Source: a gamma proteobacterium symbiont of Taylorina sp. (GTDB lineage: Bacteria > Pseudomonadota > Gammaproteobacteria > GRL18). Taken from it: a stretch of 64,000 bases of DNA. Location: positions 1 through 64,000 of the forward strand of contig JAHXIV010000081.1 of the NCBI GenBank assembly GCA_025655455.1, read 5' to 3'. The first letter of the stretch is position 1, and every line of letters starts with the position of its first letter. The position numbers and the translations under genes are program-made. Positions 1 to 64,000 of the stretch are shown one piece after another. The notes beneath the pieces were generated by a model that saw only the letters and a program-made list of their open reading frames with translations, had not been told where the DNA came from and did no database searches.

Positions 1-93
1 ACTAAGCATAGTTTGAATAATAGATTTGTCTTTCGTGGGTACTCAGAAGGTCAGTCTTGACTCACTACGGCGATAGCCGTTTAGTTCAACTAC

Positions 94-553
94 CTATCCA
101 GCTACTATTACAACTGGAAGCAACTTTTTACTTAAATCAAACAGGGATTGCTTTTTAATCACTGAAAGTTCCAATGGCAACCAGATTCTTTCATCTGTAC
201 CATTAAGAAACTGCAAATAATAATTTGATTAAGGGTACGATTTGAAAACGTACCCTTGGTGGTCGAATAATCTGACCATCTGTAAATATTTGATATTCCT
301 TTTTTTACAATGGGAACTGCTTGAATGTCCAAAGCATCAAAAATTTTCTTTTGCTGTGTTTCTGGCTGTGTTGTCATACGAAGAAAGAGTTGAACTTTAT
401 CCTGAGTCGGTACCCCTAAAACAGGTGAAGAAGTCTCACTATCTGGCAGACACAAAACTCATTTTAAGCCTGGGAAGGAACTGAGGGAACGGGTTAATAA
501 TTCGGTTATCAGCAGCACCAGATTAGTTGTAAGTGCATCTGTGCAATTAAGCA
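94..553 (-). pseudogene. Unrecognised decayed gene remnant
   Basis: No intact gene is visible in the first 560 bases. On the minus strand protein-like stretches follow one another in shifting frames: about 30 codons ending near 457, then an open stretch of 98 codons at 159-455 without an ATG start (it would begin at TTG), then about 38 codons ending at a TAG at 94-96. The last piece includes the peptide GTDERIWLPLELSVIKKQ. Successive frames carrying plausible protein suggest a gene broken by indels, but I do not recognise the family, and an IS or secreted-protein origin cannot be told apart. The plus-strand reading of the same DNA looks like a shadow. Confidence 0.25.
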
Positions 554-563
554 GTAATATTCT

Positions 564-1031
564 TTATATTACTTCCAATGAATTAATATTTTTCTTTGTC
601 ATATGAAGTTCAACACCTTTTAATGGTGGAGTGTTTGATATAATAACATCTGTTGAATAATCTTCTCCTAATTCAATAATAGCCTGACGACTAGCATCAT
701 TCCTTAATTTCTCAATATTTTCAGGTAAAGTATCAGGAGAATAATAACTTCCAATGATCAACATATCAGGTTTTTGTGTTACCTCATTAAAAAAAGGTTT
801 AATAGAGCGACCATATCCTGTATTTGAATTAAATGACATGATTGCAGTACCAGATTTTATTGGGTTAAAACTCTGATTCCAGCCATCGGGCGCTCGAATT
901 TCACGGACGTGTATTTCCCAGTCTTCACGATTCATACTAAAAATATAATCGGCTTCTGCTTTACTGATTAACTGTTCAGCACTCACTAAGCAGGGAATGA
1001 TCATTAATAAAAGCATAATTAATTTCTTCAT
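564..1031 (-). CDS. Small secreted protein of unknown function
   Basis: A 155-residue protein. The start is placed at the ATG at 1031 because it opens a clear signal peptide ([18 protein letters not shown], cleavage after about residue 18) and has an AAGGG ribosome-binding site just upstream; an upstream start adding 22 residues is less likely. The mature part is soluble and mixed alpha/beta in appearance, with no cysteine pair, membrane segment or motif that I recognise. It should be periplasmic or outer-membrane associated. It is divergent from the RDD gene at 1298. Function unknown. Confidence 0.6.
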
Positions 1032-1297
1032 GTTAACCCTTTTATCTTTAATACCTTTAAATACTATATTAGTTGTATTTTTTAATATTTTCAACATTGT
1101 AGGATATGTCTGATATACACTTATAAAAATATGGGGTATATTTATATAGTATTAACTAAAGTTTCGGGGTTTATTTTGAACTCAATTTAACACTTAACGT
1201 GCTGATTTATAAAAATCTGTTCAGGTATAAAACGACGCATCTTCATGTCAATTGGGTACATAATGATATTTAAATTAATCTTTTAGGAAAGGAATTT

Positions 1298-1747
1298 ATG
1301 AAAGAACAAGAATATGCAGGTTTTTGGATTAGAACCGGTGCATCATTAATTGACACAATACTTTTGCTAATAATAATTATGCCTATTCTTTCTTCTATAT
1401 ATGGTGAAAACTATTGGGTAAGTGAAGATTTTATCCAAGGTTTTTGGGATTTCTTGTTTAACTACATACTACCAGCTATTGTAGTTATTATTTTCTGGAT
1501 TTATAAATCTTCAACACCTGGAAAAATGGCAACAAGACTCATCATTGTTGATGCAAAGACAGGAGGAAAACCTTCTACTACTCAATTTATTGTGCGTTAC
1601 CTTGGATATTATGTTTCTATATTACCCCTATTCCTTGGATTAATATGGGTTGGTATTGATAAACGAAAACAAGGTTTTCATGACAAACTGGCAGGTACTG
1701 TGGTTTTAAGAAACATTAAACCTGATCCAGTAGAATTTGAAAGTTAG
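1298..1747 (+). CDS. RDD-family integral membrane protein
   Basis: A 149-residue protein with three predicted membrane helices (about residues 14-34, 52-70 and 100-120). The RDD family signature is visible: Arg near residue 12 in GFWIRTGASLIDT, the Asp at residue 19 of the same segment, the STPGKMATRLIIVD loop and the final IDKRKQGFHDKLAGT segment. RDD proteins are small membrane proteins, mostly uncharacterised, some proposed to be ion or solute transporters. A GGAAAGGAATTT ribosome-binding region precedes the ATG. It stands alone, with more than 500 bases before the next gene. Confidence 0.8.
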   Translation: MKEQEYAGFWIRTGASLIDTILLLIIIMPILSSIYGENYWVSEDFIQGFWDFLFNYILPAIVVIIFWIYKSSTPGKMATRLIIVDAKTGGKPSTTQFIVRYLGYYVSILPLFLGLIWVGIDKRKQGFHDKLAGTVVLRNIKPDPVEFES

Positions 1748-1893
1748 AAATACTCTATTTATGAAAAAACTGTGTGAAAAGTTCTAAACAAATTTAGTTA
1801 TAGAATAAATAAATTGCGACATTTGATCTGTCAGCCGGATGACAGAAGAGTACATATTTATAAAAAACATCTGATGATTGTTGGCAATTATTC

Positions 1894-2023
1894 CTATGTG
1901 ACAGTATTTTCCAGATGCTTTCCATCTCGTTGAAAATGGAAATCAATACGATCACCTAATGGCATTGTGTTCCAGTGCATCAAGTGATGAATTTTATCAG
2001 TTTTTATGAATTGCTTCGGATTT
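1894..2023 (-). pseudogene. Possible C-terminal fragment of a PDZ-domain protein
   Basis: On the minus strand about 42 codons are open and end at a TAG at 1894-1896, with a TAA in frame just upstream at 2024-2026. The translated piece contains PLGDRIDFHFQRDGKHLE, which resembles the end of PDZ domains of HtrA-type or membrane proteases (pattern: short loop, L-x-x-W, then G-D-x-[IV]-x-[FV]-x-x-x-R-D-G-K). No start codon or upstream domain is in frame, so if real it is a relic. The match is by eye over a short stretch, so this is tentative. Confidence 0.25.
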
Positions 2024-2175
2024 TATTGGAATTTATTAACACCAGGCATTATTAGTATATTGTAATATTTTAACTGGATAAAATTTTGCATTTCACATAT
2101 AATCTGTTGCAAATTGTAACAGTTTATAGCACAGCATCTTATGTGAAACTTAAATTTCCCAGTAAAGTTATGCAA

Positions 2176-2202
2176 TGACTTTTAAATCGCTGATTTAAGT
2201 CA
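2176..2202. promoter_or_regulatory. Imperfect palindrome upstream of the DAB operon
   Basis: TGACTT(TT)AAATC, a 3-nt loop gct, then GATTTAAGTCA: an 11-bp stem with a 2-nt bulge, ending 58 bases before the first DAB-operon ATG. Its position fits an operator for a regulator of carbon uptake or a 5' leader hairpin. No T-run follows. No regulator gene lies beside it, so the binding protein is unknown. Confidence 0.35.
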
Positions 2203-2260
2203 CTGAAATGATATTACAATCTTCTTACATTTTTTACAACTTTAAACCAGATTTCATAAT

Positions 2261-3748
2261 ATGTATAGCCTAACATTATTATTATTACTTCCTATTGCCG
2301 GTGCGTTGATTATTAGTTTCCTGCCACATCAATCGGCTGTAATCCGTAAGATTGCCCTGCTGATTTCGTCACTTACTTTATTTTATGCCGCCAGTTTTCT
2401 TTTTGCCTTTGATACAAGCACCAGCGCCATGCAGTTCAGTAAGGTCATTCCCTGGAATACTCGTATGGGTACATCATTTGCCCTAGGCATTGATGGCATT
2501 TCTTTTCCTATGGTTTTACTGGCTACCTTATTAAGTTTTATCGCCATTATTGCTTCACGCAGCATTACTGAACATATTAAAGGTTATTACTTACTTATAT
2601 TATTACTTGAAGCCGCTATGCTCGGTGTATTTATGGCTCAGGACTGGTCATTATTCTATGTTTTCTGGGAACTGACATTGATTCCCTTATTCTTTTTGAT
2701 TGATCGCTGGGGCGGCAAACGTCGCAGCATGGCTTCACTTAACTTTGTTCTCTATACCATGGGCGGCTCCGTATTTATGCTGCTGAGTCTACTCGTTTTA
2801 TTTGATGCCACCCCTGGACATTCCTTTGCCATGGATGCCATGCTGGAAGGAGCACGATCTCTGCCCGAACACACTCAAATTTTAATATTTTTAGGCTTTC
2901 TGGTCGGTTTCGGTGTCAAAATGCCAATCTTTCCAATTCATGGCTGGCTGCCGTTAGCCCATGTTGAGGCACCCAGCCCTGTCAGTATTTTACTTTCCGG
3001 CATCTTATTAAAAATGGGAGCCTATGGACTGATTCGTTCTGCATATATGTTGCCGCAAGCCATTATAGCCTTACAAACTTTCTTGATGATTTTGGCTCTA
3101 TTCAGTTTGATTTATGGTGGTCTGCTAGCCTGGAGACAGTCTGATTTAAAGGGTATGATTGCGTATTCTTCCATCAGCCATATGGGTATTGTGTTGCTCG
3201 GCATTGCCACCTTAAATATTACCGGTATTACCGGAGCTTTAATGCAGATGGTGGCACATGGTTTGGTTGCAGGAGCTTTATTCTTACTCATTGGTCTGCT
3301 TTATGAACGTACTCATACACGGGAAATAACAGATTATTGTTCTCTGGTTAAAATCACTCCCCGTTTTGCTGTCTTTACATCCCTGGCTTTTGTTGCTGCA
3401 GTCGGAATACCCGGCACTGCCGGTTTTATTGCCGAGTTACATGTCATTATCGGTGCCTTTGAGCAATGGGGCTGGACAGTGATACTCGTCAGTTTATCAA
3501 TAATGATCAGTGCTGCCTACGCTGCTCGCACAATGGGGCGCTTATTTACCGGTCCCAGTCGTTCTAATATGGATCACATCGAGGATTTAAAATCAGGGGA
3601 AGTATTTGCTGTGAGCATCCTGATATTCGGATTTTTTATACTGGGATTTTTCCCGGCTTTTGCGTTGGATTTAATGAATGCATCAGCCTCCAATTTTAGT
3701 CAGCTTTTTGCTGGCAGCATCACTAATCATATCACCGAACATCTGTAA
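2261..3748 (+). CDS. NuoM/MrpD-type antiporter-like subunit of DAB locus
   Basis: A 495-residue polytopic membrane protein of the proton-translocating NuoL/M/N and Mrp antiporter family (about 14 helices). The key channel residues are present: Glu137 in FYVFWELTLIP (helix 5), Lys220 in GFGVKMPIFPIHGWLP (helix 7), His227, and Lys251 in LKMGAYGL (helix 8). It is first of five same-strand genes centred on dabA, 15 bases before dabA. No other complex I subunits are nearby, so a role as a cation channel partner of the DabA carbon-uptake protein is more likely than NADH dehydrogenase. It has no strong Shine-Dalgarno sequence. Function within the complex is inferred from context. Confidence 0.85.
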   Translation: MYSLTLLLLLPIAGALIISFLPHQSAVIRKIALLISSLTLFYAASFLFAFDTSTSAMQFSKVIPWNTRMGTSFALGIDGISFPMVLLATLLSFIAIIASRSITEHIKGYYLLILLLEAAMLGVFMAQDWSLFYVFWELTLIPLFFLIDRWGGKRRSMASLNFVLYTMGGSVFMLLSLLVLFDATPGHSFAMDAMLEGARSLPEHTQILIFLGFLVGFGVKMPIFPIHGWLPLAHVEAPSPVSILLSGILLKMGAYGLIRSAYMLPQAIIALQTFLMILALFSLIYGGLLAWRQSDLKGMIAYSSISHMGIVLLGIATLNITGITGALMQMVAHGLVAGALFLLIGLLYERTHTREITDYCSLVKITPRFAVFTSLAFVAAVGIPGTAGFIAELHVIIGAFEQWGWTVILVSLSIMISAAYAARTMGRLFTGPSRSNMDHIEDLKSGEVFAVSILIFGFFILGFFPAFALDLMNASASNFSQLFAGSITNHITEHL

Positions 3749-3763
3749 AGGAGCAGTATAGAA

Positions 3764-6700
3764 ATGGAAGATATCCGCCAACAAATACTACACCTGATCA
3801 AACACCTTGAACACGTTTTGCCGGCACAGGCTCCAATCAAAGACTTTGTGCATCATAATACCTTACATGGTTATCAGCATCTGCATTTTACAGAAGCTCT
3901 GGCACAGTCTGAAAAGACTAGCGGTGCTAAAGGCTATCTCAGCAATGAACAGTTTCGTCAGCTGTTTACCCAGGATAGAATCAACACAGATGATCTCAAC
4001 ACTGTTCTTAAAGAAGATAGTGAACTGCAATTAGAATCTGTTATTGTTAAGCTCAGTGATAAGCAGGTTACTCATGGTGATATTATACTTAATGCTTTAT
4101 TACATCCATTAAAGGCAATTACCCATTGTCAGCTAACCTGGCAAATTGAAGAATTATCTGCTTTAGAACGTTTTCAGAGTGATCTGAGCACACAACAATG
4201 TCAGGCACTAATACAAAGAGCAGCACAGCTTAATTCACAACAAAGCAATGAGAAAGATACTATTTCAGCACTCTGGCAGGCGACACTGAAGACACTGGAT
4301 CTGGAACACCTTTTACTGCATCCGGAAGATATGGTTGATATGTCTGCTGATCAGGCAGAATCCATGTTATCAGAGCAGTCTTCTGATGAAGTGGCTATGG
4401 ATAATAACTCCCTCACTCATAGACAGGCACAAAAAGAGTCACGTCAGCTGCTGGGACAACTACTGGACAGCGTTGGACATAAAATTACCCTGGGTGGTTT
4501 TATTAAGGCCATGACGGGAGTTGATATTCTGGATGATATTCGTCCGGTATTACTCAGACATATTGCTTCTTATCTTGATCAGGGCATGGCTGCATGGCAT
4601 CAAAAAGACAAAGAGAGTGGTTTTTATCAAAGCTGGAAAAATAGTGCCCACGAAGATCTGGCCTGGATATTTGAAGGTCTAGATGACTGGATTGATCATT
4701 TAGAAGGTCTGCCTGACGATCCGATGGATACCATTATACAGGAGTTACGCCGTCAGGGCATAGCTCAGGATCGCTGGACTGGTTATCTTGAACGCCTGGC
4801 ACTGGAATTACCCGGCTGGTCCGGTATGTTCCTGTGGAGAGATGATCATCCGCATTATAATGGCCTGACAAATCCGGTAAATATGCTGGATTATCTGGCC
4901 GTACGTCTGATTCTGGAACACATCTTTGCACAACGTGTTTGTAGTGAATACTGGCGTATTGAAGCTAATCTGGATACTTTAAAATACTATTTCCGACGTC
5001 GTACTTCAAATTTTCTGGTACGCTACACTCTTTATAATGAACGCCTGCCTGAGTATCTGACCACTTTATCGGCACATCAAATTGAACGTGCCAAAACAGA
5101 CTATAGCGATTATACCCCCTGGAAAAAACTCTCCAATATGATCTGGACCTGGCAGCATAGTCCGGTCGGCAGCCGTGCATCCGGTTATCGTGTCAGCGAA
5201 CATGCCTGGCCGCTGTTTCGTCTATTTCAATATTTGGGCTTAACTGCTCAGGATGTCGCTCAGATAGAAGCACCTCAAATTAAACAAATATTCACTATTA
5301 TCACCAGCATGGAAGGTGAGAAAAGTAGTTTTATCTGGCTGCAGGCTTATGAACATCATTATCATGAAATTTATTTTAACACTCTGGCCAATAATGAAGG
5401 CAGAGGACGCTGGAAAGAGCGCAAAGACCGACCAGATGCGCAATTAATTTTTTGTATGGATGATCGTGAAGAAGGTATTCGTCGTCATTTAGAAGAGCTC
5501 AATCCTAATATTGAAACTCTCGGTGCCGCAGCACACTTTGGTGTACCCCATAACTGGCGCGGTCTGGATGATAATGACGTTACCGCGTTAACACCTGTTG
5601 TATTTGTACCCACACATGAATTTAAAGAAGTGATCCATAAAGGTCAGGAAGATGAATTGGCCAGACATCAGCAGAAACGTAACTGGCGCCTACAGGCGAA
5701 AGCACTGGTGCATCAGGAAACCCGCCGTAATCTGCTAAGTTCTGCAGTTTTAATTGCCCTCTCAGCACCCGCAGCATTACTCACTTTGGCAGCAAAAGTA
5801 TTTGCACCGGGAAAAACAGGAGCTCTGGCTGATTTTTTACGCAGTCAATTTGAAGCAGACATACCGCCCAGCAGCGTTGCAATAAATTGTCGACATCCGC
5901 TAGAAGAACCAACGCCGGAGGATCAACAACAGGGTTATACCGATGATGAGCAGGTAGATAAAATCGAAACATTTTTACGTTTAATCGGGCTGACAAGTGG
6001 TTTTTCCCCTTTTGTTGTGATTGTCGGACATGGCTCTATCAGTCAGAATAATCCACATCTGGCCGCTTATGACTGCGGTGCCTGTAGTGGTCGTCATAGC
6101 GGACCTAATGCACGTATTCAAGCCACTATCGCGAACCGGCCTGAAATCCGTAAACGATTAAAAGAACGGGGACTGGATATTCCTGATGATACCTGGTTTT
6201 TGGGCAGCGAACATAATACCTGTGATGAAAAATTTACCTGGTACGATACAGAGGCAATTCCACATAAACAACAAGCTGCTTTTGAGAAAATGAAGCGGGA
6301 AGTCTATGAAGCCAGCCAATGGTCGGCACATGAACGTTGCCGTCGTCTTGCCTCTGCTCCTGAAAATCCAAGCAAAGAAGAGGCGCTTGAACACATAATC
6401 TCTCGTTCCTATGACTTTAGTCAAGCTCGACCCGAATTAGGACACGCCACCAATGCCATTTGTTTTATTGGTCGCCGCAGTGCCACACAGGGTGCTTTTT
6501 TTGATCGTCGAATATTTTTGATTTCCTATGATCCTGAGACTGATCCTGAAGGTATCATTTTAGAAAAGCTGCTTCTGGCTAACGGCCCTGTAGGAGCAGG
6601 TATCAGTCTGGAATATTATTTTTCCACTGTGGATAATGAACGTTATGGCAGCGGCTCAAAAATTACCCATAATGTAAATGGTTTGTTTGGCGTCATGGAT

Positions 6701-7099
6701 GGCGGCAGTGGTGATTTAAGAACCGGCCTGCCCAGACAAATGATTGAAATTCATGAAGCCATGCGTTTACAAATTGTCGTGGAACATAGTATCGATGTTC
6801 TGACCCGTATTTACACCGCTCAGCCCGCTTTGCAGGAGTTGATTGGCAACGGCTGGATTTTACTCAGCAACAAAGATCCTGACAGCAAAAATATTACCCA
6901 ATTCAAGCCTGATAGAGGTTTTGTCCCCTGGCAAGGAAATTATGAAAAATTAGACGAATTTGAAGCTTCTTCACAATGGTACTCAGGCCATAGCGAGGCA
7001 TTAAATCTTGCTCTGATTAAACAGCCTGAAGGTGATCATGTTCGGGGGCGTCAGGGAGCCGTCAACTCACACGAAACCAGAGCAGGAGACAATGGATGA
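3764..7099 (+). CDS. dabA: DabA, inorganic-carbon uptake protein (DUF2309/UPF0753)
   Basis: A 1111-residue soluble or peripheral protein of the DUF2309 family. Characterised DabA proteins pair with a NuoL-like DabB and are proposed to hydrate CO2 vectorially through a beta-carbonic-anhydrase-like zinc site. The four expected ligands can be placed: Cys564 and Asp566 in LIFCMDDREEGIRRH, His756 in VVIVGHGS and Cys771 in AAYDCGACSGRHSG; the 15-residue His-Cys spacing matches the published DabA site as I recall it. The region before the first Cys is about 200 residues longer than in the roughly 830-residue DabA2 type, so this is a long-form DabA. RBS AAGGAG precedes the start. It overlaps the next gene by 4 bases (ATGA), which suggests translational coupling. 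Confidence 0.92.
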   Translation: MEDIRQQILHLIKHLEHVLPAQAPIKDFVHHNTLHGYQHLHFTEALAQSEKTSGAKGYLSNEQFRQLFTQDRINTDDLNTVLKEDSELQLESVIVKLSDKQVTHGDIILNALLHPLKAITHCQLTWQIEELSALERFQSDLSTQQCQALIQRAAQLNSQQSNEKDTISALWQATLKTLDLEHLLLHPEDMVDMSADQAESMLSEQSSDEVAMDNNSLTHRQAQKESRQLLGQLLDSVGHKITLGGFIKAMTGVDILDDIRPVLLRHIASYLDQGMAAWHQKDKESGFYQSWKNSAHEDLAWIFEGLDDWIDHLEGLPDDPMDTIIQELRRQGIAQDRWTGYLERLALELPGWSGMFLWRDDHPHYNGLTNPVNMLDYLAVRLILEHIFAQRVCSEYWRIEANLDTLKYYFRRRTSNFLVRYTLYNERLPEYLTTLSAHQIERAKTDYSDYTPWKKLSNMIWTWQHSPVGSRASGYRVSEHAWPLFRLFQYLGLTAQDVAQIEAPQIKQIFTIITSMEGEKSSFIWLQAYEHHYHEIYFNTLANNEGRGRWKERKDRPDAQLIFCMDDREEGIRRHLEELNPNIETLGAAAHFGVPHNWRGLDDNDVTALTPVVFVPTHEFKEVIHKGQEDELARHQQKRNWRLQAKALVHQETRRNLLSSAVLIALSAPAALLTLAAKVFAPGKTGALADFLRSQFEADIPPSSVAINCRHPLEEPTPEDQQQGYTDDEQVDKIETFLRLIGLTSGFSPFVVIVGHGSISQNNPHLAAYDCGACSGRHSGPNARIQATIANRPEIRKRLKERGLDIPDDTWFLGSEHNTCDEKFTWYDTEAIPHKQQAAFEKMKREVYEASQWSAHERCRRLASAPENPSKEEALEHIISRSYDFSQARPELGHATNAICFIGRRSATQGAFFDRRIFLISYDPETDPEGIILEKLLLANGPVGAGISLEYYFSTVDNERYGSGSKITHNVNGLFGVMDGGSGDLRTGLPRQMIEIHEAMRLQIVVEHSIDVLTRIYTAQPALQELIGNGWILLSNKDPDSKNITQFKPDRGFVPWQGNYEKLDEFEASSQWYSGHSEALNLALIKQPEGDHVRGRQGAVNSHETRAGDNG

Positions 7100-8688
7100 A
7101 TGACAATACCCTATTAACAGCCTTTGTCTGGCTAATTCCTTTTATTCCTATGCTTGCTGCCTTGATTATTGCTATTGGCTTTATCAGTGGTAAAAACCGC
7201 GGAGAAGCCGGTGAAAGACAGACCACTATCATTGCCAATGGCGCAGCACTCTTATCATTAATGATTGTAATAGCGATTGACCTGCATGCTGTGTTTGTCG
7301 CTGTTCCAGGACATATTGAAGTTGCCCAATGGTTCAGCAGCGGTGATTATCAGGTGAATCTGAGTTTCTACCTGGATACTTTTGCCCTGGTTATGATGAC
7401 GCTGGTTAGTGTAATTTCTGTTTTAATGCTGCGTTTTTCAGTAAACTATATGCATCGCGAAGCAGGTTACCAGCGCTTTTTTATGATACTCAGTTTGTTT
7501 ATGGGTGCCATGCTGTTAATTGTCATGGCAGGCAACGTCGTACTGACATTTACCGGTTGGGAATTAGCCGGTGTCAGTTCCTATTTATTGATTGCCTACG
7601 TCTATGACCGCCCTATCGCTGTACAAAATGCCACCCGGGTTTTTATTACCAATCGTATCGGTGATGCCGGTTTTATTATTGCTATCTTCCTCTGCTATCA
7701 TTTATTGCAGACCTTGGAATGGTCAGAAATTCTTTATGCATCCACTTCTTTAGGTCCTCTTGAGAGTAATATTTTAGCTGCAGCCTTTTTATTAGCTGCG
7801 ATTGTAAAATCGGCTCAGGTTCCTTTTGCTCCCTGGATTGCCCGTGCTTTAGAAGGCCCTACTCCGTCCAGTGCAATATTTTATGGATCATTGATGGTTC
7901 ATGCAGGTGTTTATCTCATGATTCGCCTGCAGCCTTTATTAGAACATTCTCCCCTCATTATGAGTGCTTTGGTCTTTATCGGGTTACTGACTGCTTTATA
8001 TGGTTTTTTCAGTAGTCTGGTACAAACCGATGTAAAAAGTAATTTGATTTTTTCTACCACCTCACAGGTTGGTCTGATGTTTTTCAGCTGTGGTATGGGC
8101 TGGTTTGAACTAGCCAGCTGGCATCTGGTATTACATGCAATCTGGCGTGCTTACCAATTTCTACATGCTCCTGCGATAATGCATTTAATGGATAAAAAAA
8201 CACGACCTGTCCATTCTTTACTCAATCAGCAAAGCTGGTTATACACTGCCAGTCTACAGCGTTTCTGGCTTGATCCAATGGCAGACTGGTTACTGGTCAG
8301 GCCAATAAAAAATATTGCCCATGACACAGAACGCTTTGATGAGAAAGTCATTAACCGCCTGGTTGGTCTTCCAGAACAAACCAGTGCTATCAGTTCTATT
8401 GCTGACTGGGAAGTTCAAAAGTCCAGTTCACAAACATCTGAAGAAAACTTTGCTGTTAAAAAGAAAAAACAGGTCAGCCGTGCCTACGGTATCGCCGGTA
8501 AAATTATGGAACAACTGGCAGATATGCTGTTTTGGTTTGAAGAGCATCTGGTACTCAAAAGTGGTGGTGAAGGCTTATTAAAAGTATTAAACATCATTGG
8601 GCATTATCTACTGCAAATTGAAGAATTACTCAGTAAACCCCGTTATTTAATATTGCTGATTTTAGCAACTTTTGTTGCAATTATATAA
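7096..8688 (+). CDS. dabB: DabB, NuoL-like membrane subunit of DAB transporter
   Basis: A 530-residue multispanning protein of the NuoL type. Glu156 lies in TFTGWELAGVSSYLL and Lys238 in IVKSAQVPFAPW, followed by ALEGPTPSSAIFYGSLMVHAGVYL, the NuoL-like signature. It is shorter than true NuoL (about 610-650 residues), lacking the long lateral helix, as is usual for DabB. The start overlaps the dabA stop by 4 bases. Around residues 430-470 there is a hydrophilic insert rich in Ser and Lys, and the last helix ends at the C-terminus. DabB is the membrane partner that couples DabA to the cation gradient. Identification as DabB rests on family and adjacency. Confidence 0.88.
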   Translation: MNDNTLLTAFVWLIPFIPMLAALIIAIGFISGKNRGEAGERQTTIIANGAALLSLMIVIAIDLHAVFVAVPGHIEVAQWFSSGDYQVNLSFYLDTFALVMMTLVSVISVLMLRFSVNYMHREAGYQRFFMILSLFMGAMLLIVMAGNVVLTFTGWELAGVSSYLLIAYVYDRPIAVQNATRVFITNRIGDAGFIIAIFLCYHLLQTLEWSEILYASTSLGPLESNILAAAFLLAAIVKSAQVPFAPWIARALEGPTPSSAIFYGSLMVHAGVYLMIRLQPLLEHSPLIMSALVFIGLLTALYGFFSSLVQTDVKSNLIFSTTSQVGLMFFSCGMGWFELASWHLVLHAIWRAYQFLHAPAIMHLMDKKTRPVHSLLNQQSWLYTASLQRFWLDPMADWLLVRPIKNIAHDTERFDEKVINRLVGLPEQTSAISSIADWEVQKSSSQTSEENFAVKKKKQVSRAYGIAGKIMEQLADMLFWFEEHLVLKSGGEGLLKVLNIIGHYLLQIEELLSKPRYLILLILATFVAII

Positions 8689-8698
8689 GGAGAGCCGA

Positions 8699-10228
8699 AT
8701 GGACATGACAGAAATTCATTGGGCTGTTCAATCAACCTATCCCATATTAGCCAGTTTGCAAATCATGCCCTTAGTCGGTCTGATTATTTTATTCTGGTTA
8801 CGTAAGTCAAAGCACTTAATGACGGCTGGCATATTGCTCAGTATTATTGAAATGGGGCTTGCCCTTGATCTGTATCGTCATTTTGATCATTCCAGTTCAG
8901 CCCTGCAGTTTGCTGAACAATTCACCCTGTTAGCTCCCCTGTCCTATCATGCTGCAGTGGATGGCATGAGTGTAATATTTATTCTTTTAACAGGTCTGCT
9001 CAGTACACTGGTCATCGTCTACGGTAATATTGTCCCGCTGGAAAGACCACGGCATTTACCTTTTCTGGTGTTAATTATTGAAGCAATCATGATGAGCCTG
9101 TTTACCACTTTGGATCTTTTGTGGTTTACCTTATTCTCATTGATTGACTTGATTCTATTAGGATATATGTTGCGACGCTGGGCAACTTCACCTGATCGAG
9201 ATCTGATCATGGCACGCTATTTTCAGTTTATGCTGACCAGTATGGTATTACTCATTATAGGAATTTCCATGTTAGCCTGGAACTATAGCCATGTCACCGG
9301 AAATAACTGGACTTTTGATTTGCTCTTACTAAAGGATGTCGTTGTCAGCAGTGAAATTCGTTCTATTATATTCTTTCTGCTGTTTTATGGCCTGGCGATT
9401 CGCATTCCGCTATTTCCCATGCACGGATGGTTACCTCTGGCTGCAGAACACGGAACTGTTGCCATTGCTCCAGTCTTTTTATTAGGTCTCAAAGTGGGTA
9501 TATATGCAATCCTGAGATTTGTTTTCCCCCTGCTGCCGGAAGCGGTTATGCAGTGGCATGAATTCATTGTTACCATTGCTGTCATCGGCGTTTTTTATGC
9601 TGCAGTAATGGCTATGATGCAGGTCAATCTACGGCGTTTATTATCCTTTGCCGTGATCAGTCATACCAGTGTCCTGATTATCGGTTTATTCAGTCTCAAT
9701 CAAATTGCTTTCGAAGGCGCTATACTCTTATCCATAAACTTTGGTTTAGGTATCTCCGGTTTATTATTTATGACCGGCTTTGTTTTCTATCGCACCCGAA
9801 CCATGCTATTGAAAAAATTGGGCGGTCTGTTTGATTATATTCCCATCATTGGTATTACCTTCCTGATATCAGCCCTGAGTCTTGTCGGTATGCCGGGTAC
9901 TCCCGGTTTTGATGCTGCTCATTTGATTATGGAAGCTTCAATTCACCGCTTTGGTGCATTGATTACCATTGCAGCAGCCTTAGGCAATGTCGTGGCGGCT
10001 GGCTTCCTGTTATGGGCTTTTCAGCAGGCATTTTTATCACCCAAAGTGGGCGGCTGGAATAAAAAAGCAACCCAATCTGCCTCTCTGTCAGAAAAAGTAA
10101 TGGCAGCTATTATTATTATTATTTTATTAACCACCGGTTTTTATTCCGAACCCTGGATGGGGCTGATTGAAAATTCTATGCATGGGCTGGGTGAACTATA
10201 CGGCCCCCATATACTTAAGAGTAATTAA
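8699..10228 (+). CDS. Divergent NuoM-like subunit lacking channel Glu/Lys
   Basis: A 509-residue polytopic protein. The start at 8699 is chosen over an upstream GTG/TTG-type start because AAGGAG lies 6 bases before it, while a start at 8672 would sit inside dabB. It keeps the fold signature FPMHGWLPLA and Lys265 (LLGLKVGIYA), but the helix-5 segment reads LLWFTLFSLIDLILL where relatives have FWELTLIP, so the essential Glu is lost (nearest acid Asp150), and the helix-7 Lys is Arg235 (GLAIRIPLFP). It may be a non-pumping structural subunit or may move charge differently. Fourth gene in the operon. Confidence 0.82.
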   Translation: MDMTEIHWAVQSTYPILASLQIMPLVGLIILFWLRKSKHLMTAGILLSIIEMGLALDLYRHFDHSSSALQFAEQFTLLAPLSYHAAVDGMSVIFILLTGLLSTLVIVYGNIVPLERPRHLPFLVLIIEAIMMSLFTTLDLLWFTLFSLIDLILLGYMLRRWATSPDRDLIMARYFQFMLTSMVLLIIGISMLAWNYSHVTGNNWTFDLLLLKDVVVSSEIRSIIFFLLFYGLAIRIPLFPMHGWLPLAAEHGTVAIAPVFLLGLKVGIYAILRFVFPLLPEAVMQWHEFIVTIAVIGVFYAAVMAMMQVNLRRLLSFAVISHTSVLIIGLFSLNQIAFEGAILLSINFGLGISGLLFMTGFVFYRTRTMLLKKLGGLFDYIPIIGITFLISALSLVGMPGTPGFDAAHLIMEASIHRFGALITIAAALGNVVAAGFLLWAFQQAFLSPKVGGWNKKATQSASLSEKVMAAIIIIILLTTGFYSEPWMGLIENSMHGLGELYGPHILKSN

Positions 10229-10237
10229 GGACTTCTA

Positions 10238-11767
10238 ATGATTGAACCTACGACTACCCTTACTGCCGGTACAATAATTAATAGCTCTGAATCAATAGCC
10301 GTATTTCCAGTGCTCAGTTTATTATTGCTGGTATTACCCCTTAGCTGTGCAGTTATTCTATTCTCATCCGATCCACTTAAAGCACGCTTGATTGCTTTCG
10401 TCGGTTCTATAATCACTTTATTAATTTCATTATTTGTTGTATTTAACTTTGATCAAAATAATCCGGGCTTTCAATTTATTGAGCAAATTCCCTGGATAAG
10501 CAGTCTAAATATCGACTATATAGTGGGTATTGATGGGCTGTCGGTGCTCTTTTTACCACTCACCAGTTTCCTGTTCAGCGGTATTATTTTATCATCATGG
10601 ACCAGTATTCGTAGTATGCCGAAACTCTTTTATATTCTCTTATTAATTCTTGAAACAGCAACACTGGGCATTTTTATTTCCTTAAATACTATTTTATTTT
10701 TCTTATTCTGGGAACTCACTTTATTACCTATTTATTTTCTTATTAATTTCTGGGGGATTGGTCCAAACCGCCGTCATGCTGCAGTTAAATATACTCTGGT
10801 CATGATGGCCGGCGGTATGCCGCTCTTATTGGGATTTATTTTAGTTGCCTTTAATCATACTGCAAACGGAAGCGGTGAACTGGTATTTGACTATATTCAT
10901 CTATTAAACAACCCCCTTCCGGCAGAATATCAAACCACTATTTTCTTTCTACTCTTGTTAGGTTTTGCATTTAAGGCACCTATATTTCCACTGCACACCT
11001 GGCTGCCGGCCATTGCTATGGAAGGCCCTGCCAGCATTGCAGCCATTATGACCGGTCTTAAATTAGGTGCCTATGGTCTGATTCGTTTTACTATACCATT
11101 AGCTCCTGATGCTGCACAAAATTTTCACTGGTTATTAGCAGGCCTGGGGATAACCGGGGTACTTTATGGCGCAGTACTGGCAATCACACAGACAAATCTA
11201 AGAAAAATGCTGGCATTTTCCAGTGTCAGCCATGTGGGACTGGTTATTCTGGGCATTGCTTCATTTTCCGTGCAAGGAATTCAGGGGGCATTATTTCAGT
11301 TGTTTAATTTTACTATCGTTGCCGGTGGTATTTTTATCCTCATTGGATTTCTGCATCATCGCACCGGATCAACTGAACTGGTGAGTTTGGGTGGTGTGGC
11401 AAAAACAATGCCTTTGCTGGCCAGTTGCTTTTTTGTCTTTGGCCTTGCTGGTCTGGGAGTCCCGGGAACAAATGGTTTTATTGCGGAAAATCTTATTTTG
11501 ATCAGCGTGTTAAAAACTCACACCGGTGCAGGTATTGCAGCACTAGTTGGTATGGTACTGGCAGCAGCCTATTTTCTGAGCATATACCAACGTGCATTTT
11601 TGGGAGCTGTCAATAATAATGTGGTTTCAGAAGCAATGGATCTTCGTAAACGAGAACTTTTACTCACTATCGCATTTATTGTGTTAATTATCTCAGGGGG
11701 TATTTTCCCAAATGTTATTCTGGATATTACCCGTGCATCCAGTGAAGCCTGGATTTCGACATTGTAA
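10238..11767 (+). CDS. NuoM-like antiporter subunit, last gene of DAB operon
   Basis: A 509-residue multispanning NuoM/MrpD-type protein with all channel residues: Glu159 in LFFLFWELTLLPIYF, Lys246 in GFAFKAPIFPLHTWLP and Lys275 in MTGLKLGAYGLIRF. It starts 9 bases after the preceding stop, with AAGGACTTCTA as ribosome-binding region, so it belongs to the same transcript. It ends only 5 bases from the convergent gene at 11773, with no terminator between them. With the genes at 2261, 7096 and 8699 it gives four antiporter-like subunits for one DabA. Confidence 0.85.
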   Translation: MIEPTTTLTAGTIINSSESIAVFPVLSLLLLVLPLSCAVILFSSDPLKARLIAFVGSIITLLISLFVVFNFDQNNPGFQFIEQIPWISSLNIDYIVGIDGLSVLFLPLTSFLFSGIILSSWTSIRSMPKLFYILLLILETATLGIFISLNTILFFLFWELTLLPIYFLINFWGIGPNRRHAAVKYTLVMMAGGMPLLLGFILVAFNHTANGSGELVFDYIHLLNNPLPAEYQTTIFFLLLLGFAFKAPIFPLHTWLPAIAMEGPASIAAIMTGLKLGAYGLIRFTIPLAPDAAQNFHWLLAGLGITGVLYGAVLAITQTNLRKMLAFSSVSHVGLVILGIASFSVQGIQGALFQLFNFTIVAGGIFILIGFLHHRTGSTELVSLGGVAKTMPLLASCFFVFGLAGLGVPGTNGFIAENLILISVLKTHTGAGIAALVGMVLAAAYFLSIYQRAFLGAVNNNVVSEAMDLRKRELLLTIAFIVLIISGGIFPNVILDITRASSEAWISTL

Positions 11768-11772
11768 ATTTT

Positions 11773-12858
11773 TTATAATTCCTCTACTAACCTAAATCCC
11801 TGCTCATTACCTGTGTAGGTTGGAAAATTATTAAGGCGAACATAATAGCGTAAAATCCGATCATTGCTATTCCAACCTCCCCCCCTGACAGACATGGTTT
11901 CACCTTCCAGTTTGTCCCCATTGGCACATACTTGTTCTCTACCATCATATTGACGTGTATATAATGAACAGGTCCATTCCCAGACATTACCGAAGATATC
12001 ATGTAGTCCATATTTATTGCCATCATAACTTCCCACTGGAACTGTTTGATCACTTTCCCAAAAATAACGACAACCATCACAGTTGGCATCACCTATACCT
12101 ATCAGATTTTTAAATCCCAATGTCTTTTTGATTTCCTTCCCGGTTTTTGCGACATATTCCCATTCAGCTTCTGTTGGTAAACGAAATTTACGCCCGGTTT
12201 TTTTGCTTAGCCAACGGGCATAATTACTCGCATCATAATAGGAAACATTAATCACAGGCCTGTTTCCACGCCCCCATGCATTATCATCTGGTTTTCTATA
12301 TTGAGTTTCTTTTACAAAAAAATCAAATTGTGCAAATGTCACTTGATATTTGCCAATAGCAAAAGGCTTATCGATTATTACTTCATGAACAGGGAGTTGA
12401 TCATTCGTTCCAAAACTACCCCCCATAGAAAAAGTTCCCGCTGGAATTTTTATCATATCCGGAATAGAAGAGATTTCTAACTTTTTTCGTTTCTTTTTTT
12501 TCTTTTCAGAACGTTGTTGAGACACTTTCCTTTTTGATTTTTTTAATAATACTTTGGCTTCTGCTATGTAAGCACTTTTATGATCCAGTGTATCTAAATA
12601 GATCCCCAGATTATCGACAGATTTCTGATATTTTTCATTATAAAATAAAGTCTTGCCATAAAAAAAATAGAAATCCTTATGCAGGGACACTTTCATCTTT
12701 AAAACTTGCTGAAAATTACTTTCTGCTCGTGAATAATCCTGTTGATTATAATATTTTGTTGCCTGATTGAGATAATAACGAGCATCATGAGTCGCTGAGA
12801 TAGCAGTTGTTGATAGTAATAGAATATGGATAATTATAGTTTGTAGTATTTTTTTCAT
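11773..12858 (-). CDS. Secreted formylglycine-generating-enzyme-like protein with TPR-like N-terminus
   Basis: About 361 residues from the ATG at 12858, chosen because MKKILQTIIIHILLLSTTAISA is a signal peptide; longer forms from 12903 (TTG) or 12879 bury it. Residues 25-100 look like one or two TPR-type repeats (ARYYLNQATKYYNQQDYSRAE), followed by a Lys-rich linker. From about residue 125 the SUMF1/FGE-sulfatase fold begins (IPAGTFSMGG, FRLPTEAEWEYVA, GNVWEWTCS, VRGGGWNSN, GFRLV). Most bacterial proteins of this type are not catalytic sulfatase activators but binding or scaffold modules. Role unknown. It is convergent with the DAB operon. Confidence 0.8.
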   Translation of the reverse strand: MKKILQTIIIHILLLSTTAISATHDARYYLNQATKYYNQQDYSRAESNFQQVLKMKVSLHKDFYFFYGKTLFYNEKYQKSVDNLGIYLDTLDHKSAYIAEAKVLLKKSKRKVSQQRSEKKKKKRKKLEISSIPDMIKIPAGTFSMGGSFGTNDQLPVHEVIIDKPFAIGKYQVTFAQFDFFVKETQYRKPDDNAWGRGNRPVINVSYYDASNYARWLSKKTGRKFRLPTEAEWEYVAKTGKEIKKTLGFKNLIGIGDANCDGCRYFWESDQTVPVGSYDGNKYGLHDIFGNVWEWTCSLYTRQYDGREQVCANGDKLEGETMSVRGGGWNSNDRILRYYVRLNNFPTYTGNEQGFRLVEEL

Positions 12859-12981
12859 TATAGATATCTCATTCACCATGATAAGGATTGGCAACTTATG
12901 CAAGCTATTTTAAACTAAAGAAGATTCTAATTGAAATTATTCGTGATTCTTGTGAACAGGTTCACATTTTAACAGATATAA

Positions 12982-13016
12982 AAAAACCCGTATCGAATTG
13001 ACCGATACGGGTTTTT
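12982..13016 (-). terminator. Rho-independent terminator after sulfur-globule gene
   Basis: A perfect 9-bp stem CCCGTATCG (12987-12995) and CGATACGGG (13003-13011), flanked by A and T runs that extend pairing to about 14 bp. Read on the minus strand the hairpin is followed by a run of T, 18 bases after the stop of the gene at 13034. It would also work on the plus strand. Confidence 0.85.
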
Positions 13017-13033
13017 CAGTTAATGGCTTGTAT

Positions 13034-13606
13034 TTACTTAGCTGCAGGTGCTGGAGCAGCCGGTGCCTGAGCAGACCATTGCTTCATTCTCTCTTCATAA
13101 GCTTTACGAGCTGCTTCCATTTTAGCTCGTTGTTGCTTTTGCATTGCCTGCATTTTCTTTTGATGTGCTTCAAATCTAGCTTTTGCTTCTGGACTAGGAG
13201 CAACCGGAGCCATCATCTGAGGCGCCATAGGTGCTTGTTGAGGAGCATATCCATAAGGACCAGAACTATTGTTCATATAACGGTTATCTCCGTATCCCTG
13301 ATAACGATTGTCCCAGTTGTTATAACCATTACCAGAAAAGTTACCATTGCCGGAACCACGGGTATTACCGCGACCGCGACCACGTCCCTTTGCCTTAATA
13401 GTGATTTCTATATCACCATCCATATCTGCATCACCGGAACCGTCACCCCAACCATTACCATAACCATTGCCATAAGCATTGTTATTCATGTTGTTATAGC
13501 CGCCGCCATTCCAGTTAGTATTACTATTTCCATCATCCCAGAATGCATTAGCAGACATAGAAACAGTAGTAGCAGCGATTGCAGCAGCAATTAATAATTT
13601 TTTCAT
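13034..13606 (-). CDS. Sulfur globule protein-like secreted Gly/Asn-rich protein
   Basis: A 190-residue protein with signal peptide MKKLLIAAAIAATTVSMSANA, then a Gly/Asn/Tyr/Trp-rich region (residues 22-60 and 90-125), a short charged core with DGDIEITIKAKGRGRGRGN, a Pro/Met/Ala patch, and an Ala/Lys/Gln-rich helical tail (about 138-180). This layout is that of the sulfur globule envelope proteins of sulfur-oxidising Gammaproteobacteria, which coat periplasmic S0 inclusions. RBS TTGGAGAG lies 5 bases before the ATG, and a strong terminator follows. Low-complexity proteins are hard to assign by eye, so the name rests on composition, signal peptide and the order of segments. Confidence 0.72.
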   Translation of the reverse strand: MKKLLIAAAIAATTVSMSANAFWDDGNSNTNWNGGGYNNMNNNAYGNGYGNGWGDGSGDADMDGDIEITIKAKGRGRGRGNTRGSGNGNFSGNGYNNWDNRYQGYGDNRYMNNSSGPYGYAPQQAPMAPQMMAPVAPSPEAKARFEAHQKKMQAMQKQQRAKMEAARKAYEERMKQWSAQAPAAPAPAAK

Positions 13607-13652
13607 TTAAACTCTCCAATATTTTATAGTGTGAAACTTAATGTGTTTTTAT

Positions 13653-13671
13653 AAGCGTTATTAATACGCTT
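13653..13671. promoter_or_regulatory. Palindrome in the promoter region of the sulfur-globule gene
   Basis: AAGCGT (13653-13658) and ACGCTT (13666-13671) flank an AT-rich centre, about 50 bases upstream of the start codon of the gene at 13606. It could be an operator for a regulator of sulfur-globule formation. No matching copy was noticed elsewhere in the window. Confidence 0.25.
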
Positions 13672-13774
13672 TTTGTATAGTAGAGTAAGTATATACATTC
13701 TTTCTTATATTAGCAAGCATTAATATGCTTTTTTAATCTATTCACCTCGGACAAGTTCCTGATAGTTGATAAAA

Positions 13775-14902
13775 TTAACGTCTTAACTCCGGTGGTATGG
13801 GTAAATTAGATAAATCAGGTTTTGTGTTTTTATCTATTTCACCAGTTTTTAACTGGAAAATATAAGCCAGTATTTGTGCAACCGCAACATACAGCCCTGC
13901 AGGAATTTCATCACCAATTTCCACTGAATAATAGATTGCACGGGATAAAGGAGGAATTTCCAGAATAGGAATATCATGTGCTTTTGCCACATTACGAATT
14001 TGCAGAGCAACCAGATCAATACCTTTTGCCAGCATAACCGGGGCACCTGAGCCTTCAGGATCATATTGTAAAGCAACTGAAAAATGAGTTGGGTTGGTAA
14101 TAATAACATCAGCCTTTGGCACATCTCCCATCATACGCTGCATAGCCATATCACGCTGTATCTGACGCTGCCGGCCTTTTATTTCCGGGTTACCCTCAAC
14201 ATTTTTTGATTCATCTTTCACTTCCTGTTTGGTCATTTTTAATTGTTGTGTATGTGTCCATATCTGATAAGGCACATCAATCAATGCAATAACAATCATC
14301 CCCAAAGTCACCAGTAAGAACTGCCAGGAAATTAATTCCATGGCATGCACAAAAGCCTCCGGAAAACTTTCCTTTGATAAACCAAATAATTCAAAGCGAG
14401 CCTGCCAGAGAAAATACACAGCAATACTGCCTAGTAAACCTATTTTTAAAATACTTTTCAGTAATTCTATTAAACCCTGTGTACCAAATATTTTTTTTAG
14501 GCCTTTTGCCGGATTGAGTTTGTTGAATTTAAAGCCCATTGCTTCTGTAGAAAAGTTAAACCCGCCCAGCAGAGCACTGGATAAAATACCGGTAACCGCT
14601 ATGAGTAAAAAGAGAGGAATCAGTGCTCCCATCATTCGGGACAGTTCAGGTTTAAAATGCAAAATTAACTGTTGAGAATCAAACAGGACTGAACGTTCAA
14701 CGGTAAAATTAGTTCGCATAATGGCAGTAATAACTTGAATCATATCTTCAGCAAAAATCATCAAACCAATAATTGACATTAACAGGCCAAAAAAAGTAGT
14801 TAACTCCTTGGATCTCGGGATCTGACCTTTTTTACGGGATTCCGATTGTTTTTTTGCCGTGGGGTCTTCTGACTTTTCCTGACCATCTGCATTTTCAGCC
14901 AT
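13775..14902 (-). CDS. flhB: Flagellar export switch protein FlhB
   Basis: A 375-residue protein of the type III flagellar export gate. The hydrophilic N-terminus (GQEKSEDPTAKKQSESRKKG) is typical, followed by four membrane helices to about residue 212 and the cytoplasmic domain with the self-cleavage motif Asn270-Pro271-Thr272-His273 in VIITNPTHFSVAL. Cleavage there switches export from rod/hook to filament substrates. It follows fliR by 2 bases and ends the fliLMNOPQR-flhB series. flhA, often next, is absent from this window. Confidence 0.96.
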   Translation of the reverse strand: MAENADGQEKSEDPTAKKQSESRKKGQIPRSKELTTFFGLLMSIIGLMIFAEDMIQVITAIMRTNFTVERSVLFDSQQLILHFKPELSRMMGALIPLFLLIAVTGILSSALLGGFNFSTEAMGFKFNKLNPAKGLKKIFGTQGLIELLKSILKIGLLGSIAVYFLWQARFELFGLSKESFPEAFVHAMELISWQFLLVTLGMIVIALIDVPYQIWTHTQQLKMTKQEVKDESKNVEGNPEIKGRQRQIQRDMAMQRMMGDVPKADVIITNPTHFSVALQYDPEGSGAPVMLAKGIDLVALQIRNVAKAHDIPILEIPPLSRAIYYSVEIGDEIPAGLYVAVAQILAYIFQLKTGEIDKNTKPDLSNLPIPPELRR

Positions 14903-14904
14903 GA

Positions 14905-15714
14905 CTACTTCACCCCTGCAGATGAACCTGAAATTGTTTCAGCACTATTAAGTAGTATATTCTGAACTAATTGAAAAATATCCGTCATGATCTTTTCAAA
15001 ATAGGGTATTAAAGTGGGCAATGTAACGTAAATAATCGCAAAAGCAAGAATAATTGTAATTAAAAATCCAACAGAAAACGGGTTCAGTTGAGGAGAAGCC
15101 TTCGCCATAACACCAAAACTGACATTCACCATCAAAAGTGCAGTAATTGCCGGTAAAACCATCATAACTGCACTGAGAAACATTTTACTACTCCAGCTGA
15201 TTAACATCCAATACCCCGTTGTTGAAATTCCACTGGTTCCTATGGGTAACGAATTAAAACTATTGATCACTTCCCGAATAAGGATCAAATGACCATCCAT
15301 TGCCAGATAGAGCAGAGTTGCCAGCATTAAATAAAGCTGACCAACCACCGTCACCTGAACACCATCCTGAGGACTATTCATCATGGAAAAACCCAGACCG
15401 GCCTGCATCGCCAGTATATGTCCTGACATAACAAAGATATTAAAGGCCAATTGTAGTGCAAAGCCCATAATTGCACCAATTAAAATCTGATGAATCAAGA
15501 TTAACAATGCTTCACCACTAATAAACTCCACAAGCGGCAAAGGCGGCAATATTGGCGCAACGACCATTGTAATGGCTATTGCAGCCGCAATACGGATCTT
15601 AACAGGCATAGATTTAGCAGAAAAAACAGGGGCTACCAACATCATGGCACTGATCCTGGTGAAAGGCCAGATCCATGCACCTAAAAAAGCAGTAATTTCG
15701 GCGGTGCTAAACAC
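14905..15714 (-). CDS. fliR: Flagellar export gate protein FliR
   Basis: A 269-residue, six-helix membrane protein with the FliR pattern: an aromatic N-terminal helix, GFALQLAFNIFVMSGHILAMQAGLGFSMMNSPQ, and the late conserved NPFSVGF. FliR, FliP and FliQ form the helical export gate core. It abuts fliQ with no gap (fliQ ends at 15715), so the genes are co-translated from one message. Confidence 0.95.
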   Translation of the reverse strand: MFSTAEITAFLGAWIWPFTRISAMMLVAPVFSAKSMPVKIRIAAAIAITMVVAPILPPLPLVEFISGEALLILIHQILIGAIMGFALQLAFNIFVMSGHILAMQAGLGFSMMNSPQDGVQVTVVGQLYLMLATLLYLAMDGHLILIREVINSFNSLPIGTSGISTTGYWMLISWSSKMFLSAVMMVLPAITALLMVNVSFGVMAKASPQLNPFSVGFLITIILAFAIIYVTLPTLIPYFEKIMTDIFQLVQNILLNSAETISGSSAGVK

Positions 15715-15990
15715 CTAACCACCGCCTATATAAAGTGGAATATTGAGAAACATCTGCGTCATAAACTCAGTTAAACGTCCCAGCATATAAGGGCCTGCAT
15801 ACATGAGTACACTAAAGGTAACTAATAGTTTGGGAATAAAAGTCAGAGTTTGTTCATTAATAGAGGTAGCCGCCTGAAACATACTGACCAATAAACCAAC
15901 CAGTAATGCAGGAATTAAAATAATTAATAATAAAACAATAATCAGATAAACAGCACCCTGTAAAATATCTAAGACTGATTCAGGTGTCAT
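15715..15990 (-). CDS. fliQ: Flagellar export gate protein FliQ
   Basis: A 91-residue, two-helix membrane protein of normal length, beginning MTPESVLDILQGA and containing the family core GLLVSMFQAATSINEQTLTFIPKLL. It forms part of the FliPQR export channel. A GGAGAG ribosome-binding site precedes the ATG. Upstream, in place of the usual tight junction with fliP, lies a REP-like palindrome (16008-16080). Confidence 0.95.
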   Translation of the reverse strand: MTPESVLDILQGAVYLIIVLLLIILIPALLVGLLVSMFQAATSINEQTLTFIPKLLVTFSVLMYAGPYMLGRLTEFMTQMFLNIPLYIGGG

Positions 15991-16007
15991 GATCTCTCCT
16001 TATAGCA

Positions 16008-16080
16008 GGGTCGGAGTCAAATAGCATTAAGTGCTGAATTTAATCAATATTCAGTCAATCATGTCATTTGACTCCGACCC
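16008..16080. repeat. REP-like palindrome, copy 1 (fliP-fliQ gap)
   Basis: A 15-bp perfect inverted repeat: GGGTCGGAGTCAAAT at 16008-16022 and its reverse complement at 16066-16080, enclosing 43 bases that themselves contain TGAAT/ATTCA. The same arms occur at 48623-48688 and 54884-54931. Such palindromes are usually spread by RAYT (REP-associated Y1) transposases, but none is in this window. Here it lies between co-directional fliP and fliQ. Confidence 0.85.
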
Positions 16081-16089
16081 CATACTGTA

Positions 16090-16878
16090 TTAAATATAAT
16101 AACTGGATGCCAGAGTGCCCATAATCATTGACCAGCCATCCACTAATACAAACAGCATCAGCTTAAACGGCATAGAAACAATTAACGGAGATAGCATCAT
16201 CATTCCCATAGACATCAGTACACTGGCAACCACCAGATCAATAATCAAAAAAGGAATAAAAATAAGAAAGCCCATGCTGAAGGCTGTCTTTAACTCACTG
16301 GTAACAAAAGATGGTATTAAAACTGTGAATGGTACATCTGCTGGTTTTTGATAAGGCCCTGTATCTGCAATCTCTGTAAACATGGTTAAATCCTTATCTC
16401 GGGTTTGAGCCAGCATAAATTCATGCAAGGGAAGACCAGCTCGTTTAAGCGCAGTTTCAGCACCAATTTTATCATCCAGATAGGGTTTGATACCATCACT
16501 ATACATACGATCAAAAACCGGTGCCATAATAAAGAAAGTCATAAACAAACCCAAACCAACTAATACCTGTGCTGGAGGCGCCTGCATTAAGCCTGTGGCC
16601 TGACGCACAATGGCCAATACAATAATAATTCGGGTAAAAGAGGTCATCATTAAAAGCATTGACGGCAGCAGTGTAATCACCGTCATTAAAACCATAGCCT
16701 GTATGGTGACTGTATAAGTTTGTTCACCATTCGCGCCTGAAGTAATGGTGACTGCTTCAATCCCCTGTACAGCCAGAGCCATATTTGAGAATAAGTAAAG
16801 GCTGAGCAATAGCACAATAGAGAAGGATTTAATTAATAAACAATGTGATTGATAGAAAACAATTATATTTTTCATCAT
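16090..16878 (-). CDS. fliP: Flagellar export gate protein FliP
   Basis: A 262-residue protein with an N-terminal cleavable-type signal (about residues 18-37, ending NMALA), normal for FliP, followed by four membrane segments and the conserved TSFTRIIIVLAIVRQATG and GMMMLSPLIVSMPFKLMLFVLVDGW blocks. It builds the FliPQR export pore. It starts 4 bases after the stop of fliO. A second Met at residue 2 is an equally possible start. Confidence 0.95.
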   Translation of the reverse strand: MMKNIIVFYQSHCLLIKSFSIVLLLSLYLFSNMALAVQGIEAVTITSGANGEQTYTVTIQAMVLMTVITLLPSMLLMMTSFTRIIIVLAIVRQATGLMQAPPAQVLVGLGLFMTFFIMAPVFDRMYSDGIKPYLDDKIGAETALKRAGLPLHEFMLAQTRDKDLTMFTEIADTGPYQKPADVPFTVLIPSFVTSELKTAFSMGFLIFIPFLIIDLVVASVLMSMGMMMLSPLIVSMPFKLMLFVLVDGWSMIMGTLASSYYI

Positions 16879-16882
16879 ATTT

Positions 16883-17446
16883 TTACTCAGGTTTGTTTTT
16901 TACACTGCTAGATGAAGGATTTAAGACTTCATAAAATTTTGCTGCAAATTGATTATTCTCTGCCCTCGCCTGACGCTCTTTTATATCAAGTGGTTTATCC
17001 AATACATGCAATGTATTAATTTGAGTGGCTGTAATACCAACCAGTATTTGCTGACGGCCTACTTTTATTAAAGCAATTTTTTCTTTTTGCCCAAAATTCA
17101 AAGTGGCTAAAATAGTTAAATATCCCTGACCGGAAAGATGACTATAACCAGCTTTTCTCATGATCCATGCCAAGAAAAAAATGAGTAATAAAATAAAAAT
17201 TAAACCCAGTGATACGCTTAATGCATCCATAGGCGCTGCAGATTCATTTTTTCCAACAGGGGCGGGTGTTTTAGAGGCTAAGAAAGGGAGTAATTTATTG
17301 GTTGTATCCTGTTTATCTATATTATTAACTCCCTGACGGCTTATATCCGGTACGTCCTCAGAATAACAATTAGCAGAGAATATATAAAAACTCAACAGGA
17401 GAGAGATTAAAAGTGTCTTTTTTTTATATTGATGAGTAATTAACAT
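16883..17446 (-). CDS. fliO: Flagellar biosynthetic protein FliO
   Basis: A 187-residue protein with an N-terminal hydrophobic signal, a short periplasmic part, a single membrane helix around residues 77-93 (VSLGLIFILLLIFFLAWIMRK) and a cytoplasmic domain containing LGQKEKIALIKVGRQQILVGIT-type sequence, as in FliO/FliZ. FliO helps assemble FliP. The gene sits between fliN and fliP in the usual order, with 12 bases to fliN. Confidence 0.88.
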   Translation of the reverse strand: MLITHQYKKKTLLISLLLSFYIFSANCYSEDVPDISRQGVNNIDKQDTTNKLLPFLASKTPAPVGKNESAAPMDALSVSLGLIFILLLIFFLAWIMRKAGYSHLSGQGYLTILATLNFGQKEKIALIKVGRQQILVGITATQINTLHVLDKPLDIKERQARAENNQFAAKFYEVLNPSSSSVKNKPE

Positions 17447-17458
17447 AGACCATTAGTC

Positions 17459-17842
17459 TTATTTGAGCTTGGAGATACGTTCTGCAGGACTGATCACATC
17501 CGTCAGACGAATACCGAATTTGTCATTAACCACAACCACTTCACCATGAGCAATCAAGGTTCCATTAATCAAAACATCCATCGGCTCACCTGCCAGTCGA
17601 TCAAGTTCTATCACCGAACCCTGGTTCAATTTCAAAAGGTTCCTGATATTGATCTTGGTTCTTCCTATTTCCATTGAAATATCAACAGGAACATCCAGTA
17701 TCACATCCAGATTCACTTCACCATCATCACTACCATCTTCTTCAAGATTTTCAAATCCGGCAGCTTCTGCATCAGCTTGTTCATCCATGGCTTCTGACCA
17801 GGGATCTTCTTCAGTTTTTACACTTTCTGTTTCATCATTCAT
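17459..17842 (-). CDS. fliN: Flagellar C-ring switch protein FliN
   Basis: A 127-residue protein: an acidic N-terminal 45 residues, then a SpoA/FliN domain (VILDVPVDISMEIGRTKINIRNLLKL, GSVIELDRLAGEPMDVLINGTLIAHGEVVVVNDKFGIRLTDV, given here in parts). It forms the lower C-ring with FliM and binds the export ATPase complex through FliH. A 54-base gap separates it from fliM. Confidence 0.95.
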   Translation of the reverse strand: MNDETESVKTEEDPWSEAMDEQADAEAAGFENLEEDGSDDGEVNLDVILDVPVDISMEIGRTKINIRNLLKLNQGSVIELDRLAGEPMDVLINGTLIAHGEVVVVNDKFGIRLTDVISPAERISKLK

Positions 17843-17896
17843 TATTCAGTTTCCAGATAGAATTTAATAGTGCTAATGACTTATAATATCACTGTT

Positions 17897-18982
17897 TTAT
17901 GTGTTTGGATTAGGTAATGCATTTTCACTTTGTTCTTTATTTCGTTCAGCATTATTTTCCTGTTTATGTTCAAAAGCATCATCAAGAAAAGGAATCCCTG
18001 TCTCAAGATGAGTGCCTCTTTCAACTTTACCCAAAATTTTTACTGCATATTGCTTATTATGTATTCCATAGTGTGCTCTTAAAACAGGAATTTTTTCAGC
18101 ATAAATATTTACCTCATCTTTAAGTTCAATGGGTATGATATCCCCCTCTTTGAGATTCATCACTTCTTGCAAAGATAAAGTCGCATTCGCCAAAGTAGAT
18201 GAGATTTCAACATGAGCTGTTTTTATTTCATCAGCCAGAGCGGTACTCCAGCGATCATCCGTATCACTTTTATCACTTTGTATTCCTGCATCAAGCAATT
18301 CACGAATAGGTTCCAGCATGGAATAAGGCATGGTAATATGAATATTGCCACCCCCACCTTCAAGTTCTACATGTAAACTACTGACCACAACCACCTCCGA
18401 AGGACTGACAATATTAGCAAACTGAGGATTCACTTCACGGCTTGAAAATTCAAAGTCTATTGGCATAACAGGTTCCCATGCTTTAATCAGATCATGAAAA
18501 CAAATTTCCATAAACATATGGATCACACGTTGTTCAGTCGGGGTAAATTCACGTCCTTCAATTTTAGCGTGAAATTTCCCTTCCCCGCCAAAATAATTAT
18601 CCACCAGAATAAAAACCAGAGTTGGCTCAATAACCAGTAATGCAGTCCCTTTAAGTGGTTTCATTTTTATCAGATTCAAACTGGTGGGTACAAACAGGGT
18701 ATGAATATACTCACCAAATTTTAATGTTTGAATACCACCCACTGAAATTTCAGTTGAGCGACGCAGCATATTGAACATGCTGATACGCAGATAACGGGCA
18801 AAACGCTCATTGATCATTTCCAGAGTAGGCATGCGCCCGCGAACAATACGATCTTCACTATTAAAATCGTATTCTCTGGCATCTGCATCATCTAGATCAT
18901 CATCATCTTCCGTATCAACATCACCATCATCAACACCATGTAATAATGCATCAATTTCATCTTGAGATAGTAAATCTGTCAC
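17897..18982 (-). CDS. fliM: Flagellar motor switch protein FliM
   Basis: A 361-residue protein. The N-terminal CheY-P binding motif is present (MTDLLSQDEIDALLHGV), followed by an acidic stretch, the CheC-like middle domain (about 45-230) and a SpoA domain near the C-terminus (about 255-330). It links chemotaxis to rotation in the C-ring. A copy of repeat family A fills the gap to fliL. Confidence 0.96.
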   Translation of the reverse strand: MTDLLSQDEIDALLHGVDDGDVDTEDDDDLDDADAREYDFNSEDRIVRGRMPTLEMINERFARYLRISMFNMLRRSTEISVGGIQTLKFGEYIHTLFVPTSLNLIKMKPLKGTALLVIEPTLVFILVDNYFGGEGKFHAKIEGREFTPTEQRVIHMFMEICFHDLIKAWEPVMPIDFEFSSREVNPQFANIVSPSEVVVVSSLHVELEGGGGNIHITMPYSMLEPIRELLDAGIQSDKSDTDDRWSTALADEIKTAHVEISSTLANATLSLQEVMNLKEGDIIPIELKDEVNIYAEKIPVLRAHYGIHNKQYAVKILGKVERGTHLETGIPFLDDAFEHKQENNAERNKEQSENALPNPNT

Positions 18983-19016
18983 AATTGTTCTCGTATATTA
19001 CTTTTATTATTAGGCT

Positions 19017-19080
19017 AAAGATGTCCTATACCCACAGGACATCTTTCGTTCGAGCAGACAAGTTGCTCAACTCAGCTTTA
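19017..19080. repeat. Family A two-hairpin repeat, copy at fliL stop
   Basis: Two hairpins: AAAGATGTCC/GGACATCTTT (19017-19026 and 19037-19046) and GAGCA/TGCTC (19052-19056 and 19064-19068), followed by AACTCAGCTTTA. The right end of the element supplies the TAA stop codon of fliL (19078-19080 on the minus strand). In one plus-strand frame it encodes SFVRADKLLNSAL, nearly the same peptide as the copy inside sucA. The other copies are at 27718, 46897 and 55758. Confidence 0.8.
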
Positions 19081-19626
19081 CTGCATTACAAAACTGGTGA
19101 AATAAATATTATCAATACCTTTTTTAATCTTACGTTCTTTCAGTATAGAATTAATCACTTCTATCAGTTCTGCCCTAAGTTGTTCCTTGCCTTCCGGGGT
19201 TACTATTTCTTCATATTTCTGGCCACTGAGTAATAGCACAATTTCATTACGGATAACAGGTAAATGTTTTTTAACCCCGGCATAGGCCTTTTCATTAGTC
19301 ATTGCAGCTTCAAGCCCGATCTGCATATATCTTGCCTTGCTTTTACCCTCAAAATTTAACACAAAAGCAGGTTCAAGCGGCCAGTAAGAAACTTCCAGAT
19401 TAACCTCTTCTTCTTTAGATGCCTCACCACTTTTCTCTCCATCAGCAGTCTGCTCAGTCTCAGTTACTTCAGGCTCATCATCAAAAAAACCTGTTGCAAA
19501 CAAACCACCGGCAATACCCACTATCAGTAACAAAACAACACCAACAATGATAATGATCATCATTTTCTTTGACTTTGGTGCTTCCTCTACCTCTTCACCA
19601 TCCAATTCTAAGTCTTCATCTGCCAT
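19078..19626 (-). CDS. fliL: Flagellar basal-body-associated protein FliL
   Basis: A 182-residue protein with a short acidic cytoplasmic tail, one membrane helix (about residues 23-47), an acidic linker and the periplasmic FliL domain starting near residue 75 (VSYWPLEPAFVLNFEGKSK). It ends in the typical TSFVMQ. It supports stator function. The stop codon lies in the end of a family A repeat, so the last residues are at the insertion boundary; the normal C-terminus suggests that function was kept. Confidence 0.93.
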   Translation of the reverse strand: MADEDLELDGEEVEEAPKSKKMMIIIIVGVVLLLIVGIAGGLFATGFFDDEPEVTETEQTADGEKSGEASKEEEVNLEVSYWPLEPAFVLNFEGKSKARYMQIGLEAAMTNEKAYAGVKKHLPVIRNEIVLLLSGQKYEEIVTPEGKEQLRAELIEVINSILKERKIKKGIDNIYFTSFVMQ

Positions 19627-19654
19627 TTTAGGGTTCCGTCTGTATGATTAATAG

Positions 19655-19756
19655 TTAAAAGTGCCCACAGCTTAAAAAATTGGCACGAATTATTTTAAGT
19701 AACATAAAAATGGCTTTAAATCATTTGTGTCAGTTTTTTGTTACTCAAGAGTATAT
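19655..19756. repeat. 102-bp dispersed repeat B, copy 1
   Basis: This 102-base stretch upstream of fliL matches 37851-37952 with 99 of 102 bases identical, counted by eye (two adjacent A/T differences after CCCACAGC, and one G/A). It includes GTGCC/GGCAC inverted arms and lies in the same orientation as the second copy. It has no coding frame. The left flank differs between copies: here the TGTTAC that completes the outer palindrome is missing. Confidence 0.9.
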
Positions 19757-19773
19757 AGCAAAATTATTGCTCA

Positions 19774-20229
19774 TTATAAAATTGATAAAGTCTTATTACG
19801 AGAAAATTCATTTTTTATGGTATTTTCAAGAATCTCTTTCAATAATAAGTTCAACTGTTTTTTTTCATCAAGCTGCAGCATCTGCTTATTTGGATAGGTC
19901 AGAGCAGATTGAATAGGGCTTTGACCCTGATATCCAATGACTTCAACCAGACAGGCATCATGACAAACTCGCAGTTTCATCTTAATAGTTGATAATTGTG
20001 CCATTGTTGTTTTTAACGACTGTTTTAAAAAAATAATACTCGTATATTTATATTGTTCAATAATCCCTACACATACCTGTGATATCGGCAGGTGAAAAGT
20101 TTTGTTGAGCTTATATATTTTTAAACCAGGAAAAAGATGATTTAAACGTCGATAATTAGTCTCATACAAAGCCATTGGTGTTGTCTTTCTATAAATTCCA
20201 GAGATTGATCCTGATATAGTATGGCTCAT
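19774..20229 (-). CDS. DUF1249 family protein
   Basis: A 151-residue soluble protein with the DUF1249 (YqiB-like) pattern: MALYETNYRRLNHLFPGL near residues 19-36, then strands with VCVGIIEQYKYTSIIFLKQ, MKLRVCHDACLVEVIGYQGQ, and a helical tail beginning KKQLNLLLKEIL. The family has no known biochemical function. It lies 5 bases downstream of fliA and is followed by a repeat and fliL, so it is probably transcribed with the flagellar genes. Whether it takes part in motility is unknown. Confidence 0.78.
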   Translation of the reverse strand: MSHTISGSISGIYRKTTPMALYETNYRRLNHLFPGLKIYKLNKTFHLPISQVCVGIIEQYKYTSIIFLKQSLKTTMAQLSTIKMKLRVCHDACLVEVIGYQGQSPIQSALTYPNKQMLQLDEKKQLNLLLKEILENTIKNEFSRNKTLSIL

Positions 20230-20234
20230 TTGTT

Positions 20235-20933
20235 CTAGTTAAGTTTTGCACGTAAACGCAATTGAGCCTGACTGAGCAGTTGGCTGACTCTTGATTCACT
20301 CACGCCCATCAATACACCCACTTCTTTTAAATTCATTTCAGTATCATAATATAATGACATCACTATTTTTTCACGTTCCGGGAGTTCTGCAATGGCCTGA
20401 GCAAGATGGAGTTTAAATTCTTCATCAAGAATATCATTAACCACATTGTTTTTCCGATCTTCAAAGATTCCCAGACTTTGAGTATCATCTGTTTCTAAAT
20501 CATCAAAACTGAGCATACGGCAGGAATTACCATCTTTTAGAATCTGATAGTACTCATCCATACCAATACCCATTTCCTGAGCGACTTCCATATCACGGGC
20601 ATCACGTCCTGTTCTACGCTCAATTTCCTGCATAGCTGCCGTCAAATCACGCGCTTTTTTATGAACTGACTTTGGTGCCCAGTCACTGCGCCGAACTTCA
20701 TCCAGAATTGCACCGCGAATACGGATAGTGGCATAGGTTTCAAACTGAGCCCCCTGCCGTGGGTCATACTGTTTGCTTGCATCCAGTAAACCAATCAGGC
20801 CGGATTGAATAATATCATCAATATGAATTTCTGCAGGCAGGCGTGCCATTAAATGATAAGCAATTTTTTTAACCAGAGGCGTATATTTCTCCAGTAATTG
20901 CCCCGCTTGTTGTTTACCTTCAGATGTATACAT
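20235..20933 (-). CDS. fliA: Flagellar sigma factor FliA (sigma-28)
   Basis: About 232 residues from the ATG at 20933 (MYTSEGKQQ); a TTG three codons upstream is a weaker choice. Region 2 (LVKKIAYHLMARLPAEIHIDDIIQSG, then GLLDASKQYDPRQGAQFETYATIRIRGAILDEVR in two parts), region 3 (ARDLTAAMQEIERRTGR) and region 4 helix-turn-helix (LKEVGVLMGVSESRVSQLLSQA) are all present. It directs late flagellar gene transcription. It stands at the head of the DUF1249-fliLMNOPQR-flhB series, which is unusual: in many relatives fliA follows flhA-flhF-flhG. Confidence 0.96.
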   Translation of the reverse strand: MYTSEGKQQAGQLLEKYTPLVKKIAYHLMARLPAEIHIDDIIQSGLIGLLDASKQYDPRQGAQFETYATIRIRGAILDEVRRSDWAPKSVHKKARDLTAAMQEIERRTGRDARDMEVAQEMGIGMDEYYQILKDGNSCRMLSFDDLETDDTQSLGIFEDRKNNVVNDILDEEFKLHLAQAIAELPEREKIVMSLYYDTEMNLKEVGVLMGVSESRVSQLLSQAQLRLRAKLN

Positions 20934-21049
20934 TTTTAGCAACTTTTATCAACATTCATTATATCAGCAGATGAGTTTAAACTGCTTTTGTATGATTACT
21001 CGGGATTATAGCAGATAGGTAAAAAATTAGCCTGTAATCCTGGAAAACG

Positions 21050-21328
21050 TTAAGATATATCCAGCTTGTCCGGGCTATGACAATATTGAAGTTTTTGACA
21101 TAAAAGGAACGATGTCATGGATTTATCTTTTGCAGGATTCAGTATCAATGATAACAAGCTATGATCATCCATTTGCAGGATCAATTTGAATTCTCTGATT
21201 TCTTCTATAGATGCTGATTGATAATATCTATTCATATAACATTGCAATAGTATATCTAATTCTCTTATACCCCGCCGGCATAACATTCGTAAAGCTTTTA
21301 AGTCACAATCCGGCTGCTGATTTATCAT
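21050..21328 (-). CDS. sdhE: Succinate dehydrogenase flavinylation factor SdhE
   Basis: A 92-residue protein of the SdhE/SDHAF2 family (DUF339), with the diagnostic RGxxE motif Arg19-Gly20-Ile-Arg-Glu23 in CRRGIRELDILL, which is needed for covalent FAD attachment to SdhA. Its start codon overlaps the stop of sdhB by one base. Its place at the end of sdhCDAB agrees with the function. Confidence 0.92.
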   Translation of the reverse strand: MINQQPDCDLKALRMLCRRGIRELDILLQCYMNRYYQSASIEEIREFKLILQMDDHSLLSLILNPAKDKSMTSFLLCQKLQYCHSPDKLDIS

Positions 21329-22110
21329 TAAATTTTACGTTTAACCATTAATTTTTTAATTTCAGCAATGGCTTTGGCCGGATTTAAATCTTTAGGGCAG
21401 ACATCAGTACAATTCATAATTGTGTGGCAACGATAGAGTTTAAAGGGATCTTCCAATTCATCAAGTCTTTCACCTGTCGCTTCATCCCGAGAATCACTGA
21501 TCCAGCGATAGGCGGTTAATAAAGCTGCCGGGCCAAGGTATCGGTCACTGTTCCACCAATAACTCGGACAACTGGTTGAGCAGCAGGCACACATAACACA
21601 TTCATACAGACCATCCAGTTTCCCACGTTCAGTGACAGATTGTAACCGCTCCTGATCAGATGAAACGGTTGAGTCTGTTTTCATCCAGGGTTCAATAGCA
21701 GCATGTTGTGCATAAAAGTGACTTAAGTCAGAAACCAGATCTTTGATAACCGGCTGATGCGGTAGTGGATAGATATAAATATCAGCCGAATAATCATTAA
21801 TTGCCCGGGTACAGGCCAGGGTATTTTGACCATTAATATTCATTGCACAGGAACCGCAAATTCCTTCCCGACAAGAACGTCTTAATGACAAAGAACTGTC
21901 AAGTTCAGCTTTAATTTTAAGCACAGCATCCAAAATCATTGGGCCGCAATTATCCATATTTAATTCAAAACTATCCAGTGATGGATTATCATCCTTTTCC
22001 GGGTCATAACGGTAAATATGAAACATTCTGCTATTAGTACACTCTTCAGAGCATCGAATCATCTTACCCTGACTGATTTTTGAATTTTTTGGTAAGGTAA
22101 ATTCAGCCAT
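21328..22110 (-). CDS. sdhB: Succinate dehydrogenase iron-sulfur subunit SdhB
   Basis: About 260 residues from the ATG at 22110, which overlaps the sdhA stop as TGATG and opens with MAEFTLP; a longer reading from 22146 runs into sdhA. The [2Fe-2S] ligands are in [22 protein letters not shown] (read in parts) around residues 65-90, and the [4Fe-4S]/[3Fe-4S] ligands in [16 protein letters not shown] and [17 protein letters not shown]. It passes electrons from SdhA to quinone. Acts at the inner membrane, cytoplasmic side. Confidence 0.95.
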
Positions 22111-23900
22111 CAGTATACTCGTTTTTTTGGTGGGATCACGTCGCATTCATCACTTAATGTAAACATATGCACCGGGCGATAACTAAATTTAACCTGCCCC
22201 TTATTGTCTATCTGGCAGAGTGTATGCTTCATCCAGTCTTGATCATTTCGATCAGGATAGTCTTCACGTGCATGTCCACCCCGACTTTCTGTGCGATTAT
22301 GTGCTCCATGAATAATAGTCTGAGCTTGTATCAACATATTTTTTAGCTCCAGAGTTTCCAGTAAATCAGTATTCCAGTGTAAACTTTTATCAGCAACCAC
22401 AATATCATCGAAGCTGTCAAAAACTGTCTGCATCTGTTCAATACCCTGCTTCAGGAGTTCTTTATTCCTGAACACAGTCGCATGTTTTTGCATGACTCGC
22501 TGCATTTTATCTCTGATCTGTGCGGCATTTTTTTTACCTGATGCCTGAATAATAGCGTCAAAATCAGCCAGAATTTTTTCTGTACAGGCTTCATCAAGCG
22601 GTTTATGTCTGGTATCGGGTTTCACCAGCTCAACAGATCTTAAAGCTGCAGCACGACCAAAAACAATAATATCCAGTAAAGAGTTTGAACCGAGGCGATT
22701 GGCTCCATGAACAGAGACACAGGCCGCTTCTCCAATAGCCATCAGTCCGGGAACGATACTATCCGGATTATTTCCTTTAATATTAACCACTTCCCCATGA
22801 TGATTGGTCGGTATGCCACCCATATTATAATGTACTGTCGGAATCACCGGGATGGGTTCTTTAGCAACATCAACATTGCCGAATATTCTTGCATTTTCAG
22901 CAATACCCGGCAGACGTTCATTAATGACATCAATGCCTAAATGCATCAGATTTAGATGCAGATGATCTTTTTCATCTCCCAGTCCCCTGCCTTCATTGAT
23001 CTCAATTGTCATGGCTCGTGACACCACATCCCGGGAAGCCAGATCCTTTGCATTGGGGGCATAACGTTCCATAAAGCGTTCACCTTTTGAATTTGACAGG
23101 TAGCCACCTTCACCACGCACACCCTCGGTAATCAAGACTCCGGATCCATAAATACCAGTGGGATGAAATTGTACAAATTCCATATCCTGCAGAGGTAAAC
23201 CAGCCCGTAATATCATGGCATTACCATCACCCGTGCAGGTATGAGCAGAGGTTGCCGAGAAGAATACTCGACCACATCCCCCGGTGGCTAAAACCACCTG
23301 ATGTGCCCTGAAACGATGTAGGGTGCCCGTGGTTAAGTCCCAGGCCAGCACACCACGACAAACACCTTCATCCATCAGTAAATCCATAGCAAAAAACTCA
23401 ATAAAAAATTGTGCCTTATGTTTTAAGGATTGCTGATATAAAGTGTGTAAAATAGCATGTCCGGTTCTATCAGCTGCAGCACAGGTTCGCTGCGCAATAC
23501 CTTCACCAAAATTAGTCGTCATACCGCCAAAAGGACGCTGATATATTTTTCCTTCTTCTGTGCGTGAAAATGGTACACCATAGTGTTCCAGTTCAATAAC
23601 AGATTGTGCTGCCTCACGGCACATATATTCAATGGCATCCTGATCTCCCAGCCAGTCTGAACCCTTAACCGTGTCATACATGTGCCATTTCCAGTGATCT
23701 TCCCCCATATTGCCCAGTGCTGCAGACATACCGCCCTGTGCAGCAACTGTATGACTTCTGGTAGGGAAAACTTTGCTGATGCAGGCCGTTTTTAATCCGG
23801 AAGATGACATTCCCAGAGCAGCCCTGAGGCCAGCACCTCCAGCCCCAACAATAACAACGTCATATTGATGTTCAACCAGTTTGTATTTATCTTTTAACAT
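22110..23900 (-). CDS. sdhA: Succinate dehydrogenase flavoprotein subunit SdhA
   Basis: About 596 residues from the ATG at 23900, chosen for its GAGA-rich leader and because the N-terminus [21 protein letters not shown] reaches the dinucleotide fold directly; the longer reading to 23990 overlaps sdhD. Visible: [13 protein letters not shown] for [13 protein letters not shown] with the FAD-attachment His, the substrate-site [10 protein letters not shown], and the C-terminal [11 protein letters not shown] region. Oxidises succinate to fumarate. sdhD ends 35 bases upstream. Confidence 0.96.
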
Positions 23901-23935
23901 TTTTTCTCTTTCTGCTCTTTCTGAATTCTTATTAT

Positions 23936-24319
23936 TTACAAAGATATTTTCATTAGCGAATAAAGTCCTGCAACTGTCAAAAAAATGCACATCAGTTTAA
24001 TAAAAATTATACTCATTAACTTTATTGAATCAGATGAAACATAATCTTCAATAATAACTTGCAAACCTAATTGTAAATGATAAAACCCTGCTATCAACAT
24101 GACGACCAATAAGATTGAATTTATCGGTTCCTGTATCCAGCTTATCAGGCTAAAGTAATCTGTTTCAGGTAAAAAGGTCAGGCTTAGACAAAGCCAGAAA
24201 ACCAAAGGTATCAGCGCCAGGGCTGTGATGCGTTGTTGGAGAAAATGCAGTGTACCATCATTTGTAGAACCCCGGCCTTTTGATTGTGCTAAATCAGATT
24301 GTAAATTATTCTTATCCAT
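23936..24319 (-). CDS. sdhD: Succinate dehydrogenase membrane anchor SdhD
   Basis: A 127-residue protein with three membrane helices. The first follows [19 protein letters not shown], and the second contains the heme-ligand region [17 protein letters not shown]. With SdhC it binds heme b and ubiquinone. It starts 17 bases after the sdhC stop in the usual sdhCDAB order. Confidence 0.92.
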
Positions 24320-24336
24320 TATTTCTCATCTTCCAG

Positions 24337-24729
24337 CTACACTATATAAAAATGCACTGACCAGGTCATAATTGTTAAAAAAGCACTTGAAAAAACAACC
24401 AGTAAACCACTCATAGTTAAACTGTGTTTTTCCATAAACATTCCTGTATCCCATAACAGGTGTCTTATTCCATTGCATAAGTGATAATAAAGAGAGAAGG
24501 AAATCCCAATCAGGCCTATCAAACCATACCAGCTGGATAGAAAACTTTGCATAAACTGCCAGTTTTGCTGTCCTGAAGCAAGCACCATCAGGGCAATGAC
24601 CATTAACAATAATGCAAAGAACAACACTACGCCGGTTGCCCTATGCAAAATGGAAAGTTTTGCTGTCAACGGCAGATGATAGATTTGTAAATGGGGAGAC
24701 ATTGGACGCTTATCCTGCCATGTCATCAT
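24337..24729 (-). CDS. sdhC: Succinate dehydrogenase cytochrome b556 subunit SdhC
   Basis: A 130-residue, three-helix protein with the family signatures RPMSPHLQIYHLPLTAKLSILHRATG near the N-terminus (in two parts: RPMSPHLQIY and SILHRATGV) and the heme-ligand segment SLYYHLCNGIRHLLWDTG. Two adjacent Met codons can both serve as start. First gene of sdhCDAB-sdhE; zapE and gltA lie upstream on the same strand with a 34-base gap. Confidence 0.94.
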   Translation of the reverse strand: MMTWQDKRPMSPHLQIYHLPLTAKLSILHRATGVVLFFALLLMVIALMVLASGQQNWQFMQSFLSSWYGLIGLIGISFSLYYHLCNGIRHLLWDTGMFMEKHSLTMSGLLVVFSSAFLTIMTWSVHFYIV

Positions 24730-24763
24730 ACTTTCCTCTTTAAATTAAACCTGGAAAAAGCAA

Positions 24764-26029
24764 TTAAAAATCACTACAACGACCTTTACTGCTGACCCAA
24801 TCTCCAAAACGGGTCGGATCATTAATTTCCCTGCATACCTTATCTTTATTCAAGTCCATATTAAATAATTTATTTTCCAGTATTACTTTAAATTTTTTAT
24901 TTTTCGATAAGTATTTTTTTGTCTGCATTTCAACCAGCCTGCTTCTGGTTCTGGAAAATTCAAACTGTAATCGTTTACCGGAATATAACTGATCTGGAGT
25001 AGTCTGAGCAGAAATAATGACATTAATGTGGCGATCATAAAATATATCAATCAAATTAATAAAACGCCTGACAATATCATCATGTTCAGTATTTAAACAA
25101 TATATATCCGAGATAATGACAGTATGAAAAAAAGCAGCAATATGAATATAATCACTACTGTCACGATGTGTATTGCATAACATATCAAAACTAAACCAGA
25201 CGATACCTGATTCCCATTTTTTTACCGGAATGTGACGATAATTAATCATCAGATCATCTCTATCCTGATGCAGTTTAATTCCTCCGCTCAAACTATCATA
25301 CAAACCCTGCAGATTAGTATCTGTATTCTCAGCAGAAGTTAATTGATAAACTTTTACTCTTTCAAGAGCATTCAGACGGTAATCTTCATCCCCTTTAATT
25401 TCAATAATTACTGTACAAGCTGAAATTAAATCAATAGCAGGCAAAAAGCGTGCACGCTGCAGTCCATTTTTATATAGATTTTCCGCTACCGTATTAGAGG
25501 TAAATAATAAGATGACATCATTGCTGATTAAATATTTCAATAACTCGGCCAAAATCATCGCATCTGCAATATCTATAATAGCCACTTCATCCAGATAAAT
25601 TACTTTATATTTTTGTGCCAGATTTTTAGCTGTTTGTTTTAATGGGTTTTCTATATCACCCAGCTCTTCAATACTTTCATGGATAATCTGCATAAAACGG
25701 TGAAAATGCAAACGTAGCTTATTATTAAAAGTCAGACATTCAAAGAACATATCTAATAGAAAAGTTTTTCCGCGTCCCACTCCCCCCCATAAGTAAATAC
25801 CCTGTACAGATTGTTGCAGCTTGTCTAATGAAAAAGACAGTAAATTTTTCATATTAAAGTTAGAATTTGAATAGCACAGTGTTTCAATTTCCTCATAGAT
25901 CAACTGCATCTTCTGTACAATGCATTGCTGTTCTGAATCAGTAATTAAAAGACCTGAATCAATTTTATTCTGATAAGTTTCTGCAAAACTAATCTGACTG
26001 CTAAGAGACTTGCCGGTATTTATTGACAC
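24764..26029 (-). CDS. zapE: Cell-division/AFG1-type ATPase ZapE
   Basis: A 421-residue P-loop ATPase of the AFG1/ZapE family: N-terminal Q-rich helix, Walker A GGVGRGKTFLLD near residues 82-93, LHFHRFMQIIHESI after it, Walker B VIYLDEVAIIDIADAMILA, and the C-terminal RLQFEFSRTRSRLVEMQT block. In E. coli it influences Z-ring stability. It is somewhat longer and more divergent than the usual 370-390 residues. It lies 3 bases after gltA, between gltA and sdhC, so it is probably co-expressed with TCA genes. Confidence 0.87.
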   Translation of the reverse strand: MSINTGKSLSSQISFAETYQNKIDSGLLITDSEQQCIVQKMQLIYEEIETLCYSNSNFNMKNLLSFSLDKLQQSVQGIYLWGGVGRGKTFLLDMFFECLTFNNKLRLHFHRFMQIIHESIEELGDIENPLKQTAKNLAQKYKVIYLDEVAIIDIADAMILAELLKYLISNDVILLFTSNTVAENLYKNGLQRARFLPAIDLISACTVIIEIKGDEDYRLNALERVKVYQLTSAENTDTNLQGLYDSLSGGIKLHQDRDDLMINYRHIPVKKWESGIVWFSFDMLCNTHRDSSDYIHIAAFFHTVIISDIYCLNTEHDDIVRRFINLIDIFYDRHINVIISAQTTPDQLYSGKRLQFEFSRTRSRLVEMQTKKYLSKNKKFKVILENKLFNMDLNKDKVCREINDPTRFGDWVSSKGRCSDF

Positions 26030-26032
26030 AAC

Positions 26033-27325
26033 TTATTTTCGCTTATCCATAGCCACATAATCTCTGGCAGTATAGCCCATATACAATTGTCTTGGACGAC
26101 CGATACGATGCTTGTCTTCTTCCATCATTTCTTTCCAGTGAGAAACCCAGCCAACCGTTCTGGCAATAGAAAAGATCACTGTAAACATATTTAGTGGAAT
26201 ACCCAATGCTTTAAGAATAATCCCGGAATAAAAGTCCACATTAGGGTAGAGTTTCTTTTCCTTAAAATAGTCATCCTTTAATGCCGCATATTCCAGTTCA
26301 CAGGCAATCTCTACCAGAGGTTGGTCTTTAACATCCAGTTCATTGAGCAACTGATGACACATATCACGAATAATTTTTGCACGGGGATCAAAGTTTTTAT
26401 AGATTCGATGACCAAAACCCATCAGGCGAAATTTATCATTCTTGTCTTTAGCCCGTTTGATTAGCTTAGGAATTTCACTCACTGATGAGATACTTTCCAG
26501 CATATTGATCACTGATTCATTAGCACCGCCATGTGCAGGTCCCCATAATGAGGCAATCCCGGCAGAAATACAGGCAAAAGGATTGGCTCCGGAACTGCTG
26601 GCTAATCTGACCGTTGAAGTACTCGCATTCTGTTCATGATCGGCATGCAGAATCATCATTAATTCCAGAGCTCTGGCAGCAATCGGATTAACTTCATAAT
26701 CTTCTGCAGGTGTGGCAAACATCATACGTAAAAAATTACTGCAATAATCTAATTTATTATCCGGGTAAATAAATGGTTGACCAATAGTATATTTGTAACT
26801 GAATGCAGCAATAGTCGGTAGTTTTGCAATTAAACGATGGGCTGAAATTTCCCGGTGGCGGGGATTATTAATATCCAGAGAATCATGGTAAAAAGAAGAT
26901 AAGGCTCCGACTACCGCACACAAAATAGCCATGGGGTGAGCATCATAGCGAAAACCAGAATAAAAACGGGTGATGCCTTCATTGATCATCGTATGCTGGA
27001 TTATAATATCATTAAATTCATCTAATTGACTCTTGTTTGGCAACTCTCCATATAAAAGTAAATAACTCACCTCGATATAGCTGCTCTGCCCTGCTAGCTG
27101 TTCGATAGGATAGCCGCGATACAAGAGTTCACCTTTATCCCCATCGATGTAAGTAATCGTACTCTGGCAAGCAGCTGTTGATGTAAAACCCGGATCAAAT
27201 GTATATAAACCCAGTTTACTTTGCAGTTGCCCGATATCAATAACAGGTGAACCGCTGCTGGCAGTTTTTTTTTCTAACTTAACACTTTTTCCAGTGCTGT
27301 CATCAGTAATCGTTACCGTTTCCAT
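26033..27325 (-). CDS. gltA: Citrate synthase, type II
   Basis: A 430-residue enzyme condensing oxaloacetate and acetyl-CoA. Family blocks are clear: [18 protein letters not shown] near residue 60, [25 protein letters not shown] (in parts) with the first catalytic His, [12 protein letters not shown] with the second, [15 protein letters not shown], and the catalytic Asp in [20 protein letters not shown] lies 6 bases upstream. It is divergent from sucA, with 175 bases between the two starts holding both promoters. Confidence 0.96.
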
Positions 27326-27500
27326 TCAACACCTCCAATCAGGATATTCTTTTCTATCTATAATTAAATATAGAAGAAAAAAAATTTTTTTCAAGAATGT
27401 TGCTTTTTTTCTGGAAATCAACAAAAACTTCATCTATATAGTTAGATAAGTATTAACTAATTACTGTAGATTGTATTTTTCCACCCGGAGAATAATTTCA

Positions 27501-30344
27501 ATGCAGCAGAAAAATAAAGAACTGAATAAAACTTCTTTCCTGTTTGCCGGAAATGCCCCCTATATTGAAAATTTATTTGAACAATATTGTCAGGATCCCC
27601 ATTCTATAGCAAAACAATGGCAGGACTATTTTGATCAGGTTTACGATGATAAAATAGCAACATTCCATGCCCCGCTTACTTTTGCAGAAAATGCACATAT
27701 TCTGAACAGCAATTACTTATACCCTCAGGGTACAAGTTTCGTACGAGCAGACGAGCGGCTCAACTCAGCTTTATCAAACGATTTAATTATCAATGAAAAA
27801 AAACAGAGTGCTGTCTTAAGATTACTCAATGCTTACCGGGTACGAGGTCACCAACAAGCTAACCTTGATCCAATTGGCTTGTATAAACCTCAGCAAATAG
27901 AAGATCTTTTAACACAGTTTCACCAGTTAACAGAAGCCGATATGTTACTGCAGTTTAACACCGGTTCTCTGGCGGCAGCGAATCGATTAACGCTCAGGGA
28001 TATTATCACTATTGTCAGGCGAACTTATTGCAGCAGTGTTGGTTATGAATACATGCATATTACCAAAACCAGCACCAAACGCTGGTTCCAGCAGCGCATA
28101 GAACCACTACCCCCACCTCTCTCTCAAGGCACAAAGCTCCGTCTTCTGGAACGTATTACTGCTGCCGAAGGCTTAGAACGCTATATCCATAACAAGTACG
28201 TTGGCCAGAAACGTTTTTCTCTGGAGGGAGGAGAAGTCTTAATTCCTATGTTAGACGATCTGATTCAGCAAGCCGGGAATCAGGGGATAGAAGAAGTTGT
28301 TGTTGGTATGGCTCATCGGGGTCGTCTAAATGTATTAATCAATATCCTGGGTAAATCTTCTGAGGATTTATTTTTAGAATTTGAAGGCAATGCAACGATT
28401 AAAGGTGCTGGCGATGTTAAATACCATAAAGGTTATTCCTCTAATATTCAAACAGCAGGCGGCAATGTACATCTGGTCTTATCATTTAATCCTTCCCATC
28501 TGGAAATTGTCAGCCCTGTGGTACAGGGTTCCGTCCGGGCAAGACAACAGCGTTATGATGATCTCACGGGTGATAAGGTCATGCCGGTTATGATCCACGG
28601 TGATTCCGCATTTTCAGCTCAGGGTGTGGTAATGGAGACTTTTCAGATGTCTCAGACACGATCCTTTAAAACCGGAGGCACCATTCATATTGTGGTGAAT
28701 AATCAGATTGGTTTTACCACCAGCAATCCAAAAGATATGCGTTCAACTTTATATTGCACCAGTATAGCAAAAATGATTGAGGCACCTATCTTACATGTTA
28801 ATGGAGATGATCCCGAGGCAGTGATTTTTGTTAGTCGTCTGGCACTGGAATACCGCAATACTTTTCATAAAGATGTTGTTATTGATTTAGTTTGTTATCG
28901 CCGTCATGGTCATAATGAAGCAGATGAACCCGCTGTTACACAGCCTATTATGTATAAGAAGATACGTAATCATGACAGCCTGCGTGAAATTTATACACAA
29001 CAACTGCTTGAAAGTGCAGTAATTACATTTGCACAGGCTGAGACATTGATTAAGCTTTATCGTGACCGTTTGGAAGCAGGTAAAGTTGCAGCACTCAATA
29101 TTAGCAGTGAACAGAACAACAACCAATATCTGGTTAACTGGCACCCTTATTTTAACCAACACTGGGACATGGACTATAAAACAGGTATTTCTTTAGAGCA
29201 TCTGCGCATGGTCGGAGCAAGATTACAAATATTGCCAAATGGTTTTGAACTTCACAGCCGGGTTGCCCGTATTGTTGATGACCGGCGTAAAATGGAAGCA
29301 GGTACATTGCCGTTTAACTGGGGAGCAGCTGAGATTCTGGCCTATGGAAGCCTGATTATGGAAGGTTATGAAATTCGCCTGACCGGACAGGATGCAGGTC
29401 GCGGTACATTTTTTCATCGTCACGCAGTATTGCATAATCAGAAAGATGGCCAGACTTATACCCCACTGCAGCACGTTGCTCAGGCTCAGCCGCATTTTGT
29501 GGTCATTGACTCTCTTCTTTCGGAGGAGGCTGTACTGGGTTATGAGTACGGCTATGCTACAGCAGAACCACAGGCACTGGTTATCTGGGAAGCACAATTT
29601 GGAGATTTTGCCAATGGTGCTCAGGTGGTGATTGATCAGTTTATCAGTTCAGGAGAAACCAAATGGAATCACTTATGCGGACTGGTCATGTATTTACCTC
29701 ATGGTTATGAGGGTCAGGGAGCAGAGCATTCTTCCGCACGTCTGGAACGCTATTTACAATTATGCGCCGAATATAATATTCAGGTTTGCATCCCCAGTAC
29801 ACCTGCACAGTTTTTTCATATGATTCGAAGGCAAATGGTCAGACTTTATAGAAAACCACTGATCGTCATGATGCCAAAATCACTATTGCGTCATAAGTTA
29901 TCTGTTTCCAGTTTGGAAGATATCTACAAAGGTCAGTTCCATTGTGTCCTTGATGAAGTAGATGATTTAAACAAGAGTAAAATCAAACGAATTATTTTAT
30001 GCAGCGGCAAGGTCTATTTTGATCTTCTGGAAAGACGCAGAGAACTGGATATCACTGAAATTGCAATTATTCGTATGGAACAACTCTACCCGTTTCCCAC
30101 CAGACAGTTAGAGAAAATTTTACATCAATATCAGACAGTGACAGATTTTGTCTGGTGTCAGGAAGAACCAAAAAATCAGGGTGTCTGGTATTCCAGCCAG
30201 CATCATTTTCATACCTTATTAAGCAAAAAACAAACATTGCGCTATGTTGGTCGGCCACTTTGTGCTGCTCCTGCAGTGGGTTTGTTTAAATTACATGTTC
30301 AGCAGCAAAGCCAGTTAGTCAATGAAGCATTAAAATGGAACTAA
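27501..30344 (+). CDS. sucA: 2-oxoglutarate dehydrogenase E1 component SucA
   Basis: About 947 residues; the ATG at 27501 has CGGAGA 10 bases upstream, better than the TTG at 27471. It holds the N-terminal E2/E3-binding segment ([20 protein letters not shown]), the [15 protein letters not shown] motif, ThDP site residues in [10 protein letters not shown] and [11 protein letters not shown], and the transketolase-like C-terminal half ([29 protein letters not shown]). Residues 74-92 ([19 protein letters not shown]) are encoded by a family A repeat inserted in frame in the variable linker between the N-terminal helix and the E1 core. First gene of sucA-sucB-lpd. Confidence 0.96.
27718..27776. repeat. 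Family A two-hairpin repeat inserted in frame in sucA
   Basis: The stretch matches the noncoding copies at 19017 and 46897 (shared core: TTTCGT, then GAGCAG-like arm, then CTCAACTCAGCTTTA). Here the left hairpin is TACCC/GGGTA (27720-27732), and the right one GAGC/GCTC (27745-27748 and 27758-27761). It adds 19 residues to SucA without breaking the frame. The hairpin arms differ between copies but stay self-complementary. Confidence 0.8.
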
Positions 30345-30348
30345 ATAT

Positions 30349-31602
30349 ATGACAATTGAACTGAAACTTACCACACTACCTGAATCAGTGAGTGAAGCTA
30401 CCATTGTTTCCTGGTATAAAAAGCCCGGAGAAAGAGTGAGACAGGATGAAAAACTCGCTGATATAGAAACAGATAAGGTTATCCTGGATATCCCGGCTCC
30501 AGTCTCAGGTGTATTAATCAAAATAATCACCCCGGAAGGAACAACCATTCAGGCAGAAACAGTGATTGGTTTAATTGAAGAAGGTGATGCTGCGGCAATG
30601 GATACACCGGACACTGTCCAGAATCCTGTCAGTATTCCAGAAACTGCAAGAGAAATTGCACTCAGTCCTGCAGTTAGAAATATGCTCAATGAATTCAATC
30701 TGGATGCCTCGGTTATCACTGCCACAGGTAAGAGAGGACGCTTATTAAAAGCTGATATTGTTAATTATCTGGAAAAAATTGCTGCGCCAGTCATTACAGA
30801 AACAAGCCAGTCGATATCAACACCTTCAACAGCAGAATCTGTAATAGTTGCAGATTCCGAAGCAGCCAAACATACTCCCAATAGCACACAAACAATGATT
30901 AGTCGGGAACCCCGGCGGGTTCCTATGAGTCGTATTCGCTCATCCATTGCCAAACGATTAGTCGAAGCACAACAAAATGCTGCTATCCTGACCACATTTA
31001 ATGAAGTAGATTTAACTGAAGTCATAGCCATTCGCACAGAATTTGCAGAATCCTTTAAAAAACAAAAGGAAGTTAAATTGGGCTTTATGTCTTTTTTTGT
31101 AAAAGCTGTGACTAATTCCTTAAAACAATTTCCCATTATTAATGCTGCTACTGAAGGCAATGATATTCTTTATCATGATTACTTTGATATTGGTATCGCT
31201 GTTGGTTCTGAACGTGGTCTGGTGGTGCCTATTCTGCGTGATGCCGATAAAATGAGCTTCGCACAAATTGAATCCGCTATTGCTGTCTTTGCACAAAAAG
31301 CCCGTGATGGAAGTATTGCCATTGAAGATATCAGCGGCGGCAGTTTTACCATTACCAATGGTGGTGTATTTGGTTCACTGCTTTCAACTCCCATACTTAA
31401 CCCACCTCAGAGTGCTATTCTTGGTTTGCATAAAATTCAACGCAGACCCATCGCTATTGGTGATGAAATTGCTATACGACCCATGATGAACCTTGCTCTA
31501 TCCTATGACCACCGCATCATTGATGGTAGTGATGCAGTAAGATTTTTAGTGAGTATAAAAAATACGCTGGAAAAACCTGCCAGCCTGTTTCTTGAGGTAT
31601 AG
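30349..31602 (+). CDS. sucB: Dihydrolipoamide succinyltransferase SucB (E2)
   Basis: A 417-residue E2 component. One lipoyl domain at residues 1-80 with lipoyl-lysine 43 ([16 protein letters not shown]), a linker, a peripheral-subunit-binding domain ([23 protein letters not shown], in parts, about 103-140), a Ser/Thr/Ala linker, then the catalytic domain with His388 and Asp392 in [16 protein letters not shown]. It starts 4 bases after sucA, so the two are tightly coupled. Confidence 0.96.
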
Positions 31603-31643
31603 ATAGAGCCATTAACCAATTTTGAATTTAGAGGAGAGAAACA

Positions 31644-33086
31644 ATGTCAGACAATAAAAACTATGATGTGGTGGTGATTGGAGCTGGACCTGCTGGTTAT
31701 GTCGCTGCAATACGCTGTTCACAATTGGGTTTAAAAACTGCCTGTGTTGATAATTGGCAGGATGAGGATGGCAAACATCATCTTGGTGGAACCTGTCTTA
31801 ATGTTGGCTGCATACCTTCCAAAGCATTACTTGATTCATCAGAACATTATTACCAGCTTAATAATGAGTTTGCAGAACATGGCATAAAGATCAATCAGTT
31901 CAGTCTGAATATCGCACAGATGATGGCACGAAAAAATAACATTACCCGGCAATTAAGTTCAGGAATAAACACTTTATTTGCGGCAAATAATATCGATTTA
32001 CACTCTGGAACAGGTCAGCTGCAGGAAAATAATCGCATAGCAGTAATTCCCATGGATTCATCTGCACAACACTACGTTCTTGAAGGTGAAAATATTATTT
32101 TAGCAACTGGCTCACAGGCGATGGATATTCCTGCAGCACCTATTGATAATAAAAATATTGTTGATTCTACTGGAGCATTAAGCTTTACTGAAGTCCCTAA
32201 ACGACTAGCCATAATCGGTGCTGGAGTCATCGGACTGGAGTTAGGCAGTGTCTGGAATCGTCTTGGCAGCAAAGTTATTTTGCTTGAGGCTCAGGAAGAG
32301 TTTTTACCTATTGCTGACAGGCTGCTGGCCTCTGAAGCATTACGTCACTTTAATAAACAGGGATTGGATATTCGCCTTGGAGCACGAGTCACTTCCAGCA
32401 GTATCGGGAAAAAACAAATCACTGTGAGCTATCAGGACAAACAAAAACAAAAACGCATTGTTGTTGATCGCGTATTGGTTGCTGTCGGCAGAACACCTCA
32501 TACTAAAAATTTATTTGCCGCCAATGTCAATTTACTGCTTGATGAAGGGGGATTTATTGATGTGGATAAATATTGCAGAACCAATCTGCCTGATGTTTAT
32601 GCTGTCGGTGATATTGTACGCGGACCTATGTTAGCTCACAAAGGCTCAGAAGAAGGCATCTGCGTTGCAGAAACTATTGCCGGTAATAAAAAACATATTA
32701 ATATGAACTTAATTCCTGCGGTCGTTTATACTTTACCGGAGATTGCCTGGGTAGGGAAGACTGAACAGGTTTTGCTTAAAGAAGATATACCATTTAAGTC
32801 AGGAATATTTCCTTTCGCTGCAAATGGCAGAGCCAAAGCAATGAGTGCTGATAGCGGCCAACTAAAAGTACTGAGTCATGCCAAAACAGATAAAATTCTT
32901 GGGGTTCATATTATCGGACCATTTGCATCCGAAATATTACAGACAGCGGTAATCGCCATGGAGTTTGAAGGCAGCGCTGAAGATTTGGCACGTTCTATTT
33001 TTGCTCATCCCAGTCTTTCTGAAGCCTTACATGAAGCCGCTCTGGCGGTTGATAATAGAGCTATTCATGCCATTAATAGAGGTTGA
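31644..33086 (+). CDS. lpdA: Dihydrolipoamide dehydrogenase (E3)
   Basis: A 480-residue FAD disulfide oxidoreductase: FAD fold VIGAGPAGYVAAIR, redox pair Cys51/Cys56 in GGTCLNVGCIPSKALL, NAD fold AIIGAGVIGLELGSVW, and the dimer-interface HPSLSEAL with His455/Glu460. A GAGGAGAGAAAC ribosome-binding site precedes the ATG. Third gene of the sucA-sucB-lpd operon, serving 2-oxoglutarate dehydrogenase and perhaps other lipoyl complexes. It converges with the gene at 33099 across only 12 bases. Confidence 0.96.
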   Translation: MSDNKNYDVVVIGAGPAGYVAAIRCSQLGLKTACVDNWQDEDGKHHLGGTCLNVGCIPSKALLDSSEHYYQLNNEFAEHGIKINQFSLNIAQMMARKNNITRQLSSGINTLFAANNIDLHSGTGQLQENNRIAVIPMDSSAQHYVLEGENIILATGSQAMDIPAAPIDNKNIVDSTGALSFTEVPKRLAIIGAGVIGLELGSVWNRLGSKVILLEAQEEFLPIADRLLASEALRHFNKQGLDIRLGARVTSSSIGKKQITVSYQDKQKQKRIVVDRVLVAVGRTPHTKNLFAANVNLLLDEGGFIDVDKYCRTNLPDVYAVGDIVRGPMLAHKGSEEGICVAETIAGNKKHINMNLIPAVVYTLPEIAWVGKTEQVLLKEDIPFKSGIFPFAANGRAKAMSADSGQLKVLSHAKTDKILGVHIIGPFASEILQTAVIAMEFEGSAEDLARSIFAHPSLSEALHEAALAVDNRAIHAINRG

Positions 33087-33098
33087 ATTATTGCTCAA

Positions 33099-33329
33099 TC
33101 AGGTTTTTTCATCCAGCATAGAACCGAGTATTTCATCAACAGTTTCTATGACTTTTCCAGAAGCAAGTACCTGATATTGATTCATTTTCATATCGACAAT
33201 TTCATTAAGATGAAGGCTAGGGTTTTCTGCAGCTTCTTTACTGGCGATAGTCGCTGCATTCTTTTTCATACCGGCCAAACCTGTCTGTATGCCTGTTTGA
33301 GCAATCGCTAGAATACTATTATCTGACAT
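33099..33329 (-). CDS. Small flagellar rod/hook-like protein
   Basis: A 76-residue protein; the ATG at 33329 has AAGGAG 8 bases upstream. The N-terminus (SILAIAQTGIQTGLAGMKKNAATIAS) and the C-terminus (NEIVDMKMNQYQVLASGKVI, then ETVDEILGSMLD) resemble the coiled-coil ends of FlgB/FlgC/FlgG-type axial proteins, with the central domain missing. Small proteins with just these two ends exist near flagellar or chemotaxis genes in other bacteria. It stands alone, 5 kb or more from the flagellar blocks. A function in the axial structure is inferred, not shown. Confidence 0.6.
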   Translation of the reverse strand: MSDNSILAIAQTGIQTGLAGMKKNAATIASKEAAENPSLHLNEIVDMKMNQYQVLASGKVIETVDEILGSMLDEKT

Positions 33330-33374
33330 GAGCAACACTCCTTATTGAATACACCTATTGGCGTCCAGATCAAC

Positions 33375-34046
33375 TTAATCTTTAAGCCATTGCTTTCTTA
33401 TTCTATCATAATTCAACATCAGCCACTGCATGGATATCATCGTGCTGGCATTATTCAGACGTCCCTCTTTGAGCCATTGAACCACTGTTTCAAAAGAAAC
33501 CACCATCACACGAATATCTTCACCCTCTTCTTCCACCCCGTGAATTCCCTCAACACCTTCACTATTCACACAGCCGCAATATAATTGTATGGTTTCTGAA
33601 CAGCCTCCTGAACTGGAGTAAAAATCACCAATCGGCTCCAGATCCAGTATTGTACATCCAGCCTCTTCAATGGCTTCTCTATGGGCAACATCTTCCTGTG
33701 ACTCTCCAACTTCAACCATACCGGCAATAATTTCCAATAACCAGGGTGTATCAGAATTAACGACATTATTTCCACTACTGATATTAACATAGGCACCAAT
33801 ACGAAATTGTTCTAATAAAATCACTTTATCCTGCCATGGATCATAAGCTAATACACCAACCGCATGCCCCCGTTCCAGACATTCCCTGATAATAACTCTG
33901 GATTTTTCACCATTAAACAATGCATGCTGGATAGCATATTGATTAATAGAAAAAAAACCTTGATAACCCGACTCTTTATGGATTAGTGAAACATCCTGTT
34001 GAGTCATTTTTTTATCTTTCATACGGCTTTTTTTACTTTTATTCAT
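33375..34046 (-). CDS. nudF: ADP-ribose pyrophosphatase, Nudix family
   Basis: A 223-residue Nudix hydrolase with a complete Nudix box GMVEVGESQEDVAHREAIEE followed by AGC (G-x5-E-x7-R-E-U-x-E-E-x-G-U), and the NudF-type neighbourhood LLEIIAGMVE, FYSSSGGCSETIQLYCGCV. It hydrolyses ADP-ribose or related sugars. Starts at residues 9 or 14 are also possible since no strong Shine-Dalgarno marks the first ATG. Divergent from mobB. Confidence 0.87.
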   Translation of the reverse strand: MNKSKKSRMKDKKMTQQDVSLIHKESGYQGFFSINQYAIQHALFNGEKSRVIIRECLERGHAVGVLAYDPWQDKVILLEQFRIGAYVNISSGNNVVNSDTPWLLEIIAGMVEVGESQEDVAHREAIEEAGCTILDLEPIGDFYSSSGGCSETIQLYCGCVNSEGVEGIHGVEEEGEDIRVMVVSFETVVQWLKEGRLNNASTMISMQWLMLNYDRIRKQWLKD

Positions 34047-34082
34047 CAGACGACTAATTCATTAATATGATATAATTTTCAA

Positions 34083-34640
34083 ATGATAACACTGACAAAA
34101 TACAAAAACATCCCTTTATTAGGCTTTGCTGCTTATAGCGGTACAGGAAAAACCACCTTGCTGGAGCAATTAATTCCTGAACTTAATCAGGCTGATATCC
34201 AAGTTGCACTAATAAAACATACCCATCATGAAAAATTTGATATTGATCAACCCGGTAAAGACAGTTATCGCTTACGTAAAGCCGGAGCACATCAGGTACT
34301 GGTTGCTTCTGCAAAACGCTGGGCATTAATGGTTGAACAGCCTTCTGATCAGTTTGAGAATAAGCCTGAACCTGATCTGTCACAACTATTACCACATTTA
34401 GATCTGGATAAAACAGATTTGATTTTAGTGGAAGGTTTCAAACATGAAGCCATCAGTAAAATTGAATTACACCGTCCAGCACTTGAGAAACCACTACTGC
34501 ACCCTCATGATCCTGATATTGTTGCTATAGCAAGTGATCAGGATCATTTGCAGGATTACTATCCTGAACAGATTCAATGTCCTGTTCTTGATATCAATAA
34601 TATCCAAGAGATCGCCCTTTTTATTAAAAAACTGCTCTAA
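34083..34640 (+). CDS. mobB: Molybdopterin-guanine dinucleotide adaptor MobB
   Basis: A 185-residue P-loop protein with Walker A at residues 19-25 (YSGTGKTTLLEQLI), HTHHEKFDIDQPGKDSYR, and the DLILVEGFKHEAISKIELHR block. MobB binds GTP and assists MobA in making the MGD cofactor. It precedes moeA by 27 bases, so the two genes form a molybdenum cofactor unit. The RBS is weak. Confidence 0.92.
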   Translation: MITLTKYKNIPLLGFAAYSGTGKTTLLEQLIPELNQADIQVALIKHTHHEKFDIDQPGKDSYRLRKAGAHQVLVASAKRWALMVEQPSDQFENKPEPDLSQLLPHLDLDKTDLILVEGFKHEAISKIELHRPALEKPLLHPHDPDIVAIASDQDHLQDYYPEQIQCPVLDINNIQEIALFIKKLL

Positions 34641-34667
34641 AATTACATTAAACAGGATCAATACACA

Positions 34668-35918
34668 ATGAGCCCAAATTTAAACCATAGCGACAATCTA
34701 TTCCTTAGTGTTAGCGAAGTACAGCAACGTATTATCAGTGATATAAAAGCAGTTGACGGCATAGAACAAGTTGATTTGCGCCATGCTCTGGGACGTATTT
34801 TAGCAGCAGATGTCATCGCTACTTTTGATACCCCACCCTGTGATAATTCCGGTATGGATGGTTATGCTTTTCATAGTAAAGAAATCAAAGGGGATGAGAC
34901 TCTGACTTTAAAAGTTGTCGGTCAATCTTTTGCAGGTCATATCTATAATGGTGAAATAAAACCAGGTGAAGCAATTCGTATTATGACCGGAGCTCAGGTG
35001 CCTGCCGGTGTCGATACCGTTGTGATGCAGGAACATACTAAAAAACCTGATGATGAGACAATTTTAATCACCACCATTCCAAAACCTTTCGCCAATGTAC
35101 GCAAAGCCGGTGATGATCTCATCACCGGACAAACCTTCCTGGCTGCCGGAAAACAATTGTCCCCGACTGATTTAGCCTTTCTTGCCACTCAAGGCATCGC
35201 TGAAGTGAGCGTAAAACGAAAACTAAGAGTCGCCTTCTTTTCAACAGGAGATGAACTGCGTTCTATTGGTGAAACATTGGCAGAAGGTGATATTTATGAT
35301 TCAAATCGTTATTCAATTTACGGTTTATTAAAAAACATGGATGTCGACATCATTGATATGGGCGTAATTAAAGATGACAGACAGGCCATTGAAGATGCAT
35401 TTAACACGGCAGCCAGTGTTGCCGATGCCGTGATTACTTCCGGTGGAGTTTCTGTTGGTGAAGCCGATTTTGTCAAAGAAACACTGGAAAAATTAGGCCG
35501 GATTAATTTCTGGAAAATATCAATGAAGCCCGGCAAACCATTGGCCTTTGGAACTTTGGGCAATAGTCTGTTTTTTGGCTTACCCGGCAATCCCGTCTCA
35601 GTTATTGCCACATTCTACCAATTTGTCCAGCCTGCTTTAAAACGTATGAAGGGTCAGAATATTGTATTGCCTATGGTAATTAAGGCAAAAACAACTGAAT
35701 TCCTGAAAAAAAGACCCGGACGTACTGATTTTCAACGCGGCATTTTAGAACAGGCAGAAAATGGTGAACTGACCGTCAGAAATGCCGGTACTCAGGCCTC
35801 TCATGTTCTTACCGCTATGAGCAATGCTAATTGTTTTATTGTACTGCCTGCCGAGGGCGGCAGTGTAGAAATTGGTGAGATGGTGGATGTGCAGCCATTT
35901 GAAGGGTTAACAGGTTAA
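34668..35918 (+). CDS. moeA: Molybdopterin molybdenumtransferase MoeA
   Basis: A 416-residue enzyme that inserts molybdate into adenylated molybdopterin. Domain I-II region with CDNSGMDGYAF, the MPT-binding domain with FSTGDELRSIGETLAEGDIYDSN (in parts), SGGVSVGEADFVKETL, KPGKPLAFGTLGNSLFFGLPGNPVS (in parts), and the C-terminal beta domain. Normal length. It shares an operon with mobB. A repeat remnant follows in place of a clear terminator. Confidence 0.95.
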   Translation: MSPNLNHSDNLFLSVSEVQQRIISDIKAVDGIEQVDLRHALGRILAADVIATFDTPPCDNSGMDGYAFHSKEIKGDETLTLKVVGQSFAGHIYNGEIKPGEAIRIMTGAQVPAGVDTVVMQEHTKKPDDETILITTIPKPFANVRKAGDDLITGQTFLAAGKQLSPTDLAFLATQGIAEVSVKRKLRVAFFSTGDELRSIGETLAEGDIYDSNRYSIYGLLKNMDVDIIDMGVIKDDRQAIEDAFNTAASVADAVITSGGVSVGEADFVKETLEKLGRINFWKISMKPGKPLAFGTLGNSLFFGLPGNPVSVIATFYQFVQPALKRMKGQNIVLPMVIKAKTTEFLKKRPGRTDFQRGILEQAENGELTVRNAGTQASHVLTAMSNANCFIVLPAEGGSVEIGEMVDVQPFEGLTG

Positions 35919-35930
35919 ATCCGTGAGCAA

Positions 35931-35963
35931 TGTAGGGCGGAATAGCAAAGCGTTTTCCACCAT
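35931..35963. repeat. Degenerate short palindromic repeat after moeA
   Basis: GTAGGGCGGAATAGC followed by AAGCGTTTTCCACC forms an imperfect hairpin of GGCGGAA/TTTCCACC type. The GTAGGGCGGAATA...TTCCGCC motif is a common scattered element in proteobacterial genomes. Only one copy was noticed in this window, and it is decayed. Confidence 0.4.
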
Positions 35964-36013
35964 CAAACTAATGTGCGTAGGGAAAGTTGTGAGAGATAAG
36001 AGCCTATAAAAAC

Positions 36014-37081
36014 TCAGTCAAGCAGTGAATTTTTTAGTCTTTTTCTTTGCTGCAGCATCTCAGGATCAGAAGTAATTTCCCAACCCTGAATATGTTGTTC
36101 TATCAGACTGGCCATAGCACTTATCTGTGAGGATGAATCATTGAGTGCCGGAATATAATGATATGATTTTCCACCTGCATTTAAAAATACATCTCTATTT
36201 TCTACGGCTATTTCTTCTAATGTCTCCAGGCAATCGATGCTAAATCCAGGGCAAATAATATCGACAAATTTAATTCCTTGACTGGCCAGATCAGACAAAG
36301 TCTCACTGGTATAAGGCTTTAGCCATTCCTGCTTCCCAAAACGAGATTGAAAGGTCATTAGCCATTGTGTTTCATCCAGCTGCAGTTTTTCTGCCAGCAG
36401 TCTTGCCGTTTTATGGCACTGACAATAATAAGGATCACCCTTAGTGTGATAAACTTCAGGCAAGCCATGAAATGACATAATCAGTTTCTGCCCTTTTTGT
36501 GACAGCCAATGTGCCTGAACTGAATCAGCCAGGGCTTGAATATAAGCATTCTGATCATGGTATTGATTAATAAAACGTAATTCCGGCACCCAACGCCACT
36601 GTTGTAACTCCGATGTGACTGCATCAAAAATGGCTGCCGTGGTAGTGCCTGAATATTGAGCATAGGTGGGGAAAATCAATATTTTTCTGGCATTATCACG
36701 GCTCAGTTTGCGCATAGCAGAAGCAATATCAGGCTGTCCATAACGCATGGCCAATGCAAATGTGAGTTTATTATTGTTGAACTTAGCTTCCAGCTTTTCC
36801 TTTTGTTTTTGGGCTGTTGAGACTAAAGGAGAACCGTCTTTTGTCCAGATAGACTGGTATAAAGGTACTAATTTAGCGGGTCGAAAAGGCAAAATAAAGA
36901 AATTGAGGATTAGCTGCCAAAAGAACTTCGGCATTTCTATCACTCGCTGATCAGATAGAAATTCTTTTAAAAAACGTCTGATTGAACTGGCATCAGGGGC
37001 TTCCGGTGAACCCAGATTCACCAGAAGAATACCAATTTTCTCAGCTTGTTCGTGTTTGAACTCCTGCGAGTAAAATTTCAT
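36014..37081 (-). CDS. hemH: Ferrochelatase
   Basis: A 355-residue enzyme inserting Fe(II) into protoporphyrin IX, the last step of heme synthesis. Family blocks: ILLVNLGSPEAPDASSIRRFLKEFLSDQRVIE (in parts) near residue 18, MRYGQPDIASAM, the catalytic His in MSFHGLPEVYHTKGDPYYCQC, and the catalytic Glu in CPGFSIDCLETLEEIA. Cys residues in YYCQCHKTA may relate to a [2Fe-2S] cluster in some homologues, which I cannot confirm. No strong RBS is seen. Confidence 0.94.
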   Translation of the reverse strand: MKFYSQEFKHEQAEKIGILLVNLGSPEAPDASSIRRFLKEFLSDQRVIEMPKFFWQLILNFFILPFRPAKLVPLYQSIWTKDGSPLVSTAQKQKEKLEAKFNNNKLTFALAMRYGQPDIASAMRKLSRDNARKILIFPTYAQYSGTTTAAIFDAVTSELQQWRWVPELRFINQYHDQNAYIQALADSVQAHWLSQKGQKLIMSFHGLPEVYHTKGDPYYCQCHKTARLLAEKLQLDETQWLMTFQSRFGKQEWLKPYTSETLSDLASQGIKFVDIICPGFSIDCLETLEEIAVENRDVFLNAGGKSYHYIPALNDSSSQISAMASLIEQHIQGWEITSDPEMLQQRKRLKNSLLD

Positions 37082-37101
37082 AATAGAAAATACTGCATAA
37101 G

Positions 37102-37482
37102 TTATTGCTTAGCGGCTTCATCAGCCTGCTGCTGTTCAATATCTTTTTTCACTTCTTCCATATCCAGACCCTGAACCTGTTCAATAATCTGTTCCATCTG
37201 AGCAGCCTGAGGTGCACCCGGCTGAGAAAAAAGAATGATTTGCTCTCGAAAAATCATTAGAGTTGGAATGGAACGAATTTGAAACTCACCGGCCAATGCC
37301 TGCTCTTTTTCTGTATTGACCTTAGCAAAAACAATATCTGGATATTTTTCAGATAATTCATCATAAATGGGTGCAAAACCTTTACAAGGACCACACCAGG
37401 GTGCCCAGAAATCAACAATTACAAAATCATTATTACTAATAATATCATTAAAATTTTCCGCTGTAACATCAACAGTTGCCAT
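37102..37482 (-). CDS. Thioredoxin-family protein
   Basis: A 126-residue thioredoxin fold with active site Cys30-Gly-Pro-Cys33 in DFWAPWCGPCKGFAP and the cis-Pro loop RSIPTLMIF. The C-terminus carries an extra acidic/Gln-rich tail (EEVKKDIEQQQADEAAKQ) of about 20 residues not found in classical TrxA. No signal peptide, so cytoplasmic. It lies between bolA-like and hemH genes on the same strand. Confidence 0.9.
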   Translation of the reverse strand: MATVDVTAENFNDIISNNDFVIVDFWAPWCGPCKGFAPIYDELSEKYPDIVFAKVNTEKEQALAGEFQIRSIPTLMIFREQIILFSQPGAPQAAQMEQIIEQVQGLDMEEVKKDIEQQQADEAAKQ

Positions 37483-37516
37483 AAATAGTTCCTCAATTAT
37501 ATTTAAAACTTAATAC

Positions 37517-37828
37517 CTATTTGCCCCCGCCGTGACACACTGGCGAGTCAATAACCTGACCATTACGTATACTCCATTCCTGTTGAGTAAATGCATGGAT
37601 AGACAGAGCATGAATGGAATTAGACAATTCATGTTCCAACACTTTATTAATAGCCCGGTGACGTTTTATTAACGTTTCACCATCAAAATCAGATGCCACT
37701 ATCTGAACTTTAAAATGCATCTCTGAACCGGCTGGCACGTTATGCATATGGCTTTCATTTTCAACTAATAAATAATCCGGTGAAAAAGCCGTTGTTAATT
37801 TTTTTTCAATAATGGTTTGTACTTTCAT
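37517..37828 (-). CDS. BolA family protein
   Basis: A 103-residue protein with the BolA fold: short N-terminal helix (QTIIEKKLTTAF), DYLLVENESHMHNVPAGSEMHFKVQIV (in parts), then the helix FDGETLIKRHRAINKVLEHEL and the final strand HALSIHAFTQQEW. BolA proteins often act with monothiol glutaredoxins in iron-sulfur handling or as transcription factors. Closely packed with the thioredoxin gene (34 bases). A copy of repeat B lies immediately upstream. Confidence 0.9.
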   Translation of the reverse strand: MKVQTIIEKKLTTAFSPDYLLVENESHMHNVPAGSEMHFKVQIVASDFDGETLIKRHRAINKVLEHELSNSIHALSIHAFTQQEWSIRNGQVIDSPVCHGGGK

Positions 37829-37844
37829 AGATCCTTCATTCAGA

Positions 37845-37952
37845 TGTTACTTAAAAGTGCCCACAGCAAAAAAAATTGGCACGAATTATTTTAAGTAACA
37901 TAAAAATGGCTTTAAATCATTTGTGTCAATTTTTTGTTACTCAAGAGTATAT
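37845..37952. repeat. 102-bp dispersed repeat B, copy 2, with outer palindrome
   Basis: Bases 37851-37952 match 19655-19756 at 99 of 102. In this copy the outer arms are complete: TGTTACTTAAAA (37845-37856) and TTTTAAGTAACA (37889-37900), with inner arms GTGCC (37857-37861) and GGCAC (37878-37882), so the left half can fold into a long hairpin. It sits upstream of the bolA start; copy 1 sits upstream of fliL. Confidence 0.9.
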
Positions 37953-38024
37953 CACCCAATGCTTATATATTAATGATATATGCTTATATCTGTTTAGATA
38001 TTAATTTTTCAAGGGATGAAAAGA

Positions 38025-38049
38025 AAAAAGCCTGCAAAGCAGGCTTTTT
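38025..38049 (-). terminator. Rho-independent terminator after the ODP gene
   Basis: AAAAAGCCTGC, 3-nt loop, GCAGGCTTTTT: a perfect 11-bp palindrome with A and T flanks, 8 bases past the stop of the gene at 38057. Likely bidirectional. Confidence 0.88.
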
Positions 38050-38056
38050 GACCATA

Positions 38057-38791
38057 CTAACCATGAATGGCAATACCAACATCCAGAGCCTCAAACCAGT
38101 CAAGAAAACGCTTCACATCATCTCCTCTGAATAGTCGTCCATGCTGGGGAGCCATAATTTCAATATCTAAATCTCTCACCCGTCTAATCCAGTCTTTTTT
38201 TGCTTCATTTGACGGCATCCAGCGCTTATGAAAGAAAGACATTTTTTCTTTATGGGCATCAAAATTATCAACGAATAGTGGTGTACCCGGCGCTTCAAGA
38301 GCAGCACCAATATCACCACTCATCAATATTTTTGCATTTGCATCATAAATATTAAAGTTTGCTGAAGAGTGCAGATAATGAGCAGGAATATATTTCAATT
38401 CTGTTGTTTCCAGACGAAGAGATCCCCCCTTATCAGGTATAGGCATATAATCTATATCACCACTACTGAAGTGTCGTATAAATCCTTCCCACAATTCGGA
38501 GGCATGTAAGCGGATATCCGGCTGCATTTCCTGCCACAAGCCCAGAGAAGAAATAATGTCCGGATCCTGGTGTGAGGCAAAAATATCACTGATATTTTCC
38601 AGTTTAGTCACACTTAAAGTGGCCGCTAAAACAGCAGAAAAAATTTCCATACCGCCCGGATCAATCAATAAAGTTCGATCCCCATCTTTAATAATATATT
38701 GATTCGTGTCAATAATCTTTTCCGGTTTATCCGGATCTCTACCTAAAACAATCCATTGATAACTTCCATCATACAGTGTTTGTGTAATCAT
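38057..38791 (-). CDS. Oxygen-binding di-iron (ODP) MBL-fold protein
   Basis: A 244-residue metallo-beta-lactamase-fold protein related to the di-iron domain of flavodiiron proteins but lacking a flavodoxin domain. Ligands seen: His74, Asp76 and Asp78 in FASHQDPDIISSLGL, His138 in IPAHYLHSSANF, Asp160 in MSGDIGAAL, and His217 in MAPQHGRLFRG. The equivalent of the usual His after the second Asp is Ile79. In Treponema an ODP protein of this kind binds O2 and signals through a partner chemoreceptor. Here the upstream gene, 32 bases away on the same strand, is chemoreceptor-like, which supports an oxygen-sensing role. A terminator follows. Confidence 0.8.
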   Translation of the reverse strand: MITQTLYDGSYQWIVLGRDPDKPEKIIDTNQYIIKDGDRTLLIDPGGMEIFSAVLAATLSVTKLENISDIFASHQDPDIISSLGLWQEMQPDIRLHASELWEGFIRHFSSGDIDYMPIPDKGGSLRLETTELKYIPAHYLHSSANFNIYDANAKILMSGDIGAALEAPGTPLFVDNFDAHKEKMSFFHKRWMPSNEAKKDWIRRVRDLDIEIMAPQHGRLFRGDDVKRFLDWFEALDVGIAIHG

Positions 38792-38823
38792 TTTATTGCC
38801 AGCCTGCTTATGTTTATTGTCTA

Positions 38824-39450
38824 TTAACGTAGAGATAATTGAGAAAGGTGATTTTTGCTGCTTTGTAGGGTTTCTTTAATATTACTCACAGCTAAAAAGA
38901 CCTCATCTGCAACCACTTCCAGATTAGATTGAAAATCTCCTGCCCGGGTCGCTTCCGTGCGGGAAGTAGTACAGATCATTTCTGCTGCCTGCAGTTGATT
39001 TCTTATTTCTGCAAGTAATTCCAGCAAGTCACTATTCTTTCGACCATATTCAATTAGAAATTGTTTTTTTTTCTTTTTCAGTTCTTCCAATCTTATCTTT
39101 ATGCCCTTATGATCAGCATACTTAAGCATATCATTTGAAGCAAGTGTCATTTTTTCTATGGTTCGACTTCGATTGCGATTAGCAATGGCATAACTGGATA
39201 ACCTCAATGCTTCGGCATTAATTTTTTCCACCAGATGAGTAATATTAATTGCCACATCATCAATAAAATCAGTAATGGGATGAAAACCCATAGCCTGACT
39301 CCCTGCTCTGGCCGCAATGGCTTTTGCATTTTTTGCACTTAATGAAATACGCTTGGAAATATGCTTCACTGCAAAGAGCTCTGACTGAACTGATGCAATG
39401 GCCAGAAATTGCCTGGCACTGGAATCCATTAGTTTTTTATTCACTGTCAT
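38824..39450 (-). CDS. Chemoreceptor-derived cytoplasmic coiled-coil protein
   Basis: A 208-residue, helical, soluble protein with no membrane segment or signal peptide. Two stretches echo the chemoreceptor signalling tip pattern (N-x-x-x-E-A-A-R-A-G-x5-F-x-V-V-A-D-E-V): residues 41-66 (NAKAIAARAGSQAMGF, then D61 and DD64-65) and residues 163-184 (SRTEATRAGDFQSNLEVVADEV). Between them lies a basic coiled coil (LEELKKKKKQ). It is far shorter than a normal receptor and has no HAMP or sensor domain. It is the first gene of a two-gene unit with the ODP protein at 38057, so I infer a sensor/transducer pair. Confidence 0.6.
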   Translation of the reverse strand: MTVNKKLMDSSARQFLAIASVQSELFAVKHISKRISLSAKNAKAIAARAGSQAMGFHPITDFIDDVAINITHLVEKINAEALRLSSYAIANRNRSRTIEKMTLASNDMLKYADHKGIKIRLEELKKKKKQFLIEYGRKNSDLLELLAEIRNQLQAAEMICTTSRTEATRAGDFQSNLEVVADEVFLAVSNIKETLQSSKNHLSQLSLR

Positions 39451-39627
39451 TAATATTCCCCACTCGAAATCATTGTAAAATAAACAATCTGATTATAATC
39501 TTCACGTCCGTTATTAGTTAATTCGGCAAAATGAAGAAATACTTTAATAAAAGCAATCAGCTTAAATTAAGTTATAGAATAAAAAAAGTATTTTGACCAT
39601 ATTTTAGAGTAAAATCTATGCAGATAA

Positions 39628-40221
39628 CTAGAAAGAAGATGGATGGGCATATTGCTGACGTTCAATAATATTTGAAAATTGGCTCAAAACCTGACTATAA
39701 CTTTGAAAATCAGAATTTTGCATAAAAGGTTTCCTACGACTGAGGAAAAATTGCTCCTTACGCATAATTTCCTGTAATTGTTGCGGATCTTCAACTGTAC
39801 TTTTATTGTTATTTAAAACATTTACTAAATATTGATAGCCTGGATCACTTTTCTGGACAATATTTTTCTGAATCTCTGACAACATATTACTAATACCCAG
39901 GGAAAAAGGATAAGAGTCTTCATCATTTTTGCTAATACTTTCCACCTGTTTTTCAGGCAATGCTGTCTTGTCTTTTAGGTGGTTTTTTTCCAGTTCAGGC
40001 TGCTGAGACGTGCTTTCCATGATCACCTTTCTCTGCTCCTGATAGGCTCTCAGGCGTAATTCCGCATGGAAAGAGATATTAACAGTACTCGAATTTATCT
40101 CTTGAGTACCGCTATTTTCAGCCTGTCTGCCACGATCGGCATCGCCTCCATTACCAGATTGATGAGATGCATCATCAATAGAATGATGATTGGAAATCGA
40201 GTTTTGATGTATTGCAGTCAT
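39628..40221 (-). CDS. Hydrophilic protein of unknown function downstream of flagellin
   Basis: A 197-residue soluble protein. The N-terminal 45 residues are Asn/Ser/His/Gly-rich and likely disordered; residues 50-75 contain FHAELRLRAYQEQRKVIM; the C-terminal half is helical (SDPGYQYLVNVLNNNKSTVE, SYSQVLSQFSNIIERQQ). No signal peptide, membrane helix or family was recognised. It starts 53 bases after the flagellin 1 stop on the same strand, so it may be transcribed from the fliK promoter together with flagellin. A flagellar or export-linked role is only suggested by location. Confidence 0.6.
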   Translation of the reverse strand: MTAIHQNSISNHHSIDDASHQSGNGGDADRGRQAENSGTQEINSSTVNISFHAELRLRAYQEQRKVIMESTSQQPELEKNHLKDKTALPEKQVESISKNDEDSYPFSLGISNMLSEIQKNIVQKSDPGYQYLVNVLNNNKSTVEDPQQLQEIMRKEQFFLSRRKPFMQNSDFQSYSQVLSQFSNIIERQQYAHPSSF

Positions 40222-40274
40222 AATATCAACCTATATCAACTTATTTATTTCATCAAAAACTATCCAATATCATT

Positions 40275-41138
40275 CTATCCCTGTAATAGAGCAAGAACAC
40301 TTTGCGGTACCGCATTTGCCTGTGATAGAACTGTCGTACCTGCCTGCTGCAGGATCTGTGCTTTGGTTAAAGCCGCTGTTTCTTTTGCAAAATCAGCATC
40401 CTGAATACGCGAACGTGAAGCAGAAAGTTGTTCTGAAATATTTTCACCATTTCTGATCACTGATTCAAAACGGTTTTGAGTCGCACCTAAAATAGCACGC
40501 TCTGTATTAATCACCTGTAATAAATTGTCCACTCGACCAATTAAACTCAAAGCAGCGTTGGTGTTAGCAGTTGTTCCTGCACCTTGTGTATAAACGGTCG
40601 CCCCTGGTCCCTGCATTGAGGCAAATTCTTTTGAACCTCTAATATTAACTGTTTTCACAGTAATACCGTCGATTGCAGAAACACCATTGGGTCCAACCTG
40701 GAAGTAAAAAGAACCAGCTGCTACACCAATCACTTCAACCCCGTTAAACTGGGTATGGGTCACACGAGCAACTTCTGCTTTTAAATCAGAAATTTCAGTT
40801 TGAATCGCGGCTCTATCTGTTGAACTATTTGTTGCATTAGCAGCCTGTACTGCCAGTTCACGAATACGCTGCAGATTGCTGGCAACTTCATCATAGGCAC
40901 CCTCAGCTGTCTGTGCTAATGAGATTGCATCTGCTGCATTACGAACCCCCTGATTATATCCACGAATCTGGGCAGTAAAACGTGATGCAATAGCTAAACC
41001 AGCCGCATCATCCTTTGCACTATTAATCCGCAATCCTGATGACAGTCTTTGTAAAGATGTCTGCAAAGCAACCGAAGTCTTGTTCAGATTTCTTTGGGCA
41101 TTTAATGAATAGATATTAGTATTTATTACTTGTGCCAT
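40275..41138 (-). CDS. fliC: Flagellin 1
   Basis: A 287-residue flagellin with both conserved ends: N-terminal D0/D1 (VINTNIYSLNAQRNLNKTS, then GLRINSAKDDAAGLAIASRF) and C-terminal D1/D0 (NRFESVIRNGENISEQLSAS, SRIQDADFAKETAALTKAQI). The variable middle is short, giving a small filament protein. RBS AAGGAG lies 6 bases upstream. Unusually, it begins only 11 bases after the fliK stop, so it is probably part of the fliK transcript; a separate sigma-28 promoter was not recognised in the end of fliK. Confidence 0.96.
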   Translation of the reverse strand: MAQVINTNIYSLNAQRNLNKTSVALQTSLQRLSSGLRINSAKDDAAGLAIASRFTAQIRGYNQGVRNAADAISLAQTAEGAYDEVASNLQRIRELAVQAANATNSSTDRAAIQTEISDLKAEVARVTHTQFNGVEVIGVAAGSFYFQVGPNGVSAIDGITVKTVNIRGSKEFASMQGPGATVYTQGAGTTANTNAALSLIGRVDNLLQVINTERAILGATQNRFESVIRNGENISEQLSASRSRIQDADFAKETAALTKAQILQQAGTTVLSQANAVPQSVLALLQG

Positions 41139-41149
41139 TGTTATTCTCC

Positions 41150-42802
41150 TTAAGCATAGTAATCAACAATATTGACATCCACTTCTTTTGAATCCTCTGC
41201 TATTGCATCAGATTCTGAATCCTGAATATCTTCTGATAATTGTTCTTCACCTGGCATAGTGGGATGACCATGCTCATTGTTTGAACCTAAAGCAGCTCCT
41301 TGCTGTCCATTTTTATCCTGATGAGATACATTCACGTCAACTTGTGAAAATCCATTCTCATTCAGCATTTCTTTTAATCTGGGAATCGCACTTTCCATCG
41401 CATCTTTTGTCATCAAATGATGTGACGTAATATTAACCACTGCGGCTTCACCAATTATTTTGACTGTTACCTCAATAGGTCCAAGATGTGCAGGGTTAAG
41501 TTTAATCTTTGCTTTTTGAATACTATTGTTTGCCATCATGATGATTTGATTAGAAAACCCCTGATTCCAGCCTGGTGTACCCACACTGCTTTTAACTTCC
41601 ATAGCAGCTAAAGTTTGCGTTGTTGTCAGAGTATTGGATAAAGGAGTAAAATTGCCATTTAATTGAGTTCGTTCTGTCAGGATGGCATGTAATGCATTTT
41701 GATTAACTTGTGGATTTTGTACAGTATTTGATGCCGTTTTAAACTCACTAATCAGTGCCCGAATATTTTCCTGACTGGCCTTCATATTTTCATCAAAGTT
41801 TTTAACCTTAGCCACAATCTCTCCAGACTGAGCCTGCTTTCTGGAGAGTTCTAAATATTGTTGAAAATCAGAAATAATTTTTCCCGGAGCCACTTCCCCT
41901 TTATTCTCTGATGTTATTCCTGAAGCATTGCGTAAATTAATTTCGGATATTAATTGCTGAGCAGGTACTGACTGATAAGATTTAACTTGAGCTGTGGACA
42001 ATTCAGAGAATTTTTCCTTTTTGGAAAGCACATCCGCTGATTTCTTTTGTTCATGATGTAATGCATTAGATAAAGCATTGACCAGTACATTCACTGGCAC
42101 TTGAGGATTAGCTGATTGATTGACTTCCTGTACTATTGCTGGTTGTTCAGGTTTTGACTGCTCAGGCAAGTTAAGCTGTTCTACTTTTGCCTGTTCCGGC
42201 AATATCACTGCATCCGCTTTTGCCTGTTCCGGCAATATCACTGCATTCGCTTTTGCCTGCTCCGGCAATATCACTGCATCCGCTTTTGCCTGCTCCGGCA
42301 ATATTACTGCATCCGCTTTTGCCTGCTCCGGCAATATTACTGCATCCGTTTTTGCCTGCTCCGGCAATATCACTGCATCCGCTTTTGCCTGCTCCGGCAA
42401 TATCACTGCATCCGCTTTTGCCTGTTCCGGCAATATCACTGCATCCGCTTTTGCCTGTTCCGGTAAAAGTACATGTTCTGTTTTTTCCCCTTCTGCATTA
42501 AACACTTCAAGACTTGTATCAATTTCTTCAATAATATGAGTAACAGATTGATTATTATCTTGTTCACCTGGCAAGGCCTTGCCGTCTTGTGGCAAATCTT
42601 TTTCTAAATGATGTTCACTTTCAGACGATTCGGATATTTGGGCAACTTTACTTTTATGCTGAACAATCTCATTCATCAAAGCTGATTTGAAATCCCCAAT
42701 ACCGTTGCTTGCACCAGGCTCTTGAGAGTTAGTCTGTACAGCACTATTCTCGGATCCTTTTGGTACTTCTGGTCGAATATTTAATAAGGTTTCTGTTTTC
42801 AT
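41150..42802 (-). CDS. fliK: Flagellar hook-length control protein FliK with internal tandem repeat
   Basis: About 550 residues from the ATG at 42802; a TTG five codons upstream is less likely. The C-terminal Flg_hook domain is clear near residues 430-515 (IKLNPAHLGPIEVTVKIIGE, then RLKEMLNENGFSQVDVNVS). The N-terminal ruler region is low-complexity and contains eight near-identical 11-residue units of the type VILPEQAKADA plus two degenerate ones (about residues 110-215). In FliK the ruler length sets hook length, so repeat number could matter. A sigma-54 promoter lies upstream at 42871. Confidence 0.93.
   Translation of the reverse strand: MKTETLLNIRPEVPKGSENSAVQTNSQEPGASNGIGDFKSALMNEIVQHKSKVAQISESSESEHHLEKDLPQDGKALPGEQDNNQSVTHIIEEIDTSLEVFNAEGEKTEHVLLPEQAKADAVILPEQAKADAVILPEQAKADAVILPEQAKTDAVILPEQAKADAVILPEQAKADAVILPEQAKANAVILPEQAKADAVILPEQAKVEQLNLPEQSKPEQPAIVQEVNQSANPQVPVNVLVNALSNALHHEQKKSADVLSKKEKFSELSTAQVKSYQSVPAQQLISEINLRNASGITSENKGEVAPGKIISDFQQYLELSRKQAQSGEIVAKVKNFDENMKASQENIRALISEFKTASNTVQNPQVNQNALHAILTERTQLNGNFTPLSNTLTTTQTLAAMEVKSSVGTPGWNQGFSNQIIMMANNSIQKAKIKLNPAHLGPIEVTVKIIGEAAVVNITSHHLMTKDAMESAIPRLKEMLNENGFSQVDVNVSHQDKNGQQGAALGSNNEHGHPTMPGEEQLSEDIQDSESDAIAEDSKEVDVNIVDYYA
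42185..42472. repeat. 33-bp minisatellite inside fliK
   Basis: Eight full 33-base units run from 42185 to 42448, each beginning TTTTGCCTG and ending near GCATCCGC, with a ninth partial unit from 42449. Units differ by single bases (C/T in CTGYTCC, C/T in ATATYAC, and codon changes giving Thr or Asn). Each unit encodes 11 residues on the minus strand, so changes in unit number keep the frame. Confidence 0.95.
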
Positions 42803-42870
42803 TGTCTCATACGTCAAAAAAATATCTTTTTTCTATTAATATTTCTATAAAACTCTTGCATAAGAGATAA

Positions 42871-42886
42871 TGCAATTGACGTACCA
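42871..42886 (-). promoter_or_regulatory. Sigma-54 promoter of fliK
   Basis: On the minus strand the sequence reads TTGGTACGTCAATTGCAT: the -24 GG and the -12 GC are 10 bases apart, and TGGYACG-N4-TTGCA matches the sigma-54 consensus closely. It lies about 70 bases upstream of the fliK ATG, in agreement with FleQ- or FlrC-dependent class II/III control. Confidence 0.85.
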
Positions 42887-43003
42887 ACTTCTATGTTTTA
42901 TTAAAATTGTTATTAATTAGATAATTATAGAAGATAGTTAAACTTAATCTATAGAAATAGCTTTAAGTGATTGAAGGTAGTGGGTAGTGGAGTGGGTAGT
43001 AGG

Positions 43004-43462
43004 TTAGTTTTTTTGATTGAGCTTACGACGGAATTGAATTTGATTGAATTCATCCATTAGCTTTTGTTCATTTTTGTTTTGTATTATTTGTTCTTCACTA
43101 ATATATTTTTCTGTTACGGTATTATAAATTCTTTTCTTATTATGTTTTTCCATCCAGAGTTTTTTCTTTTCTTCGCAAATGTTTTGTTGTCGCTGAATTT
43201 GCTGTCCCATACCTTCAATGCTTATATTTAAATTGGTCATAAACTTCAGGATGTCCTGCAAACGATTACTGCCAACGCCCTGATTAGATAACTCTATAAA
43301 TTGTTGATTATAACCATCCCGATAGCTATAAAGTTTCTGCAATTGTTCTTTAAGTTCATGAACTTTATATAAACATTGGGCAAAAACTATCGCATATTCC
43401 TGTTCTTGTTTTGCCGCCAGTTGATTCACCGGCTTCATTCTCTGAGACTTTAATTTAGACAT
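43004..43462 (-). CDS. fliJ: Flagellar export chaperone FliJ
   Basis: A 152-residue all-helical protein rich in Gln, Lys and Glu, with two long coiled-coil helices (LAAKQEQEYAIVFAQCLYKV; QQIQRQQNICEEKKKLWMEK). FliJ sits in the centre of the FliI ATPase ring. Identification rests on size, helical character and the place after fliI (24 bases). A 186-base gap with the sigma-54 promoter separates it from fliK. Confidence 0.86.
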   Translation of the reverse strand: MSKLKSQRMKPVNQLAAKQEQEYAIVFAQCLYKVHELKEQLQKLYSYRDGYNQQFIELSNQGVGSNRLQDILKFMTNLNISIEGMGQQIQRQQNICEEKKKLWMEKHNKKRIYNTVTEKYISEEQIIQNKNEQKLMDEFNQIQFRRKLNQKN

Positions 43463-43486
43463 AAATTATTTATTTTCTGAGGGCTG

Positions 43487-45028
43487 TTATTGTTTATAAA
43501 CATTAGCAGAGGCAACACCCGGTGTTATTACCGGCTGCATAGTATTTATAGCTTGCTGCTGTACCTGTGTCGGCTGCGTCATTAGCATATTTAAATCATG
43601 CAGGCTCGCTTCAAAACTCATAGCAGTATTCATACCTTGATGTAAATAATCCATTAGAGAAGGCTCCATTTCAATTGCTTCATCAATATTTCTATCGGTT
43701 CCGTAGGAATAAGCACCGACATTAATTAAATCCCTGTTTTGCTGATAAACTGAATAAACCTGCTTAAATCGACTGGCCATTTCAAGATGGCTTTCATCTG
43801 AAATTTCAGTCATCACACGACTGATTGATGCCTCTATATCAATAGCCGGATAATGCCCTCTTTCAGCCAGAGAACGAGACAAAACAACATGTCCATCTAA
43901 AATAGCGCGAGCAGCATCTGCAATGGGATCCTGTTGATCATCCCCTTCTGTTAATACCGTATAAAAGGCAGTAATCGATCCTCCGCCTTTTTCACCATTC
44001 CCCGCTCTTTCAACAAGAGCCGGCAGTTTGGCAAAAACAGAGGGAGGATATCCTTTTGTTGCAGGTGGTTCACCAATAGCCAAGGCAATTTCACGTTGTG
44101 CCTGGGCAAAACGGGTGAGAGAATCAATCAACAGTAGTACATGTTTGCCCTGTTCACGGAAATCTTCTGCAATACTGGTGGCAACCTGAGCACCATGTAG
44201 GCGCATCACTGGAGATTGATCTGCAGGTACTGCAACAACAACCGAGCGGGACATTCCTTCTTCTCCGAGGATATTTTCAATAAATTCTTTTACCTCACGT
44301 CCCCGTTCACCAATCAGACCCACCACAATCACATCCGCGTCTGTAAATTTTGTCATCATACCCAATAGAACACTTTTACCAACACCACTGCCAGCAAATA
44401 AGCCCATCCGCTGACCACGACCTACAGTCAATAAGGCATTAATTGAACGAACACCCACATCCATAGGAGTATCTATCGGATCTCTTGATAATGGATTCAT
44501 TATTTCACCTGACAGGGGTGAGGTATGTGTATTTAGCAGCGGCCCTTTTCCATCCAGAGGTTCACCTGAACCATCGATTACACGACCCAGTAACTCTGTT
44601 CCAACCGGAACCCGATAACTGCTAATAGTAGGAATAACCCGGGCATTAGGTAAAATACCTTCCAGACGCATTGTCGGCATCAGATAAAGCTTATCCCCGG
44701 AAAATCCTACCACCTCAGTTTCAATCATTTTTTTGTCTGCCCCTTCAACCAGGCAGCGTGCACCTATTGCAGACTGACATCCCACTGCTTCCAGAGTCAT
44801 CCCGACCATACGTGTCAAAATACCTTCAACAATCAATGAGGTGGGATTATTATTAATTTCTTCACAATGATTTTTTAAACTATGAGCCCACCGGGGAGCA
44901 AAGTTTGGGATAGAGCCATCAGCGGGTTTAGAGTCATCAACGGGTACGGAATTATTTTCAACAGGTGTCAGTTCATCTGTGGATACGAAGCTTTGAGCGG
45001 ATAAAGAGTGTTCAACTTCTTCATTCAC
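43487..45028 (-). CDS. fliI: Flagellum-specific ATPase FliI
   Basis: A 513-residue F1-beta-like ATPase. Walker A at residues 213-219 (GSGVGKS in [17 protein letters not shown]), Walker [18 protein letters not shown], and the family motif [12 protein letters not shown]. It is about 50-70 residues longer than usual because of an N-terminal acidic extension (to about residue 45) and a C-terminal Gln-rich tail. Powers unfolding and export of flagellar substrates. Starts 2 bases after fliH. Confidence 0.96.
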
Positions 45029-45030
45029 AA

Positions 45031-45852
45031 CTAATCACCATTATTAGTTTCAGGATTTAAAACAGAATTTTTCTCATTTCCCTGCATTATAACATCTGCT
45101 GAATCAGCAGCAGATTCTTTATCAGTTTTTTCATCACCTGCTCTTTCATCACCAAAAATTCTGGCAGCAATTTCTGCAATACGGGTTTCAATAGTGGCAT
45201 CAATTTGAGAAGTTTCAGTTTTAATCTGACAGCCCCCACGATTTAAAGTGGGTTCTTCAATAATTGACCATGCATCATCTGCGGGAGTAGTCTGGTTAAT
45301 TTCATTGACTGAATTTTCAGAGTTTGATATTAGAGTTTCCCGAATAATTTCAGCATCATCAGGATTTAAATGTACTTTGATTTTTTTAGAGCCTGAAGGT
45401 AAAACAGAAATAGCTTCTTTAACAACCGCAACAATCTGCTCTGGATTAACACTAATTTCTCTGCGAATAATTTGTCTGGCAGTAGCAACACTTAAAGCCA
45501 GTAACTCACCTTCAACTTGTTGATCAACCTGGTTTAGAGGCTCTGCCAATAGTTGAATAATTTGCTCAAAGCGTTTCACCATTTGTAAAATTTCTTCCTG
45601 ACCATTTTTCAGCCCATGCTCTCTTCCTTCCTCCAAACCTTGAGCCAGACCGTTCTCATGTCCTTCCTTCCTGCCCAGTTGAAACCCTTCATCATAGGCT
45701 TGTTTTTGTAGTTCTTCCAGTTGCCTTGCAGTAACCCGACCAGCCTGTTCATCTTTACGTTGTTGGATATTTTTAACATGAGGAGCTTCCCAGCGTTCAT
45801 AAGCTGTTTGACTATCACCGGAAATAACCTTGCCGGAATCAAAATTAGACAT
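45031..45852 (-). CDS. fliH: Flagellar export ATPase regulator FliH
   Basis: About 273 residues from the ATG at 45852, the best placed of three start codons (45861 GTG, 45858, 45852) behind the CCGGGGG run. It overlaps the end of fliG. The GxxxG-type repeat typical of FliH is seen ([20 protein letters not shown], then GREHG and LKNGQ), followed by the C-terminal domain with [19 protein letters not shown]-like sequence. It binds FliI and docks it to FliN. The C-terminal 30 residues are acidic and extra. Confidence 0.9.
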
Positions 45853-46870
45853 AATCATCACCCCCGGAACTTAACGCAATATCACCAGCATCAGCCATAC
45901 GACGTGCCACACCAAGAATTTCCCGTTGTGCTTCTTCCACCTCACTGAGTTTAACCGGTCCACTGGCTTCCAGATCATCACGCAGCATCTCTGCTGCACG
46001 CTTGGACATATTGCCGAGGATTTTATCTTTCACTTCTTCATCTGCACCTTTAAGGGCAACTATCAGAAGATCAGAAGAAACTTCCCGTAATAATGCCTGA
46101 ATTCCCCGATCATCAACACCGGAAAGATTGTCAAAGACAAACATACTATCTTCAATTTCCTGACCAAGATCTTCATCAACATTCTTAATATTTTCCATAA
46201 TGGCCGCTTCTGCAGTGCCGTCAACAAAATTCATAATATCAGCAGCAATTTTAACACCGCCTACACTTGATGAATGAATAGCACCATCCTGACCGGAAAA
46301 TTGCTTTTCAAGAATTTCATCCAGTTCAAATAAAGCCGCCGGCTGAATGACATCCAGACTGGCAATACGCATCATAATATCAGCCCGGCTATTTTCTGCC
46401 AGATTGGAGATCACCTGACCAGCCTGATCAGCTTCCAGATAAGAAAGGACAATAGCAATTATTTGCGGATGCTCCAGTCGAATCACTTCAGCAATGGAAC
46501 GGGGTTCCATCCATTTCAATGCTTCAAGCCCCTTAGATTGTCGTCCTAATAAAATCCGGTCAATAACACCGCCAGCTTTATCAGAACCCAGAGCCTTATT
46601 TAAAACATTACGAAGATAATCTTCCGAACCCATACCAAGAGCAGTTTGACCACCAATAATGCCATTAAAGTTCTGCAATATAGTAGTGGTAGTATCCTTG
46701 TCAACATTGGACATACTGGCCATTGCTTCACCAATACTTTGCACTTCTTTTGGACCCAGGTGTTTTAAAATTTCAGAAGCTTCTTCTTCACCTACTGACA
46801 TTAAGAAAACTGCCACCTGCTGAATGCCTTCTAAACCACCTATATTTTGTGTATTTTCTTCGTCCGCCAT
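45845..46870 (-). CDS. fliG: Flagellar motor switch protein FliG
   Basis: A 341-residue C-ring protein with N-terminal FliF-binding domain (AVFLMSVGEEEASEILKHLG), middle domain carrying an EHPQ motif (IRLEHPQIIAIVLSYL) and C-terminal torque domain with charged helix (DDRGIQALLREVSSDLL, KILGNMSKRAAEMLRDDLEA). It contacts the stator. It ends overlapping the fliH start. The 84-base gap to fliF is filled by a family A repeat. Confidence 0.96.
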   Translation of the reverse strand: MADEENTQNIGGLEGIQQVAVFLMSVGEEEASEILKHLGPKEVQSIGEAMASMSNVDKDTTTTILQNFNGIIGGQTALGMGSEDYLRNVLNKALGSDKAGGVIDRILLGRQSKGLEALKWMEPRSIAEVIRLEHPQIIAIVLSYLEADQAGQVISNLAENSRADIMMRIASLDVIQPAALFELDEILEKQFSGQDGAIHSSSVGGVKIAADIMNFVDGTAEAAIMENIKNVDEDLGQEIEDSMFVFDNLSGVDDRGIQALLREVSSDLLIVALKGADEEVKDKILGNMSKRAAEMLRDDLEASGPVKLSEVEEAQREILGVARRMADAGDIALSSGGDDYV

Positions 46871-46896
46871 CTGTCAATCCTGTCTATATCCGCTAG

Positions 46897-46957
46897 CTTA
46901 TATCCACGGGGCATAAGTTTCGTTTGAGCAGGCAAGCTGCTCAACTCAGCTTTATCA
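46897..46957. repeat. Family A two-hairpin repeat, copy between fliF and fliG
   Basis: Left hairpin CTTAT (46897-46901) and ATAAG (46913-46917), right hairpin GAGCAG (46926-46931) and CTGCTC (46937-46942), then AACTCAGCTTTATCA. The TCA at 46955-46957 is the TGA stop of fliF on the other strand, as the fliL copy supplies the fliL stop. The plus-strand reading frame used in sucA is broken here by one stop codon. Confidence 0.8.
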
Positions 46958-48595
46958 GGCTTCCATCCAGTTCTTAACAACCTGAGCCGCAATTTTTGGA
47001 TCATCTACTACTAATTTCCGTGCCATATCCAGTTGTACTTCATATTCATCCGGTGGTTTTGGCAAGGCATCCGCTTCTTCTGAACTCATTCCACCTGCTG
47101 CAGTAGCACCACCTTCCAATGCAGCCTGTCCTTCAGCACCCTGATCTTCAATACCTAAAACTTCTTTTTGGGATTTCGACAGGTTATTAAAAGTCGGTCT
47201 AATCACACCAAAGATAAGATATAATACCACAAGAGCAGCCAAAACCTGTTTAACAGCAGGAATAAACCAGCTTTGTTCCCATACAGGAATCTCTGGTAAA
47301 GCTTCTATCAATGCAGGAGCAACAAAACCGGCATTAATAATATTAACACTATCACCACGTTGTACATTAAAGCCAACGGCTTCTTTTACCAGAGAAGTAA
47401 TACGTTTAATTTCATCCTCTGTGCGTGGTATATCACTTACTGTGCCATCTTCGGCAACAGTTCTTTTATTATCCACCACCACAGCAATCGATATTCTTTT
47501 TATCTTGCCGGTTGCCAGCTGTGTGTGACTAATGGTTTTATCCAGTTCAAAGTTTTCAGTGATACTCTCTTTATTTTTAAATGTGCCTTTATTTTCACCA
47601 CCTTCCGCACCACCAGTACCTGCATTTTCAGGTGCAATCGAACCTCCCGGAGGCTGATTGGATAATGCACCCGGTACACCTGCCCCCCCATTACCGGAAA
47701 CTTTCTCAATTAATTGCTGTTTACTGCGCGTGGCAGTCACATCCGGATTATAAACTTCTGATGTTTTTTCAATGCGGGTAAAATCAATATCTGCATTCAC
47801 CTGTGCTTTAAAACCATCACGTCCTAAAAAGGGGCTTAGTATATTATTCACACTGGAGATATAATTTGTCTCTATGCGATTAGTATATTCCAGTTGTTCA
47901 GTATTTAAAAGTTGTTCTTTATCCCCCGACTTGGTCAATAAACGTCCCATTTGATCAACAATTGAAACCTCTTCCACCTGCAGGTTCGGTACACTGGAGG
48001 CCACCATATAAGTAATAGCATTGACTTGATCATCCGTCATACGGTGTCCGGAAAAAAGGTTCACCATTACAGAAGCACTGGCCTTTTTACGATTTCTGAC
48101 AAAAACTGAATCCTTAGGCAAGGCCAGATGGACAATAGCTGACTTAACATTACGTATGGCAGAAACTGAACGGCTTAATTCCTCTTCCAGAGCATGTTGA
48201 TAACGAGCTGATTGAATAAATTGACTGGTACCAAATCCCTGTTCTTCATTTAAAATCTCAAAACCTTTTGGCCTGGTATTGGGCAAACCCTGAGAAGCCA
48301 AATGCATACGGGCTTTTTCAACATCAGTAGATGATACCATAATACCACCAGCACTGAGTTTGTATTTAATCTGGCTTTGTTTTAAAGCTTCAGCAACCTG
48401 GGAAAGTTCTGTATCAGGCAATTCACTATAGAGCATCGTATAATCAGGCGTTTGTGACCATAGGACAATGGCAACACCTAATGCAACACTGGCAGCCAGG
48501 CCAACTATTAAACCAGCCTGACGCAATAAAGGGGCTTCACTAATATTTTGTAATGCCAGCATTGAATTTTTTGTAGCTTTTACTTCTTCAGCCAT
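46955..48595 (-). CDS. fliF: Flagellar MS-ring protein FliF
   Basis: A 546-residue protein: N-terminal helix (about 26-46), ring-building motifs RBM1-3 (YSELPDTELSQVAEALKQS; VSIVDQMGRLLTKSGDK; a Gly-rich loop near 305-335), second helix (about 437-460) and the cytoplasmic FliG-binding tail ending KNWMEA. The conserved end suggests that repeat insertion at the stop codon left the protein whole. RBS AAGGAG precedes the start. Confidence 0.96.
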   Translation of the reverse strand: MAEEVKATKNSMLALQNISEAPLLRQAGLIVGLAASVALGVAIVLWSQTPDYTMLYSELPDTELSQVAEALKQSQIKYKLSAGGIMVSSTDVEKARMHLASQGLPNTRPKGFEILNEEQGFGTSQFIQSARYQHALEEELSRSVSAIRNVKSAIVHLALPKDSVFVRNRKKASASVMVNLFSGHRMTDDQVNAITYMVASSVPNLQVEEVSIVDQMGRLLTKSGDKEQLLNTEQLEYTNRIETNYISSVNNILSPFLGRDGFKAQVNADIDFTRIEKTSEVYNPDVTATRSKQQLIEKVSGNGGAGVPGALSNQPPGGSIAPENAGTGGAEGGENKGTFKNKESITENFELDKTISHTQLATGKIKRISIAVVVDNKRTVAEDGTVSDIPRTEDEIKRITSLVKEAVGFNVQRGDSVNIINAGFVAPALIEALPEIPVWEQSWFIPAVKQVLAALVVLYLIFGVIRPTFNNLSKSQKEVLGIEDQGAEGQAALEGGATAAGGMSSEEADALPKPPDEYEVQLDMARKLVVDDPKIAAQVVKNWMEA

Positions 48596-48622
48596 GATGG
48601 CTTACTCCTTAATTTTCAGAGA

Positions 48623-48688
48623 TCGGAGTCAAATTTCTAATATATTCTATTTATTAGAAATTCACTATAGCCAGAAATTTGACTCCGA
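48623..48688. repeat. REP-like palindrome, copy 2 (fliE-fliF gap)
   Basis: A 16-bp perfect inverted repeat: TCGGAGTCAAATTTCT at 48623-48638 and its complement at 48673-48688, with an inner TTTCTAATA/TATTAGAAA pairing that allows a second fold. It shares the CGGAGTCAAA core with 16008 and 54884 and lies between fliE and fliF, which are transcribed in the same direction. Confidence 0.85.
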
Positions 48689-48701
48689 CCCCATTCTATT
48701 C

Positions 48702-49076
48702 CTAAACTCTTATTCTCTTCACTTCTTCATACGCTTTCAGCAGTTTATTGCGCATTTCAAGCATGGCACCAAAGGCCACACCGGATTTCTCAGAGGCTAT
48801 CATCACCTGAGCTAAATCAACACCCTCTTTACCGGAAATAAAATCATTTCTTAAACCCCTTGATTCCTGTTGGATCGAGTTAACCTGCTGTAATGCTGAC
48901 TTTAATAAACTGCCAAACTCCACTTTTTCCGGTTCTGACACGGATTGTAATCCTGACACAGATCCACCCGGTAAACCTTCATTATTAATAGCGAGGGGAG
49001 TGGTACTGATCTTGGCCATATCCGTCATTGATCGCATCTGTAACATCATAGAAGATGTGTTGATATCATTAACCAT
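48702..49076 (-). CDS. fliE: Flagellar hook-basal body protein FliE
   Basis: A 124-residue protein with the FliE C-terminal half: EFGSLLKSALQQVNSIQQES, then FISGKEGVDLAQVMIASEKS and EMRNKLLKAYEEVKRIRV. It joins the MS ring to the rod. It is first of the fliEFGHIJ series, 55 bases after flrC. I could not find a convincing sigma-54 box in that short gap, so read-through from flrBC is possible. Confidence 0.94.
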   Translation of the reverse strand: MVNDINTSSMMLQMRSMTDMAKISTTPLAINNEGLPGGSVSGLQSVSEPEKVEFGSLLKSALQQVNSIQQESRGLRNDFISGKEGVDLAQVMIASEKSGVAFGAMLEMRNKLLKAYEEVKRIRV

Positions 49077-49131
49077 TATTAACTCCTGGGGCTAGTGTCA
49101 AAAAACAATCAGTTGATTCCTATAGAACAGC

Positions 49132-50604
49132 TTAAGCAGTTTTCACGCCAAAACCACCAGGAATTGTAATACCGCCATCTCTCATCTTAGCCAACTTATA
49201 TCTCAGAGTTCTCTGACTAATCCCTAATTGTTCTGCTGCCATCTTTCTATTTCCCATAGTGGATTGTAATATTTCCAGAATTTTGTCAAATTCCCGACCG
49301 CGTAGTTCATCATTTAAATTGACAGAACCAGTATTAGTTCGTTTTTCCAGCGCTTGTGCAGATGAAGGTATAGTAATAATTTCTTCATTAGAATATTGCA
49401 TTGAGGCTGCTGTGTTTTGTATTTGCTCTGCAATAACCTCCATAGGAATATCTTCTGCAGTAATGACACCATCCATATGTAAAATAAACGCACGTTGAAT
49501 GACATTATCCACTTCACGAATATTTCCAGGCCAGCTATGTTCTACCAGTTTTTGTTCCGCCTCTTTTGTTATAGTAGGAATTGCCACACCATTTTGTTTA
49601 GCAATTTTATTAATAATATGATTCGCCAATGGCATAATATCTTCTTTTCTGTCTTTTAGATCGGGCAAAGCAATAGGAAATACATTAAGGCGGTAAAATA
49701 AATCTTCACGAAATTTATATTCCCTAACCTGCTGATGCATATTTCGGTTAGAGGTTGCCAACACTCTGACATCCAGAGAAATTAACTCCTGTCCACCCAG
49801 ACGTTCCACTTCCTTCTCCTGCAAAACACGCAATAATTTAGCCTGTAATCCCAGATCCATTTCAGAAATTTCATCTAATAACAGCGTACCACCCTGTGCT
49901 TGCTCAAACTTTCCAGCAGAAGCTTTATATGCACCGGTAAAAGCCCCTTTTTCATAACCAAACAAAGTAGCTTCTAACATATTTTCCGGAATAGCTGCAC
50001 AGTTGATTGCAATAAACGGCTTATCTGCACGACTGGAGTGATTATGAATAAAACGGGCAAGCACTTCTTTACCAGTGCCGCTCCCTCCCCCAATCATCAC
50101 CGTCGCATTACTATCAGCAACCCTTTTTGCCAATTGATTGATCTTCTGCATACTGGCAGATTCAGCAATCATCTGGTGATCTTCAATGCTTTTCCCTACA
50201 TAACGACTCACAACAGAAACCAGTACTTCCGCTTCAAAAGGCTTCACTAAATAGTCAACTGCACCATCTTTCATGGCTTCTATGGCTTTACTAATCGTGC
50301 CATAGGCTGTCATTAAAAGTACCGGCAAGTCATAATGCCGTTTGATTTGTTTAAGTAACTGATGTCCATCCATTTTGGGCATTTGAACATCGCTGATGAC
50401 GATATCAATTTCTGAAAATGTATCTGCCGCTAATTGCTCCAGAGCAGTGCGGCCATTATCAGCCTCCAAGATGTTATAGCCCCCCATATCAAGAGTATCA
50501 ACCAATGCTTCACGCAGTGCTTCATCATCTTCAACAACTAAAATTAAAGGAGCCTGAGGATTGTTTTTCTTTAGACTTTCAGTCTTCAATTGACGATTGA
50601 TCAT
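49132..50604 (-). CDS. flrC: Sigma-54 response regulator FlrC/FleR
   Basis: A 490-residue regulator. Receiver domain (residues 19-135) with phosphoacceptor Asp72 in VISDVQMPKMDG and the DYLVKPFE loop; AAA+ domain with GGGSGTGKEVLARFIH (Walker A), [14 protein letters not shown] for sigma-54 contact and GGTLLLDEISEMDL (Walker B); C-terminal Fis-type helix-turn-helix (MAAEQLGISQRTLRYKLAKM). It activates mid-late flagellar operons when phosphorylated by FlrB, whose gene lies 2 bases upstream. Confidence 0.95.
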   Translation of the reverse strand: MINRQLKTESLKKNNPQAPLILVVEDDEALREALVDTLDMGGYNILEADNGRTALEQLAADTFSEIDIVISDVQMPKMDGHQLLKQIKRHYDLPVLLMTAYGTISKAIEAMKDGAVDYLVKPFEAEVLVSVVSRYVGKSIEDHQMIAESASMQKINQLAKRVADSNATVMIGGGSGTGKEVLARFIHNHSSRADKPFIAINCAAIPENMLEATLFGYEKGAFTGAYKASAGKFEQAQGGTLLLDEISEMDLGLQAKLLRVLQEKEVERLGGQELISLDVRVLATSNRNMHQQVREYKFREDLFYRLNVFPIALPDLKDRKEDIMPLANHIINKIAKQNGVAIPTITKEAEQKLVEHSWPGNIREVDNVIQRAFILHMDGVITAEDIPMEVIAEQIQNTAASMQYSNEEIITIPSSAQALEKRTNTGSVNLNDELRGREFDKILEILQSTMGNRKMAAEQLGISQRTLRYKLAKMRDGGITIPGGFGVKTA

Positions 50605-50606
50605 TG

Positions 50607-51794
50607 TTATCTACTCCTGCTTAGTTCTGATTTTGTTCTAATAGACTGAATTTGTGTCGGTAAACGCATTCTGAATAGTGTTCCCCTGGCACTTGTCTTT
50701 TCTAGCCAGAGATCACCATCATGTGCATTTGAAATCGCTTTGACCACTGCCAAACCCAAACCGGTACCATTATTTTTGGTGGTATAAAACGGCTGAAAAA
50801 TCTTATTCAGATTTTCCTCCGCAATACCACTGCCATTATCTTCAATAATAAAATCAACAGCACCTTCTAATGGCTGAGAGACCTCAACCCGAATATTTCC
50901 TTCATAATGTTTTTTACCGGCTTTATCACCAGGTATGGCATGAATGGCATTATTCACCAGATTCACCAGACCACTAATCAGCAGGCTGCGATTACCTGAA
51001 ATATAATGAGTTTTGTCAGGCATATAATTAAAATTCACATCAATCTGCTGATATTCACTTCGTTCATGAGGCATGGAAGCCGCTACAGACTGCTTTAATT
51101 CATTTAATAATTGCTGAACTGAAATACTTTCACGATTCTCCATGCCATTACGTGAAAAGAGCAGCATATCATTGATCAATTGCTCCAGACTTTGAATACG
51201 AGTCAATATTTTGTCAGCAAAACGTAAACGTTTATCATTGTCCAGATTGGGTGATTTGAGGTGTGAGGCATACAGCAATGCGGCTGAAATCGGAGTTCTG
51301 ATCTGATGGGCTAACTGAGCAGCCATTTGCCCCATAGAGGCGAGACGTTTTTGCTGATCATATTTAGCCTGCAGCTGATGTTTTTCTGTGACATCCTGTA
51401 ATAACACTATTTGTCCGGGAACACCTTCCCCCAAAGGACAGGTGGAAATACTGACAATCTGACCTTTTTTGGTAATAGAATCCTGACCGGAAATACGCTG
51501 ATGATCAAAGGCACGATCAATCACCATTCTCCAGGGCAATCCTAATAAGGGTTCATCCAGTAACTCAATCGCAGCTGGATTACATTCCTGTACAATGCCC
51601 TCACCATCAAGTACTACAATGCCTGCCGGCAGCGCTTTTAATAAGGTTCTCAAACGGGTTTCAGTGATCGATTCCTGAAGTGGTGCAGTGTCATCAGAAC
51701 TAAATGAGCAATGTGATGTAAAGGATGGGCTAAGCTCAGACAGATATTCAGAAAAATGTTCTGGCTTTGTTTCTAATAATGCATTAACAACCAT
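50607..51794 (-). CDS. flrB: Sensor histidine kinase FlrB/FleS
   Basis: About 395 residues from the ATG at 51794 ([10 protein letters not shown]), with GGAG 8 bases before it. A PAS domain (about 48-135, [20 protein letters not shown]) is followed by HisKA with His163 in [16 protein letters not shown] and HATPase_c ([44 protein letters not shown]). No membrane segment, so it senses a cytoplasmic signal, as FlrB/FleS do. Paired with flrC. Confidence 0.94.
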
Positions 51795-51831
51795 AATATA
51801 CTCCAAAAAACGAATTCTATATCACCCTTGT

Positions 51832-51847
51832 TGCAAAAAACAAACCA
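51832..51847 (-). promoter_or_regulatory. Sigma-54 promoter of flrBC
   Basis: Minus-strand reading TGGTTTGTTTTTTGCA: GG and GC are 10 bases apart, with TTGCA at -12. The -24 element is weaker than at fliK (TGGTTTG against TGGCACG). It is about 40 bases upstream of the flrB start, in agreement with the FlrA-to-flrBC hierarchy known in Vibrio. Confidence 0.7.
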
Positions 51848-52071
51848 GAACAAATTATTTTTATTATTTTCAGTTAGTTACAAAAATATTATTTCATTAT
51901 GTGACAAAATATTGTCATAGCGGCTCAATAACTGGATTTACTGATTGTTCTCAGGATGTGATGGTTTACGTTATTGTATCAAGTCTGATTCTTTGCACTT
52001 TATACTTATTGAAGAAATGGAAGCTGAGGGGTATAGTAATTACATTGATCAAGTCGGATAGAGGTAATTTT

Positions 52072-52572
52072 ATGACTATTGAACATGCAATATTGGCGGG
52101 TGGTTGTTTCTGGGGTATGCAGGACTTAATTCGCAAACTAGCTGGCATACAGTCAACACTTGTCGGCTACACCGGTGGTGATGTTTTGAATGCTACCTAT
52201 CAAAACCATGGTTCTCATGCTGAAGCAATTAAAATTGTGTTTGATAACACAATCATTAGCTACCGTGAAATTTTGGCCTATTTTTTTCAGATTCACGACC
52301 CATCAACGCTTGACCAACAAGGTAATGATAAAGGCTATTCTTATCGCTCTGAAATATTTTATCTTACCGAAGAGCAAAAGACAGTCGCCATTCAAACAAT
52401 TAAAGATGTCAATGCGACTGAATTATGGCCTGGGCCAGTGGTAACAAAAATAACTTTAGCAAGTGAGTTTTGGGAAGCAGAAATAGAACATCAAGATTAT
52501 CTTAAACGCATTCCAAATGGCTATACTTGTCATTATCCACGTACTAACTGGGTATTACCAGTTTCATCATAA
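52072..52572 (+). CDS. msrA: Peptide methionine sulfoxide reductase MsrA
   Basis: A 166-residue enzyme. The ATG at 52072 has AGAGGTAA upstream; the open frame extends back to 51688 but that part overlaps flrB and has no protein character. Catalytic Cys12 is in [11 protein letters not shown], followed by [21 protein letters not shown], where the active-site region is recognisable, and a possible resolving Cys near the end ([10 protein letters not shown]). It reduces methionine-S-sulfoxide. It lies alone on the plus strand between two flagellar regulators, as if inserted. Confidence 0.92.
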
Positions 52573-52624
52573 TAAAGTCCGTGGGTCAAATATCAGATCA
52601 GGTCAAAACTACAACTAATACACA

Positions 52625-54172
52625 TCAGGATTTAGCGTTAAACATGTTCTCATATTTTTTCATTTTCTCAACTAAAGTCGTCCTGCGCATATTCAGACGT
52701 TTCGCAGCATGGGCTACCACCCCGTCTGATTCCTCCAATGCCTGCTGGATCAAAGCATATTCAAGTGTCGCCATATGTTCTTTTAGATCAAAGTCTTCTT
52801 TGGGCAGGCTACTCACAGGACTTAGCTGAGTATCTGAAAAGACATCCCGGTCATCCTCCTGCTCATTTTCATTCTGAATCTGAATGGGTTCTTGCGGAAT
52901 AACATCCTGAGACAGTTCTAGTTCGGATTTTTGTTCCAGATCCGGCAATTCACTGACATGAGTAATATCATATTGATATTTTTCAGGCAGATCATCCCAT
53001 TCCACCTTCTCATCTGCATAGATAATGCCCAGGCGTTCTATCAAATTGGATAATTCCCGAACATTTCCCGGCCAGTTATGCTGCATTAAGGAGGCCATGG
53101 CGGCAGGGCTTAGGCGTACTGAGTTTTCAGTATCTTCCTGCATACGCTGATTAATTACATTAAATAACAAGGGAATATCTTCAGTTCTTTCCCGAAGTGC
53201 CGGAATTTCAATGGGAAAAACATTCAAACGATAAAACAAATCTTCTCTAAAACTACCTTCCTTCACCTGATCTTCTAAATTACGATGTGTAGCAGCAATA
53301 ACACGCACATCTGCTTTTAAGCTCTTATTTCCGCCGACCCGCTCAAAAATCCTTTCCTGCAATACACGCAGAATTTTCACCTGCATCGCCAGGGGCATAT
53401 CACCAATTTCATCCAGAAATAAGGAACCGCCGTGTGCCATTTCAAAGCGACCTTTTCGAGCTGTTAAGGCTCCGGTAAAAGCACCCTTTTCATGACCAAA
53501 TAACTCACTTTCCAGTAGATCCTTTGGGATTGCACCACAATTAATCGGTACATAGGGCATATTATTTCTTTTGGATAATTGATGTAAACAGTTTGCAATC
53601 ACCTCTTTACCTGTACCTGACTCACCCAGGATTAATACACTGGCATTACTTTTAGCAACCTGAGTAATTAATTTTTTGACCTGTTTTATAATAATACTTT
53701 CACCGACAAATGAATTATCCAGAAACGCAGCAATAGCATTATTGCTGGTACTTGAATCACATTGTGTATTTTCTTCCTGGGGTTCTTTTGAAAAGTCATC
53801 AACAAAGGCTTCATTCAAAACAGCAAGAATCTTATTCAGCGGCTGTTTTTTAACCGGAAATTCGAGCAAACCCAAAAAATTGGGATATTGTCTAAAGCGA
53901 TCCTCAACAAGAGGCTTATCTTCACTATATAAAACAGAAACCTTACTGGATGGGAAACATTCATTGAGATTTTTCAGACGTACGACCAGATCATCTGTTT
54001 CATAAATTAAAATCAGATCAAAATATTTATTGTCTAAATCATTGGCTTGCTCAAGGGAATTGACCTGCTGAAAATTATATTCCATAAAGTCCAGTAAAAG
54101 AGACAAGGACTCACAACGCTGTCGATTTTTGTCCAGAATTAAAATAGATAGATTAGCCACTAATAACCTCAT
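52625..54172 (-). CDS. fleQ: Flagellar master regulator FleQ/FlrA
   Basis: A 515-residue sigma-54 activator. The N-terminal receiver-like domain has lost the phosphoacceptor (LILIYETDD where receivers have an Asp after the hydrophobic strand), as in FleQ. AAA+ domain: Walker A GESGTGKE at 183-190, GAFTGA at 230-235, Walker [16 protein letters not shown]-terminal Fis-type helix-turn-helix ([20 protein letters not shown]). FleQ sits at the top of the polar flagellar hierarchy and in Pseudomonas also binds c-di-GMP; whether this one does cannot be seen. Confidence 0.94.
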
Positions 54173-54204
54173 ACTGTTTATAGGCTTAACACAGAAGCAT
54201 TATA

Positions 54205-54277
54205 GTCAATTTTTTGTCGTTTATACAAATAATGACAAAAAAATGCCATTCTAATCTGAATAATAAATTATTATTCA
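54205..54277. promoter_or_regulatory. Palindromes between divergent fleQ and fliW
   Basis: The 211-base divergent gap holds a 9-bp inverted repeat TTTTTTGTC (54210-54218) and GACAAAAAA (54234-54242), and a nearly perfect palindrome TGAATAATAA-A-TTATTATTCA at 54257-54277. GTCAATTTTTTGTC at 54205-54218 partly resembles the published FleQ box. They may be sites for FleQ autoregulation or for a separate repressor; this is by analogy only. Confidence 0.4.
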
Positions 54278-54383
54278 TAATACTCTTTACAAAATAATAA
54301 CTTATGATACTATCCTAATATAATTAATAGTTCTTTAGATAAGAAAGATAATAAAAAGAAAAATAATTCACTAAGGCTTTGTA

Positions 54384-54878
54384 ATGAAAATAGAAACAAC
54401 TCGATTTGGTTCTCAGGAAGTTGAACAGGAAACAATACTACATTTTCCTAAGGGCTTACTCTCTGCTAATAATAACAGCACTTCACAACTTAAAGACTTT
54501 AAGTTATTCCATAAAGAAGAGTCTGATTCTTCTAAAAAAGAAAATGCTATTGTATTCTGGTTACAAGCTATCGATGATCCTGAAATAGCCTATGAAATTA
54601 TTGATCCGTCATCCGTCAATTTTTATTATGATATTGCCCTGCCTGATGAGGATTATGAATTACTTGAATCTCAAAGCCCTGAAGAAATTGTGATGATGCT
54701 GGTCATAACAGAAGCCGAAAAAAATCAGCATGTGACCGGAAAAAAGAATATATCCATTCTAAACGGGAATATTACTCAACCTGTATTTATTAATCTGAAT
54801 TCTAAAAAAGGTTTACAACGCTCCATTAAAGATCTGGAGTATGATATTTTTCTTAATATCCCGGTTATTGATCTATAA
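54384..54878 (+). CDS. fliW: Flagellar assembly factor FliW
   Basis: A 164-residue protein with the FliW pattern: IETTRFGSQEVEQETILHFPKGLL near the start (in two parts: TTRFGSQEVEQETILHF and PKGLL), INPS-like DPSSVNFYYDIALPDEDYELL in the middle, and QPVFINLNSKKGLQ near the end. In Firmicutes and Campylobacter FliW binds flagellin and CsrA, linking export to flagellin translation. The insert around residues 30-50 is Ser/Lys-rich and longer than usual. No csrA is in this window. Faces fliT across a perfect hairpin. Confidence 0.85.
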   Translation: MKIETTRFGSQEVEQETILHFPKGLLSANNNSTSQLKDFKLFHKEESDSSKKENAIVFWLQAIDDPEIAYEIIDPSSVNFYYDIALPDEDYELLESQSPEEIVMMLVITEAEKNQHVTGKKNISILNGNITQPVFINLNSKKGLQRSIKDLEYDIFLNIPVIDL

Positions 54879-54883
54879 AAAAA

Positions 54884-54931
54884 GGGTCGGAGTCAAACAG
54901 CACGCTACACCGTGCTGTTTGACTCCGACCC
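54884..54931. terminator. REP-like palindrome copy 3, perfect 21-bp hairpin between convergent genes
   Basis: A perfect 21-bp inverted repeat (54884-54904 and 54911-54931) with a 6-nt loop CTACAC. It shares the GGGTCGGAGTCAAA arm with copies at 16008 and 48623. Seven A's precede it, so on the minus strand the hairpin is followed by T's and can end fliT transcription; it can also protect the fliW 3' end. Confidence 0.85.
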
Positions 54932-54942
54932 CGATTACACAA

Positions 54943-55257
54943 CTATTTATTTTGCAGATAGGCCGACTGAACATTCTGCCTTTTTTTGATATTTTGTCTC
55001 TGCAGAGCAATTGACATTTTTTCTTTTTCTGCCAGAACGGCTATATTATCATTAATAGCTAATACATCCTGAATTATTTTTTCTACCCGAGCACTATCCT
55101 GATCAGACACTGCCTCACTAAAAAATAATGCCATTATTTTTTTTCGTTCATTTTCAAGATCAGGTAATTTCTCCCAATCACTATTTTTCGCCAATTCAAA
55201 CATTTTTTGACTAATAATCCAAACCTGCTGCAGTTCTACCTGTTTCTCAGTGGGCAT
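54943..55257 (-). CDS. fliT: FliT-like flagellar chaperone
   Basis: A 104-residue helical protein with the WxxL..LE.ER...M pattern (SDWEKLPDLENERKKIMALF) seen in FliT family members, and a basic C-terminal helix (QRQNIKKRQNVQSAYLQNK). FliT holds FliD before export. Sequence conservation in this family is weak, and the assignment leans on its place after fliD-fliS. Confidence 0.75.
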   Translation of the reverse strand: MPTEKQVELQQVWIISQKMFELAKNSDWEKLPDLENERKKIMALFFSEAVSDQDSARVEKIIQDVLAINDNIAVLAEKEKMSIALQRQNIKKRQNVQSAYLQNK

Positions 55258-55282
55258 TCATCATCTCTATATAAAACCTGAG

Positions 55283-55741
55283 TTAAATTCTGGCATTTGC
55301 CAATGAATCCGGCCTTTGGCCAGCTGCACTATTAGTATGATTATCAATCACATCCTGAGGAATAGCATCCCAACCTGATTTGATATCAATTAACAAGCCT
55401 GAAACTTCATCCAGCATTTCAATTGAGTTTTTTAAATTGGCCTGAGTTAAACGACTATTCATATAAACATAAAGCGATTCAAGATTTTCTGAGATTTGCC
55501 CGCCCTGAGAGTGATCAAGACTGACTCTAAGACCTTCAATAATTGAAATAGCCCAACTGATATGTTCACCTTTTTTAGCCACATCCCCATTTTTCAGGAA
55601 ACCCTTCGCCTTGGATATTTTTTCCAGAGCCCCTTCCATTAACATCTGAATCAGGCGATGAGGATTGGCAAAAGCAGCAGTACTCTGATTACCAACTTGT
55701 GTATACTTATTCATCGCTGCATGATTATTCGCATAATTCAT
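55283..55741 (-). CDS. fliS: Flagellin export chaperone FliS
   Basis: A 152-residue protein of normal FliS fold: FANPHRLIQMLMEGALEKIS near residue 25, HISWAISIIEGLRVSLD, GGQISENLESLYVYMNSRL, and the final helix LLIDIKSGWDAIP. Caps the flagellin C-terminus in the cytoplasm. It follows fliD by 125 bases, the gap holding a truncated family A repeat. Confidence 0.92.
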   Translation of the reverse strand: MNYANNHAAMNKYTQVGNQSTAAFANPHRLIQMLMEGALEKISKAKGFLKNGDVAKKGEHISWAISIIEGLRVSLDHSQGGQISENLESLYVYMNSRLTQANLKNSIEMLDEVSGLLIDIKSGWDAIPQDVIDNHTNSAAGQRPDSLANARI

Positions 55742-55757
55742 AAAAAATATCCTTTAT

Positions 55758-55798
55758 AGCTTGCCTGTTTAAACGAAACTTATACGCAGTATGTATAA
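55758..55798. repeat. Family A repeat, truncated inverted copy between fliD and fliS
   Basis: The minus strand reads GTATAAGTTTCGTTT, then AAACAGGCAAGCT, matching the left and centre of the copy at 46897; the right arm and the CAACTCAGCTTTA end are lost. The left hairpin is kept as TTATAC (55780-55785) and GTATAA (55793-55798) with yet another stem sequence. Confidence 0.65.
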
Positions 55799-55866
55799 AC
55801 ATCATTTAATAATTTTAAATGGAACCGCTTATACTAATTATCGTCCAATTTAAAATTTTCTATAGC

Positions 55867-57237
55867 TTATGTACGAGTAAAACCTGGTAAATTTGATAAT
55901 TGCTGAGTTAAATAGGAACTGGTTGCATTGGATGCAGAAATAATTGAATCCAGGTTACTAAATTGTTTCAGATAACGTGCTTCAATTTGTTCCAGACGGT
56001 ACTCCATCCTGAACTGGGCATCCTCATTATAATCAATTCTTGAGCGTAATCCTTCTTCCCGAACCTTGATCAATCCGTCAAAGCTCAGATAATCATCCAT
56101 TTTTTCTTCAAGGCGAAATGCGATACCCTGACTATCATTGGCAAAAAGTTGTGAAATAGCCTCATAATCAGTACTCACAGCCTTGTCTAACTGACTACTA
56201 CCCAGTTTTAATTCACCAGTTTTAGCATCTGAGGTAATACCGACTTCTGAAAGAAAATTAAATGAACTGCTTAAGCCGGCACTACTATTAAATTCACTAC
56301 GAATACTGCTTAATATGCTATTTAAACTACTATCACCTTCCAGGCCATTCTCTTTTAAGTTATTAATCGTACTCAGAAGAGTATTAAAACCACTGACAAA
56401 ACCATTAAGGCTTTCTTTGGCCTTATCGATATCGGTTTCAATCGTCATATCGGCAGCAGTTCCTGAAACCTTGAGTAAATTTAAAGTCACTCCGGAAATG
56501 GCATTTTCAATTTTATTGGATGCACTGCTGATAGTATAGGCATTATCCACTAATATTGTCGCATCTTCAGAGGTCTGACTTTCAGCCAGATTCAATTGTG
56601 CCACTGCATTTCCTGATAAAAAAATCTGATTGGCATCTCCCGTTTCAGTAGCACTTAATACCAGCTGATATTTATTATCATCCTGTTTAATAATTGAGGC
56701 CGATACTCCAATATCCTGTGTATCAGCAGCAGTATTAATCGCATCACGAATCTGGGTGAGTGATTTTCCTTCAATATCAATAGATAACGGGGTATTGCCA
56801 CTGCTGTCATCAATATTCAGTGTATCAGTAGCAATTGCGGTAGGGACTGCGACATCAGTAATACTGGAAAAAAAATTAAGATGCGGATCATTGCCGAAGT
56901 TAGAACCAAATTTATTGGCAACAGCCAGAGTTTTTACTTCTACAGAAAAACTACCTGAAACAGCATTACTATCAACGGATGCGGTAAAACTCTGCGCTGT
57001 ATCAGATTCTGAAGTAGAGACTTTATAGGTTTCAAACTTATCCAGAGAGGCTAGTTTTCCCATTGAATCCTGAAAAGAGGACAATGCACTTTTTAAACGA
57101 CCAAAGGCACTGAGTTGTGACTGATATTCACTTTCTTTTTGCTGCAGGCGGATCAGAGGGGTACTCTCAACTTGCATCAGTTGAGCAACAAGCCCTTGTA
57201 CATCCAGGTTAACTCCACCAAGAGACAAACTTGCCAT
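55867..57237 (-). CDS. fliD: Flagellar filament cap protein FliD
   Basis: A 456-residue hook-associated protein 2: N-terminal SLGGVNLDVQGLVAQLMQVES and LQQKESEYQSQLSAFGRLKS, variable middle domains, and a C-terminal coiled coil (YRLEQIEARYLKQFSNLDSI, then SYLTQQLSNLPGF). It caps the filament and assists flagellin folding. It lies after flaG in the order fliC2-flaG-fliD-fliS-fliT. Confidence 0.95.
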   Translation of the reverse strand: MASLSLGGVNLDVQGLVAQLMQVESTPLIRLQQKESEYQSQLSAFGRLKSALSSFQDSMGKLASLDKFETYKVSTSESDTAQSFTASVDSNAVSGSFSVEVKTLAVANKFGSNFGNDPHLNFFSSITDVAVPTAIATDTLNIDDSSGNTPLSIDIEGKSLTQIRDAINTAADTQDIGVSASIIKQDDNKYQLVLSATETGDANQIFLSGNAVAQLNLAESQTSEDATILVDNAYTISSASNKIENAISGVTLNLLKVSGTAADMTIETDIDKAKESLNGFVSGFNTLLSTINNLKENGLEGDSSLNSILSSIRSEFNSSAGLSSSFNFLSEVGITSDAKTGELKLGSSQLDKAVSTDYEAISQLFANDSQGIAFRLEEKMDDYLSFDGLIKVREEGLRSRIDYNEDAQFRMEYRLEQIEARYLKQFSNLDSIISASNATSSYLTQQLSNLPGFTRT

Positions 57238-57288
57238 TTGATCCCTCCAATCTTTTTACGTTTTAAACACTGATTCTAAGTACTGGCT

Positions 57289-57777
57289 TCAAACGCTGCT
57301 TTTAAAAAATACCCCTCCATTTGCTGCTTCGGGGGATAGCTCGTTACGTTTATTGATTTGTTCTTCAAGCTTATCACTGGCCTGCTCACTAATCTTATGC
57401 AAGTTTTTAGCCAGTTCCAAAACTTCCTCAGAGGGTATCTGTCTGACAATTTTATCAGTTTCTTTATCGACGACATTAATCACAATTCGTCCGGCTTCTT
57501 TATCAATGCTAAACTCCAGATTTCTCTGAATATTTTGTAAAGAATCATTTAACTGGGTCACTGTCTGATCGAGTTTCTCTTTGGAAGCATCCTTAACAAA
57601 GTCAAGCGGAGACTTTTGACTGGCAACTTCTTGCCGTTTTTCAGTCTCTGTGCTCTCCTTTACTTCTGTTGTCTGTGTATTTTTTTTACTTTGTAGAGGA
57701 TGAACAGAATTTTCACGTACGAAGCTATTCATCACCGCTGAGTCGGGCAACTTTGCATTCATATTAAAATCGTTCAT
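57289..57777 (-). CDS. flaG: Flagellar protein FlaG
   Basis: A 162-residue protein. The hydrophilic N-terminal 70 residues are variable; the FlaG domain follows (LQNIQRNLEFSIDKEAGRIV, NVVDKETDKIVRQIPSEEVL). It is longer than the usual 120-140 residues because of a Lys/Glu tail. FlaG influences filament length or glycosylation in some species. RBS AAGGAG is present (57786-57791 region). Confidence 0.92.
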   Translation of the reverse strand: MNDFNMNAKLPDSAVMNSFVRENSVHPLQSKKNTQTTEVKESTETEKRQEVASQKSPLDFVKDASKEKLDQTVTQLNDSLQNIQRNLEFSIDKEAGRIVINVVDKETDKIVRQIPSEEVLELAKNLHKISEQASDKLEEQINKRNELSPEAANGGVFFKSSV

Positions 57778-57799
57778 AAGTTTACTCCTTAAAATTCAC

Positions 57800-57841
57800 T
57801 CCCTCTATTCACTATCAATCACAACCAGTTAAATAGAGGGA
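57800..57841 (-). terminator. Hairpin after flagellin 2, possible attenuator
   Basis: TCCCTCTATT (57800-57809) and AATAGAGGGA (57832-57841) form a perfect 10-bp stem with a 22-nt loop, 12 bases after the flagellin 2 stop. On the minus strand only a short T-rich stretch follows, so it may reduce rather than stop transcription into flaG, or protect flagellin mRNA from 3' decay. Confidence 0.6.
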
Positions 57842-57853
57842 ATGAACAATCCT

Positions 57854-58678
57854 CTATCCTAATAATCCTAACACACTTTGAGGCAAAGCGTTAGCCTGAG
57901 ACAATACAGAAGTACCAGCCTGCTGTAATATCTGGTACTTGGTCAGATTCGCTGTTTCCGCAGCAAAGTCAGCATCTTCAATACGACTACGCGAAGCAGA
58001 TAAATTCAAAGAAGCATTTTCACCATTACGGATAACTGATTCAAAACGATTTTGAACCGCACCTAAATTTGCCCGTTGAGAATTGAGTGCTGCTAAAGCA
58101 GTGTCAACTGTTGTAATCATTGTGTTAGCTGCAGTTACAGTAGAAACACCATTGGTTGCAGCTACTCCCCCTAATGTTGCATCAACGGAAGTGGTGGTTA
58201 CAGTGATAACATTATTACCACCTGCATTTGGACCAACCTGAAAGGCAAATGCCTGTGCACTGGCACCAATCACAGCAACGCCATTAAATTCAGTTTGCTG
58301 AACACGCAAAATTTCTGCTTTGAGCTGCTGTACCTCAGTATTTAATGCAGCACGATCAACCGAACTATTGGTTGCATTAGCCGATTGTATTGCCAGTTCA
58401 CGGATACGCTGCATATTAGAAGACATTTCATCATAAGCTCCCTCTGCAGTCTGTGCTAATGAAATCGCATCCGCTGCATTACGAGTACCCTGATTATAAC
58501 CACGAATCTGTGCAGTAAAACGTGATACAATTGCGATACCTGCCGCATCATCTTTTGCACTATTAATTCTTTTACCTGAAGATAATCTTTCCAGAGCCTG
58601 GGTTAAACCTGTATTAGTACGATTTAAACTGTTTTGCGCACCCAGAGAAGGGATATTACTATTGATTACTTGAGCCAT
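57854..58678 (-). CDS. fliC: Flagellin 2
   Basis: A 274-residue flagellin very like flagellin 1 at both ends (INSAKDDAAGIAIVSRFTAQ; RNGENASLNLSASRSRIED) but with a different short centre (VGPNAGGNNVITVTTTSVDA). The two genes look like paralogues in one genome. RBS AAGGAG is present. A clean sigma-28 box (TAAA-N15-GCCGATAA) was looked for upstream and not found; a weak match CTCTCGGT exists on the plus strand around 58757. First gene of fliC2-flaG-fliD-fliS-fliT. Confidence 0.95.
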   Translation of the reverse strand: MAQVINSNIPSLGAQNSLNRTNTGLTQALERLSSGKRINSAKDDAAGIAIVSRFTAQIRGYNQGTRNAADAISLAQTAEGAYDEMSSNMQRIRELAIQSANATNSSVDRAALNTEVQQLKAEILRVQQTEFNGVAVIGASAQAFAFQVGPNAGGNNVITVTTTSVDATLGGVAATNGVSTVTAANTMITTVDTALAALNSQRANLGAVQNRFESVIRNGENASLNLSASRSRIEDADFAAETANLTKYQILQQAGTSVLSQANALPQSVLGLLG

Positions 58679-58878
58679 GATGACTACTCCTTAATGATAT
58701 GCCCCACTACGTCTTAGATATATAATAAGCGGTGGAGATTGTATTATGCAGATATACTCTCGGTCATACCTCACAACTGAGGTTTTTATTGGAATATTCA
58801 CTGCTTCTAAGTCAATTGGCGTCCTGTTTTTTTTATTCTTTAGAAATTAATTCAATTATTTTATTTTTTCTCTTATTT

Positions 58879-59214
58879 TTAGTTTATAATTTGATTCAAG
58901 CCATCAACAATGTCTACTAATTCTTCTTGTTCTACAAAACCAATTTTTTTACCAATTCTTTCAACGGACAAGTTTCGGATCTGACTAATCTTAAGCCATG
59001 ACTGTTTACTGTAATTTTTAGATTCAAGGATATAAGTAAGGGGGGAACCTGCTTTTTGCATTTGGCTTGTTAAGGCCATGGCAATGACAGTACCTGAACG
59101 TGCATTGAATACATCGTGACTTAATATAAGAACAGGCCTATGTCCAGCCTGTTCATGTCCCCGTACAGGATTAAGCTCAGCCCAACGTAAATCACCTCTT
59201 AATATTTTGGCCAT
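58879..59214 (-). CDS. MazF/PemK-type endoribonuclease toxin
   Basis: A 111-residue toxin. Family blocks: ILRGDLRWAELNPVRGHEQAGHRPVLILS (in parts) near the N-terminus, ARSGTVIAMALTSQ and the final SWLKISQIRNLSVERIGKKIG. These cut mRNA at short motifs. Its start overlaps the antitoxin gene by 16 bases. The antitoxin comes first, as usual for such pairs. Confidence 0.92.
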   Translation of the reverse strand: MAKILRGDLRWAELNPVRGHEQAGHRPVLILSHDVFNARSGTVIAMALTSQMQKAGSPLTYILESKNYSKQSWLKISQIRNLSVERIGKKIGFVEQEELVDIVDGLNQIIN

Positions 59215-59441
59215 TTAGATAAATCCTCAATATATCCCTCTTCTGCTAAAGACTGTTCATCACCTTGAGATAACTTTGCGCATTCTCTAGCTAAAAGGGT
59301 CTGGTTCAAACGGCTGAGCTTCTCCTTTATAGCGACCTGAATTGCTCTGCTTCTACTTGGAAATAAATGCTTACTGACCAATTTATCAACTTCTTCTAAT
59401 AAATTAGACTCCAGCGTAATTGCTATTTTACTACTACTCAT
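59199..59441 (-). CDS. Ribbon-helix-helix antitoxin of the MazF pair
   Basis: An 80-residue protein with an N-terminal ribbon-helix-helix (SKIAITLESNLLEEVDKLVS, FPSRSRAIQVAIKEKLSRL) and an acidic C-terminal tail (GYIEDLSKWPKY) likely to bind the toxin. It overlaps the toxin gene and begins 8 bases from a large perfect palindrome at 59450-59492, its probable operator. Confidence 0.88.
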   Translation of the reverse strand: MSSSKIAITLESNLLEEVDKLVSKHLFPSRSRAIQVAIKEKLSRLNQTLLARECAKLSQGDEQSLAEEGYIEDLSKWPKY

Positions 59442-59449
59442 ATACCCTC

Positions 59450-59492
59450 ACATTTCTTCTAGTATGATTATTTATCATACTAGAAGAAATGT
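59450..59492 (-). promoter_or_regulatory. Perfect 19-bp palindromic operator of MazF-type module
   Basis: A 19-bp arm (59450-59468, ACATTTCTTCTAGTATGAT) and its exact complement (59474-59492) with a 5-nt centre TATTT, directly upstream of the antitoxin start codon. Ribbon-helix-helix antitoxins bind such sites with their toxin for autorepression. The length is greater than a single dimer needs, so two dimers may bind. Confidence 0.8.
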
Positions 59493-59737
59493 CATTTTTA
59501 TGTACGTTATTCTAATATAACAGACTTTAATATAATCAACATTTGTGTTATCTTTTAAACAATTAATCTGATTAAAATAAAACATAGACTCATGTTATTT
59601 GCAATTTACTATCCAGAAAGTATTCCTGATGCCCTTTAGGAAACTCGTGATAAATTTGAATTTCATTAAAATATGTAACCTTTATTACTGACAAAAAATA
59701 AACACAAATAGCCAGAGCTTTATTAAAAGGAGATATT

Positions 59738-59935
59738 ATGTATTCAGTCGAATTTAAAGCTAATATTAAAAATGGGATTGTTCATATTCCCAATCATTTT
59801 CAAGATCTTCAGGAGAAAAAAGATGTTAAATTTATTGTAATGATTGATGAAAATGATAATAAAAATAAGATGAATGCAATATCTATAGATACCACTGATT
59901 TTAGCTTCAATAGAGAAGAAGCAAATGAACGATAA
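59738..59935 (+). CDS. Antitoxin-like small protein paired with PIN toxin
   Basis: A 65-residue protein: N-terminal beta-strand-rich part (MYSVEFKANIKNGIVHIPNHF), like other short antitoxins of VapB/DUF2281 type, then KKDVKFIVMIDENDN and an acidic disordered C-terminus. RBS AAGGAGATATT precedes the ATG. It overlaps the toxin start by 11 bases. Assigned mostly because of the toxin next to it. Confidence 0.7.
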   Translation: MYSVEFKANIKNGIVHIPNHFQDLQEKKDVKFIVMIDENDNKNKMNAISIDTTDFSFNREEANER

Positions 59936-60356
59936 AGTTTTTATCGATTTAAATATTATTTTATACGCCTATTCTAAAACAGAAACTAAAAAAGCTGACA
60001 TTGCAAACAACCTTATCTTTGGCTCTGACAATATTTATATTTCCAAACAAGTAACCAATGAAGTTATCAATATTTTGTGTAAAAAATTTAAATTAAGAAC
60101 TGATGACATAATCAATGTCATTTTAGAGTTAGACAATAAATTCTCTATACTTGATTTTTCACTCATAACTCAAATTAATGCTCTAAAAATCAAAGAAAAA
60201 TACCAATTTCAATTTTATGACAGTCTAATCATTGCAACTGCAATAGAGAATAATTGCTCAACTCTTTTTAGTGAAGATATGCAGCACAAGCAGATAATTG
60301 AAGATTGTTTGCAAATTATCAATCTTTTTTATAACCAATCTAATTGTCAATTTTAA
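59925..60356 (+). CDS. PIN-domain ribonuclease (VapC-like toxin)
   Basis: A 143-residue PIN domain. The first catalytic Asp is in KVFIDLNIILYAYS (residue 8), the next acid Glu in QVTNEVINILCKK, and the Asp of QFQFYDSLIIATAI and Glu/Asp of TLFSEDMQHKQ complete the acidic site. Likely a tRNA- or mRNA-cleaving toxin. Very AT-rich, as are the neighbouring genes from here to the window end. Confidence 0.87.
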   Translation: MNDKVFIDLNIILYAYSKTETKKADIANNLIFGSDNIYISKQVTNEVINILCKKFKLRTDDIINVILELDNKFSILDFSLITQINALKIKEKYQFQFYDSLIIATAIENNCSTLFSEDMQHKQIIEDCLQIINLFYNQSNCQF

Positions 60357-60421
60357 ATTAAAATTTGACATATTTTATGCTGAACACTTAATTATATTAA
60401 ATTCATAAACAGGTAAAAAAA

Positions 60422-63229
60422 TTGATCACTTTAAATAACGACACCCAACTCGGTACCCTCATAGAAAACCAATTCGGTGATCATTACCTCTTTTCAGTTA
60501 ACCGAAGAATTTTTGAAAAAATAGATTATCAAACCAGTTTTCTGCAAGAGTTCAATGATATCTTCGATAAGGAAGATACCTTATACATCATTTCCGGCAC
60601 TGACTCCGGCATGATGGTCAAGCAACTACTCAAAACCCCACCGGAAAAAGGCAGTGCCTATGTTTTTATTGAGTTCCCAGAAATTATAGAGTTGACAAAA
60701 GATCAATACAATCTGACAGATCATAAACGTATTCTTGTTACCACTGAAGAACAGTGGCAGGATGAGGCTAAAAAAATTGGCATGGATATCTATTTCATGA
60801 TCAATAAAGTAAAAACCGTTAAATCCTTTGCTGCACAATATTATTATCTCAATGAATACCTTTTTCTACGCCAGGCAATAGAAGATATTATCAACCACCT
60901 AACCTGGCAATTTCAATCTCAATTACACGGTAAAACCTTTGTACAAAAACAATTAGAAAACATTGCAGAAAATCATACCCCTGGGATTCTATTAAAAGAT
61001 TATTTCAAAGGAAAATCAGCTCTGATTTTAGCTGGCGGTCCATCACTGGATAATTATATTGAATGGATAGAAGAAAATCAGAATCACTATATGGTCATTG
61101 CTGTCTCCCGAATTGCCAGAAGATTATTACAAACAAAAATTAAACCTGATATCTTTGTATCAGTTGATCCATATCCTGTAAACTTTAATATTAGTAAACC
61201 TATTTTTAATTATATAAATGATAGCCTTCTAATTCATCAATATCATATAAACCCCATATTATTGGGTAATTGGCTCGGTGTAAATCTCTATTTGGGCGAT
61301 ATTTTCCCTTGGGAAACAAAACTTAATAAAGAAAATTTTACAGGCATTGGTCCCACAGTGACCAATACAGCCATCAAACTCGCCATTGACATGGGTATTA
61401 AACAGCAAATTCTTTTTGGTGTTGATCTTTGTTATAGTCCTGACGGCTATACCCACGCTAAAGGTAGTAATGAACATGATGCAGGCCCGGATATTAATTC
61501 TATTGCTCAAACAGTCATCACCAATAAGGGTGAAAAAGCAGAAACTAATTCCGCCTATTATGAAGCTGTCACTGTTATAGAACATCTGGCAGAACTTGCT
61601 ATCACAACTAATAATGGGAAATTAATAAATCCATCCCCTAATTCTACGAAAATGAAGAATGTAGAACATATTCTTATTGAGAATATTGAAATTGGTCATA
61701 AAAGTGTCACAATTACTTCATTTCTACAGAAACAGCTGTCAATACACGAAGACTCATATTTTAAAGTTAAACATTATCAAACAGTTTTAAAAGAACTCAA
61801 TACAACACAATTTAAGGTCAACAAAATTGAAGAACTTGCAAACAAAGGTTTGGAATATAATGAAAAATTCTTTGCCAACAATAATCCTGAAGCTAATTTT
61901 AATTTTAAACTAAAAATGGATAAACTTGAAAAAGAATTAAATCATATAGATTTGATTAAATTCTCAGATTTATCAAAAAAGTTTGGTATGAATGAATTTT
62001 TATATTTCTTAAATCCTGACAGTGATCGGGAATGGACAAATGAGGACATTAAAAAATCGGGTGATATTTATTATAGGGCTCTGAGAACTGGAGCAACTGA
62101 ACTAAACAAACATATCTTTACTGCAATTAATCGTATTGAAGTTAGGCTGCTGGAGCATGATAAATTAGCTGTAAATGATGAATTAATCAATAGACATTTA
62201 AACTCATTTAATAAATCTTATACATTAGACAGAATAATTGCATCCCTAAAAACCTCAATTATAAAAAACTCTAATAAAAAAAATATAGAACAGCAACAAA
62301 AAGAAGAGCAAGAGCTTCTAGAAAAGCATATTAAAATAAAACAAGAAACAATCAAAAGTTGTAGCGATTTATTTGTTGCCTATAAAAATGGAGATAAATC
62401 ACTTGGAAATGCTGCAAGTAAAAGAAAATTAGCCATAATATTTGATATTGTTATGCGTCAAATCGATCGCGATGCACATTCAGCTAAAATTTATGTCATA
62501 GAAAAAAATAAACCAGAATTCTATACTTATTTTCATCAAGTTTACATATCAAAAGTAACATTTACAGATGAAAAAATGTATGATGTCACTTCTGAAGAAT
62601 ATATAAAACAAGTTAAAAATCATTTCAATTTATTTCTAAAAACAACTCAACCTGTTGTTAATAAAATAGATACCTTAAAGTTTGAAGGTTTAGAGATAAA
62701 ACTATACAATAAATTTGTTCTAAAAGACGAGAAATCATTAAGAAAAATTATAAAGAGTCTTAATTTTTTTAACACCAAAGAAACAGAATGCAAGTCATTC
62801 CTTCATTTAGCTAAAGGATACCAATATGAGCTATCAAATGAATTTGATCTCGCAGTACAAGAATATGGCTATGCCAACAGTGATAGAACAATAGAAAGTG
62901 CACTAAAAAGAATCGCATTTATCAGTCTTGAAAAGCAAGATTTTGTATCTGCTAATGATGCTCTCATAATGTTGTCTGAGATTTCACCAGCCTACTTAGC
63001 ACAATTAGCTGAAATATATTTTATAACAAAAAACTATAACGATGCTTTAGAGCTCTATGCACAATATTTGGACTATAATCCTGCAGATATAATTATATTA
63101 ACCAAAGTGGCTAAGCTATATGAATCACAAAATATTAGTGATGGTGCAAAATTCATTTATAATCAAATTCTTGAACTAGAGCCTGATAATCAAATTGCTA
63201 ACACCTATCTGAAGCAATGCCCGCATTAG
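60422..63229 (+). CDS. Maf-type DUF115 motility accessory / flagellin glycosylation protein
   Basis: A 935-residue protein starting at TTG (60422) since no ATG lies nearby; an AGG occurs upstream. An N-terminal Maf-specific region (about 1-150) is followed by the DUF115 Rossmann-like domain with ILAGGPSLDNYIEWIEENQN near residue 204, KPDIFVSVDPYPVNFN, and FGVDLCYSPDGYTHAKGS. The C-terminal part (from about 540) is coiled-coil rich, and the last 150 residues look like TPR repeats (GYQYELSNEFDLAVQEYGYA; YNDALELYAQYLDYNPADI). Maf proteins transfer pseudaminic or legionaminic acid to flagellin. Its position near flagellin 2 fits this. Confidence 0.82.
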   Translation: MITLNNDTQLGTLIENQFGDHYLFSVNRRIFEKIDYQTSFLQEFNDIFDKEDTLYIISGTDSGMMVKQLLKTPPEKGSAYVFIEFPEIIELTKDQYNLTDHKRILVTTEEQWQDEAKKIGMDIYFMINKVKTVKSFAAQYYYLNEYLFLRQAIEDIINHLTWQFQSQLHGKTFVQKQLENIAENHTPGILLKDYFKGKSALILAGGPSLDNYIEWIEENQNHYMVIAVSRIARRLLQTKIKPDIFVSVDPYPVNFNISKPIFNYINDSLLIHQYHINPILLGNWLGVNLYLGDIFPWETKLNKENFTGIGPTVTNTAIKLAIDMGIKQQILFGVDLCYSPDGYTHAKGSNEHDAGPDINSIAQTVITNKGEKAETNSAYYEAVTVIEHLAELAITTNNGKLINPSPNSTKMKNVEHILIENIEIGHKSVTITSFLQKQLSIHEDSYFKVKHYQTVLKELNTTQFKVNKIEELANKGLEYNEKFFANNNPEANFNFKLKMDKLEKELNHIDLIKFSDLSKKFGMNEFLYFLNPDSDREWTNEDIKKSGDIYYRALRTGATELNKHIFTAINRIEVRLLEHDKLAVNDELINRHLNSFNKSYTLDRIIASLKTSIIKNSNKKNIEQQQKEEQELLEKHIKIKQETIKSCSDLFVAYKNGDKSLGNAASKRKLAIIFDIVMRQIDRDAHSAKIYVIEKNKPEFYTYFHQVYISKVTFTDEKMYDVTSEEYIKQVKNHFNLFLKTTQPVVNKIDTLKFEGLEIKLYNKFVLKDEKSLRKIIKSLNFFNTKETECKSFLHLAKGYQYELSNEFDLAVQEYGYANSDRTIESALKRIAFISLEKQDFVSANDALIMLSEISPAYLAQLAEIYFITKNYNDALELYAQYLDYNPADIIILTKVAKLYESQNISDGAKFIYNQILELEPDNQIANTYLKQCPH

Positions 63230-63231
63230 CA

Positions 63232-63999
63232 TTATCCTTCAATATTCAAGCTAGAAAAAATTTCATTGAAATGGCAGCGAGGAAAAATCTCTAAACGCCC
63301 CCTATCTGTTGCATTAAATATTTTCCTGTCATTTTTTTCATAGAGACTTTTCACTCTTTGAAACCCTTTTTCCATATCAACAATGTCTGAATCAATATCC
63401 CACTTTAAATATTCATTTTTATATAAACTAAGATAATCCGGATGGAAATATTCATTATTTATAACAGAATTTTTTGGGGATAACTCATGCATATCGGAAC
63501 TATACTGATAATCATGATCCATCCCAATAAGATAGACTGGATCACACCCCATATAATATGCCATTTGTAGCATAATAATTGAAACCGAATGATTAGTTTC
63601 CAGCCCATTAGAATATATATCCGTTACATCCATGGATTTTAAAGATCTATATTTGACAGGAAAAAAAATTCCATCTGAAAACAAGTCATACAGAGTACTA
63701 GCAAAAATTTTAATTGACCTGAGTTTTTCTATCTCATTTTTCCGTACTTCAATTCTCCTATCCACCGCAAAATAATAAGTAGGGTGAAAGTTACTAATTA
63801 AAGTAATTCCATTACAACCAAATGTTATAAACTTATCTAACAATAATGGACTGGTATTGACTAAACTTTTTCCATTACCAATAATAACAGCAGCTTTGTT
63901 TTTGTGACAATTATATAAAGAATTTAAAATTTTTTTAGAAGAACATTTTTGATAAAGATTAGGGGATAACTCTATCATCTCTTTATCAAACTTAATAAT
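63232..63999 (-). CDS. Second DUF115-family protein, possibly extending past the window
   Basis: At least 248 residues if started at the ATG at 63978; the frame stays open to the window edge, so the true start may lie outside. DUF115 motifs: AAVIIGNGKSLVNTSPLLLD, FITFGCNGITLI, YYFAVDRRIEV, MAYYMGCDPVYLIGMDHDYQY. Same fold as the Maf domain but without flanking domains, as in sugar-processing DUF115 proteins. It converges with the Maf gene, whose stop is 2 bases away. Probably surface-glycan or flagellin modification. Confidence 0.72.
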   Translation of the reverse strand: MIKFDKEMIELSPNLYQKCSSKKILNSLYNCHKNKAAVIIGNGKSLVNTSPLLLDKFITFGCNGITLISNFHPTYYFAVDRRIEVRKNEIEKLRSIKIFASTLYDLFSDGIFFPVKYRSLKSMDVTDIYSNGLETNHSVSIIMLQMAYYMGCDPVYLIGMDHDYQYSSDMHELSPKNSVINNEYFHPDYLSLYKNEYLKWDIDSDIVDMEKGFQRVKSLYEKNDRKIFNATDRGRLEIFPRCHFNEIFSSLNIEG

Positions 64000-64000
64000 T

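Follow-up and report, generated by a model that had tools for sequence, protein, structure and literature searches.

The gene for 2-oxoglutarate dehydrogenase E1 (sucA) in this genome very probably carries an insertion of a small mobile 54-bp repeat, a reading to which we give a probability of about 0.88. The account best supported for the repeat itself is a non-autonomous mobile element that would insert beside TAA. The sequence-only reading of the window (the whole stretch of 64,000 nucleotides that was analysed) had noted sequence shared among positions 27718-27776, 19017-19080 and 46897-46957, and this is borne out, with coordinates right to a few bases. Aligned without gaps, 27716-27776 is 84% identical to 46897-46957 and 70% identical to 19023-19083 (61 bp). 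The whole-genome blastn that had been proposed, run with the fliF-fliG copy as query, gave 17 matches at E < 1e-3 (best non-self match 5e-20; sucA copy 3.9e-12; fliL copy 5.7e-10), copies in other coding genes being present, and a covariance model run over the 4.51-Mb genome recovered 18 element copies. Because both kinds of search found matches genome-wide, the similarity among copies is far beyond chance. The copies in the window and their neighbours are as follows.

27501..30344, + strand: sucA, 2-oxoglutarate dehydrogenase E1, 947 aa, intact host ORF
27717..27774, - strand: sucA copy with flanking TTAT/ATAA (covariance model 8.5e-15; 18-aa gap in the nearest relative)
19024..19081, - strand: copy in the fliL-fliM gap, from the fliL TAA stop (covariance model 3.7e-11; fliL end unchanged in relatives)
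46898..46956, - strand: copy in the fliF-fliG gap, after fliF TGA-TAA (covariance model 5.3e-16; TGATAA without the element in the relative G002)
55283-55741, - strand: fliS ORF
55742..55798, + strand: decayed copy upstream of fliS (covariance model E 0.011; blastn 5e-4)

The copy upstream of fliS, the fourth in the window, has been shortened by an internal deletion of ~13 bp. The two copies earlier described simply as noncoding can be placed more closely: the one at 46897 falls in the fliF-fliG gap, and that at fliL starts at the stop codon of this gene. The peptide that the latter was said to encode in the same frame does appear, reading SFVRADKLLNSAL on the + strand. Four of ~15 independent genome loci fall inside the 64-kb window (19024, 27717, 46898, 55742; 0.2 expected), which suggests local clustering (P about 7e-5, uncorrected for window choice), although the reason for which this window was picked out may account for part of it.

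The unit, 54 bp or 18 codons long, reads TTAT|ACC...GCTTTAT on the + strand, and its minus-strand consensus is ATAAAGCTGAGTTGAGCAGCTTGTCTGCTCAAACGAAACTTATGCCCTGTGGGTATAA(G). On its native strand the layout is TAA|AGCTGAG-hairpin1-ACGAAA-hairpin2-TATAA. Three of the six reading frames are open, the third only in copies with GTACGA or GTTCGA and not in those with GTTTGA, and the copies inside ORFs use exactly these three. Head-to-tail pairs with a period of ~54 bp were found at three places (C15, C2 and C33).

The window holds other repeats as well. A 105-bp repeat, unrelated to the element, occurs in two intergenic copies 18 kb apart and 96% identical (19652-19756 and 37848-37952), and a fliK-like ORF contains about ten 33-bp tandem repeats (42119-42554) with the 11-residue unit PEQAKADAVIL.

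Distribution among gammaproteobacteria

None of the family's other 23 genomes has the element. In the wider class, three genomes out of 369 carry it, all from other families, namely G254 (copies 91% identical, in tandem), G219 (83% identical, the copy lying in frame within an hsdM-like gene) and G365 (78% identical), a count that is a lower bound, as the best two candidates per genome were scored. A soxX/soxA gene pair, identified from sequence by eye, supports the view that our organism is a sulfur oxidiser; with three distant genomes also holding it, the element is no peculiarity of a single sulfur oxidiser. Because the repeat family is common to unrelated gammaproteobacteria, the element appears to have moved between species too. 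Searches of phage and plasmid records and of IMG/VR gave no element match.

In G254, 43 copies lie in the 0.73 Mb sampled (~1 per 17 kb), from which we extrapolate a total of roughly 230 in 3.9 Mb, and ~14 of the sampled loci are in frame in ORFs. The genes so occupied (contigs L323-L422; for example L393:7986-8154, L391:4484-6699 and L400:7844-7901) include those for an NRPS adenylation domain, a ketosynthase, CusB (PF16576), a CheW-domain protein (PF01584), a glycosyltransferase and a spore-photoproduct-lyase-like protein (PF20903), the last with tandem copies. One 9.6-kb contig has three genes with an in-frame copy in each. G254 also contains a second subfamily of about 55 bp with the hairpin AAGCGG/CCGCTT, which lies outside ORFs with the exception of one related 57-bp copy inside the tandem of the lyase-like gene.

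Insertion beside TAA and the two hairpins

Seven copies start exactly at a TAA stop, those of the Crp-like, NnrS-like, xerD, soxX, nuclease-like, fliL and fliF genes, the fliF copy lying directly 3' of the tandem stop TGATAA. In six of the seven, all except the nuclease-like gene, the C-terminal residues and the position of the stop are unchanged in relatives, whose stop codon is mostly TAA; the FliL C-terminus TSFVMQ and its stop position, for instance, are the same in relatives, and G002 has kept the fliF TGATAA with no element. Because relatives keep these gene ends and stops without the element, the TAA is most readily read as host sequence, 3' of which the element would enter. Copies at a stop TAA make up seven of ~10 non-ORF loci, against ~7.5% expected if all were hit equally (P about 1e-6, an approximate value resting on the locus count and on counts of noncoding or stop TAAs in the window as a proxy).

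A target longer than TAA was considered and rejected. At two sites, the C6 gene insert (L188) and the ketosynthase insert of G254 (L391:6699), the host sequence after the right end is AAAGCTGA-like, but in the remaining right flanks no common motif could be seen by eye. AAAGCTGA resembles the element's own start; the likeness could be accidental, or reflect micro-homology during insertion or the remnant of a second copy.

Each element has two hairpins, TTGAGCAG/CTGCTCAA and CTTATGCCC/GGGTATAAG. Counted over 47 copies drawn from four genomes, pairing holds in 89.9% of pair cells, and 31 cells are doubly changed, where shuffles give 10 and slid partners no more than 7; this covariation supports both hairpins, the first of which is weakened in the sucA copy. 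The 47 aligned copies show no terminal inverted repeats, and the ends, AGCTGAG.. and ..GGGTATAA, are not inverted repeats of each other. The single palindrome proposed from sequence inspection thus gives way to two separate hairpins.

Could the element be chiefly a device of RNA-level control, its intercistronic hairpins protecting or ending mRNA, recombination having spread it and selection retained it, with the in-gene copies as accidents? The placement of seven copies directly after stops, several of them in operon gaps (fliL-fliM, fliF-fliG, soxX-soxA), is in keeping with such a role, as are the strand that post-stop copies always share with the gene, the covariation of both hairpins and the good folding of the minus-strand RNA (z -3.8). 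The shared strand, however, is explained by the TAA target alone, and the tandems, the in-ORF copies on either strand and the large copy number in G254 form the pattern of a selfish element. Moreover, Rfam gave no match for the loci searched, and no run of T follows the hairpins on their 3' side. We consider RNA-level control as the main role of the element unlikely.

In-frame insertion in sucA and other genes

Read on the + strand, the sucA copy encodes about residues 73-92 of SucA. The 19-residue insert of the sequence-only reading survives as an insertion but not in its size, the 54-bp unit being 18 residues. When relatives were compared across this region, as that reading had advised, the nearest one (G015, SucA 80% identical) was found to lack exactly 18 residues, or 54 bp, at the insert point. 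Conservation of the peptide across SucA of many genera, which would speak against insertion, was seen in none examined: the peptide is absent from SucA of ~28 other gammaproteobacterial genomes and 29 further aligned genomes. Pfam searches of SucA put the N-terminal segment PF16078 on residues 11-47 and start the E1 domain at 225, with the insert between them, and a low-confidence AlphaFold2 model (mean pLDDT 60) shows coil (pLDDT < 50) for most of the stretch 53-91, with a helix starting at 89. Both agree with the variable linker between N-terminal segment and E1 core that had been suspected, and they hint that the insert lies within a flexible linker. We infer that SucA is made with the 18 extra residues and is hardly affected by them.

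The linker is hypervariable, and the outgroup linkers are similar in total length, which makes the outgroup alignment ambiguous there; a single close relative has an alignable linker. For these reasons the sucA alignment alone points faintly to a direction of transfer and cannot settle it. The other host genes are more telling. Five ORFs of the genome carry the element in frame: sucA itself; a YdbH-like gene (783 aa) with two tandem in-frame copies, encoding KAELSSSSAQTKLMPRGY twice; a glycosyltransferase-like gene (644 aa), whose in-frame copy encodes AELSGSSARTKLMPSGY; a helicase of about 2,000 aa or more with one in-frame copy; and flgA, confirmed as such by Pfam, with the in-frame copy LLPTVHKFRLSRKTAQLSFI in its signal-peptide region. 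The names YdbH-like and glycosyltransferase-like were assigned from sequence reading, and Pfam searches gave no match for either gene.

In the glycosyltransferase-like gene a clean 54-bp empty site is found in all 13 full-length relatives (~38-65% identical), for example RTLQSDF-KDEYRPGV compared with RTLQGNF-IAELSGSSARTKLMPSGY-KAEFRPGV here. The empty site TTTTAAAGATGAATAT corresponds to the filled TTTTATAGCTGAG..GGATATAAAGCTGAGTTT, longer by 54 bp and with TAA at both ends, which could be either a 3-bp duplication or the target plus the element end. Relatives of the YdbH-like gene are without either tandem copy and FlgA relatives are without the N-terminal insert, both in less sharp alignments; for the helicase we found no close homologue at the insert. 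Because in-gene copies exist elsewhere and the empty site in 13 relatives is unambiguous, the alignments support transfer from repeat into gene, the direction originally proposed and the one to which the SucA of G015 also points.

The inserts sit where a protein might accommodate them. That in the NRPS of G254, compared with the solved structure 6mfy, falls at the gap between NPF and YRTGDLA, and that in the G254 glycosyltransferase falls between two matched stretches of GmaR (22ao). No net change of frame was seen in 21 of 22 in-ORF copies, the figure outside ORFs being 18 of 32 (Fisher P 0.0017), a contrast that is partly definitional because a frame-breaking insertion shortens the ORF; "in ORF" was judged by ORF length, and insertions that destroy a gene by breaking its frame would count as outside. 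The one in-ORF copy that departs from this has a total length of 57 bp, which again is divisible by three.

Hairpin structure, fixed length and occurrence in conserved enzymes might also bring to mind in-gene copies that are skipped by the ribosome or cut from the RNA, leaving the protein unchanged, as with the mobile bypass elements of yeast mitochondria. Such skipping or removal would not require the open-frame placement and the multiple of three seen in all in-ORF copies, and the inserts lie at protein loops and linkers; we regard it as very improbable. That the peptide is instead ancestral in SucA, the noncoding repeats being derived from sucA and G015 having lost 18 residues, could appeal to the similar outgroup linker lengths and to the single alignable close relative, but it is barely credible when no other examined SucA has the peptide, the same DNA lies in frame in four unrelated genes in other frames and on the other strand, one of those genes has its clean empty site in 13 relatives, and in distant genomes it is other genes that contain the element.

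A possible route of movement

If the sucA stretch is an inserted mobile repeat, its movement may be pictured as follows. The element would insert immediately 3' of TAA, on either strand, and, because its right end again reads TATAA, further copies could join it head to tail, each lengthening the array by 54 bp. An ORF entered in an open frame would gain 18 residues (36 for a tandem pair) with neither frameshift nor stop, since the element is 18 codons long and three of its six frames are open. Such inserts would be tolerated in exposed loops, linkers and signal-peptide regions, while insertion right after a TAA stop codon, which is common, would be harmless. The enzyme that mobilises the element would presumably be supplied in trans. 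Subterminal hairpins, ends that are not inverted repeats and insertion beside a short target lead us to infer a single-strand (HUH/Y1, IS200/IS605-like) route, which the head-to-tail growth also resembles.

Searches for a transposase, or for a larger relative with the same ends, found neither. The four PF01797 (Y1/RAYT) matches in the genome have no adjoining element-like sequence above shuffled background, the intact IS200-like gene on C23 is flanked by other hairpins, and the 0.73 Mb of G254 sampled (19% of the genome) yielded no homologue of two of these Y1/RAYT genes, used as queries. The proposal that we are dealing with a class of micro-elements moved as single strands, adapted to genes by their 18-codon length and three open frames, homing to TAA and so favouring stop codons as landing sites, growing in 18-codon steps, crossing families and reaching a few hundred copies in some genomes is a tentative one, which we think possible rather than probable.

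Comparison with known repeats

Most known cases of repeats that settle in frame in genes come from Rickettsia, together with a small number of other pathogens. Rickettsia palindromic elements (RPE) are small mobile repeats found between and inside genes, where they add in-frame peptides to conserved proteins (PMC2229807, PMC10969869); they are 105-146 bp long, carry terminal inverted repeats of 12 bp and form a single long stem-loop (PMC2229807). The present element is like them in its in-frame insertion in coding genes (five ORFs here, ~14 loci in G254). It differs in being 54 bp long with two small hairpins and no terminal inverted repeats, as well as in its TAA target, head-to-tail 54-bp tandems, use of three frames and occurrence in several gammaproteobacterial families. 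The likeness to Rickettsia drawn by the sequence-only reading therefore stands, but not as the sole precedent, given that RU-1 (ERIC), RU-2 (YPAL), RU-3, the 107-bp Correia element and QMITE1 of Coxiella form in-frame gene fusions too (PMC2759123, PMC2229807, PMC10969869). With these enterobacterial RU, Correia and QMITE1 repeats the element shares a MITE-like nature, open frames and in-frame fusion, whereas they measure about 100-200 bp and it measures 54 bp. ERIC, RU-3 and Correia are listed with terminal inverted repeats, and ERIC and Correia, along with YPAL, with a duplicated target (PMC2229807). Unlike such classical MITEs (ERIC/RU, Correia, RUP), the element has no inverted-repeat ends in any of the 47 copies. 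Classical MITEs duplicate their target, often TA. By the features tested, then, the element works like RPE and other in-frame MITEs, yet is a member of none.

REP/REPIN sequences and small IS200/IS605 derivatives are short hairpin repeats without inverted ends, thought to be moved by Y1 enzymes as single strands, and IS200/IS605 types insert beside a short fixed target. The element resembles IS200/IS605 in its subterminal hairpins, its insertion 3' of a fixed TAA and its lack of inverted repeats, but no Y1 gene with matching ends was found for it. Two REP super-families are defined by the tags GTAG and CGTC (PMC3733652). In contrast, the element consensus has neither GTAG nor CGTC, no element lies beside the RAYT-like genes, and it is often intragenic while REPs are mainly extragenic. 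A REP-like repeat of a different family (GGGTCGGAGTCAAAT / ATTTGACTCCGACCC) does occur in the window (16008-16086 and 48649-48697), and near 76022 on C19 a copy of it directly adjoins a copy of the 54-bp element.

PARCEL repeats are horizontally spread, tandem and protein-coding, with dyad symmetry (PMC2996958). The element shares tandem coding copies, horizontal spread and dyad symmetry with them, but PARCELs are 25-residue domains arrayed in ORFs of unassigned function, as opposed to 18-residue inserts in housekeeping genes. The TAACTGA repeat of Beggiatoaceae (PMC4679880) is a 7-bp direct repeat and not the element. A literature search by element sequence and peptide found no description of it.

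With 18-residue modules in SucA, a ketosynthase, an NRPS and an efflux pump, the question of how selfish DNA gives rise to new protein sequence becomes directly testable. The element is, in addition, a small and sharply defined substrate, with its ends, target and hairpins in hand, for finding the enzyme that moves it.
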